Positions 1 through 36,431 of a stretch of 36,431 nucleotides of DNA are shown here, piece after piece. Below the pieces are notes generated by a model, which was not told the DNA's origin, did not search any database, and saw only the letters and a program-made list of their open reading frames with translations. How positions within the stretch are numbered: the first letter of the stretch is position 1; every line of letters starts with the position of its first letter. The stretch is from Terriglobia bacterium (GTDB lineage: Bacteria; Acidobacteriota; Vicinamibacteria; Vicinamibacterales; CAVVIG01), in NCBI GenBank assembly GCA_020073005.1, contig JAIQFX010000053.1, forward strand, positions 1 through 36,431, read 5' to 3'. Both the position numbers and the translations under genes were made by a program.

Positions 1-536
1 CGCTGCAGGATCGACGCGACCTCGTCCGTCGTCAGGCCGCGCAGCACGAAGACCTTCGAACGGGAGAGGAGCGCGGCGTTCACCTCGAATGACGGATTCT
101 CGGTCGTCGCCCCGATCAGCACGATGTCGCCGGATTCGACGCGCGGAAGAAATGCGTCCTGTTGGGACTTGTTGAAACGATGGATCTCGTCGATGAAGAC
201 GATCGTCCGGCGTCCGGTCGTCCGGCGCAGGCGCTCGGCCTCCGTCATCACGTCGCGGATCTCCTTGATGCCCGAGAGAACGGCGCTGAACGAGACGAAG
301 CGCGCCTTCGTCATGTCGGCGATGATGCGCGCGAGCGTCGTCTTGCCGGTGCCGGGCGGGCCCCACAGGATGATCGACTGCAGCAGATCGCGCTCGATGG
401 CTTCGCGCAGCGGCTTGCCCGGCGCGAGCAGCTCTTCCTGCCCGACGAACTCGTCGAAGGTGCGCGGCCGCATGCGTTCGGCGAGCGGCGACGGCGCGGC
501 GTTGGTGACGGGTTCGTCGGGAAAGAGAGAGTCCAT
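1..536 (-). CDS. rarA: Replication-associated recombination protein A (RarA/MgsA AAA+ ATPase), 3' part cut by window edge
   Basis: N-terminal 178 residues of a RarA/MgsA-family AAA+ ATPase, related to clamp loaders and acting at stalled replication forks. Start ATG at 536 gives MDSLFPDEP, a typical N-terminus for the family. Seen: Walker [10 protein letters not shown] (about residues 59-67), Walker [12 protein letters not shown] (111-121) and the sensor-1 stretch [13 protein letters not shown] (141-153) before the arginine region [10 protein letters not shown]. The family is about 430-450 residues, so roughly 60% lies beyond position 1. It is read leftward, away from the TrmH gene on the same strand; the heptamer repeat lies just upstream. 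Family assignment is confident because the ATENPSFE motif is diagnostic for the RarA group; physiological role is by family knowledge only. Confidence 0.95.
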
Positions 537-539
537 GGG

Positions 540-567
540 AATTCAGAATTAAGAATTAAGAATTAAG
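540..567. repeat. Heptamer tandem repeat (AATTAAG)n
   Basis: Four consecutive 7-base units: AATTCAG once (540-546) then AATTAAG three times (547-567). The run is strongly AT-rich in GC-rich surroundings. It supplies the stop codon and last residues (LLNS) of the TrmH gene on the minus strand and lies just before the rarA start. Direct observation; function unknown. Confidence 0.85.
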
Positions 568-1365
568 AAGGCGCTGACGGCGCGCTTCGTACACGATCAG
601 CGCGGCGGTGACAGCGGCGTTGAGCGACTCGACCGGCGCCTGCATCGGAATCGTGACACGCTCGTCCGCGCTCGCGAGGAGCGCGGGATCGAGGCCCGAT
701 CCCTCGCTGCCGATGGCGATGGCGATCGGCGTCCGCAGGTCCACGTCGAACACCGAGCGCCCGTCGCGCGGGGCCGTCGCGATGATCCGGCATCCGCGCC
801 GGCGCAGTTCCGTCAAGGCCGCGGCCGTCCCGCCGGAGACGAGGGGTACACGCAACGCGCTGCCCATCGAGCCGCGCAGCGCCTTCCAGCCGAACGGATC
901 GGCGGACGTGCCGCTGACGATCACGCCGCTGGCGCCGCCGGCTTCGGCGACACGGACGATCGCGCCGAGATTCCCGGGATCCTGCACATCGATCGCCAGC
1001 ACGATGAGCGGGGCAGGCGTCGTGAAGAGTTGCGCCATCGACGCGGCCGGTCGATCGGCGAGCGCCACGATGGGGCTCGAGGACCGGACCGGACTCAACG
1101 CGGCCATCACGGGCGCGGTCGCGGTGACGACGTCGACCTTCGCGTCGCGCAGGCGGCCCACCAGCGCCGCGATGTCGCGGTCCGTGCCAACGTCGGCAGC
1201 GACCGCGGCGTCGCCGATGTGAAGGTGTGCGGCCAGCGCATCCGCAACGAGATGGACGCCGTCAAGCAGCATGACGGCCGCATCGCCGCGGGCCGCGGCG
1301 CGGTAGCGCGCCACGAGCGGATTCTGACGGCTGGTGATGCGTCGCACGCGGGACAAGGATAGCAC
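556..1365 (-). CDS. TrmH/SpoU-family RNA 2'-O-ribose methyltransferase
   Basis: SPOUT-class methyltransferase expected to methylate a ribose 2'-OH in rRNA or tRNA using SAM. Seen: N-terminal substrate-binding region beginning ITSRQNPLVARYRAAARG, then the three SPOUT motifs: DVQDPGNLGAIVRVAEA (motif 1), IAIGSEGSGLDP (motif 2) and IPMQAPVESLNAAVTAAL (motif 3), which together form the trefoil knot SAM site. GTG at 1365 gives 269 residues, normal for the family; TTG 1356 and GTG 1347 are in-frame alternatives and no clear Shine-Dalgarno decides between them. It is divergent from greA, with the start regions only about 40 bases apart. The C-terminus (LLNS) is encoded by the AATTAAG heptamer tract. 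Exact substrate (for example 23S G2251 versus others) cannot be told. Confidence 0.9.
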   Translation of the reverse strand: MLSLSRVRRITSRQNPLVARYRAAARGDAAVMLLDGVHLVADALAAHLHIGDAAVAADVGTDRDIAALVGRLRDAKVDVVTATAPVMAALSPVRSSSPIVALADRPAASMAQLFTTPAPLIVLAIDVQDPGNLGAIVRVAEAGGASGVIVSGTSADPFGWKALRGSMGSALRVPLVSGGTAAALTELRRRGCRIIATAPRDGRSVFDVDLRTPIAIAIGSEGSGLDPALLASADERVTIPMQAPVESLNAAVTAALIVYEARRQRLLNS

Positions 1366-1367
1366 TG

Positions 1368-1376
1368 TGGTACTAT
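1368..1376 (+). promoter_or_regulatory. Extended -10 promoter candidate for greA
   Basis: TGG followed by TACTAT forms an extended -10 element (TGN-TATAAT type). A start of transcription near 1383 would leave a leader of about 25 bases before the greA ATG at 1408. No good -35 hexamer is visible at the usual distance, as expected for extended -10 promoters. Inference from motif only. Confidence 0.45.
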
Positions 1377-1407
1377 TCGTCGGCGACCGGCGGTCGCATT
1401 GGAGATT

Positions 1408-1881
1408 ATGAAAGCGCGGCTGATCAAGAAGTTCGAGGACGAAATCCAGGCGCTGAATCACGAGCTGAAGCTCGAGCTGCCGAAGGAAATCAAGCGCGCG
1501 CGCGAGCTGGGCGACCTGCGTGAAAACGCGGAGTACCAGGCGGCCAAGGAACGGCAGCGCCTCGTCGAATCGCGCATCAGCATGCTGCAGAAGCGCGTCG
1601 CGGAGATCGCGCTGATCAACGTCGATCGCATTCCCAGGGATCGCGCGGGTTTCGGATCGACGCTCGAAGTCGTCGAGGGCAACGGCGACAAGCTGACCTT
1701 CCAGCTCGTCATGCCGGAGGACGCGAACGCCGAGAAGGGACTGATTTCCACGACGTCGCCGATCGGCCGCGCGTTCCTGAACAAGGAAGAAGGCGACACG
1801 GTGAAGGTCGTCACGCCCGGCGGCCAGCGCGAGTTCGAGATCGTCAAGCTGCTGACGATCCATGACGAAGCGGCGGGATGA
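1408..1881 (+). CDS. greA: Transcription elongation factor GreA
   Basis: Binds the RNA polymerase secondary channel and stimulates cleavage of backtracked transcripts. 157 residues, matching the usual length of about 158. Seen: N-terminal coiled coil (about residues 1-75) with the GreA signature LGDLRENAEYQAAKERQ, in which the acidic tip residues are retained (D, E), then the C-terminal FKBP-like domain with TSPIGRAFLNKEEGD and the closing VTPGGQREFEIVKL. Start ATG 1408 is preceded by GGAG at 1401-1404 (short spacing); an in-frame TTG at 1399 would add three residues. Its stop overlaps the next start (ATGA at 1878-1881), so the patatin-like gene is probably translationally coupled. Confidence 0.96.
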   Translation: MKARLIKKFEDEIQALNHELKLELPKEIKRARELGDLRENAEYQAAKERQRLVESRISMLQKRVAEIALINVDRIPRDRAGFGSTLEVVEGNGDKLTFQLVMPEDANAEKGLISTTSPIGRAFLNKEEGDTVKVVTPGGQREFEIVKLLTIHDEAAG

Positions 1882-3290
1882 GCGATCGCGCCGACGGTCC
1901 GACCGAACCCTATTCCCCACAACGTCGCACTGCGCTTGTCCTGGCCGGATCGGGAACGGCCGGGGCCTATCACGCGGGCGTCGTCCGCGCGCTGCACGAA
2001 GCGGGCGTGAAGCTCGATCTGGTCGCGGGCCGCGGCGTGGGGGTGGTGGGCGCGCTGTTTGTCGCGATCGACGGCGCGCATCGCCTGTGGGACGACAAAG
2101 GCCTCTGGCGCGCGCCGGTCGTGGCGACGCTCTACGGCTGGCGCGCCGCGCCGCGCGTGATTGCGGCCGCGCTCGCGGCCGCCCTCGCGCTCGTCGCCGT
2201 GCCGATCGCCGCCGTCGCGCTCGGCCTCGTCGTGTTCCCGATCGATTTCGTTCTCAAGATGGCCGGCGCGGGCGGCGCCTCGGGCCTGGTCGGCGCGTAT
2301 CTGCGCGCGGCCGACGCGGCATTCGCGCCGGCGGCGCTGCCGACGTGGCTGCCGCGACTCGTGCTGCTGGTGCTCGGCATCGCCGGCCTCGTCGCCTGCG
2401 GCGCCGGAATCGCCGAGAGCCGCGAGCGCGGGCGCGGCGGGTGGTGGTGGCGCGGCGTGCGGCCGCCGCTGTCGGCGAAGAGCGCGATCGATCAGTGCTG
2501 GCGCGTCCTCTGGGATCTCGTCGGCGGAGCGGCGCAGGTGACGCAGCCGTCGCCCGAGGATCTCGGGCGACGCTACGCCGATCTGCTGGCGGAGAACATC
2601 GGGCAGCCCGGCTTCTGCGAGCTCGTGATCACGGCGCACGACGCCGACGCGCATCGCGATCTGATTTTCGCGCTCGTCGACGAGAGCCGGCGGTCCGGGT
2701 TGATTCGCCGGTCGACGAGCGAGGCCGCGGACGCGCGGAGAGCGGAAGTGCTCGATCTCGCGGGCGTGGACCGCGATCGCCTCGCCGACGCCGTGGCCGG
2801 CGCGCTCACGGTGCCGCTGGCCACCGAGTGGCAGACGCTGACGTTCGCGCCGGACTCGTTCTGGCGGGGAGAAACGCACCGGCTGTGCGATCGACCGGCG
2901 AGCTTGATTCGGCTCCTCGACGAGCTGATCGACCTGGGCGTCGAGCAACTGGTGCTGGTCTCGGCGGCGCCGCAGGCCGCGGGACCGCACGCGCTGTCGG
3001 ACGCGCGGCTCGACTGCCGCGGCCGGCTCGGCGAGTACATGCAGTCGGCCGAGGCCGCCATCGTCCGCGACGCGACGACGACGACCGGCGGCGTGCGCAT
3101 CTTCACGATCCGGCCGGTCCATAACCCGATTGGACCGTTCGATTTCAGCGGCGGCTACGATGATCGATCGCATCGCGCGCAGGGCCTCGACGAGCTGATG
3201 AACCGGGGCTACGCCGACGCGTACCATCAATTCGTCGAGCCGGTGGTCGGCGCCAGTGGCGAGCGCGTGGGAAGTGTGAGGAGCCTATGA
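1878..3290 (+). CDS. Patatin-like membrane protein lacking the nucleophile serine
   Basis: 470 residues. The N-terminus carries the patatin glycine-rich loop GSGTAGAYHAGVVRAL (residues 24-39), normally the oxyanion hole. At the nucleophile elbow, where patatins have G-x-S-x-G, the sequence reads G51-R-G53-V-G55, so Ser is replaced by Gly; no convincing DG[G/A] catalytic aspartate follows either. Two to three hydrophobic stretches (about residues 93-130 and 155-176) suggest membrane anchoring, unlike soluble patatins. The C-terminal half is unrecognised. Overlaps greA (ATGA) and the downstream PLP enzyme (ATGA at 3287-3290), so it sits inside a three-gene operon. Expected to be inactive as a lipase (inference); it may bind lipid or act as a scaffold. 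Family call is moderate. Confidence 0.7.
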   Translation: MSDRADGPTEPYSPQRRTALVLAGSGTAGAYHAGVVRALHEAGVKLDLVAGRGVGVVGALFVAIDGAHRLWDDKGLWRAPVVATLYGWRAAPRVIAAALAAALALVAVPIAAVALGLVVFPIDFVLKMAGAGGASGLVGAYLRAADAAFAPAALPTWLPRLVLLVLGIAGLVACGAGIAESRERGRGGWWWRGVRPPLSAKSAIDQCWRVLWDLVGGAAQVTQPSPEDLGRRYADLLAENIGQPGFCELVITAHDADAHRDLIFALVDESRRSGLIRRSTSEAADARRAEVLDLAGVDRDRLADAVAGALTVPLATEWQTLTFAPDSFWRGETHRLCDRPASLIRLLDELIDLGVEQLVLVSAAPQAAGPHALSDARLDCRGRLGEYMQSAEAAIVRDATTTTGGVRIFTIRPVHNPIGPFDFSGGYDDRSHRAQGLDELMNRGYADAYHQFVEPVVGASGERVGSVRSL

Positions 3291-4453
3291 AAGGTCCTGC
3301 GACGGAGTTGATCCACGCCGGCGAAGTCGAGCACGGCGACGCCGTGCCGCTGACGACGCCGATCTACGAGACCAGCACGTTCGTGTTCGAGAACGCGCAG
3401 GAAGTGCTGGACTACAACGAGGGCCGATCGTCGAAGTACCTCTACTCCCGCTACGCGAACCCGACGATCGTCAGCGTCGAGCAGAAGCTGGCCGTGCTCG
3501 ACCGCGCGGAGTCGGCACTGGTGTTCTCGTCGGGCCAGGGCGCGACGACGACGATTCTGATGGCCCACCTGAAGGCGGGCGACGAGATCATCTGTGGCGC
3601 GGCGATCTACGGCGGGACGCTGCATTTGCTGCACGATCTCCTGGTGAACTTCGGCATCACGACGCGGTTCGTGTCGCTCGACGACCTGGCGAACCTCGAT
3701 CGCGTCTTCACGCCGCGGACGAAAGCCGTCTGGTTCGAGTCGCCCATCAATCCCACGCTGCGCTGCGTCGACATCGGGCGCGTCGCCGGCGCCTGCCGCG
3801 CCCGGGGCGTCCTGTCCGTGATCGACAACACGTTCGCGTGCCCGATCAATCAGCAGCCGCTCGCGCTCGGCGTCGATCTGTCGATGCAGAGCGCCACGAA
3901 GTACCTCAACGGCCACAGCGACGTCACCGGCGGCGTCGTGACCGGGCCGCGCGCCCTGGTGGCGCCGATCGAAAAAGCGCGGCGGCTGCTGGGGACCGTG
4001 ATGGATCCCTATCCGGCCTACGCGCTCGGCCGCGGCCTGAAGACGCTGCCGCTGCGCGTGGCGCGCCACAACGCCAACGCGCAGGCCGTCGCTGAATTTC
4101 TGGCGAAGGACACGCGCGTCAGCTGCGTCTACTATCCGGGTCTGCCGTCGCATCCGGATCACGAGATCGCGAAACGGCAGATGCTCGGCTTCGGCGGCAT
4201 GGTGTGCTTCGATCTGGGCGGCCAGTACGATCGCGCGGCCGGCTGCTACGACCGGTTGAAGCTCGTGACGCGCGCGGCCAGTCTGGGCGGCGTCGAGAGC
4301 CTGGTGAGCATGCCGGTGCTGACGTCGCAGTACGGGCATACCGATGAGCAACTCAAAGAGGCGGGCGTCACGCGAGGGATGTTGAGGCTTTCGGTCGGCC
4401 TCGAGGATCCGCCGGATCTGATCGCCGACCTCGATCAAGCCTTGGGAACGTAG
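3287..4453 (+). CDS. Trans-sulfuration PLP enzyme (cystathionine gamma-synthase / O-acylhomoserine sulfhydrylase / methionine gamma-lyase family)
   Basis: 388-residue Cys/Met-metabolism PLP-dependent enzyme, fold type I. Seen: YSRYANPT (about 53-60; Tyr and Arg that bind the phosphate of the neighbouring subunit's PLP), SSGQGAT loop (81-87), IYGGT (107-111; Tyr108 stacks on the PLP ring), DNTFACP (180-186) and the Schiff-base lysine in SATKYLNGHSD (Lys205). Length is standard. These motifs place it in the family but cannot separate cystathionine gamma-synthase, gamma-lyase, O-acetylhomoserine sulfhydrylase or methionine gamma-lyase. Start ATG overlaps the stop of the patatin-like gene by 4 bases. 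It ends in front of a GAAGG-rich repeat shared with the convergent DHH gene. Confidence 0.92.
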   Translation: MKGPATELIHAGEVEHGDAVPLTTPIYETSTFVFENAQEVLDYNEGRSSKYLYSRYANPTIVSVEQKLAVLDRAESALVFSSGQGATTTILMAHLKAGDEIICGAAIYGGTLHLLHDLLVNFGITTRFVSLDDLANLDRVFTPRTKAVWFESPINPTLRCVDIGRVAGACRARGVLSVIDNTFACPINQQPLALGVDLSMQSATKYLNGHSDVTGGVVTGPRALVAPIEKARRLLGTVMDPYPAYALGRGLKTLPLRVARHNANAQAVAEFLAKDTRVSCVYYPGLPSHPDHEIAKRQMLGFGGMVCFDLGGQYDRAAGCYDRLKLVTRAASLGGVESLVSMPVLTSQYGHTDEQLKEAGVTRGMLRLSVGLEDPPDLIADLDQALGT

Positions 4454-4541
4454 AAGTGTGAAGGCAAAAGGCAGAAGGATCTAACGGGTCTTTACTTCCT
4501 CACCTTCACTTCTGCCTTCTCCCTTCTGACTTCTTCCTTCT
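4452..4541. repeat. GAAGG/CTTCC heptad-like repeat between convergent genes, with terminator-like inverted repeats
   Basis: Purine-rich units (GAAGGCA, GCAGAAGG) on the left face the mirror CTTCT/CCTTC units on the right. AGAAGTGTGAAGG (4452-4464) can pair with CCTTCACTTCT (4503-4513), and GGCAGAAG (4470-4477) with CTTCTGCC (4509-4516). Its right part encodes the Lys/Glu/Gly/Arg-rich tail of the DHH protein. It may act as a bidirectional terminator; no U tract is clear. Confidence 0.5.
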
Positions 4542-5944
4542 TTGGTCCCGTCGTGCGCGAGGAATTCGTGCGCGAGGGCCTGCAGGCGCCCCGTCATCGC
4601 GACGGGCTCGACGGCGCCGAATTTGGCCTCGAACGCGCGGACGGGAACGACCGCCTTGGCCATCGCGCGGTGCCCGCCGGCGCTGCCGATGTCCGCGAAG
4701 AAGCGCCGCACGAACTCGCCCGCGTTCTTCGAGTAGCCCAGATTCCTCACCGAGATGATCAGCGTCTCGTTGACCACGCCCGCGATCACGGTCCACTTCG
4801 CGTCCTCGAGCTGCAGAAAGAAGTCGGCCACGTACGGGATGAAATCCTCGCGCAGTGAGGCCCCGAGGAACGCGCAGAAGACCTGGTCCTGGAGCGACCC
4901 GCCGCGGAACGCTTTCATCACGTACTCGAGCCGCTCGAGCGTGATTTCGGCGCCTTCCATCTTGCGAATCAGCGCGGCGTCGGCCAGCGGATACAGGTAC
5001 GAGAAGGCTTCGAGATCCACGCGATTGGTCTGCCGGTTGAAGAACAACGTGTCCGACTTGATCGCGTAGAGCATCGCCGTCGCGACCCGCTCGGAGATGT
5101 TGACGTCGACCGCGCGCAGGTGCTCGGTGAGGATCGTCGATGTCGATCCGTAGTCCGGCCTGATGTCCTTGAACACCGACGTGTAGCCCGGCTGCTCGGG
5201 GTGGTGGTCGATCACGAGATCGGCGCGATCGATGAGGCCGCCGAAGTAATGGGGCTGGACGTCGACCATCGCCACGCGATCGAATTCCTTCAGCGATTCC
5301 GGTGTGATCTCCTCGACGTGGATGTCGAGCAGGCTCGCCATCCGCAGATTCTCCGGCCGCGTGACGCCGTGAATCGCGCCGAGAATCGCCGTCGTGCGGG
5401 TCCGGTGGAGCACGTTGCGCAGCGCGAGACCGCTGGCCATCGCATCGGGGTCGGGATCGTTGTGGAGGACGATCAGAACCTTGTCCGCATCGGCGAAGTA
5501 GCGCTGGTACTGCAGCACGCGCGCGCGGCTGAGCGAGCGGCTGAACTCGGTCAGCAGCGGGCCGCCGAACAGCTCCGACATCGAGAGGTACGCGACGTCC
5601 GGGAAGTCCGCGCGAAGTTCCTCGGCCCGCTTGCTGGTCGCTTCCCTGCCGACGCCGAGGACGTAGACGAGCGCGCCGCCGGCGTCGCGGACGGCTTCCA
5701 GCGTCTTGCGCAGGCCGCGGCGGCCATCGTCTTCGATGATGACGCACGTGCCGGGCCCGAGGTCGGCTTTGACGTAGGTGTCGGTGCGGCGCGGGTCGCC
5801 CGCCGACACGGTGACGCCGGCGTCGGTCAGACGCCTGGCGAGCGGGCGATTCTCGACGATGAACTCGACGTCGAAGCCGGGCAGCAGGATTTCATCCAGC
5901 ATCCTGATGACGAGTTCGTTCTGACAAACCGCTAGACACCGCAT
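4481..5944 (-). CDS. DHH-family phosphoesterase with N-terminal TrkA-N-like domain
   Basis: 487 residues. Residues 1-130 resemble a Rossmann-like TrkA-N domain (opening RCLAVCQNELVIRMLDE). Then comes a DHH/DHHA1 phosphoesterase: HNDPDPDA (161-168, metal-binding), VDVQPH (227-232), the signature IDHHPE (245-250) and the DHHA1 glycine loop GSAGGHRAMA near the end. The family hydrolyses phosphodiesters or short nucleotides (NrnA/RecJ-like, cyclic dinucleotides or oligoribonucleotides); the substrate is not determinable here. ATG 5944 fits a 1-residue-step family start and lies 18 bases below a perfect TATAAT. The last about 20 residues (EGRSQKGEGRSEGEE) are low-complexity and come from the intergenic repeat. 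Confidence 0.88.
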   Translation of the reverse strand: MRCLAVCQNELVIRMLDEILLPGFDVEFIVENRPLARRLTDAGVTVSAGDPRRTDTYVKADLGPGTCVIIEDDGRRGLRKTLEAVRDAGGALVYVLGVGREATSKRAEELRADFPDVAYLSMSELFGGPLLTEFSRSLSRARVLQYQRYFADADKVLIVLHNDPDPDAMASGLALRNVLHRTRTTAILGAIHGVTRPENLRMASLLDIHVEEITPESLKEFDRVAMVDVQPHYFGGLIDRADLVIDHHPEQPGYTSVFKDIRPDYGSTSTILTEHLRAVDVNISERVATAMLYAIKSDTLFFNRQTNRVDLEAFSYLYPLADAALIRKMEGAEITLERLEYVMKAFRGGSLQDQVFCAFLGASLREDFIPYVADFFLQLEDAKWTVIAGVVNETLIISVRNLGYSKNAGEFVRRFFADIGSAGGHRAMAKAVVPVRAFEAKFGAVEPVAMTGRLQALAHEFLAHDGTKEGRSQKGEGRSEGEEVKTR

Positions 5945-5961
5945 CCAGGTACCAACCGCTA

Positions 5962-5967
5962 ATTATA
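5962..5967 (-). promoter_or_regulatory. -10 box TATAAT upstream of the DHH phosphoesterase gene
   Basis: Perfect consensus TATAAT on the minus strand, giving a predicted transcript start near 5955 and a leader of about 11 bases before ATG 5944. No matching -35 was found at 17 bases. Confidence 0.5.
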
Positions 5968-6013
5968 CGCCTCGCAGTGGCGGAAGATATCGTCGCGGTA
6001 GTAGAGTGGCGTC

Positions 6014-6961
6014 GTGCCGAACCGTGAACCACACCGCGTGTTCCTGGTGATCTTCGTGTTCTTTGTGGTTCCGGCCTTCTTCGGTGCCATCCTCCGTGGC
6101 TCGCAGCAAGTCCCTGTCTTCCGAACCGGCATCGACCTCGTCAATCTCGGCGTCACCGTCACGGACAAGAAGGGCGTCCTCGTCACCGATCTGAAAGCGG
6201 AGGACTTCGAGATCCTGGAAGACGGGCGCAAGCAAACCGTCCGTTACTTCTCCGCCGGCGATCGCCCGGCCGATGCGCCGGCGCTCGCGATGCACCTCGG
6301 CCTGCTGCTCGACGTCAGCGACAGCATGGGCGAGGACATGAGCTTCAGCAAGACCGCGTCGATCAAGTTCCTCAACATGCTGACCGACGCGGTGGACATC
6401 ACGGTCGTCGACTTCGACACGGAGGTCCGCACGGCGCGGTACAGCCAGAGCGAGTTCGCGCGCCTCATCGAGCGCATCCGCCAGAAGAAGGCGGCGGGGA
6501 ACACGGCGCTCTACGACGCGATTGGCACGTACCTCGACGGCGCGGCCGGCCAGGACGGCCGGAAGATCATGCTCTTGTATACCGACGGCGGCGACAACCA
6601 GAGCTCGCTGGGATACGGCGAGTTGATGAACCTGCTGAAGGCGTCCGACGTGACGGTGTACGCGATCGGTGAGCTCGAGCATCAGTCGGCGACGACGAAG
6701 ACGCAGCAGCGCATGATCCTCCAGCAGATCGCCGACGTCACCGGCGGCCAGGCGTTTTTTCCGACGGCGGTGAAGGAGCTCGACAACGTCTATGCGAAGG
6801 TGCTCGCGGAGATCCGCGCGCAGTACACGCTCGGGTATTCGTCCACCAACGAGAAGACGGACGGCGCCTGGCGGAAGGTGGACGTCAAGATCGTCCGCAA
6901 GGACGCCAAGGACTTGCGGCTGCGCTCGCGGAAGGGGTACTTCGGACTCTTCAAGAAGTAG
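6014..6961 (+). CDS. VWFA-related acidobacterial secreted protein
   Basis: 315 residues with a hydrophobic N-terminus (FLVIFVFFVVPAFFGA, residues 10-25), a signal peptide or anchor. A domain with DLVNLGVTVTDKKGVLVTDLKAEDFEILEDG (about 41-71) then precedes a von Willebrand A domain with the MIDAS motif DVSDS (D100, S102, S104) and the second acidic loop YTDGGDN. The combination of 'VTDLxxxDFxxxEDGxxQ' and VWA is the acidobacterial VWFA-related family; the C-terminus has the family ending YTLGYSSTN...RKGYF. Probably exported and involved in protein or metal-dependent binding at the envelope. GTG 6014 is the chosen start; GTG 6038 is possible. The signal-peptide DNA resembles a dispersed 'TTCGTGTTCTTTGTGGTT' repeat (see findings). 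Confidence 0.88.
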   Translation: MPNREPHRVFLVIFVFFVVPAFFGAILRGSQQVPVFRTGIDLVNLGVTVTDKKGVLVTDLKAEDFEILEDGRKQTVRYFSAGDRPADAPALAMHLGLLLDVSDSMGEDMSFSKTASIKFLNMLTDAVDITVVDFDTEVRTARYSQSEFARLIERIRQKKAAGNTALYDAIGTYLDGAAGQDGRKIMLLYTDGGDNQSSLGYGELMNLLKASDVTVYAIGELEHQSATTKTQQRMILQQIADVTGGQAFFPTAVKELDNVYAKVLAEIRAQYTLGYSSTNEKTDGAWRKVDVKIVRKDAKDLRLRSRKGYFGLFKK

Positions 6962-7106
6962 CGACTGAAGAAACTGCCAGCTGCGCCGGTCGCGCGGTTC
7001 GCAAAATCCGCCATGTTCGATCCGCTCCACTCGATCGCTGAGCGAAGTTCAGGCGCAATTTCGCCGGACGCCCGGATGGCATCGCGTTGGCAGTACAGAC
7101 GATGCT

Positions 7107-7400
7107 ATGATTCGTCATCCTCGCACGCGGATGACCGTCGCCCAGCTCAAACGCCACATGGATCGGCGGTTCGACCATCTCGAGCGAACCAAGGCCGACA
7201 GGTCTGACCTCAAGCGCTTCGCGACGAAGACTGACACGGAGCGCGGGTTCGCACGCCTCGACGCCAAGCTCGACGGCGTCCTGGCCGTGGTCCTGAGCAT
7301 TCGCGACACCCTGGACCGCGTCGCCGACGAGCACGACCGTCGAATTTCGGACCTGGAGCGGCACGTCTTCGGGCAGGGTCGCCTCTTCCCCGAAGCCTGA
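7107..7400 (+). CDS. Small coiled-coil hypothetical protein
   Basis: 97 residues, highly charged. Heptad-like pattern with alternating Leu/Val ([25 protein letters not shown], then [38 protein letters not shown]) predicts a helical coiled coil. No signal peptide or membrane segment. ATG 7107 is chosen; an in-frame ATG at residue 9 ([11 protein letters not shown]) is an alternative. It stands alone between the VWFA gene and uvrB, with codon use like its neighbours, so it is probably a real gene, but function is unknown. Confidence 0.65.
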
Positions 7401-7438
7401 CGCGTTCGGTCAGCCCCTAGCCCGGAGCCTGCGGCCTC

Positions 7439-7447
7439 TGGTACGAT
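7439..7447 (+). promoter_or_regulatory. Extended -10 promoter giving a near-leaderless uvrB transcript
   Basis: TGG followed by TACGAT is an extended -10 like the greA one. Transcription would begin about 7454-7455, leaving a leader of only about four to five bases before ATG 7459. No Shine-Dalgarno sequence precedes this ATG, consistent with leaderless initiation. Inference. Confidence 0.4.
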
Positions 7448-7458
7448 TGCCAGTTCCC

Positions 7459-9480
7459 ATGCCCTCCGTTTACGACCGCTTCTCGCTCGTCTCCGACTTC
7501 ACGCTCGCCGGCGATCAGGAGCGCGCCATCGGCGAGTTGACCGAGGGCCTGGAGCGCGGCGACCGGTATCAGGTGCTGCTCGGCGTCACGGGCTCGGGCA
7601 AGACGTTCACGATGGCGCAGACCATCGCGCGCGTGAACCGGCCGACGCTCGTGATGGTCCACAACAAGACGCTGGCCGCGCAGCTCTTCCAGGAATTTCG
7701 CCGCTTCTTTCCCGAGAACGCCGTCGAGTACTTCGTCAGCTACTACGACTACTACCAGCCGGAAGCGTACGTGCCGTCGACCGACTCGTACATCGAGAAG
7801 GAAGCGACGATCAACGACGAGATCGACCGCATGCGGCTGTCGGCCACGCGGTCGCTGTTCGAACGGCGGGACGTCATCATCGTCGCCAGCGTCTCGTGCA
7901 TCTACGGCCTCGGATCGCCCGAGGCGTACTACGGGATGCTGCTGCCGCTCGAGCGCGGCCAGCGCATCAGCCGCGAAGAGATTCTGCGCAAGCTGGTCGA
8001 AATCCAGTACGAGCGCAACGATCACGACTTCGGCCGCGGCACGTTCCGCGTCCGCGGCGACATCGTCGAGGTGTATCCGTCGTACGAAGAGCAGGGCCTG
8101 CGGATCGAGCTGTTCGGCGACGATGTCGACGAGCTGGTGACGTTCGATCCGCTGACGGGCGCGACGCTGCGGCGGCACGACAAGATCGCCGTCTATCCGA
8201 AGTCGCATTTCGTCGCGCCGCGCGAGCGGACCAAGCGCGCGGTCGAGACGATCAAGGAAGAACTGGTGTGGCGGCGCGGCGTCCTCGAGTCGGAGGGGCG
8301 CCTGCTCGAAGCGCAGCGCCTGCACCAGCGCACGATGTTCGACCTCGAGATGATGAACGAGATCGGCTACTGCCACGGCATCGAGAACTACGCGCGCCAT
8401 TTGACCGGCCGCGCGCCGGGCGAGCCGCCGCCGACGCTGCTCGACTATCTGCCGGCCGACGCGCTGATCATCGTCGACGAGAGCCACCAGACCGTGCCGC
8501 AGGTGCGCGGCATGTATCATGGCGACCGGTCGCGCAAGGAAGTCCTGGTCGCGTACGGGTTCCGCCTGCCGTCGGCGCTGGACAACCGGCCGCTGAACTT
8601 CGAAGAGTGGGAAGCGCGCGTCAAGCAGGTGATCTTCGTGTCCGCCACGCCGGGACCCTACGAGCTGGCGAAGTCGCAGGGCGTCGTCGTCGAGCAGATC
8701 ATCCGGCCGACCGGCCTCATCGATCCGCCGATCGACGTCCGGCCGGTGAAAGGGCAGGTGGACGACCTGCTGAAGGAGATCCGCGAGCGCGTCGATCGCG
8801 GCGAGCGGGTGCTCGTCACCACGCTGACCAAGCGCATGGCGGAGGACCTGACGCAGTACTATCAGGAGCTCGGCGTGCGTGTCCGCTACCTGCACTCGGA
8901 CATCGAGACGCTCGAGCGCGTCCAGATTCTCCGGGATCTGCGGCGCGGGACGTTCGACGTGCTGGTGGGAATCAACTTGCTGCGAGAGGGGCTCGATTTG
9001 CCGGAAGTCTCGCTGGTCGCGATCCTGGACGCCGACAAGGAAGGCTTCCTGCGCTCGGCCGGCTCGCTGATCCAGACGTCGGGCCGCGCGGCGCGCAACG
9101 TCAACGGCCGCGTCATCATGTACGCGGACAAGGTGACCGACTCGATGCGTCACGCGATGGGCGAAATGGAACGCCGGCGAGCCAGGCAGAGCGCGTACAA
9201 CGAGGAGCACGGGATCACGCCGCAGTCGATCGTGCGGCAGATCGACGAGGTCATGTCGAGCGTCTACGAGCGCGACTACATGACGCCGGCCGTCGTCAAA
9301 GACGGCACGGAGCGGTTCAAGACGCAAGCCGAACTCGACACCTACATCGCCTCGCTCCAGGCCGAGATGCGCGCGGCGGCCGCGAACCTGGATTTCGAGA
9401 AAGCGGCGTCGCTGCGCGATGACATCAAGCGCCTGCGCAACCCCGAGCTGGGATTGCCGCGGCTGGCCGGGAGGGCCTGA
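7459..9480 (+). CDS. uvrB: UvrABC excinuclease subunit B
   Basis: 673 residues, the same length as E. coli UvrB. DNA damage-verification helicase-like subunit of nucleotide excision repair; loads on damage with UvrA and recruits UvrC. Seen: Walker A GVTGSGKT (42-49), the beta-hairpin [16 protein letters not shown] that clamps one DNA strand, Walker B-like [12 protein letters not shown] (motif II, DESH), the helicase motifs VSATPGPYE and RQxGRAAR-equivalent QTSGRAARN, and the C-terminal UVR domain ([15 protein letters not shown]) for UvrC contact. ATG 7459 is preferred over the in-frame TTG 7447, which would overlap the -10. The next gene (mlaE) starts 8 bases after the stop, so the Mla-type genes are likely co-transcribed. 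Confidence 0.98.
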
Positions 9481-9487
9481 CCCCCGC

Positions 9488-10261
9488 GTGTTGCAGGCGA
9501 TCGATCGCTGGCTGAAGCAGGCGGCCCTCGAGGTGCAGGAATACGTGCGCCTCACGCTCGCCGCCGTCGGGTGCGTCTTCACGCCGCCGGTCTACGCGCA
9601 CGATGTCGTCGAGCAGTTCGACGTCATCGGTGTTGGATCGCTGACTGTCGTGCTGTTGTCGGGCGTCTTCACTGGCGCGGCGCTCGCGATGCAGGGCGGC
9701 CTGACGCTCGATCAGTTCGGCGCCCGCCCCGTTGTCGGCCGGCTCGTGAGCGCGTCGATGATCAAGGAGCTCGGGCCGGTGCTGACGGCGCTGATGCTGA
9801 CGGGCCGCATCGGTTCGGGGATCGCGGCCGAACTCGGGTCGATGGTGGTGACCGATCAGATCAACGCGCTGCGCGCGCTGGGGACCGACCCCGTGCGCAA
9901 GCTGGTCGTGCCGCGCGTGCTGGCCGGATTCTTCATGACGCCGATTCTGACGATCGTGGCGGATTTCATCGGCATCTTTGGCGGGTGGGTGGTCGCGCGC
10001 TTCACGCTCCAGGTGAATTCCGGCGTGTATTGGTTGTCGGTGACCGAAGGGCTCTACATGCACGACGCGTGGATGGGCCTCATCAAGCCCTTCGTGTTCG
10101 GCTTTCTCATCGTGACGATCGCCTGTCACGTCGGCCTGCGGACGACGGGCGGCACGGCGGGCGTGGGCAAATCGACGACGGTCGCGGTCGTGGCGGGATC
10201 GGTCGCGGTGATCGCGGCGGACTTCTTCGTCACGCAGCTGCTGGTGTCGTTGTTGTTCTAG
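9488..10261 (+). CDS. mlaE: MlaE-family ABC transporter permease
   Basis: 257 residues, normal for MlaE/YrbE permeases that move phospholipids between inner and outer membranes. Seen: five or so hydrophobic helices and the family core FTGAALAMQGGLTLDQFGA, then LGPVLTALMLTGRIGSGIAAELGSM and ALRALGTDPVRKLVVPRVLA, the coupling helix region that contacts MlaF. Start GTG 9488 is chosen because it follows GGGAGGG at 9469-9475 and begins at VLQAIDRWL, a conserved amphipathic N-terminus; earlier in-frame codons lie inside uvrB. Next gene mlaF starts 15 bases after the stop. Confidence 0.93.
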   Translation: MLQAIDRWLKQAALEVQEYVRLTLAAVGCVFTPPVYAHDVVEQFDVIGVGSLTVVLLSGVFTGAALAMQGGLTLDQFGARPVVGRLVSASMIKELGPVLTALMLTGRIGSGIAAELGSMVVTDQINALRALGTDPVRKLVVPRVLAGFFMTPILTIVADFIGIFGGWVVARFTLQVNSGVYWLSVTEGLYMHDAWMGLIKPFVFGFLIVTIACHVGLRTTGGTAGVGKSTTVAVVAGSVAVIAADFFVTQLLVSLLF

Positions 10262-10276
10262 GCGGATGCAGGGTTC

Positions 10277-11125
10277 ATGGTTCAGGGTGCTGACGCGCAG
10301 ACCGCAAAGCAGATTCTGAGTGAGACCGGCGCGCCGGTCGTCATGTTCGATCACGTGCGTCTGGCGTTCGACGAGAACGTCGTCCTGGCGGATCTCAGTT
10401 TCACGCTCATCAAGGGGCACACGAAGATCATCCTCGGGGCGAGCGGGTCCGGAAAGTCGACGGCCCTCAAGATCATCACGGGACTGTGGAAGGCCGATTC
10501 CGGCGTCGTCTGGGTGAACGGCGAGCGCGTCGATCAGCTGACCGAGCGCGAGATGATGAGCGTGCGCGCCGACCTGGGCCTGATCTTCCAGGAAGGCGCG
10601 CTGTTCGACTCGCTGACCGTGCGCGAGAACGTCGGCTACAAGCTGTACGAAGAGACCGACATGGCGCTCGACGCCGTGGACAAGCGCGTCGAAGAGGTGC
10701 TGGGGTTCATCGGCCTGATCGAGTACATCGAGAAGATGCCGTCGGAGCTGTCGGGCGGCCAGCGGCGGCGCGTGGCGATCGCGCGCGCGATGGCGTTCAA
10801 GCCGAGCATCCTGCTGTACGACGAGGCCACGACGGGCCTCGATCCGATCACGGCGACGACGGTGGACGACGAGATCATCAAGCTGCGCGATCTGGAGGGC
10901 GTCAGCTCGATCGTCGTGACGCACCAGCTCCGGGACGCGTTCTACATCGCGACGCACATGGCCGAGCGCGGCGCGGACGGGAAGGTGCGCATCATGGCCG
11001 CGTCGGCCGACAAGGCCGAGGAGGCCGAGTTCATCATGCTGAAGGACGGCCTCATCTGCTTCGAGGGCACGGCGGAACAACTGCGGCGCTCGACCGATCC
11101 ATACTTGAAGACGTTTCTGTCCTAA
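10277..11125 (+). CDS. mlaF: MlaF-family ABC transporter ATPase
   Basis: 282-residue ATP-binding subunit of the Mla-type lipid transporter. Seen: Walker A GASGSGKST (54-62), Q-loop IFQEGALFDSLTVREN (103-118), ABC signature LSGGQ (158-162), Walker B ILLYDEATTGLDP (178-190; Asp182, Glu183) and H-loop VVTHQL. The insertion after the H-loop (MAERGADGKVRIMAASADKAEEAEF) is longer than in E. coli MlaF. ATG 10277. Lies between mlaE and mlaD in the same direction. Confidence 0.95.
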   Translation: MVQGADAQTAKQILSETGAPVVMFDHVRLAFDENVVLADLSFTLIKGHTKIILGASGSGKSTALKIITGLWKADSGVVWVNGERVDQLTEREMMSVRADLGLIFQEGALFDSLTVRENVGYKLYEETDMALDAVDKRVEEVLGFIGLIEYIEKMPSELSGGQRRRVAIARAMAFKPSILLYDEATTGLDPITATTVDDEIIKLRDLEGVSSIVVTHQLRDAFYIATHMAERGADGKVRIMAASADKAEEAEFIMLKDGLICFEGTAEQLRRSTDPYLKTFLS

Positions 11126-11133
11126 GGACGCTT

Positions 11134-12174
11134 ATGCCTCGCACACGCTCGCTCGCGTGGTCGGAACTGAAAATCGGCGTCGTGACGATCGTCGCCCTCT
11201 CGATTGCGGCCATGCTGATCTTCACGCTCACCGGCAGCCGGGGACTCGTCTGGCAGCGCTACAGCCTGAAGACGCGGTTCGGCAACGTCGCCGGCCTCGC
11301 GGTCGGGTCGCCGGTGCGGATTGCCGGCAAGGAAGTGGGCACCGTCAAGGCGGTCGAGCTGGAAGGCGAGCTGGTGGACATCACGTTCGACGTGAACAAG
11401 CAGTACCGCACCGTCATCACGAGCACGTCGATGGCGCGGCTGGGGTCGGTCTCGCTCCTCGGGCAGGCGGCGATCGACATCACGCCGTCCGCGCGCGGCA
11501 CCGTCATTCCTGATTGGGGCTATGTCCCGGCGGGCAGGATGCCGGCGCAGATCGCCGATCTGTCCGACAGCGCCACGCAGAGCATCGGCGAGATCACGGG
11601 GCTGATCCAGGACATGCGCAGCGGCAAGGGCACGGCCGGCAAGCTGATGACCGACGACCAGCTGTACGTCGAGCTGCACAAGTTCGTGGCCGCGGCCGGC
11701 GATGTCACGCGCGGGTTACAGCAGGGCAAAGGGTCGATCGGCCGGTTCCTCAAGGACCCGAAGATGGCGCAGTCGCTCGAGGCGTCGGTGAGGAATCTGC
11801 AGGACATCACCGCGCAGATCAATGCAGGGCAGGGCAGTCTCGGGAAGCTGATGAAGGATCCGGCGTTTTCGGATGCGCTTACCGGCGCGACGTCGAACAT
11901 GCGCACGATCACGGAGAACCTGAAGAACGGCGAAGGCACGATGGGCAAGCTGATGACGGATACGTCGCTGTTCAACCGCTTGAATTCCGTGACGGACCGC
12001 CTCGATGAGCTGACGAAAAACCTGAACGCGGGCGAAGGAACTGCCGGACAATTGCTGAAGGACAAGCAGTTGTATGAGAACATGAACAAGACGGTTTCGG
12101 AATTCAGCGCGCTGCTGACCGAGATCAAGAAAGACCCCAAGCGGTACCTCAGCGTGAAAGTGAGCATCTGGTAA
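11134..12174 (+). CDS. mlaD: MlaD/MCE-domain lipid-binding protein with five 34-residue tandem repeats
   Basis: 346 residues. One N-terminal transmembrane helix (about 14-32, GVVTIVALSIAAMLIFTL), then the MCE domain (about 44-118; RFGNVAGLAVGSPVRIAGKEVG, LLGQAAIDI) that forms the hexameric lipid channel. The C-terminal tail carries the motif G-x-G-[TS]-x-G-x-[LF]-[ML]-x-D five times, at residues 164, 198, 232, 266 and 300: an exact 34-residue period. These likely form an elongated helical needle (as in MCE proteins such as PqiB/LetB or YebT types; inference). ATG 11134 with AAGGA at 11124-11128. Its stop overlaps the next start (TAATG). Confidence 0.92.
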   Translation: MPRTRSLAWSELKIGVVTIVALSIAAMLIFTLTGSRGLVWQRYSLKTRFGNVAGLAVGSPVRIAGKEVGTVKAVELEGELVDITFDVNKQYRTVITSTSMARLGSVSLLGQAAIDITPSARGTVIPDWGYVPAGRMPAQIADLSDSATQSIGEITGLIQDMRSGKGTAGKLMTDDQLYVELHKFVAAAGDVTRGLQQGKGSIGRFLKDPKMAQSLEASVRNLQDITAQINAGQGSLGKLMKDPAFSDALTGATSNMRTITENLKNGEGTMGKLMTDTSLFNRLNSVTDRLDELTKNLNAGEGTAGQLLKDKQLYENMNKTVSEFSALLTEIKKDPKRYLSVKVSIW

Positions 12175-12449
12175 TGGCGAAAGACGAAGGGGCGGGCGCG
12201 GGCAGCATTCTTCTGGCGTTTCTTCTCGGCGCCGTGAGCGGCGCGGCGGTCGCGCTCCTGTACGCGCCGGCCAGCGGCAAGGAAACGCGCGAGTACCTCG
12301 GTGAGAAGGCGCGCGAAGGCAAGGCGCGCGCGGCAGAGGCCGCGGCCAAAGGCCGCGAGGTCCTGAATCAGGGCCGCGAAACACTTGCCACGGCCATCGA
12401 GCGGGGACGCGAGGCCTACCAGCAGGCGCGCGCGCGGGACAACGCGTGA
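12174..12449 (+). CDS. YtxH-domain small membrane protein
   Basis: 91 residues: a single N-terminal hydrophobic helix (SILLAFLLGAVSGAAVALLYAP), then the YtxH signature LYAPASGKETREYL and a long Ala/Glu/Arg-rich helix predicted to be coiled coil. YtxH-domain proteins are common stress-associated envelope proteins of unknown role. Starts at TAATG (12172-12176), overlapping mlaD by one base, and overlaps the following gene by four (GTGA). Confidence 0.85.
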   Translation: MAKDEGAGAGSILLAFLLGAVSGAAVALLYAPASGKETREYLGEKAREGKARAAEAAAKGREVLNQGRETLATAIERGREAYQQARARDNA

Positions 12450-12871
12450 CCGGCTGGAACGAAGTCTTCCTCGGCGTGATCGCGGTTGCGACGCTGTCGA
12501 TCGCCATCGCGCAGCTGGGCATCTTCGTCGCGGCCGGGCTCCTGGCGCGGCGCATGGCGAAGCTCGTCGACCGCGTCGAACAGGAATTGAAGCCGATCTT
12601 CGGCCACCTCGATTCCATCGGCCGCGACGCCGCGCGCGCCACCGCGCTGGCGACGGCGCAGATGGAGCGGGCAGACAAGCTGTTCGCCAGCCTGGCGAGC
12701 CGCGTCGAGCAGACGGCCAGCACCGTGCAGTCGTCCATCGGCGCCACCGCGCGGTCGGGGAGCGCGATTTTCAACGCGCTTCGCGCCGCGTTCGAGGTGA
12801 TCCGCGAGCTGCGCCAGTCCGGCCGGCGGCGGCAGGGGCGCAGCGAAGACGAAGACGCGCTGTTCATTTAG
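12446..12871 (+). CDS. Membrane-anchored coiled-coil protein (YtxG/DUF948-like)
   Basis: 141 residues: an N-terminal transmembrane helix (FLGVIAVATLSIAIAQLGIFVAAGLL), then a long helix (LVDRVEQELKPIFGHLDSIGRDAARATALATAQMERADKL) typical of DUF948/YtxG proteins, which usually travel with YtxH. GTG 12446 starts inside the ytxH stop (GTGA), so the gene is translationally coupled. Last gene of the uvrB-mla run. Function unknown; family call is moderate. Confidence 0.7.
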   Translation: MTGWNEVFLGVIAVATLSIAIAQLGIFVAAGLLARRMAKLVDRVEQELKPIFGHLDSIGRDAARATALATAQMERADKLFASLASRVEQTASTVQSSIGATARSGSAIFNALRAAFEVIRELRQSGRRRQGRSEDEDALFI

Positions 12872-12963
12872 TCAGTGAACCATCTGATTATCTAGTCATT
12901 GCGCCCAACGCCCGCCCGGGTGTACAAAGCGATGCACACCATCGCCTAGCCCCGGGAGGGACC

Positions 12964-13503
12964 ATGCAGCGAGTCGTTTTCGGTTCGCTCGTCGTGCTCA
13001 CCGCGCTGTCGATCGCCGCACCCGCCCCGGCTCAGGAATCGAAATCCTCCGCCCTCGCCAAGGAACTCGCGACGACGCTCGACGCCGCCAAGCTGGACAG
13101 CATCGCGGCCAAAGATCCATCCGCGCCCGACGTATTCGTGGCGGCGCTCTATTTCCCGGGCGTTCAGCTGCTGGTCATCTCGGCGAAGTACACCGCGCCG
13201 CAGCTGCTGAACGAGCGTCTCGCCAAGAAAGAGTACCGGGACACGTACATCGACCTGAGCAGTGCGTCCGTTCCGGCGTCGAAGGCTTTCGTGGAGGATC
13301 TCGGCGCCGACGGCCTCAAGCCGAAGCACGACGACAACAAGGCGCCGGACACCTTCGAGCTCGCGGGCGCGCGCACGGTGTTCGACGGCGATTGGAAGAA
13401 GCAGAAGATGGCCGAGGCCGACTACATGAAGGCGTTCTCGTCGGCCGATGACCGCTACACGCAGATGCTGACGGCCCTCGTCGCGCAAGCCAAGAAGAAA
13501 TAA
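12964..13503 (+). CDS. Secreted hypothetical protein
   Basis: 179 residues. N-terminal signal peptide (MQRVVFGSLVVLTALSIAAPAPAQ, cleavage likely after PAPAQ). The mature part is acidic and lysine-rich with no motif I recognise; it contains FVAALYFPGVQLLVISAKYT and YIDLSSASVPASKAFVEDLGADGL, suggesting a small alpha/beta secreted domain. ATG 12964 is preceded by GGGAGGG (12954-12960), a strong ribosome-binding site. Stands apart from the Mla run by about 90 bases; no operon partner downstream. Confidence 0.75.
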   Translation: MQRVVFGSLVVLTALSIAAPAPAQESKSSALAKELATTLDAAKLDSIAAKDPSAPDVFVAALYFPGVQLLVISAKYTAPQLLNERLAKKEYRDTYIDLSSASVPASKAFVEDLGADGLKPKHDDNKAPDTFELAGARTVFDGDWKKQKMAEADYMKAFSSADDRYTQMLTALVAQAKKK

Positions 13504-13783
13504 AGTACAGACGAACGCCCTGACGGTCCGAACGGGGGGCTCGCTCCAATTCGAACTCGGAGGGAGCACTAATGCGGTGGTGGTGGCGATGAAGCCTGGC
13601 CAGCCGCAACCCAGCCCGACCAACAGGGCGTCCAGCGCTATCCGGACGTCTCCTATGCCGGATAACTTCACAGCATCGGACGCGGCAGCGCACGGCGTAA
13701 TCTAGGCCGCCGGGGAAGCCTGTCAAGCCGGAGCAATCAGAGCCGGATACCCGATGTAGCGCGAGCCTTTCAGGCGAGCGGGA
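13504..13783. other. Intergenic stretch between convergent genes with two inverted repeats
   Basis: No gene supported here. GCTCGCTCC (13539-13547) pairs with GGAGGGAGC (13559-13567), a hairpin that may end the preceding gene; there is no T tract. A second inverted repeat, TATCCGG (13639-13645) with CCGGATA (13658-13664), has a 12-base spacer. Both lie downstream of genes running toward each other, so a termination role is likely but unproven. Confidence 0.4.
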
Positions 13784-16207
13784 CTACGAATCTGACCGCA
13801 ACGCGAGCAGCGGATCGATCCGCGACGCCCGCCACGACGGCAGGAGGCAGGCCAGCGACGCCACGACGGCGAACAGCGCCGCAACCGAGCCGTAGATCCG
13901 CGGATCCAGCGGCCGGACGTCGAAGAGCAGCGACTGGATGAGCCGCGCCGCGCCGGCGGCGGCCGCAAGCCCCAGTACCAGCCCGACCGCCACCAACTGC
14001 AGGCCCCCACGCATCACGAGGCCCATGACTTGTCCGGCCCGGGCGCCGAGCGCCATGCGGATGCCGATTTCCGCCGTCCGCTGCGAGACCGCGTACGCGA
14101 GCACTGAATAAAGGCCGACGGCGGACAGCAGCAGCGCGAGGCCCGCAAACACGGCCGTCAGCGACGCGACGATGCGCTGGACGCCGACGCTCTGGACGAC
14201 GTTGCTCTCGAGCGTCGCGAAAAACGACGCCGGTTGATTTCTGTCGACGGCCACCACGCTGGCGCGGATGACGGGCTGGAGCGCCGCCGGATCGCCGTCG
14301 GTCCGCGCCACGACGGCCATCGCCGGCCGTCCGAACTGGCGCATCGGATAGTAGATCTCATCGGGCGCGGGATTGTTCAGCCCGTTGGTCTTGACGTCGC
14401 GAATCATGCCGACCACCTCGGCCCCGATGTCGGCGTTCGGCCCGCGCAGCATGACTTTGCCGAGCGGCGACTCGCCTGGGAAGAGACGCGTGGCGAGCGA
14501 CTCGTTGATGATGCAGACGCCCGGGGCGCCCTCCCGATCGGCGGGGCCGAACACGCGCCCTGCGAGCAGCGTGATGCGCATGACCGCGAAATAGTTGTCG
14601 CTGACGATCGCGAGGTTCGCCAGCGGCCGCTGCGTCAGCGGCAGCACGGGCCGCCCCGCGACGCCGTACGGCGTACGCGGATTGAAGCCCGAAACCGGCA
14701 GCCCGAGTCCCGCCGCGGCCGCCGTGACGTGCGGCGCCGCGGCGAGCCGGTCGATCACGTCGTTGAAGAATTGCACCTGCTGCGCAGCCGTGGCGTAGCG
14801 CGTCGGCGGCACCGCGACGAGGGCCGAGGCGGCGCCTTTCGGTTCGAACCCGGGCGGCGTGCGCTGCAGCCTGACGAAGCTGATGAGTAACAGGCTCGAG
14901 CCCACCAGGAGCACCACCGACAGCGCGACTTCTCCGACGATCAGCCCGGCGCGGAAGCGGCCGCCGCGCTCGCCCGAGGAGCCGCGCGCGCGGTCCTTGA
15001 GCATTTCGACCAGCGGCGTGCGTGAGGCCTGGAGCGCCGGTGCGAGGCCGACAAGCAGCGTGGTCAGGAGCGTGATGCCGCCCGTGAACAGGAGCGCGCG
15101 CCCGTTCAACGACAGGGTCGTGTTGGGCGGGAACTGCGAGCTGACGACGGACTGCACGGCGGACAGCGCCCACATCGAGAGCAGCACGCCGACGCCTCCC
15201 GCGATCGCGGAGAACACAAGGCTTTCGGTCACGAGCTGCGCCACGACCCTCGCCCGCGTCGCGCCGAGCGACTGTCTGACGGCGATCTCCCGGTGGCGGG
15301 CGGTGAGCCGGCTGAGGAACAGCGACGCGACGTTCGCGCAGGCGATGAGCAGCACGAAGCTGACGGCGCCGATGAGGGTGTAGAAGGTCGGCTGGAGGTT
15401 GCCGACCAGGGCCTGGACGAAGAGGCGCGGCTCGCTCGTGTGGCTCGCGTCCAGCTTCGCGGCGAAGCGCTCCTGGTAGCCGCGGCTGATCGCGGCCAGC
15501 TCGCTCGCCGCCTGCGCGAGCGACACGCCGGGCTTGAGCCGCGCGATCGGCTGCGCGTAGCCGGAGCCGTTCTGGACCTGCAGCGGCGTCAGTCCGCTGA
15601 TGTCGAAGACGCGGGGCACGAAGACCTGTACCTGGGCGAAGGGCGCGCTCACATTGGGAGGCATGATGCCGACGACCTGCCAGGGTTGGCTGTTGAGCGT
15701 GATCGTCTCGCCGACGAGACCGGGGCGCCCGCCGAAACGCGTCTGCCACAACTCGTTGCTCAGAATGCAGACGGCCGGTCCGTTGGGCAGGTCTTCCTCG
15801 GCCGTGAAGTTGCGGCCGAGCGCGGGCAGGATGCCCAGCGTCGGCAGGAACGTCGCGCTGACGCGCTGGGCGTTGAGCTGTTCGGGATCGCCGTTGCCCG
15901 TGAGCGTGAAGTTGTCGAAGGCCGAAATGCCGAGAGCGTCGAACGTCGTCGCGTGCGCGCGGATTTCCTCGTAGCGCGGCCAGGAGATCGCCGGCGCGTT
16001 GAGGTTCATCTGCGGATTGTTCGTCCAGATGGCGACCAGCGATTTGGGACCGGGGATCGTGACCGGGTTGAGGACCAGGCGATCGTAGACCGAGAACAGC
16101 GCCGTGTTGGCGCCGATGCCGACGGCGATCGTCGCGATGGCCACGGCGGTGAAGCCCGGGCTCTTGCGGAGCGCGCGCACGGCGTTCCTGAAGTCAGACA
16201 CCAGCAT
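13784..16207 (-). CDS. ABC-type permease of the ADOP family (MacB-PCD and FtsX domains)
   Basis: 807 residues. Pattern of the acidobacterial duplicated orphan permeases: N-terminal helix after RNAVRALRKSPGFTAVAIATIAVGIGANTALFS, MacB-like periplasmic domain (about 60-250), FtsX helix trio (about 280-420 with ANVASLFLSRLTARHREIAVRQSLGA), a second periplasmic domain and a second FtsX trio ending LPSWRASRIDPLLALRSDS. No ATPase is encoded nearby, hence 'orphan'. ATG 16207 is chosen over the upstream in-frame ATG 16258 because GAGG precedes it at good spacing (8 bases) and the family starts at the MLVSDFRNAVR site. Probable role in export or drug or peptide efflux; substrate unknown. Confidence 0.93.
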   Translation of the reverse strand: MLVSDFRNAVRALRKSPGFTAVAIATIAVGIGANTALFSVYDRLVLNPVTIPGPKSLVAIWTNNPQMNLNAPAISWPRYEEIRAHATTFDALGISAFDNFTLTGNGDPEQLNAQRVSATFLPTLGILPALGRNFTAEEDLPNGPAVCILSNELWQTRFGGRPGLVGETITLNSQPWQVVGIMPPNVSAPFAQVQVFVPRVFDISGLTPLQVQNGSGYAQPIARLKPGVSLAQAASELAAISRGYQERFAAKLDASHTSEPRLFVQALVGNLQPTFYTLIGAVSFVLLIACANVASLFLSRLTARHREIAVRQSLGATRARVVAQLVTESLVFSAIAGGVGVLLSMWALSAVQSVVSSQFPPNTTLSLNGRALLFTGGITLLTTLLVGLAPALQASRTPLVEMLKDRARGSSGERGGRFRAGLIVGEVALSVVLLVGSSLLLISFVRLQRTPPGFEPKGAASALVAVPPTRYATAAQQVQFFNDVIDRLAAAPHVTAAAAGLGLPVSGFNPRTPYGVAGRPVLPLTQRPLANLAIVSDNYFAVMRITLLAGRVFGPADREGAPGVCIINESLATRLFPGESPLGKVMLRGPNADIGAEVVGMIRDVKTNGLNNPAPDEIYYPMRQFGRPAMAVVARTDGDPAALQPVIRASVVAVDRNQPASFFATLESNVVQSVGVQRIVASLTAVFAGLALLLSAVGLYSVLAYAVSQRTAEIGIRMALGARAGQVMGLVMRGGLQLVAVGLVLGLAAAAGAARLIQSLLFDVRPLDPRIYGSVAALFAVVASLACLLPSWRASRIDPLLALRSDS

Positions 16208-16302
16208 CAAACGCACCTCAGCGGTTGCGAAGAGGAAGCAACCGACGTGCCAGTGCAATCGCGGGAGGGAGCGTTGCCGCGTCTGAGAAAGTGACCGCGT
16301 GC

Positions 16303-16338
16303 GGGACGTGGATGTCCCAACCTTGGGAGGGCTATACT
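16303..16338 (+). promoter_or_regulatory. Promoter with inverted repeat before the GT87-like gene
   Basis: TATACT at 16333-16338 is a good -10, predicting a start near 16345 and a near-leaderless message for ATG 16348. Upstream, GGGAC (16303-16307) and GTCCC (16314-16318) form an inverted repeat over the -35 region, a possible operator. Confidence 0.4.
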
Positions 16339-16347
16339 TCGGGCCGC

Positions 16348-17643
16348 ATGGCCACGAGAGTCGAAGGCTCGCAGGCTGTCTCAGCCCATCGTCGCGTAAT
16401 GCGCCGCGACGTATGGCTGGCGCTGCTGCTCGCCGTGCTGGCGGCGTGGGGGCTCCGGCGGACCGTTCTGGAGGGCTTTGTGTACGCGTGGCCGCGTGAG
16501 TTTCGCGGCGATTTCTACGCCGCGATGTACGTCCCCGACTGGTGGGACGGGCGGGGCATCATGTACGGCCCCGTATTTGTCCTCGAACGCTGGCTCGTGA
16601 ATGCGTGGCCGAAAATCTTCACCATCTATACTTTTGCGCTGGCCAATGTGCCTGCCGTCGCGCTTGCGCTGGTGCTGTCGCTGCGGGCCGTGCGTGCCAC
16701 GCGCCGGACGGCGTGGGTGGTGGTGACCGCGTGGTGCTGCTTTCAGTGGCTGTTCTATGCGTTCTCGGTCGCGGCGAATCCTGAGATTCTGGAAATGCTC
16801 TTGCTGACGGCCGCGTGGTATGCGGCGGCGAGAGCGAAGGCGACTGCCGCATGGGTGGCGGTCGTCGTTGCTGGCCTGACGAAAGTGTTCCCGATCATCT
16901 TTGCGCCGTTGCTGATCCTGCGGGCGTCGCGTCGGGCCATGGTCGCAGGAGCGGTGACGGCCGTGGCCATCATCGCCGTCGTGGGCGTCGGACAGCAGTT
17001 GTCGCCCGTCGAGACAGCGAAGGCGATTCTGATACCAATTCAGAGCACGAGCGGGACCACGCTACCGCAGGCATCGCAGCACCTTGGGACGTTCCTCATC
17101 CCGGTTCCATCTGCGAATCAGCTCATGGGATTGAACACGGCGCTTGCGCGAGCGTTCAACATGGGGGACAGCGACCCGCGTCTTGCGGCCGTGCAGACGA
17201 TCACGAATACGGCGACCGTCCTGATCTATGTGTGGTCCGTGTTCGTGGCCTTTGTCGTGCTGCGCGGGCGTCATGCGCTGTCCGAAGTCACGCGGCTGGC
17301 GCTGGCCTACGGTCTCTTCTTAGCGCTGATGCCGCTCGCGACGTTCCACGCGCACCCGCACACGTTCGTCTTCATGCTGCCCGCATGGACGGCGATCGTC
17401 GCGACACTGGCGGACGACGAGGATCGCACGAGAGCGGTGCGGTGTGGCGCGGCGTTCGTCGTGTTGTTCGTGCTTGGCGGCCTGCCGTCCGTGGCGACGC
17501 CGATTGATCGGCTCTGGCACACACGATGGGCGACGTGGCTCGGCCGTGACCCCATTTGGGCGAGCATCGGTGTCGTGTTCGCGCTGTCGGGCTACGCGCT
17601 GGTGCGGACGCGCGAGTTACGCGCAGCTTTGCAGACTTCGTAG
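16348..17643 (+). CDS. GT87-type polyprenol-phosphate-sugar membrane glycosyltransferase (DUF2029-like)
   Basis: 431 residues with about 9-10 hydrophobic helices. The N-terminal region has a helix (WLALLLAVLAAWGLRRTV) followed by FRGDFYAAMYVPDWWDGRGIMYGP, matching the GT-C fold hallmark of acidic residue(s) in the first large loop (D-F-Y pattern) in GT87/DUF2029 enzymes that use polyprenol-phosphate sugars. Later loops contain GLTKVFPIIFAP and PLATFHAHPHTF. Start ATG 16348 is right behind a TATACT box. Probably builds a surface glycan; acceptor unknown. Other GT-C members are possible, so the family call is moderate. Confidence 0.7.
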   Translation: MATRVEGSQAVSAHRRVMRRDVWLALLLAVLAAWGLRRTVLEGFVYAWPREFRGDFYAAMYVPDWWDGRGIMYGPVFVLERWLVNAWPKIFTIYTFALANVPAVALALVLSLRAVRATRRTAWVVVTAWCCFQWLFYAFSVAANPEILEMLLLTAAWYAAARAKATAAWVAVVVAGLTKVFPIIFAPLLILRASRRAMVAGAVTAVAIIAVVGVGQQLSPVETAKAILIPIQSTSGTTLPQASQHLGTFLIPVPSANQLMGLNTALARAFNMGDSDPRLAAVQTITNTATVLIYVWSVFVAFVVLRGRHALSEVTRLALAYGLFLALMPLATFHAHPHTFVFMLPAWTAIVATLADDEDRTRAVRCGAAFVVLFVLGGLPSVATPIDRLWHTRWATWLGRDPIWASIGVVFALSGYALVRTRELRAALQTS

Positions 17644-18157
17644 GGTGCCGGAACGCCTTGCTTGGGACCCGTCGGCGGTTGGGTGCGAACGGGCGAATTG
17701 GTGGTTGCGGCGAATGGGTCAACAACTCTGGTCCATGTTGCGGCGGCGCCCGTTTTCGTTTCTATGAACGCGAAGTCATCTGTTCACGAAGTAGTTCCGA
17801 TCCTGGTGAATCGAAGTCCTGACGGATGTGCAGACAGTTTGCAAACGAGCGTGGCTGCACCGAAATCCTCAGAATTGGACGGGCCGCGTAACTCGCTACG
17901 GACGTTTTGCTGACGTACGGTGTGCCTCAGTCCTCAACGTCGCTCGGTTCGCTACTGGCGCGAACATAGATAACACGGCAGAAGAACGACTCCTTCAACC
18001 ATCAGGCGCTCGCGTCAGTTTCAATGTACCACGCGGCTCGCCCTGGCCGACGCGCGCTGTGCGCTCAAAGCTCGATCACTCGTTCATTGGGAGGACCGGA
18101 CCTGTTGCGCGCGCCGCTCGAGTGCCGTGTGGCCGAGGTAGGCGTCCGACGCAGGCC
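17644..18157. other. 514-base stretch without a supported gene
   Basis: Short open frames on the plus strand lack start signals and recognisable content. Composition is less GC-biased than the core genes to the left, marking the edge of the accessory segment. No tRNA, repeat or attC-like structure is seen. Confidence 0.5.
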
Positions 18158-18163
18158 TATACT
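18158..18163 (+). promoter_or_regulatory. -10 box TATACT before the b561-molybdopterin fusion gene
   Basis: TATACT lies 15 bases before ATG 18178, implying a short leader (about 8 bases). No clear -35 at 17 bases. Same hexamer as in front of the GT87-like gene and the TacA gene. Confidence 0.4.
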
Positions 18164-18177
18164 TTGTGTTGAACGTC

Positions 18178-19833
18178 ATGATCTCCTTCGATGCGGCGCA
18201 TGAAGCTGTTCACTATCCACCGGACCGGCGATTTCGCATCTGGCTGAGACCCTCTGTTGCCGGAGGTGTGCTGGTGCTGGCGTTTGTGCCAGTGCTGGTT
18301 GCGTGGGGTCAGGCGGCCCGGTTCGGCCTGCCGTACATCCCGCCGTTGCTTCCATACAGCGAATCAGCGGCAACGGGACCGCATGGCTTTCCGATGTGGG
18401 TTCGCTACTGCCACTTCTTCAATTTTCTCTTTCTCACGATGTTGATTCGCAGCGGGCTCTCGATCCTCATGGATCATCCGCGCCTCTACTTCAATAACGA
18501 CTGCACGCCGGGAACAGAATGGATTCGATTGTCGCCGTTGTCTGTTCCGGCGGATCGGATGTGGACCGCGAAAGATGATGCCCGGTATATCTCGCCGCTC
18601 GCCGCCCTGCCAGGGTATCGCCATACGATCGGTATCGCTCGTTCGTGGCACTTCTTGAATGTCTACGGCTTCATCATCACGGGCCTGATCTTCGTCAGCC
18701 TGCTATTCAGCACGACCCAATGGCAACGGCTGGTGCCCACCTCAGGAACCGTGTTCGTTCAAGCCTGGAGCACGTTTGTGCACTACGCCAATTTCCACTT
18801 TCCGCCTGAACCGAACGGCTACTACGGGTACAACGCGCTGCAGCAACTGACCTATTTCGGCATGGTGTTCGTGATGGGCCCGCTCTCGATCGCGACGGGG
18901 CTCGCCATGTCGCCCGCGCTCGTCAATCATTTCTCGCGGTTCGGCGGCCGGCAAGCGGCCCGCTCCATTCATTTCATGGCGATGCTCGGCTACGTCGTCT
19001 TCATCATTGTCCACGTGACGCTCGTTGCGCTGACAGGCTTCATGCGCAACATGAATCACATCGTCGTCGGCACCGATGATCTCGGGCCGCTCGGGATGAT
19101 CTTGGGGTTCGTCGGTATTGGCGTGGTGCTTCTGTGCTGGGTTGTGGCCCACTATGTGTCTTGGAAGCGGCCGAGACGCCTGCAGCATCTGCAGCGGACT
19201 ATTTCGTTGCCGCTGCTGCTCGCGACGTTCAATCGGGTCGCGCCAGGACAGCGCTACCGGATCGACGAAGCGTCACCGCACTTCTGGCCGAACGGCAAGA
19301 TGCCCGAGCGCGAGGATTGGAAACGATTGGCCGCCGATCATTTTCGCGAGTACCGGCTCCAGGTGGGCGGTCTGGTTGAGAACCCCGTGGAACTGTCGCT
19401 CTCGGAGTTGCAAGCACTGGGCATGGAGGAGTTCGTCACCATGCACCACTGCATTCAAGGCTGGACCGGCATCGCGCAATGGAAAGGCGTTCCGATGAAG
19501 ACGCTCGTGGATCTGGTGAAGCCCACACCGGCGGCACACACCGTCGTCTTCTACTCGTTTGGCAAAGGATTGTACGGCGGCGATTATTACGAGACACAGC
19601 GCCTGGAAGACGTCCTCCAGCCCGCCTGTCTGTTGGCGCTCGAAATGAATCAGCGATCGCTTTCGGATCTCTATGGAGCCCCCCTGCGGCTGCGCGTGGA
19701 GAACCAACTCGGATACAAGATGGTCAAGTGGATCGAACGGATTGAGTTCATGGAATCCGAGAAACACGTAGGCCAAGGCGAGGGCGGCAAGAACGAAGAC
19801 GACGAGTACTTCGATCTGCTGCCGAATATCTGA
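18178..19833 (+). CDS. Cytochrome b561-like membrane domain fused to a sulfite-oxidase-fold molybdopterin domain
   Basis: 551 residues. The N-terminal part (about 1-345) has 5-6 membrane helices with histidines placed for heme b (His79 in RYCHFFNF, His158 in SWHFLNVYG, His265 and His279 in SIHFMAMLGYVVFIIVHV), typical of b561/hydrogenase-b proteins. The C-terminal part (about 360-551) is a sulfite-oxidase-type Moco domain: EYRLQVGGLVENP, then TMHHCIQGWTGIAQWKGVP with the Mo-binding Cys425, SFGKGLYGGDYYET, and LRLRVENQLGYKMVKWI. In MsrP/MsrQ (YedY/YedZ) the two functions are separate proteins. A periplasmic or cytoplasmic oxidoreductase that feeds or drains the quinone pool is expected (inference). 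ATG 18178 chosen; GTG 18166 in frame would add four residues. Confidence 0.82.
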   Translation: MISFDAAHEAVHYPPDRRFRIWLRPSVAGGVLVLAFVPVLVAWGQAARFGLPYIPPLLPYSESAATGPHGFPMWVRYCHFFNFLFLTMLIRSGLSILMDHPRLYFNNDCTPGTEWIRLSPLSVPADRMWTAKDDARYISPLAALPGYRHTIGIARSWHFLNVYGFIITGLIFVSLLFSTTQWQRLVPTSGTVFVQAWSTFVHYANFHFPPEPNGYYGYNALQQLTYFGMVFVMGPLSIATGLAMSPALVNHFSRFGGRQAARSIHFMAMLGYVVFIIVHVTLVALTGFMRNMNHIVVGTDDLGPLGMILGFVGIGVVLLCWVVAHYVSWKRPRRLQHLQRTISLPLLLATFNRVAPGQRYRIDEASPHFWPNGKMPEREDWKRLAADHFREYRLQVGGLVENPVELSLSELQALGMEEFVTMHHCIQGWTGIAQWKGVPMKTLVDLVKPTPAAHTVVFYSFGKGLYGGDYYETQRLEDVLQPACLLALEMNQRSLSDLYGAPLRLRVENQLGYKMVKWIERIEFMESEKHVGQGEGGKNEDDEYFDLLPNI

Positions 19834-19900
19834 ATCGAGTCACCGCCGCCGATAAACTGTGCCGCTCGTGGTTCACGGCCACTACGCGACTCATCGCGTA

Positions 19901-20164
19901 TCAGCAGCAGCGCGGGCACCCGCGCCGACGATAGGCGCCGTTCTGATCGCGCATGAGAAACTGACGATCAACTAACTCGGCGAGCGACCGTTCGCTCTGG
20001 TGTGCATTCAGGCTCCAGAGCCTGGCCGCCTGAGGCACCGTCAGTGTCAGCCCGGGCATTTCGAGGTACTCCGCGTGGATCCGTTGAACCACCACGTCAA
20101 ACGCAACCGGCTCTGAGACCCGGACCCTGTCGGCGGGGGTGATTGCCGCTACATGCGCCATCAT
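19901..20164 (-). CDS. Small DNA-binding-like (winged-helix style) protein
   Basis: 87 residues. The core reads RIHAEYLEMPGLTLTVPQAARLWSLNAHQSERSLAELVDRQFL, a pattern that recurs in small bacterial proteins with a helix-turn-helix-like 'xxLTxxQAARL...LxxLVxxxFL' arrangement, followed by an Arg/Cys-rich tail (YRRRGCPRCC). ATG 20164 (or 20161) follows GAAAGGA at good spacing, and overlaps the stop of the DUF1858 gene (ATGA), so both are probably one transcript. Putative regulator; role unproven. Confidence 0.65.
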   Translation of the reverse strand: MMAHVAAITPADRVRVSEPVAFDVVVQRIHAEYLEMPGLTLTVPQAARLWSLNAHQSERSLAELVDRQFLMRDQNGAYRRRGCPRCC

Positions 20165-20391
20165 GTGTTGTCGTTCCTTTCTGCGTTCGTTGCGACATCG
20201 AGATCGCTGAGAAGGCGCTCTGCCGGAATGCCGTGAATCGCGCACGCTTCCGCCGGCGTGTCGAATCGCGTGATCGCGCAGCCGACGCAGCGCATGCCGT
20301 GATTCAGCAAGACGCGCGCAGCCCGCGGATGTCTGGTCAGGAGCAGCGACACCATTTCGTCTGCGCTGACCATGTCAACCCCGGCGCCCAT
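20161..20391 (-). CDS. DUF1858 redox-disulfide protein
   Basis: 76 residues. Matches the DUF1858 'hybrid cluster protein-associated redox disulfide' family: MVSADEMVSLLLTRHPRAARVLLNHG, then MRCVGCAITRFDTPAEAC with the CxxC pair (CVGC). Such proteins are often beside anaerobic nitrogen or sulfur metabolism genes. ATG 20391 is given; ATG 20373 would start exactly at the family's usual first residues (MVSADEM) and is a strong alternative. The TTGCG-N4-CGCAA palindrome ends 34 bases above ATG 20391. Overlaps the small winged-helix gene (ATGA). Confidence 0.82.
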   Translation of the reverse strand: MGAGVDMVSADEMVSLLLTRHPRAARVLLNHGMRCVGCAITRFDTPAEACAIHGIPAERLLSDLDVATNAERNDNT

Positions 20392-20424
20392 GAGCAATCG
20401 TGGATCAGGTGACGAGCCGCGTCT

Positions 20425-20438
20425 TTGCGCTCGCGCAA
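20425..20438. promoter_or_regulatory. Crp/Fnr-type palindrome (copy 1)
   Basis: TTGCG-CTCG-CGCAA, perfect 6-base arms with a 2-base centre, in the 5-4-5 spacing of Fnr/Dnr operators. Its centre, 20431.5, is 41.5 bases above position 20390 on the minus strand, the class II activator distance for a start near the DUF1858 ATG, with CACGAT as a weak -10 at 20402-20397. See the related copy at 21056. Confidence 0.55.
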
Positions 20439-20462
20439 GGAAGGCTGACAAACCGGCGTGCT

Positions 20463-20960
20463 TCAGCGATCGGGCAGATCTTCCGCGAGCGCCACCAGTG
20501 CGTGCGGCGTTGTCAAAATGATGCGCTGGCGACCGCTCTGGACGATGCCGCGATCGTCCCAGGCACTCAGGAGCCGGCTCACCGTGTACAGCGTGGTGCC
20601 GGTCATCTTCGCGATGTCCTGGCGCGACATGGGGACGTCGATTTCCACTCCGGCATCCACACGCCGGCCCGGCTCGCGCACCAGTCGCAGCAACGCCCGC
20701 GCGACGCGCCGCTCGACGCGTTCCGTCATGAGCTGCCGGTGGCGGCGCTGCAGATCGTGCAGCCGGCCGGCGACGAATTGCACGGCATTGAGGGCCACTC
20801 GAGGCTCGGTGTCCAGCAACTGCCGGATCGCTTGGAATGTCGACACCAGGGCCACGGCCGGCGCGACCGCTTCTGGTGTCCCTCCGGCGTGAGCTGTGCC
20901 AGCTTCACCCGGCCACTCGTGAGGACGAAGAATGCCTCGGCTTCGTCTCCCTTGTGTCAC
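20463..20960 (-). pseudogene. Decayed Crp/Fnr-family regulator: sensor domain deleted, HTH retained
   Basis: The 3' part is an intact Crp/Fnr C-terminus: DTEPRVALNAVQFVAGRLHDLQRRHRQL (dimer helix), then VPMSRQDIAKMTGTTLYTVSRLLSAWDDRGIV, a canonical recognition helix. Upstream, a different frame reads KGDEAEAFFVLTSGRVKLAQLTPEGHQ, the middle of a cyclic-nucleotide-binding domain, followed directly (in the shifted frame) by EAVAPAVALV, with the usual intervening ~30-40 residues missing, and no start or earlier beta strands before it. So a deletion plus a frame change broke the sensor. A 165-residue product from GTG 20960 with only the DNA-binding half is possible. Confidence 0.75.
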
Positions 20961-21055
20961 GGGGAACAGTCATTGGGATCTACGCCTCATCGTGCCCTAA
21001 TCGCCCGACCGAGAGCATGGTTTTACCGGGTGTCCCTGGCAGGCTGATCGCTTGA

Positions 21056-21098
21056 TTGCGCCAGCGCAAAGACGCCCCGAGGTGCCCGAAGTCATGAT
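21056..21098 (+). promoter_or_regulatory. Crp/Fnr-type palindrome (copy 2) with class II spaced -10
   Basis: TTGCG-CCAG-CGCAA at 21056-21069, then CATGAT at 21093-21098 as a -10 candidate, predicting a start near 21105. The palindrome centre is about 42 bases above that, the spacing of class II Fnr/Dnr promoters. It drives the small protein/cupin/DUF488 run. Its other strand reads GTCTTTGCGCTGGCGCAA, against GTCTTTGCGCTCGCGCAA around copy 1: 17 of 18 bases match. Confidence 0.6.
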
Positions 21099-21145
21099 GG
21101 GAACCGCATCGAGGTTTCGCACGATGTGCGAGGAGGAGGGCGGAC

Positions 21146-21343
21146 ATGCCGACACCGGCATTCAGGCTTCGGGCGGTCATGAAGCAAGGGACGGCGGCGA
21201 GTCTTCCCGAAACGTGGACACACTACCCATCCGTCGAGGACGCGCGAGCCGGCGCGAAGCTCATGTATCACAACGATCGCGTCCTGCGCGTGATGGTGGT
21301 GACCGACAGCGTGGGATCATTCGTGGAATGGATCGAGCGATGA
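21146..21343 (+). CDS. Small conserved-looking hypothetical protein
   Basis: 65 residues from ATG 21146, with a strong AGGAGGAGGG ribosome-binding site (21130-21139). Sequence TWTHYPSVEDARAGAKLMYHNDRVLRVMVVTDSVGSFVEWIER suggests a compact alpha/beta fold. First gene of the run behind the Crp/Fnr-type palindrome. I do not recognise a named family. Confidence 0.7.
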   Translation: MPTPAFRLRAVMKQGTAASLPETWTHYPSVEDARAGAKLMYHNDRVLRVMVVTDSVGSFVEWIER

Positions 21344-21379
21344 TCGTTGCACGGTCCGCGAGCACTCATGGAGGTTCCG

Positions 21380-21814
21380 ATGTCCGATAGCCCACCGCAA
21401 GAGCCCGCGCACAGGCGACCGCATTCACCGTCGATGGCGAGTCCGTTTCTCGAATTCGACCTGACGGCAGAAGTCGATCGGCTTCACCGTGAGACGACGT
21501 GGAGCGCCGGTCAGAACGCCAGAACGCTCCTGAAGTACGACGACTTCCGAGTTGTCCTCACGGCGCTCCAGGCCAATACCCACATCCCCGAACACCAAAC
21601 GGATGGGCGAATTTCAGTCCACGTCCTCTCAGGCCACATCCGGCTGAATGCCTCAGGACGCACCTTCGACCTCCGTCCGGGGAGTCTGCTCGCGCTGGAT
21701 CAAGGAACGTCTCATGCCCTCCACGCCCTTCAAGAAAGTGTGTTCCTGCTCACGATCGCGTGGCCCGCAGGACGGCTGATTCAATCAGGGAAGCGGAACC
21801 GTAGGGCGGAGTAA
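21380..21814 (+). CDS. Cupin-domain protein
   Basis: 144 residues. Double-stranded beta-helix pattern: HIPEHQTDGRISVHVLSGHIRL, then GRTFDLRPGSLLALDQGTSHALHAL, which fit the two cupin motifs (metal-binding His/Glu-type positions). ATG 21380 chosen because GGAGG (21370-21374) is 5 bases before it; ATG 21368 is in frame but lies over that site. One base before the DUF488 GTG. The partner cupin at 23971 is shorter. Substrate unknown; possibly a redox sensor-type small cupin. Confidence 0.85.
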   Translation: MSDSPPQEPAHRRPHSPSMASPFLEFDLTAEVDRLHRETTWSAGQNARTLLKYDDFRVVLTALQANTHIPEHQTDGRISVHVLSGHIRLNASGRTFDLRPGSLLALDQGTSHALHALQESVFLLTIAWPAGRLIQSGKRNRRAE

Positions 21815-21815
21815 C

Positions 21816-22421
21816 GTGACACGGCCGATCATCTTCACGATCGGACACTCCACGCGCCCGATCGATGTATTCATCCGTCTTCTCAAGGCGCATGGCGTGC
21901 AGCGCGCCGTCGACGTGCGCACGATTCCGCGATCACGCCACAATCCGCAATTCAATCGCGTCCAACTGTCTCCGGCCCTGCACCGCGCTAGGATGCATTA
22001 CACACACATGGCTGGGCTGGGCGGCTTGCGCCATGCGCGGGCCGACTCCGTTAATACGGCGTGGCGCAACGCCAGCTTCCGTGGCTATGCCGATTACATG
22101 CAGACGCCGGAGTTCGCAGACAGCCTGGCGCGGTGCATAGACTTCGCGAAACAGGAGCGCGTCGCGCTGATGTGTGCGGAGTCGGTGCCGTGGCGTTGTC
22201 ATCGGTCGCTGATTGCGGACGCGCTGCTGGCGAGAGGCATTGAGGCGCGTGAGATCACTAGCGGTATCCGCACGCGGCCTCACGAACTGACGCCATGGGC
22301 ACGGGTAAAAGGAACGCAGGTCACCTATCCTGCTGCCCCGCGCGGGGAGCGCGGTCAGCGTAAGCGTCACCGCTCGCGGGATGTTCAGAGCGGCGCCGAA
22401 GAGGGCGTCAGAAACGCGTAG
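21816..22421 (+). CDS. DUF488-family protein
   Basis: 201 residues. Signature stretches of DUF488: FTIGHST (7-13), VDVRTIPRSRHNPQFN, HMAGLGG, and CAESVPWRCHRSLIADALL with two Cys and His that resemble a catalytic or metal site. Family function is not established. GTG 21816 follows GGCGGAG and is 1 base after the cupin stop. Its last 37 bases overlap the end of the opposite-strand membrane gene at 22385. Confidence 0.85.
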   Translation: MTRPIIFTIGHSTRPIDVFIRLLKAHGVQRAVDVRTIPRSRHNPQFNRVQLSPALHRARMHYTHMAGLGGLRHARADSVNTAWRNASFRGYADYMQTPEFADSLARCIDFAKQERVALMCAESVPWRCHRSLIADALLARGIEAREITSGIRTRPHELTPWARVKGTQVTYPAAPRGERGQRKRHRSRDVQSGAEEGVRNA

Positions 22422-23680
22422 CGCAGAATTCTGGCGACATTCGTAGCATCGATCACGGTCGCCGCGAGCAGGCACCAGGCGGCGGCGCTGACGAACGGGA
22501 TCGCGTCGAAGGCAAGGCCGCCCGCCAACGCAGGGACGCCAAACAACCACAGCACAAAGACAAGTTCCTGACCGGGGCGCCAAGGCATCTCGTGTTGTGA
22601 AGGCACGGGTCCCTTGTATCCGGTGTTGGCGTACGCCCAATACCACGCAAAGATCGGCAGCAATCGCCCTTCCATGCCGACGACTATTTGCGCCAGAAAT
22701 CCCACGAGGCCGAAGACGCCGTACGCCATCGCGATGCGCAGCATGGCTGAAGACGGCTCGGCGATCGTGAGCCACACCCCAAGCACCGACGCGATGCCCA
22801 GCGAGGCGAACGACGCACCCGCGTGCAGCACCGCCAGATCAGGCCGGCGCAGTCCAGACGGGCGAGGACGCGGACGGCGCAGCATCCAGCCAACCTGCGA
22901 GACGAATGCCGCAAACCCGGCGACGATGGTGAGCGCGAAGATCGACGCCAGCGGAGTGCGGAGCAACAGGGTGGCGAAGAGCCCCGACACCCCTGCCTGG
23001 AGGAGTACCGCGCTGATCCAGAGCCGCGGCCCGCTGGGCATCGCCGCCGGTAGAACCATGGGCAACAGCCGGTACGCCACACCGACCACCATCATCGAGG
23101 CCCAGCCGATTGCCGCCAGGTGGGCGTGGGCGAACACGTTGGCGAGCACGAACCCCGGCAGAAAGTGATAGACCTTGTCGAACCCGATGAGCACGCCCAT
23201 CGTCGCTGCACCCAAGATGTTCACGAACGCCAGCACGATATGCGCGCTGACGGCCCGCGGAAGTGCGGCAGTCCCGAGGCACCGAACGACGTGAACGCCG
23301 ACCGCCATGATGCCGATGCCGACAGTGCTGGCCGACCACGCCATGCCTGCGTAGTCTTGAATCCAGAAGTGCGCCACCATGCCGACAATGCCGGTGAGGA
23401 CTAGGGCGAATGCGGTGTAGTCAAGCCACGTGGCGGGGATCCACATGCGCAACGCGATGGGCCCGACGATGTAGAGCGACCCCAGGATGGATGCGGTGAT
23501 CCAGCCCAGGGTGATCAGGTGGACAATCCCCAGCATGCGAGCGTGATAGAAGAAACCGGAAACGCCACGCGGATCCACCGCGACGGCGCCAAATGCGAGC
23601 GCGAGCGCTAGGTGCGCGGCGCCAAAATAGAGGACTGGCAACAGCCGCGGCGGCAGATGGGCGCGTGGTGTCGAGGTCAT
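22385..23680 (-). CDS. Heme-copper-oxidase-like / NnrS-like polytopic membrane protein
   Basis: 431 residues with about 12 hydrophobic helices. Histidine-bearing helices resemble heme-copper subunit I and NnrS proteins: VHLITLGWITASILGSLYIVG (His54), HIVLAFVNILGAATMGVLIGF (His147) and FAHAHLAAIGWASMMVVGVAYRLLPM (His185, His187), the last like CcoN/NorB-type helices. Without the full catalytic histidine set I do not claim oxidase activity; a heme- or nitric-oxide-related membrane protein is likely. ATG 23680 overlaps the stop of the upstream methyltransferase remnant by 4 bases. Function is inference. Confidence 0.65.
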   Translation of the reverse strand: MTSTPRAHLPPRLLPVLYFGAAHLALALAFGAVAVDPRGVSGFFYHARMLGIVHLITLGWITASILGSLYIVGPIALRMWIPATWLDYTAFALVLTGIVGMVAHFWIQDYAGMAWSASTVGIGIMAVGVHVVRCLGTAALPRAVSAHIVLAFVNILGAATMGVLIGFDKVYHFLPGFVLANVFAHAHLAAIGWASMMVVGVAYRLLPMVLPAAMPSGPRLWISAVLLQAGVSGLFATLLLRTPLASIFALTIVAGFAAFVSQVGWMLRRPRPRPSGLRRPDLAVLHAGASFASLGIASVLGVWLTIAEPSSAMLRIAMAYGVFGLVGFLAQIVVGMEGRLLPIFAWYWAYANTGYKGPVPSQHEMPWRPGQELVFVLWLFGVPALAGGLAFDAIPFVSAAAWCLLAATVIDATNVARILRYAFLTPSSAPL

Positions 23681-23934
23681 GTGCGGCGGAACGCCGCTTC
23701 GTAGATCATCGGCAGAGTGCCGGTGGAGAGTGTTCCAGGCTGCGGCCGGTTGTACTCGCGGAAGGGCACGCGCGGCTCCTGAGAAAGCCCTGCGGCTCGC
23801 CCGGTCTCAGCGCGCCGCAGTTCTTCATTCGCGAATGCCATCAGGACGGCGTTTGGAGCCGACTGCGCGAAGCCCGCCACAGTGCTAGGCGTGCTCCACT
23901 GCGAGCCCGCGAGAGGGTCCATGCTCGAAAACAT
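23677..23934 (-). pseudogene. Remnant of a class I SAM methyltransferase with an internal deletion
   Basis: 85 codons. The start, DPLAGSQWSTPSTVAGFAQSAPNAVLMAFANEELRR, looks like the pre-motif-I N-terminus of a family of SAM-dependent methyltransferases in which DIGCGAGRN follows. The end, VPFREYNRPQPGTLSTGTLPMIYEAAFRRT, looks like the C-terminus of the same family. The SAM-binding core (about 150-200 residues) is missing; the join is in frame around GRAAGLSQEPR. ATG 23934 and stop at 23677, overlapping the membrane gene start (ATGA). Family recall is from memory and should be checked. Confidence 0.5.
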
Positions 23935-23970
23935 AGCACGCGGAGGAGATGCGAGGGATGATGGGGAGTC

Positions 23971-24306
23971 ATGGCCACGTCATCTGAAATGCCCGCCGCC
24001 ACACTCCTTGTGCCCTCGGCGCTCGCCGCCTATCAGGCGGGCGCGGTGGTCAGCCGCACGCTGCTCAAGCGCGCCGGCGGAACCCTCACGCTGTTCGCGT
24101 TTGACGAAGGGCAGTCATTGAGCGAGCACACTGCACCGTTCGATGCGGTGGCGCATGTTCTGGAAGGGCACGCTGACATCATCATTTCGGGCACACCGCT
24201 CAGGGTGTCGGCGGGAGAGATGGTGCTGTTGCCTGCCAATCAGCCGCACGCGGTGCATGCGCCCACGCGGTTCAAGATGCTGTTGGCAATGATTCGATCC
24301 GTCTGA
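23971..24306 (+). CDS. Small cupin-domain protein
   Basis: 111 residues. Single cupin: LSEHTAPFDAVAHVLEGHADIIISG, then GEMVLLPANQPHAVHAPTRFKMLLAMIRSV, the two cupin motifs (H-x-n-H/E pattern). ATG 23971 follows GGGGAG at short spacing. Divergent from the methyltransferase remnant with only 36 bases between starts. Common low-specificity cupin of anaerobic-respiration regions; function unknown. Confidence 0.85.
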   Translation: MATSSEMPAATLLVPSALAAYQAGAVVSRTLLKRAGGTLTLFAFDEGQSLSEHTAPFDAVAHVLEGHADIIISGTPLRVSAGEMVLLPANQPHAVHAPTRFKMLLAMIRSV

Positions 24307-24416
24307 TGTCAGTGGGTTCGAACGCCTATCGCATTCGAGCGGCATCCCACGACTGATCACGACCGAAGAAGCCGGCGTTCGATTTGAACTGCGGAATGAG
24401 TCTGAACCGAGGCTCG

Positions 24417-24722
24417 TTAGGTATTGACGAGCGTGTCGGACAGCCGCAGCTTGATGAAGGCCTGACGCGTGACGCCGATGCGCCGGGCTTCTCGATCGAT
24501 CGACCGTAGCAGATCGACGGGGAAGTCGACGTTGACACGCTGGACCTCGCGGCCAGGCCGACGAGCCTTCGACCAATCGACATACGGCCTCATATCAACG
24601 CCCGAGTCGGCAAGCCGATCGAATTCCTCAGCCGTAATCCCCTTCGCCTGATCCTTCGACGTATCTTGCTTTTTCGTCCGCGCGCGCGTGCCGGACCGAG
24701 ATGATGCGGATTGTTTCTTCAT
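24417..24722 (-). CDS. brnA: BrnA-family antitoxin
   Basis: 101 residues. C-terminal ribbon-helix-helix: GREVQRVNVDFPVDLLRSIDREARRIGVTRQAFIKLRLSDTL; N-terminal part GITAEEFDRLADSGVDMRPYVDWSKARR typical of BrnA. Neutralises BrnT and binds the operon promoter. ATG 24722 lies 95 bases inside the brnT gene, an unusually long overlap; a later start is possible but would cut the conserved N-terminus. BrnT is upstream. Confidence 0.8.
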   Translation of the reverse strand: MKKQSASSRSGTRARTKKQDTSKDQAKGITAEEFDRLADSGVDMRPYVDWSKARRPGREVQRVNVDFPVDLLRSIDREARRIGVTRQAFIKLRLSDTLVNT

Positions 24723-24915
24723 GGCGATGTGTCACCGTCGCGGTCCAAATCGTTTCGCCGATCTGGCCCAGAATCTGAAAACGAGGTTCGTCGGTCGATC
24801 GTCCAGGAGCTTCAACGCGATCGGGATCGTTCCAGAGCGACTGCGCCTCAACGAAATCGATTCCATGCTTGGCCTTGTTGGAGGCTGACTTCGTGGCATC
24901 GAACTCAAACCGCAT
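24628..24915 (-). CDS. brnT: BrnT-family toxin
   Basis: 95 residues. Family pattern: FEFDATKSASNKAKHGIDFVEAQSLWNDPDRVE, then GETIWTATVTHRHEETIRIISVRHARADEKARY, the RelE-like RNase fold of BrnT with IRIISxRxA. ATG 24915 chosen; ATG 24936 would lie in the operator palindrome. First gene of the brnTA operon. Confidence 0.85.
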   Translation of the reverse strand: MRFEFDATKSASNKAKHGIDFVEAQSLWNDPDRVEAPGRSTDEPRFQILGQIGETIWTATVTHRHEETIRIISVRHARADEKARYVEGSGEGDYG

Positions 24916-24917
24916 CT

Positions 24918-24934
24918 GGTATAGAAAATATACC
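24918..24934. promoter_or_regulatory. Inverted repeat over the brnTA start: autoregulatory operator candidate
   Basis: GGTATA (24918-24923), 5 bases, then TATACC (24929-24934): perfect inverted repeat, just above the brnT ATG at 24915. BrnA has a ribbon-helix-helix domain, so binding here and repression of the operon is likely (inference). Confidence 0.5.
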
Positions 24935-24936
24935 AT

Positions 24937-25077
24937 AATAGGCGCCGATCAAGAATTCCCGGGCGGGTGGTACCGATCCCATCAAGGCAAGCACACGGTC
25001 TACACCGGGTCTATCCAGGACGCTCCCAGTTGGTGGCGGCCTGCGCGATTAGTCTCGATTACTCAGATGGTTACGCG
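24937..25077. other. Non-coding stretch left of the first tRNA-Val scar
   Basis: No gene seen. Together with 25123-25496 this makes about 560 bases without a supported gene between brnT and the next CDS. The only structure recognised is the tRNA 3' fragment at 25078-25122 and, right of it, a CCGCCACC-rich stretch. Confidence 0.4.
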
Positions 25078-25122
25078 TAGTGGGCGCTAGAGGGCTCGAA
25101 CCTCTGACCTCGTGCGTGTGAA
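25078..25122 (-). other. tRNA-Val-like 3' fragment (attachment-site scar), left copy
   Basis: Read on the minus strand: anticodon loop TTCACAC, a T-stem AGAGG/CCTCT with a T-loop like TTCGAGC, and the acceptor end AGCGCCCA, then CTA in place of CCA. No 5' half is present within 100 bases. Matches the right copy at 43 bases with one mismatch. Confidence 0.7.
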
Positions 25123-25496
25123 ACTCACCGGGGTCCGGACTTACGTGGACTCTCGCGGAATTCCCTGAGAATTCTGGACTTCGCGAGACTGTCGCGGACC
25201 TCGAAGTCTCCAAAACCGCCACCAGACCGCCACCGTAAAAAGCTGGCCAACTGCCTTCGTGCAATCGGTGGTCAGGTGGCCGTACCGCGATCCGATTTGA
25301 TCCCCCGGACGTTCCTTCTCGATGAAGGATTGGGCGCCTCCACGATTGTACAGCAGCAGCGCCGGTCGCTCTGGGTCGCCGACTCGTTTCCCACAGGTCC
25401 CCAGGTCGTCGAATGATCTAAACTCAGGAAATGCGGTGCGGACGTATGACCATGACTCTTACCGGAGGTGCCTTATGACGTAGTGGAGGAACACGC
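25123..25496. other. Non-coding stretch right of the first tRNA scar
   Basis: No gene supported. CCGCCACC units near 25215-25240 resemble the stretch before the second scar near 29187-29215, fitting element-end DNA. Possibly contains the decayed 3' end of an integrase on the minus strand (weak). Confidence 0.35.
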
Positions 25497-26273
25497 ATGC
25501 GAAAAGACATGGCCAAAGTGGTCACCGAAGCTCCGCGACGTGGACACGGGAATTCGAGCAACAAGTGGGGTCGCCGCCTCGCAAGAGACGAGTACCGCCT
25601 CGACGATCACGGCGGGAGCCGCGCGCCGATTTCGCGTCGCCGCCAGTACGGCTGGGACGCGAAAGAGTTTTCTGACCTGCTCGGACCGCTCCGCCGGTAT
25701 CTGCGCAAGCAGGTCGGGCGCCCTTGGGACAAGGTCTGGTCGGAGATCACGCAGACACTCGACAGCCGAACGCTCACCGGGCAGCACATCTTCGATCACA
25801 TCCGCTCGGAAGTGGAGCAGGACGGGTGGATTGCGGCCGACGGCCGTCTGTACCACAAGCGGCGATGGGGAACGATCCAGCTGGTGACGGGACTGTACGT
25901 CCATCCTGTCACGCGTCTTCTGTGCTTCGAGTTGGAGCATCGTTCGGCGTTTCGAGGGACGTCGTTCTGGCACGCCCAAACGGCGCTCCGAGCCTTTGGC
26001 CTCCCGTCGTCGACAGCCCAGGACATCCGGCGGTTCCGCGTTGATGGCCTGCGTGTTTGGGAACGCCGCGACAGCGGCTGGTTTATTCACACTTATCGCC
26101 ACGTGCCCGCACCGCTCGTACGCGTGCTCGCTCGCACCGACGGACGCGAGGTGCCCATCTACGGCTTGGCGTACTACGAACGCGTGACGACAAGGCAGGC
26201 CGGCAAGAAGGAGATTCGGGAGGCGCGGGCCCTGTTGCAGCGAGATCCGCTCTCCGGCGCTGGGGTGGAGTGA
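25497..26273 (+). CDS. Conserved-looking hypothetical protein (MRKDMAKV-type)
   Basis: 258 residues. Opens MRKDMAKVVTEAPRRGHG and contains LGPLRRYLRKQVGRPWDKVWSEI, DHIRSEVEQDGWIAADGRLYHKRRWG and PVTRLLCFELEHRSAF. I recall the opening and the 'RPWDKVxSEI' phrase from a recurrent family of unknown function in mobile regions, but I cannot name a domain. ATG 25497 is preceded by GGAGGAA. Basic, no membrane segment. First gene right of the left scar. Confidence 0.7.
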   Translation: MRKDMAKVVTEAPRRGHGNSSNKWGRRLARDEYRLDDHGGSRAPISRRRQYGWDAKEFSDLLGPLRRYLRKQVGRPWDKVWSEITQTLDSRTLTGQHIFDHIRSEVEQDGWIAADGRLYHKRRWGTIQLVTGLYVHPVTRLLCFELEHRSAFRGTSFWHAQTALRAFGLPSSTAQDIRRFRVDGLRVWERRDSGWFIHTYRHVPAPLVRVLARTDGREVPIYGLAYYERVTTRQAGKKEIREARALLQRDPLSGAGVE

Positions 26274-26325
26274 CCAACGCTGGCCAACGCGCTTTAGGCT
26301 GAAGCTCACAAGGGGATCGTGTGTG

Positions 26326-26354
26326 TTGACGATGTGTATACATCGTTGTATACT
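26326..26354 (+). promoter_or_regulatory. Consensus promoter with operator repeats for tacAT
   Basis: TTGACG (26326-26331), 17 bases, TATACT (26349-26354): the best sigma70-type promoter in the window. Inside it lie two TGTATAC units 12 bases apart (26335-26341 and 26347-26353), each holding the palindrome GTATAC. Downstream, CTTGTC-N5-GACAAG (26353-26369) is a third inverted repeat. Layout fits antitoxin-mediated autoregulation. Confidence 0.7.
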
Positions 26355-26378
26355 TGTCGAGTAGACAAGGAAGGGCCT

Positions 26379-26663
26379 ATGTCGCAGACACGCAGTGCCA
26401 GCCGTGGGGTTACGATCAATCTTCGGGCCGATCAGCGCAAGCGATCGCTGATCGATCGCGCGGCCGAGACGGTGGGGAAGAACCGTTCGGAATTCATGCT
26501 CGACGCGGCCTGCCGAGAAGCGACCTCGGTGCTTCTCGATCAGCGGCTCTTTTTGCTGGACGAGAAGGCCTTTAAGCGCTTCAACGAAGCGCTGGACAAA
26601 ACCCCAGCGGACAATCCACGACTGCGGCGCCTGTTGGCCACGAAAGCTCCCTGGGAGCGATGA
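26379..26663 (+). CDS. tacA: DUF1778/TacA-type antitoxin
   Basis: 94 residues. Ribbon-helix-helix N-terminus (RGVTINLRADQRKRSLIDRAAETVGKNRSEFMLDAACRE) and a C-terminal toxin-binding tail (LLDEKAFKRFNEALDKTPADNPRLRRLL). Represses its own promoter with TacT. ATG 26379 with AAGGAAGG at good spacing; an upstream in-frame GTG at 26319 lies in the promoter and is rejected. Overlaps tacT by ATGA (26660-26663). Confidence 0.88.
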   Translation: MSQTRSASRGVTINLRADQRKRSLIDRAAETVGKNRSEFMLDAACREATSVLLDQRLFLLDEKAFKRFNEALDKTPADNPRLRRLLATKAPWER

Positions 26664-27175
26664 CCGACCTCGCTGGGACGATCGGTCCACCCGAACCGCT
26701 GAGCGCGGAGCATGATTCTTCGGCGTTCGATTCAGGCGAGCCGGCGCTCGATGACTGGCTGCGCAAACGCGCACTGCCGAACGAGCAGTCTGGTGCGTCG
26801 CGGACGTACGTCATCACTGCCGAGCGTCGCATCGTCGGGTTCTACTGTCTTGCTGCTGGTTCGGTGGCGAAGCAGGCTGCGACGGGCCACATCCGACGGA
26901 ACATGCCGGAGCCGATTCCGGTCATGATCATCGGCCGGCTGGCCATCGATCGTGGCTTCCAGGGACGTGGCCTCGGCAAGGCGCTCCTTCGAGATGCAGT
27001 GCTTCGAACGCTGCAGGCCGCAACTATCGCCGGGATGCGCGCCATCCTCCTGCACGCCATTTCGGAAAACGCGAAACTCTTCTATGTGCACTGCGGGTTC
27101 TCTGCGTCTCCCCTGGATCCCATGCTGATGATGATCAGCGTCGCCGAAGCAGAACGAACCCTGTCCGGCAAGTAA
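26660..27175 (+). CDS. tacT: TacT-type GNAT acetyltransferase toxin
   Basis: 171 residues. GNAT fold: FDSGEPALDDWLRKRALPNEQSGASRTYV, the acetyl-CoA loop RGFQGRGLGKALL (98-110) and HAISENAKLFYVHCGF with Tyr142 in the position of the TacT catalytic tyrosine. TacT acetylates the amino group of charged tRNA and stops translation. Starts in the stop of tacA (ATGA). Confidence 0.9.
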   Translation: MTDLAGTIGPPEPLSAEHDSSAFDSGEPALDDWLRKRALPNEQSGASRTYVITAERRIVGFYCLAAGSVAKQAATGHIRRNMPEPIPVMIIGRLAIDRGFQGRGLGKALLRDAVLRTLQAATIAGMRAILLHAISENAKLFYVHCGFSASPLDPMLMMISVAEAERTLSGK

Positions 27176-27260
27176 GCGACTGTTGATTTGAAACACCGGC
27201 GGGGAATGGGGAAGGCGCTACACCACTAGATCGTCAGGTAGACTGCTCCGGGGTCCGGTT

Positions 27261-28700
27261 TTGAATCCGCTCTCGCCCGCTGAAGCCAAGGAGCTGATCC
27301 GCCTCTGTGAGACCGGAAGGCTGTACGAAGTCGAAGCCTGGCTAAGCGCCGGAAAGTCTCTCATCGTTCCGAAAGAGGTCCGGAAGGCGCCGCTGAGCGT
27401 CGCTATGGCGACGGGGTTCCACAGCCTCGTGGAACTGCTTCTGCGCCACGAGGGCAGCCAGGAAGCGAAGAATGACGCCCTCCGCCAGGCGCTGTTCCTG
27501 AACAGGCCTGCCTTCGTTGAACTGGCACTCGCGCATGGGGCCGACTTCACTTCGATCCCGTTCCTGGACGTACTGATGACGGGGGACCGGGCGGTCGTCG
27601 CGTCATTCCTACAAAGAGGTGCCGACCCAATCGCAGACTACCCGTTCGCGCGCGCCTTCCATCAGCTCCGCGTCAAAACGACGCTGGGGTCGTACCTGGA
27701 CTGCCGGCGCAGCCGGCCCGAGCTTGCCGAACAGCTGCAGCAGCAGGCCGACATGGCGCTACGCCAGTTTTGTCAGGAGGGCAACCTGAAGTGGGTGAGT
27801 TTATTGATGTGGGCTGGAGGAAATCCGCGCTCGCGCGGGCCTGCTCTTGACGATGTAGGCCACATCGATGACGCCGAGTGGCACACGACAGCCCTGGACG
27901 AAGCGTGCGCGGCGGGAAGCGTGGAGATCATGAAGCGGCTCAAGCCGAATCCTACGGACGATCTCGCGAGCATGCTCGAGCGAGCCGCATTCTCCGCGCA
28001 TCGAGACGTCCTTGCTTACCTACTCGACCTGGGCGCGAATCCGAACGGGAGACCCGACGGTGGTTCGAGCGCGCTCGAGGCGTGCATTCGACACCTTGGG
28101 TGGGAGGACTTCGATCGTGTGCGCTACCACTACGGGGCGAACTACCAGACGCCGGCGTACAAGGTCTCGAAGGGGCGTGAGGCCATTAAGCTGCTGCTCC
28201 AGCGCGGAGCGATGTGGAAGCCCGAGCCCTCGACCTTGAACCGAACGAGGCAAATTCTCTATAAGCTCGAGCCTGAGGTCGCCGTAGAGCTCATCGGCCT
28301 GCTCCTCAAGCACGAGGATGGCGAGAATGGGGCACGCGAGCTGCTTCGAGTTCCGAAGATGCGACAGCATATGGCGTCCTGTGAGCGCCAGTTGTCGCGG
28401 CTTGGGCTGACTCTGGATGGCCGTCGGCGGTCGGAGGTGCAGGAAGCGCGAACGCCGACACCCTCCTCGTACGTCCTGTCGCGGTACGATCGTGAAAAGC
28501 TCTATAGCGAGGTCTGGGCAGAGCCAACCCAGAAGGTCGCCGCCCAATACGGCATGTCAGACGTGGCCTTGGCCAAGGTGTGTAGGCAGTTGAACGTCCC
28601 GAAGCCGCCGCGCGGATACTGGGCAAAGAAGGCAGCTGGACAGTCGGTTCCACGACGTCCGAAGCTCTTGCCGATTGGCGGCGAAAAGCGCCGTCCGTAG
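27261..28700 (+). CDS. Ankyrin-repeat protein with a C-terminal helix-turn-helix-like domain
   Basis: 479 residues. Ankyrin-like repeats from about 25 to 330 (PLSVAMATGFHSLVELLLRH, FVELALAHGADF, VVASFLQRGADP, DEACAAGSVEIMKRL, DVLAYLLDLGANPNGRPDGGSSALEACIRH, AIKLLLQRGA). C-terminal ~70 residues read KLYSEVWAEPTQKVAAQYGMSDVALAKVCRQLNVPKPPRGYWAKKAAG, a recurrent 'VWxxPxxxxAxxxGxSDxxLAKxC...PxxGYWxKxxxG' module found at ends of other mobile-region proteins, probably a DNA-binding HTH. TTG 27261 is the best start; no strong Shine-Dalgarno. Possibly a regulator or immune sensor. Confidence 0.75.
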   Translation: MNPLSPAEAKELIRLCETGRLYEVEAWLSAGKSLIVPKEVRKAPLSVAMATGFHSLVELLLRHEGSQEAKNDALRQALFLNRPAFVELALAHGADFTSIPFLDVLMTGDRAVVASFLQRGADPIADYPFARAFHQLRVKTTLGSYLDCRRSRPELAEQLQQQADMALRQFCQEGNLKWVSLLMWAGGNPRSRGPALDDVGHIDDAEWHTTALDEACAAGSVEIMKRLKPNPTDDLASMLERAAFSAHRDVLAYLLDLGANPNGRPDGGSSALEACIRHLGWEDFDRVRYHYGANYQTPAYKVSKGREAIKLLLQRGAMWKPEPSTLNRTRQILYKLEPEVAVELIGLLLKHEDGENGARELLRVPKMRQHMASCERQLSRLGLTLDGRRRSEVQEARTPTPSSYVLSRYDREKLYSEVWAEPTQKVAAQYGMSDVALAKVCRQLNVPKPPRGYWAKKAAGQSVPRRPKLLPIGGEKRRP

Positions 28701-28867
28701 TTCGCGGATGGCGGTCTACTGCCGACTGTCCCTGCTATAGGTGAACCTACGAAATACGCGACCCGGCCACGTCGGAATCGATGTGGCAATCGCGAAGGGC
28801 AAGCACCTTCCGGTCGTCGTGTGCGTGCGAGAACACGGCCGCCCACTTCCGCAGCCGCGTGCGTAGA

Positions 28868-29245
28868 ATGGCAGTCGTGGGGCTCCGTTTCTATCGTCGT
28901 GTGCATCTGTGTCCTGGGCTGTCCGTGAACCTGTCGCGCTCGGGGCCGAGCCTCACGCTGGGTGTCCGCGGGGCCCATGTGACGCTCGGGCGAGACCGCA
29001 TCACCAAGACGGTCGGTCTTCCAGGCACCGGCATCTTCTACACCTCCCGCCAAGGCACGCACACCGGCTATCACTCGGCGAGACATGACGCACCAGTCAC
29101 GCCGGACGTGCAGGCCGCTGCCAGCCTACTGCCTTCCGATATCAGAAGATACTTCCCAACGGTGAAAGGCCCCGTGAACGGTGCTCAAACCGCCACCACG
29201 CCGCCAGTACGGCCATCCGATAGTTCTTGGGGCGTCGCTAAATGA
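28868..29245 (+). CDS. DUF4236-family small protein
   Basis: 125 residues. Typical DUF4236 opening: GLRFYRRVHLCPGLSVNLSRSGPSLTLGVRGAHVTLGRDRITKTVGLPGTGIFYTSRQG, with Gly/Ser/Thr-rich beta turns. Role unknown; common on mobile elements. ATG 28868 (or GTG 28877). The tail (residues 70-125) differs from the short usual form. Ends 20 bases before the second tRNA scar. Confidence 0.85.
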   Translation: MAVVGLRFYRRVHLCPGLSVNLSRSGPSLTLGVRGAHVTLGRDRITKTVGLPGTGIFYTSRQGTHTGYHSARHDAPVTPDVQAAASLLPSDIRRYFPTVKGPVNGAQTATTPPVRPSDSSWGVAK

Positions 29246-29264
29246 TTGGGATCGTTGGGGTAAA

Positions 29265-29309
29265 TGGTGGGCGCTAGAGGACTCGAACCTCTGACCTCGT
29301 GCGTGTGAA
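29265..29309 (-). other. tRNA-Val-like 3' fragment (attachment-site scar), right copy
   Basis: Minus strand: TTCACAC loop, AGAGG-TTCGAGT-CCTCT T-arm, acceptor AGCGCCCA and an encoded CCA (TGG at 29265-29267). No 5' half nearby. Compared with the left copy, 42 of 43 bases match and the CCA is intact. Confidence 0.72.
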
Positions 29310-29788
29310 GGCGATGAACGGGTGACGGCGCGAGTCGATCTGTAGCCTTTTGTTCGGATTTCACTCAACTCGCTGCGACTCAGAATCGGTCTCTGCCGGT
29401 GTTTTCGTGGACACCGTGTCTCACCGTGTCTCAGGCGGCATGGTCACACCCCGTGCGGGCGCGGCTCACCACACCAGCGCAGGCGAGGTCGACCGATCAT
29501 GGCGGACACCGCGGTTCGCGGGAGGTCGGCGATTTTGACACGGATGTCCGCAGCCCGCTCGACCAGTGTGGCCGCTTTCAGCGCCCCGTTGAGGCGGATA
29601 TCCTGCGAGAGCCGGACACCGATGCGTGCTGTCGAGATCGGCCTATTGCCCGGCATCTCTTCACCCAGTTTCCGCTGCCCTTTACTTTCAGGAGAAGGCC
29701 CTTCAACAAAATTGAATACGGCGCTGCCGCCGCGCTACACTGCGACGGCCCCCTCGGATACTGGATTATCAAGTTCGGCCGACTACTG
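29310..29788. other. Stretch between second scar and cassette array, no supported gene
   Basis: About 480 bases. A minus-strand 70-codon frame (29444-29656, ARIGVRLSQDIRLNGALKAATLVERAADIR) resembles a ribbon-helix-helix protein weakly. No integrase gene is seen here, where an integron would normally carry it (left of the first cassette). Confidence 0.4.
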
Positions 29789-29795
29789 GTTGGGC
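29789..29795 (+). other. Lone attC core R' (GTTGGGC) at left end of the array
   Basis: GTTGGGCGGA is the same start as the cassette after the collapsed site at 33462 (GTTGGGCGGA). No R'' or hairpin precedes it, so this may be the attI boundary or a truncated attC. Confidence 0.5.
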
Positions 29796-29840
29796 GGACA
29801 ACGACGATCGTAGGGTCTGCCTATCGGAAGGGAATAGTCG

Positions 29841-30476
29841 ATGCCTCTGACCGATGTTTATGTCCAGACGCCCTCTCAGTTTGGTGAGTTCTTCCGCCAG
29901 CTTCGCCAGGGCCAAGCTCCGCGCCAATTCACGAATCAACATCTCAAAGACCTCGGTTTCACTTCAACAAATCATCGAGCGTTTATTCCGCTCCTGAAGG
30001 CGCTGGGGTTTCTCACTGCGGATGGACAGCCGACGCCTCGATACCACGACTACAGGAACGAGGCACGTTCGCGCGACGTCATGGGCCAAGCCCTCAGGGA
30101 GGCGTACTCAGACTTATTTGTGCTTCGGGCGCATCCGACCGATGCCGATCGACCAATCCTTGAGGGGAAGTTCAAGAGCGCTCATAACGTGAGCGACAGA
30201 GTGGCCAAGCTAATGGCTGGCACTTTCTACGCGCTTCTACCGCTTGCTGACTTGCAGGCTGCCGTACCTGCCGCTGCTACGCCGATCCCTGAGAAGAAGG
30301 AAACACCCGTCAAGATCGAAGACGTCGAGCCCACAGACGAGGAGCATGTGCCGGCCAGAGGAGGAAGGCGCGGCACGAGCTTGCATTACAACATCCAGAT
30401 TCATCTGCCAGCGACGAAGGATATCGAGGTCTTCAACGCCATCTTCAGATCTCTCAAGGAGCACCTGCTTGACTAG
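29841..30476 (+). CDS. DUF5343-domain protein (partner of HEPN gene)
   Basis: 211 residues. Domain 1 (1-135) matches DUF5343: YVQTPSQFGEFFRQLRQGQAPRQFTNQHLKDLGFTSTNHRAFIPLLKALGFLTADGQPTPRY, a winged-helix-like fold. An acidic linker (PIPEKKETPVKIEDVEPTDEEH), then a small beta/alpha end with HYNIQIHLPATKDIEVFNAIFRSLKEHLL. ATG 29841 is inside a cassette with R' at 29789. Its stop overlaps the HEPN start, so both form one unit. Probably antitoxin/regulator of the HEPN protein (inference). Confidence 0.78.
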   Translation: MPLTDVYVQTPSQFGEFFRQLRQGQAPRQFTNQHLKDLGFTSTNHRAFIPLLKALGFLTADGQPTPRYHDYRNEARSRDVMGQALREAYSDLFVLRAHPTDADRPILEGKFKSAHNVSDRVAKLMAGTFYALLPLADLQAAVPAAATPIPEKKETPVKIEDVEPTDEEHVPARGGRRGTSLHYNIQIHLPATKDIEVFNAIFRSLKEHLLD

Positions 30477-31056
30477 CGCGCGGAAGGATCTGACGGATTT
30501 CTTGTTCCGTGGGCTCATGGTCGAATCCGAGGCGTCTCGATTCCAGGCAGCTGGCATACAGGTGGGTGCCGACGTTGGTCAGGCAGAGGAGCGCCTTCTC
30601 TCTGAAGCCCTCGCTCCGTTCGGTGTCGCGCTCCGTAATCGGGCACTTGAAATGGGTCGCCTCTACGCGGTGCTTCACTGCTTCGAAAACGAGATTCGTG
30701 GGCTGATCCGAGAGACGCTTGAGGAGAAGGAAGGCGCTGACTGGATCGAAAAGCTGCCCGCAAAGGTAAAGAAGTACGCGGAGGATCGACAGCAAGAGTC
30801 CGCGGCTGACACTTGGCTCGAAGGTGAGAAGAACGACATCCTTGGCTTCGTCGACTTCGGTCACCTCGCGTCGATCATGATTGAGAAGTGGCAGTTCTTC
30901 GAGGACATCGTGCCGTCGCAGCACTGGCTGAAGCAACGGATGGATGAACTTGAAAAAGCTCGCCACTACATCGCTCACAATCGGATGCTTCTGCCGACTG
31001 AGTTTCAGCGGCTGTACATGTATATCGCCGACTGGAATCGTGTGATCGGGCTGTGA
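30469..31056 (+). CDS. Swt1-type HEPN-domain protein (RX4H motif)
   Basis: 195 residues from TTG 30469, with AAGGAG (30457-30462) 6 bases upstream; overlaps the DUF5343 stop by 8 bases. Helical: RLYAVLHCFENEIRGLIRETLEE, WLEGEKNDILGFVDFGHLASIMIEKW, then DELEKARHYIAHNRMLLP, in which R165-x4-H170 is the RX4-6H catalytic motif of HEPN RNases (Swt1 clan). Expected to be a metal-independent RNase toxin, held in check by the DUF5343 partner (inference). Confidence 0.75.
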   Translation: MTSARKDLTDFLFRGLMVESEASRFQAAGIQVGADVGQAEERLLSEALAPFGVALRNRALEMGRLYAVLHCFENEIRGLIRETLEEKEGADWIEKLPAKVKKYAEDRQQESAADTWLEGEKNDILGFVDFGHLASIMIEKWQFFEDIVPSQHWLKQRMDELEKARHYIAHNRMLLPTEFQRLYMYIADWNRVIGL

Positions 31057-31065
31057 AGAGAGGCC

Positions 31066-31131
31066 GCCCAATCCGGCATGCAGCCGACAGCGCGCGTGAT
31101 CATGACGCGCTGCGGCTGAGCCTGGTTTTTG
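31066..31131 (+). other. attC site 1 (degenerate core)
   Basis: R''-like GCCCAAT (31066-31072), stem GCAGCCG-A-CAGCGCG with CGCGCTG-CGGCTG on the other arm, loop around GATCAT, R'-like GTTTTTG (31125-31131). Unpaired G and A in the same places as in the other sites. Confidence 0.6.
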
Positions 31132-31170
31132 CGGCGTGGTTCGGAACCGAGCTGCAGGGATGAGACACCC

Positions 31171-31653
31171 TTGAAACGACCTTACTTGAAAGAACGACGG
31201 CTAAGCGACGTTCTTGCCTTGATTCAGGTTCTGTCACTCGATGAGCACGCGCATCGAAGCGAGGCAGGCCTGAAAGAGGAACTTCAGGGGTCCCCGGCGT
31301 CAGCCGACTTTTGGCGTGAGGTTGCGCTGGAGCATCCGGAGTTCTTTCGCGTTCGCGCGAGCGGTGAGCATGTTGTGTCGCTTACCGCTCGACATGTCAT
31401 TCCGAAAACGCCGGCTGGCAGGCCGCCGCTGCCAGCAGACTTCACGCACCAGCTCTTGCGGACCGCCCTCGAGCTTCATGACCGTCAGGTCGACGCGGCA
31501 GTGCGGTGGCGGACTCTCCTTCCGCTCTTCGTGGCACTCATCACAGGTCTCTTTTCGCTGGGCGCGGTTTACTTTGGCTGGCATCTCGGGCAGGCTGGTT
31601 CTCAGCAGATCCAGAAGTCGGGCGTCGTGGTGGCGCCTGCCGCTAAACCGTGA
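31171..31653 (+). CDS. Hypothetical protein with winged-helix-like N-terminus and one transmembrane helix
   Basis: 160 residues from TTG 31171. N-terminal half KRPYLKERRLSDVLALIQVLSLDEHAHRSEAGLKEELQGSPASADFW, then HPEFFRVRASGEHVVSLTARHVIP, resembles a cassette-borne family I recall with the same opening but no function. C-terminal helix TLLPLFVALITGLFSLGAVYFGWHLG. A nearby ATG at 31160 is out of frame. Cassette 2. Confidence 0.65.
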   Translation: MKRPYLKERRLSDVLALIQVLSLDEHAHRSEAGLKEELQGSPASADFWREVALEHPEFFRVRASGEHVVSLTARHVIPKTPAGRPPLPADFTHQLLRTALELHDRQVDAAVRWRTLLPLFVALITGLFSLGAVYFGWHLGQAGSQQIQKSGVVVAPAAKP

Positions 31654-31667
31654 CAGGCCCAACGGCC

Positions 31668-31751
31668 GCGTAACATCCGCCTGGAGCCGACGCGCCGACT
31701 GTCGCTTGTGATCATGTCACTGCGGCGCGCGGCTCAGGCGGGAGGTTAGAG
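31668..31751 (+). other. attC site 2
   Basis: R'' GCGTAAC (31668-31674), R' GTTAGAG (31745-31751), 84 bases. Arms CCGCCTG-G-AGCCG-A-CGCGCCG and CGGCGCGCGGCTCAGGCGG pair fully apart from the unpaired G and A. Confidence 0.8.
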
Positions 31752-31768
31752 ACATAGTACGGCTCAAA

Positions 31769-32296
31769 ATGGACGATGCTCACGCAATCAGATGGCACGC
31801 TGAAGCCGGCAATGATCTGGAGACCTGGAGATCGTGCGCTGGTGATCTACTCATCGCAGCCTCCGTTCTTTTGCAACACCGGGAGCGAGTCGAGCGGGAC
31901 GTACCTTCATCAGATGCATGGAGGACCCATCCGAGTGAACTGATGTTACGGGGCATGGCAATCGAGTGCCTCTTGAAGGCGCTGTTGCTCAAGCGAGGGA
32001 ACGAGCTGGTGAAGGATGGCCAATACCAAGGGCCCAGCCACGATCTCCCGAAGCTGGCAGAACTTGTCCCGATCGAGATGTCGGCGCACGAGACGGACCT
32101 GCTTCGACGCTTGTCTCATTTCATCCGGTACGGAGGTCGATATCCGATCCCGAAACGCGCTCAGGAGTTGCGATTGCTTGAGAGTCCGCAAGGAGGGTTC
32201 TCGGCGGCGACGACCTGGACGACGCCGAGCGATCAATCTCTTTTCAACGCGTTGGTCGAGAAACTGGAGCGACTGATCGATGACCGATCTGCCTAA
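31769..32296 (+). CDS. HEPN-like helical hypothetical protein
   Basis: 175 residues from ATG 31769. Helices WHAEAGNDLETWRSCAGDLLIAASVLLQH, ELMLRGMAIECLLKALLLKRG, HDLPKLAELV, then RLSHFIRYGGRYPIPKRAQELRLLESP. The 'AIExLLKALLLK...HDLxxLA' phrase is typical of the HEPN fold, but there is no RX4-6H motif, so no RNase activity is claimed. Stop TAA is part of the next R'' (GCCTAAC). Cassette 3. Confidence 0.65.
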   Translation: MDDAHAIRWHAEAGNDLETWRSCAGDLLIAASVLLQHRERVERDVPSSDAWRTHPSELMLRGMAIECLLKALLLKRGNELVKDGQYQGPSHDLPKLAELVPIEMSAHETDLLRRLSHFIRYGGRYPIPKRAQELRLLESPQGGFSAATTWTTPSDQSLFNALVEKLERLIDDRSA

Positions 32297-32371
32297 CAGG
32301 CGATGGAGCCGACGCCGCACGCCGGTGTATCGTGACGGCGTGCGGCGCGGCTCATCGCCAATCCGTTAGAC
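32291..32371 (+). other. attC site 3 (best preserved)
   Basis: R'' GCCTAAC (32291-32297), R' GTTAGAC (32365-32371), both fully canonical, 81 bases. Arms GGCGATG-G-AGCCG-A-CGCCGCACGCCG and its complement pair perfectly but for the unpaired G and A; loop GTGTATCGTGA. Confidence 0.92.
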
Positions 32372-32397
32372 CGACGAAAACAACACGGAGCGGCAAT

Positions 32398-32859
32398 ATG
32401 GGCCTGGAAGTACTGGCGTCGATCCTCGGAGCCCTTGCGAGTCTTGTCGCGGGAGGCCTGGCCTCGACGGATCTGATCCAGAAGCTCGTCCGCTCCCTAC
32501 TCGGTCGCCAGGCTCCGGGAAAGCCCTATTCCGAGCGGCTCGCGGAGCTCACCGAGAGCCTTACCAAGGCGTCTCGCGAAGTCGATGCCGTTCTGCTCGA
32601 ACTTGCCCAGGTCGCCAAGGACCGCGCCGAGGCGGTCAAGCAGATCGAATCCGACGTGACCGCGATGGAGGGACGCGAGAAAGAACTGAAGGAACGGATC
32701 GAGACACTGGAGCGAACTCCGTTGGCGGTGGCAGAGCACTTCGCAAAGCTCGTCGCGCCCGGTGAGAGGCGGAGCGCCATGCGGGACTACGCACTCTTCG
32801 GAGCCGGCGTCGTGGTGTCTACGGCGATCGGCATCGTCATCCAGACCTTCGTGAAGTGA
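32398..32859 (+). CDS. Membrane-anchored coiled-coil protein
   Basis: 153 residues from ATG 32398, with GGAG 8-9 bases upstream. An N-terminal hydrophobic helix (LASILGALASLVAGGLA), a long coiled coil (RLAELTESLTKASREVDAVLLELAQVAKDRAEAVKQIESDVTAMEGREKELKERIETLE) and a C-terminal helix (YALFGAGVVVSTAIGIVIQTFV), so both ends are in the membrane. Function unknown. Cassette 4; only 33 bases separate it from the next gene. Confidence 0.65.
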   Translation: MGLEVLASILGALASLVAGGLASTDLIQKLVRSLLGRQAPGKPYSERLAELTESLTKASREVDAVLLELAQVAKDRAEAVKQIESDVTAMEGREKELKERIETLERTPLAVAEHFAKLVAPGERRSAMRDYALFGAGVVVSTAIGIVIQTFVK

Positions 32860-32864
32860 GGGCC

Positions 32865-32882
32865 GGCTTATGGCAGTTGGAC
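32865..32882 (+). other. Collapsed attC remnant (site 4)
   Basis: R' GTTGGAC (32876-32882) is canonical; to its left only GGC-TTATGGCA is left, with no R'' and no hairpin. Same type of short junction as site 5. Confidence 0.45.
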
Positions 32883-32892
32883 CGGTAAGAAG

Positions 32893-33447
32893 ATGAGAGA
32901 GGTCGAGATCTTCTGCCGTCAGGTGCGTGCACGGTCCGCCGAGCATAGGGCGGCCATGGTGGCGCTTCATGCGTTGCCTGGGCAAACGGTCTCGATCGTC
33001 CGCCAGGAACTCGACTCCCTCGTGCGCGTTGTCTTCCTCCTGTCCCAGAGAGACCGGCGCTACCGGCACCGGCTGATCGACGACTCGGTGTCTGGAAGGA
33101 AGTGGACTCGCCGCGGCTCGCGGTTACCTGTCACAGATCGAGAGATGGTTGATCTCGCCGACATCCTGCACGGATGGACGAAGTCGGTGTACGCGTTCGG
33201 ATGTGCATTCATCCATCTCTCGAACCTTCACGACCATCAAGTGCGAGATCCTCTCGACCAGATTGCGGACTCGGAACGGGCTGCGATCCTCGCGCACCTT
33301 CGCTACTACCACGGTGGCCCGAATGGGGCTTCTCCGAAGTTCTCAGACGTCGTCCCACTATTTCCAGCGGTGTTTGAGAAAATTGCAAGCAACTTGGAAT
33401 GCTACGTAGCGCAGCTTGAGAAGGACGAGGCTCTTGAAGACGAGTGA
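32893..33447 (+). CDS. Hypothetical protein
   Basis: 184 residues from ATG 32893. Helical; contains RVVFLLSQRDRRYRHRLIDDSVSG, REMVDLADILHGWTKSVYAFGCAFIHLSNLHDH and LAHLRYYHGGP. The 'AFGCAFIHLSNLHDH' phrase resembles some HEPN or AbiV-like cassette proteins but I cannot assign it. Acidic tail. Cassette 5. Confidence 0.6.
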   Translation: MREVEIFCRQVRARSAEHRAAMVALHALPGQTVSIVRQELDSLVRVVFLLSQRDRRYRHRLIDDSVSGRKWTRRGSRLPVTDREMVDLADILHGWTKSVYAFGCAFIHLSNLHDHQVRDPLDQIADSERAAILAHLRYYHGGPNGASPKFSDVVPLFPAVFEKIASNLECYVAQLEKDEALEDE

Positions 33448-33450
33448 GCG

Positions 33451-33468
33451 GCCTAACATACGTTGGGC
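33451..33468 (+). other. Collapsed attC (site 5): R''-ATAC-R'
   Basis: GCCTAAC (33451-33457) followed after ATAC by GTTGGGC (33462-33468). The two cores are canonical and complementary (one G-T), but the whole hairpin between them is gone. Confidence 0.7.
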
Positions 33469-33489
33469 GGATCAAATGAAAGGGAACAT

Positions 33490-34113
33490 TTGAGAACGAT
33501 TCGGCGAGTGTTGCTGGTTGCGTCCGGCACGTTGAGCCTTGTCATCTGCGGCATAGTTCTACAAAGACAGGGCCTTGTGGATCCGGCTGCGTGGGCGACG
33601 GTCGCCGCCGCCCTTGCTGTACTGGCAGCCATTGTGTCCGCGTGGACGAGCCAGAGGCAACTTGAGCTGCAGGAGGATGCTGTCGAACCGGCGCTGCTCC
33701 CAGCGATTGACGTGCGAAGTCGAACGAATCTGGCTCAATTCACAATCACCAACCACGGGGGCTCTCATGCGTACGACGTGACCCTCGAATGGAAACGGCC
33801 GCTCCCAGGTCTCGACGGCAAGCCGATTTCACTCGGCGCGGCGCCGATACCGATGATTCCGAAGGGCGAAAGCGCGTCTGTACTGATCACGTCTTCGCAC
33901 GAACTGATCAGCAAGAACGAAGACACCACTTTTACGGGGACGATTCGGTTCAGGAACGTGCGGGGTCGGAAGTTCTCAGAGCAGTTCATGGTCACTGCCG
34001 AACACGAACGTATCGCGATGGTCCTGGCCACCGACGAGCAGGAACTGAAGCAAGACATCAAGAAGATCAGGGAAGCACTTGAGAGCATCGTCAAGGCGAT
34101 CTCGAAACAGTGA
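33490..34113 (+). CDS. Two-helix membrane protein with beta domain and coiled-coil tail
   Basis: 207 residues from TTG 33490 with AAGGGA upstream. Two N-terminal hydrophobic helices (VLLVASGTLSLVICGIVL; WATVAAALAVLAAIVSAW), then a soluble beta-rich domain (FTITNHGGSHAYDVTLEWKRPLP ... TTFTGTIRFRNVRGRKFSEQFMVTA) and a helical tail (ELKQDIKKIREALESIVKAI). Function unknown. Cassette 6. Confidence 0.6.
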   Translation: MRTIRRVLLVASGTLSLVICGIVLQRQGLVDPAAWATVAAALAVLAAIVSAWTSQRQLELQEDAVEPALLPAIDVRSRTNLAQFTITNHGGSHAYDVTLEWKRPLPGLDGKPISLGAAPIPMIPKGESASVLITSSHELISKNEDTTFTGTIRFRNVRGRKFSEQFMVTAEHERIAMVLATDEQELKQDIKKIREALESIVKAISKQ

Positions 34114-34158
34114 GCACCCGTGTTGGTGCAACTGGAACATCGGTAACAGAATGAACCG

Positions 34159-34232
34159 GCCCAACATGCGCTGCAGCCGATGGGCGCGGTGTCACGAGCG
34201 TCGCGCCCGCGGCTGAGCGCCGACGGTTGATA
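34159..34232 (+). other. attC site 6
   Basis: R'' GCCCAAC (34159-34165), R' GTTGATA (34226-34232, off consensus). Arms GCGCT-G-CAGCCG-A-TGGGCGCG and CGCGCCC-GCGGCTGAGCGC pair with the same unpaired G and A. Confidence 0.78.
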
Positions 34233-34259
34233 TGACGGGCATGGATTTCGGAGATCGAA

Positions 34260-35024
34260 ATGACGCTCATCTTGACTGAATTGACGCCGTTTGGTATCGC
34301 GATGGCGGCGGACTCTGCGGTCACGTTCACACACCCGACAACCGGATACAGTTTCGTTCAGCCGAACGCTGCAGCAAAACTGCAGAGCATTCCGTCTTTG
34401 AACGCGGGCGTTTCATGCTGGGGCATCGGGGCGATTGAAGACGCGCCGACCGATGAGTGGCTCGCTGCCTTCATTCTCCAGAACGCGCACGTCCCGAGCA
34501 TCGGCGCGTTTGCCGCGGCGCTGGCGAGTGCCCTACAGGATGCTGTCGGTCCGAGCGAAGAAGGAATCCCTCGGCTCGGCTTTCACGTCGCGGGATTCGA
34601 GACGTACGAGGGCCAGCCATTGCCCTCCTTCTACCATGTCCATGACGGACCGAGCACCACTCTGGCTATGCGCGGCATCTCGGTCGATCCGCACCTGGTC
34701 AACGCGAACCACGACATGCCTCCGGCCGAGTACCTTAATCAAGTCGTCGCAGGCGGTGGCTGGATAACCCGAAATGGGGACTACCAGTTGTACGGACAGC
34801 TGTTCGGGCTCCTGGAGCAGTTCTTCGGTCACGTCGGTCAGCTCGGGATTGCGATCCCGAACTCGCAGAACTTGCTGGATCGTGCCCAGTACTTGATCTT
34901 TCAGATTCGCACCGTGTCCCACATCTACCGCCTGAGCAATCTCGTGCCGGGAATCGGTGGGCCGATCACGTATTTGACGATATCGCCGGGCGGCATCGAG
35001 GACGAGGGCGTCTCATATCACTGA
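34260..35024 (+). CDS. Predicted proteasome-like Ntn hydrolase (cassette-borne)
   Basis: 254 residues from ATG 34260 with GGAGA upstream. Opens M-T2-LILTELTPFGIAMAAD18-S, the same spacing as a proteasome beta subunit (Thr1...Asp17) once Met is removed; Lys40 in NAAAKLQSIPSL matches proteasome Lys33 allowing a 6-residue insert; the following GVSCWGIGAIEDAPTDEWLAAF matches the proteasome 'GxxAGxxAD' strand-helix. Hence an Ntn-type amidohydrolase or protease is predicted. The rest (residues 90-254) is unlike known proteasomes. Catalysis is inference. Confidence 0.65.
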   Translation: MTLILTELTPFGIAMAADSAVTFTHPTTGYSFVQPNAAAKLQSIPSLNAGVSCWGIGAIEDAPTDEWLAAFILQNAHVPSIGAFAAALASALQDAVGPSEEGIPRLGFHVAGFETYEGQPLPSFYHVHDGPSTTLAMRGISVDPHLVNANHDMPPAEYLNQVVAGGGWITRNGDYQLYGQLFGLLEQFFGHVGQLGIAIPNSQNLLDRAQYLIFQIRTVSHIYRLSNLVPGIGGPITYLTISPGGIEDEGVSYH

Positions 35025-35033
35025 ACATCGGTT

Positions 35034-35052
35034 GTGCCGTCTAACACGGCAC
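35034..35052. other. Hairpin with core-site loop (site 7, vestigial attC)
   Basis: GTGCCGT (35034-35040), loop CTAAC, ACGGCAC (35046-35052): a perfect 7-base hairpin. GTCTAAC (35039-35045) is a canonical R''. No R' follows before the next ATG at 35061. Confidence 0.5.
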
Positions 35053-35060
35053 GCACGGGG

Positions 35061-35786
35061 ATGAGTTTCGCCACACGGATCCGCGACCTTGAGCAGAAGT
35101 TCGCTGCTGCTGCAGCAGTTGACGGCGATGTTTATCTTCCCAATTTCACGCCCTCTGGCCCCGTCGATGCCGTGCTGATTGGGATGGAGCCGTCCCTCGG
35201 ATGGTGGGCTCATACGCCCGCTGAAGCGGCCCAGAAGATTGCTGCTGGGTTCCGGAACTTCATGTACTCGCCGGAGGATTTCATCCTCCACTACGCGGCT
35301 CGACGTTTCCTATGTTCAGCTGACGAGACCTACCACATTACTGACATCTCGAAGGGTGCCATGACTGTGGAAAAGGCGCACATCGATCGGCGTGTTCGTT
35401 ACGCTCGATGGACTGTCCTGTTGGATGAAGAGCTCCGGCTCATTGCGAAGCCGGGTGCTCACATCATTGGGATCGGCCGGGATGTGTGCAGCTTCCTGGA
35501 ACGCAGTGGTTTCGATCGTGAGGTCACGAGCATCATGCACTACTCGGCACAGGCCAGTCCTGCCAGGAACGCAGCGGTGAGAGGGCAAGAGGCTGAATTT
35601 CGCGCCTTCTCCGAGAGGTTGTCGATGCAGGCCGTTGTCGACGTCGCGGAGGATATCATGCGAGAGAATTCCGTTTCTGTCGCGATGTCTACGGAAACGA
35701 TCGCACGCTTGCGAAAGGCCAAGTTGTCCGAGTCACGCAAGAAGCTGGCGTTTATCTACTCGACTGTTTTCGCGAAACTCCACTGA
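35061..35786 (+). CDS. Uracil-DNA-glycosylase-like-fold protein (tentative)
   Basis: 241 residues from ATG 35061, with GGGG just before. Pattern VDAVLIGMEPSLGWWAH (motif A-like), HITDISKGAM, ELRLIAKPGAHIIGIGRDVCSFLERSGF, then SIMHYSAQASPARN (motif B-like H-x-S) recalls the UDG superfamily of DNA repair glycosylases. The catalytic residue set is not certain. Last gene of the array. Confidence 0.45.
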   Translation: MSFATRIRDLEQKFAAAAAVDGDVYLPNFTPSGPVDAVLIGMEPSLGWWAHTPAEAAQKIAAGFRNFMYSPEDFILHYAARRFLCSADETYHITDISKGAMTVEKAHIDRRVRYARWTVLLDEELRLIAKPGAHIIGIGRDVCSFLERSGFDREVTSIMHYSAQASPARNAAVRGQEAEFRAFSERLSMQAVVDVAEDIMRENSVSVAMSTETIARLRKAKLSESRKKLAFIYSTVFAKLH

Positions 35787-35798
35787 TGTGTTGCCGAT

Positions 35799-35834
35799 GC
35801 CCAACACGTATCAGCCACGCGATCATCGTTTTTG
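35799..35834 (+). other. Half attC at right end of array
   Basis: R'' GCCCAAC (35799-35805), then ACGTATCAGCCACGCG, which matches the left arm of the other sites (AGCC), but the right arm is missing; GTTTTTG at 35828-35834 mirrors the R' of site 1. Overlaps the opposite-strand gene end. Confidence 0.55.
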
Positions 35835-36287
35835 CAGCGCGTTCCATTTCATCAGCGCGTCGAATTGCCGTCGCTCGGCCGGCGTCATGGTGAGGATGCG
35901 GCGCTCCACAAACTCTGCAACGTCCATTCGTTCGCGGAGTGACGTGAGTTCTGCCGCCCAGGGCCGCGTGACGGCCGCGTAGCCCGCGCCGGCCGCTGCG
36001 GCCGACGCCAGGGCAAAGACGAGGGCGAGTGCCCAGCGCCGCCAAACACCCGGCCAGAACCGCTGCATCTCCATCTGCCGCCATCTGCGCGCTTCCTCAA
36101 TCGTGCGCCGCGCCTGGTCGAGCCAGCTCTGCTCCCGCTGGAGAATCGTGTGCAGCTCATCGTTGCGCGCCAGCGCATCAGCCTGTCCGCGTAGTTGGTG
36201 GAGGAGTTGAGAGACTTCCGTCAGACGGGCGTACACGCCGTCAGCGGCCTCTCGTTGCGCGCGAAACGTGTCGAGGGCAGTCGGCAT
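35823..36287 (-). CDS. Coiled-coil membrane protein of unknown function
   Basis: 154 residues from ATG 36287. Coiled-coil N-terminus (TALDTFRAQREAADGVYARLTEVSQLLHQLRGQADALARNDELHTIL), then WRRWALALVFALASAAAAGAGYAAV as one transmembrane helix, and a short helical end (RILTMTPAERRQFDALMKWN). Only gene facing left in this part, so outside the cassette array. I recall similar proteins near conjugative elements but cannot assign a function. Confidence 0.6.
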   Translation of the reverse strand: MPTALDTFRAQREAADGVYARLTEVSQLLHQLRGQADALARNDELHTILQREQSWLDQARRTIEEARRWRQMEMQRFWPGVWRRWALALVFALASAAAAGAGYAAVTRPWAAELTSLRERMDVAEFVERRILTMTPAERRQFDALMKWNALQKR

Positions 36288-36307
36288 GGCTACCCTCGGT
36301 GGACACC

Positions 36308-36347
36308 CAAAACCGACAATTAATCGACACCTCAAAACCGACAATTA
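36308..36347. repeat. 15-base direct repeat CAAAACCGACAATTA, two copies, 25-base period
   Basis: Copies at 36308-36322 and 36333-36347, each near ACACC. AT-richer than the surroundings. The layout (TGTCGGTTTTG-type units on the minus strand) resembles the multiple terminal repeats of IS21-family elements. Confidence 0.55.
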
Positions 36348-36430
36348 GCTGACCCCGGCCGGGACGTTGACGAGGGGGAGGGACGTGTAGTCCTTCGCCC
36401 GGATGAGCAACGTCTTGGAGCAGCACACAC
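36345..36430 (-). CDS. Partial 3' end of unrecognised gene (possible IS-related)
   Basis: Last 27 codons of a gene reading left into the repeat: SKTLLIRAKDYTSLPLVNVPAGVS then stop TAA at 36347-36345. It is next to the IS-like repeats, so an IS-borne gene is possible, but the family is not recognised. Confidence 0.35.
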   Translation of the reverse strand, partial: VCCSKTLLIRAKDYTSLPLVNVPAGVS

Positions 36431-36431
36431 A

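Follow-up and report, generated by a model that had tools for sequence, protein, structure and literature searches.

A proteasome-like Ntn hydrolase gene in a probable integron cassette of a Terriglobia bacterium

The window analysed here, i.e., the whole stretch of DNA under study, comprises 36,431 nucleotides of contig JAIQFX010000053.1 from the genome of a Terriglobia bacterium (GCA_020073005.1). An initial annotation, made from the sequence letters, described an integron cassette coding for a proteasome-like Ntn hydrolase, and the open reading frame (ORF) on which it was based is present in full, with its ATG at 34260, its stop codon at 35022-35024 and 254 encoded residues starting MTLILTELTPFGIAMAADSAVT. 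The ORF occurs once in the 5.86-Mb genome; it is preceded by an array of attC-like hairpins and followed by a further ORF on the same strand (Table 1). Single-protein searches with the 254-aa protein against Pfam, NCBIfam, PADLOC, plasmids, phages, and PDB sequences returned nothing significant, and profile matches in the PDB to glutaredoxin-like and V-ATPase proteins were dismissed as chance. The downstream ORF had no match in Pfam or PADLOC, and it may belong to the same cassette as the hydrolase gene because only a short palindrome lies between them.

Table 1. Positions in the window of the hydrolase gene, its predicted catalytic codons, and the surrounding features.
Feature	Position	Strand	Basis
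attC-like site	31064..31142	+	fold z -2.8; arms match those of the 34152 site
attC-like site	31668..31751	+	fold z -4.1
Canonical attC, GCCTAAC...GTTAGAC	32291..32371	+	fold z -7.7
attC-like site directly 5′ of the hydrolase gene	34152..34234	+	hairpin fold z -2.1
Putative ribosome-binding site, GGAG	34250..34253	+	sequence, 6 nt 5′ of the ATG
Proteasome-like Ntn hydrolase ORF, 254 aa	34260..35024	+	ORF, full-length relatives, AlphaFold2 model, profile-profile match
Thr2 codon, candidate nucleophile once Met is removed (proteasome Thr1)	34263..34265	+	Thr/Ser in 20/20 aligned relatives; model superposition
Asp18 codon (proteasome Asp17)	34311..34313	+	at least 90% conserved; in register with D17
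Lys40 codon (proteasome Lys33)	34377..34379	+	invariant in 20 rows; aligned with the K33 region
Gly55 codon, putative glycine of the oxyanion hole (proteasome Gly47)	34422..34424	+	invariant in 20 rows; Gly47 equivalence by alignment
Downstream ORF, no assigned function	35061..35786	+	gap of 37 bp to the hydrolase gene

Relatives of the protein were recovered at several depths, as the initial annotation had proposed to seek them. A scan of the genome collection gave two close relatives, each 59% identical: L002, from a Dehalococcoidia MAG, over the full length of the window protein, and L003, from an archaeal MAG, over residues 1-155, with divergence afterwards. L003 was used for residues 1-156 only, since it is divergent after residue 156 beside a transposase; at 2511-2729 of this locus the similarity is lost after residue 156 and a transposase-like gene follows on the opposite strand, an arrangement resembling a fusion or truncation. 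Full-length relatives thus occur in distant genomes, one of them scoring E=6e-99. Profile searches extended the set to L017 (E=1e-36), to L018 (E=8e-9), and then to remoter homologs from bacteria, archaea, and viral contigs. Weak genome matches (L004, L019, L020, L030, and L031) were discarded once their ORFs had been read. Comparison of the window gene with L002 yielded a pS of 0.78, which is saturated, and a pN of 0.30; saturated synonymous sites together with a kept protein indicate long-term constraint, i.e., purifying selection, and the ORF is real and conserved.

In a maximum-likelihood tree, the window protein, L002, L003, L017, and L018 are grouped with support of 98/98, and this five-member clade stands apart from the group containing HslV and the proteasome subunits. 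The clade carries a specific stretch (approximately residues 130-172), flanked by a core strand and the third core helix, which is shorter in phage and most other relatives. Among the viral contigs, L039 (5001-5657), L040 (4992-5654), L041 (5001-5657), and L042 (5001-5657) encode a proteasome-like Ntn protein of 218-220 aa placed between large tail-like and lysis-like genes, and the L039 and L040 proteins score above the PF00227 cut-off in Pfam. A further family of about 300-440 aa (L022, L032, L034, L035, L073, L076, and L077) has proteasome-like N-termini starting MTAEIAI.N..A.ALAADSAVT and a C-terminal GGPIDVA.IS, and was likened to multi-insertion homologs (PMC8665760).

Structure prediction and structural search, which the initial annotation had named as checks, agreed with its reading in part. 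A template-free AlphaFold2 model with 20 relatives reached a pLDDT of 86.8 and a pTM of 0.87, although the uncharacterised proteasome-like relatives added to the alignment could bias the model towards the proteasome fold; an earlier model from three sequences was poor (pLDDT 44.5). In Foldseek searches, only proteasome subunits were found among the matches listed for the poor three-sequence model, and all the matches listed in the PDB for the 20-row model were likewise proteasome subunits. The 20-row model shows the strand-helix order of the alpha-beta-beta-alpha proteasome sandwich, the lack of which would have refuted the initial annotation, and ends in a strand at 245-252. VIA-align superposes it on human beta-1, a catalytic 20S subunit (Z 17.9, rmsd 3.2 Å, 184 residues), and on Anbu 5nyw (Z 17.9, rmsd 3.1 Å, 192 residues), and in the superposition residue 2 of the model coincides with mature residue 1, although identity to solved structures is low (12-18%). 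When a profile of the clade together with intermediates was compared with one of a beta/alpha/HslV/Anbu-like set, the probability was 97%, in register over 191 columns, against at most 0.8% for reversed decoys. The five-member clade alone reached 28.5% against the proteasome sets, and the link to the proteasome family therefore runs through intermediate relatives. The model and profiles support a proteasome-type Ntn-hydrolase fold for the 254-aa protein.

The same fold and nucleophile could also serve a protein ligase or transpeptidase, as in connectase, or an amidase or acylase of small molecules instead of a peptidase. Connectase acts as a protein ligase although it is a monomeric homolog of the proteasome (PMC8665760), a weak match to the connectase model PF09894 (E 0.063) was seen for one relative, and ring assembly could be blocked by the clade-specific insertion. 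By contrast, the first helix pair, absent in connectase, is kept in the window protein (helices 64-74 and 81-96), and protease subunits and Anbu head the structural matches, so that we consider a ligase or small-molecule amidase unlikely.

Candidate defence genes occur in several of the neighbourhoods. An adjacent gene pair (29841-31056) bordering the attC array on its left side matches the PADLOC candidate defence models PDC-M34A (DUF5343, E 1e-72) and PDC-M34B (HEPN_Swt1, E 2e-65). On the viral contig L038 (770-10443), a Ser2 relative lies in a defence-island-like setting amid Fic, type IIG restriction-modification, PLD-like, and PDC-M68B genes, and the relative in L017 is directly followed at its 3′ side by a gene (2314-3057) with an RDCIVH motif and a weak HEPN match (PADLOC RTasHEPN, E 0.004). 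These three settings would suit a phage-defence effector that, upon infection, cleaves a protein of the phage or of the host and thereby protects the host. However, PADLOC has no model for the hydrolase, the remaining relatives are found next to housekeeping genes or within phage tail-lysis regions, and no recurring partner gene was found around the ten relatives examined, which makes such an effector rather improbable. The defence or regulatory peptidase suggested in the initial annotation is thus possible but without direct support, the candidate defence genes of the array being separate from the hydrolase gene, and a defence role for the hydrolase is only a possibility.

With regard to the genetic setting, the hydrolase gene starts 26 bp after the attC-like site at 34152-34234, whose R″ box (GCCCAAC, 34159-34165) is correct and whose R′ box (GTTGATA, 34226-34232) is off consensus. 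The four attC-like hairpins, all located between same-strand ORFs, rank with the strongest in the region; just one further stretch, coding DNA at 35933-36064, is of comparable strength. The sites at 31064 and 34152 have a common arm pair, GCAGCCGA...CGGCTGAGC, of which the 5.86-Mb genome contains only these two copies, and the four sites were aligned poorly by MAFFT. Intergenic short palindromes with a YYTAAC-like half-site, like reduced attC sites, are also observed at 33454-33470 (GCCTAACATACGTTGGGC) and 35036-35054 (GTGCCGTCTAACACGGCAC). No integrase gene was found on the window contig; the genome encodes an integron integrase on another contig, C19 (L013; TIGR02249, 383.9 bits, above the curated cut-off). 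At 2827-5865 of L013, the integrase is accompanied by at least two canonical attC sites towards the contig end, with arms unlike those of the window array. We regard the array in the window as either a CALIN-type cluster or a detached fragment. Three intergenic places of L002 (588-603, 2198-2213, and 2932-2946) share a 15-nt element, and approximately 36 bp 5′ of the ATG of the relative there is a perfect R′ (GTTAGGC); this closest full-length relative probably resides in a cassette context amid integron-like intergenic repeats.

The array might alternatively be no integron at all, with an ordinary chromosomal gene caught between chance hairpins, as could be argued from the off-consensus R′ box and z of only -2.1 at the nearest hairpin, the lack of intI on the contig, and the mere short palindrome 3′ of the gene. 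The canonical site at 32291 (z -7.7), the position of four of the strongest hairpins between same-strand ORFs, the confinement of the common arm pair to the window array, and the intI with its own attC sites elsewhere in the genome render a chance arrangement very unlikely. The cassette setting claimed by the initial annotation accordingly stands as regards the attC-like array with its canonical site, and is weakened by the nearest R′ box, by the presence of only a short palindrome 3′ of the gene, and by the location of the integrase on another contig.

The catalytic residues were followed in a 20-row alignment consisting of relatives only, from which proteasome, HslV, and Anbu rows were left out. 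Position 2 is Thr or Ser in all 20 rows, which also share Lys40 and Gly55 without exception, and at least 90% of the rows retain Asp18, with Glu in two; given this conservation, the catalytic pattern is more than chance. Thr2, Asp18, and Lys40 thus follow the proteasome catalytic order, as had been claimed, whereas the claimed proteasome spacing holds in part: the distance from Thr2 to Asp18 equals that from T1 to D17 exactly, but Lys40, residue 39 counting from Thr2, lies six residues beyond K33. The shift is explained by a longer preceding loop, the length of which differs among relatives. Some proteasome subunits are inactive, and the protein could by analogy be a catalytically dead homolog with a structural or binding role like the alpha subunits, but this is highly improbable because the nucleophile position and the Lys are kept in 20/20 relatives with Thr/Ser exchange only, as for a working nucleophile.

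The gene is best explained as an integron cassette encoding a proteasome-like Ntn hydrolase, to which we assign a probability of roughly 80%; this core of the initial annotation was contradicted by none of the tests run. Following known Ntn chemistry, Met1 would be removed by methionine aminopeptidase, as Thr at position 2 allows, and the amino group of Thr2, once free, would act as the general base. The hydroxyl would be activated by Asp18 and Lys40, the oxyanion would be held with the help of the Gly55 backbone, and peptide or amide bonds in some substrate would be cleaved without a dedicated unfoldase. The predicted activity is most likely that of a threonine peptidase or amidase, and one may guess that the clade-specific stretch sets substrate choice or the oligomeric state. 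A bolder proposal, which we hold to be quite doubtful, is that the clade spreads between phyla as integron cassettes whose product, a threonine protease or ligase that matures by itself and works alone without any unfoldase, gives the host a trait open to selection, for example resistance to phages or to stress.

Integron cassettes mostly encode proteins of unknown function, and, to our knowledge, no role is known for proteasome homologs beyond HslV, Anbu, BPH, and connectase. The compact cassette gene, with neither a propeptide nor an ATPase requirement, is ready for cloning and testing, and, if active, its product would be a proteasome-like enzyme that a cell could acquire through one mobile gene.

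The proteasome-like fold family is widespread and already known. In prokaryotes and phages, 22 subfamilies of novel proteasome homologs were described by Fuchs, Alva, and Lupas (2021), among them WPH, PHI, PMI-1 to -6, FC1-5, PPH, and AAH (PMC8665760). Like the window protein, these homologs have a proteasome-like fold, a Thr/Ser nucleophile with Asp, Lys, and an oxyanion glycine, and neither a propeptide, a linked AAA+ partner, nor an assigned function. The initial annotation was right that a propeptide and a partner ATPase are absent; however, propeptides are confined to proteasome beta and HslV, and neither co-occurring AAA+ interactors nor telling gene contexts were found for the novel homologs (PMC8665760), so that this absence is ordinary for the group.

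HslV belongs to the same fold family and has a similar Met-Thr start region and Asp/Lys order, but it works with its partner HslU, is shorter (about 172-187 aa among the sequences here), and falls into another clade of the tree. No unfoldase gene was found among the ORFs neighbouring the window gene, and an HslV identity was ruled out by the separate clade and by this lack; the HslV proper of this genome is encoded separately, on contig C119. Anbu superposes as well as beta-1 (Z 17.9) and also lacks a propeptide, although identity is 14% and the long C-terminal helix of Anbu (PMC8665760) is missing in the window model. Connectase is similar in being a proteasome homolog that functions without an ATPase; it has lost the first helix pair and gained a two-helix insertion at S3/S4 (PMC8665760), and its architecture was rejected for the window protein, in which the first-pair helices are kept and the AlphaFold2 model predicts no helices in residues 19-40.

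As in CALIN clusters and cassettes of unknown function, the window array consists of promoter-poor same-strand ORFs split by attC-like hairpins, and it differs from them in encoding a proteasome-like hydrolase. Integrons are not mentioned by Fuchs and colleagues (PMC8665760), and, in agreement with the initial annotation, no earlier report of a proteasome-like or Ntn hydrolase integron cassette was found in the open-access literature searched. What is new in comparison with the known homologs is the cassette location, together with a five-member clade, distinct in the tree but possibly part of one of the 22 subfamilies, that has its own stretch at approximately residues 130-172 as an extra insertion.
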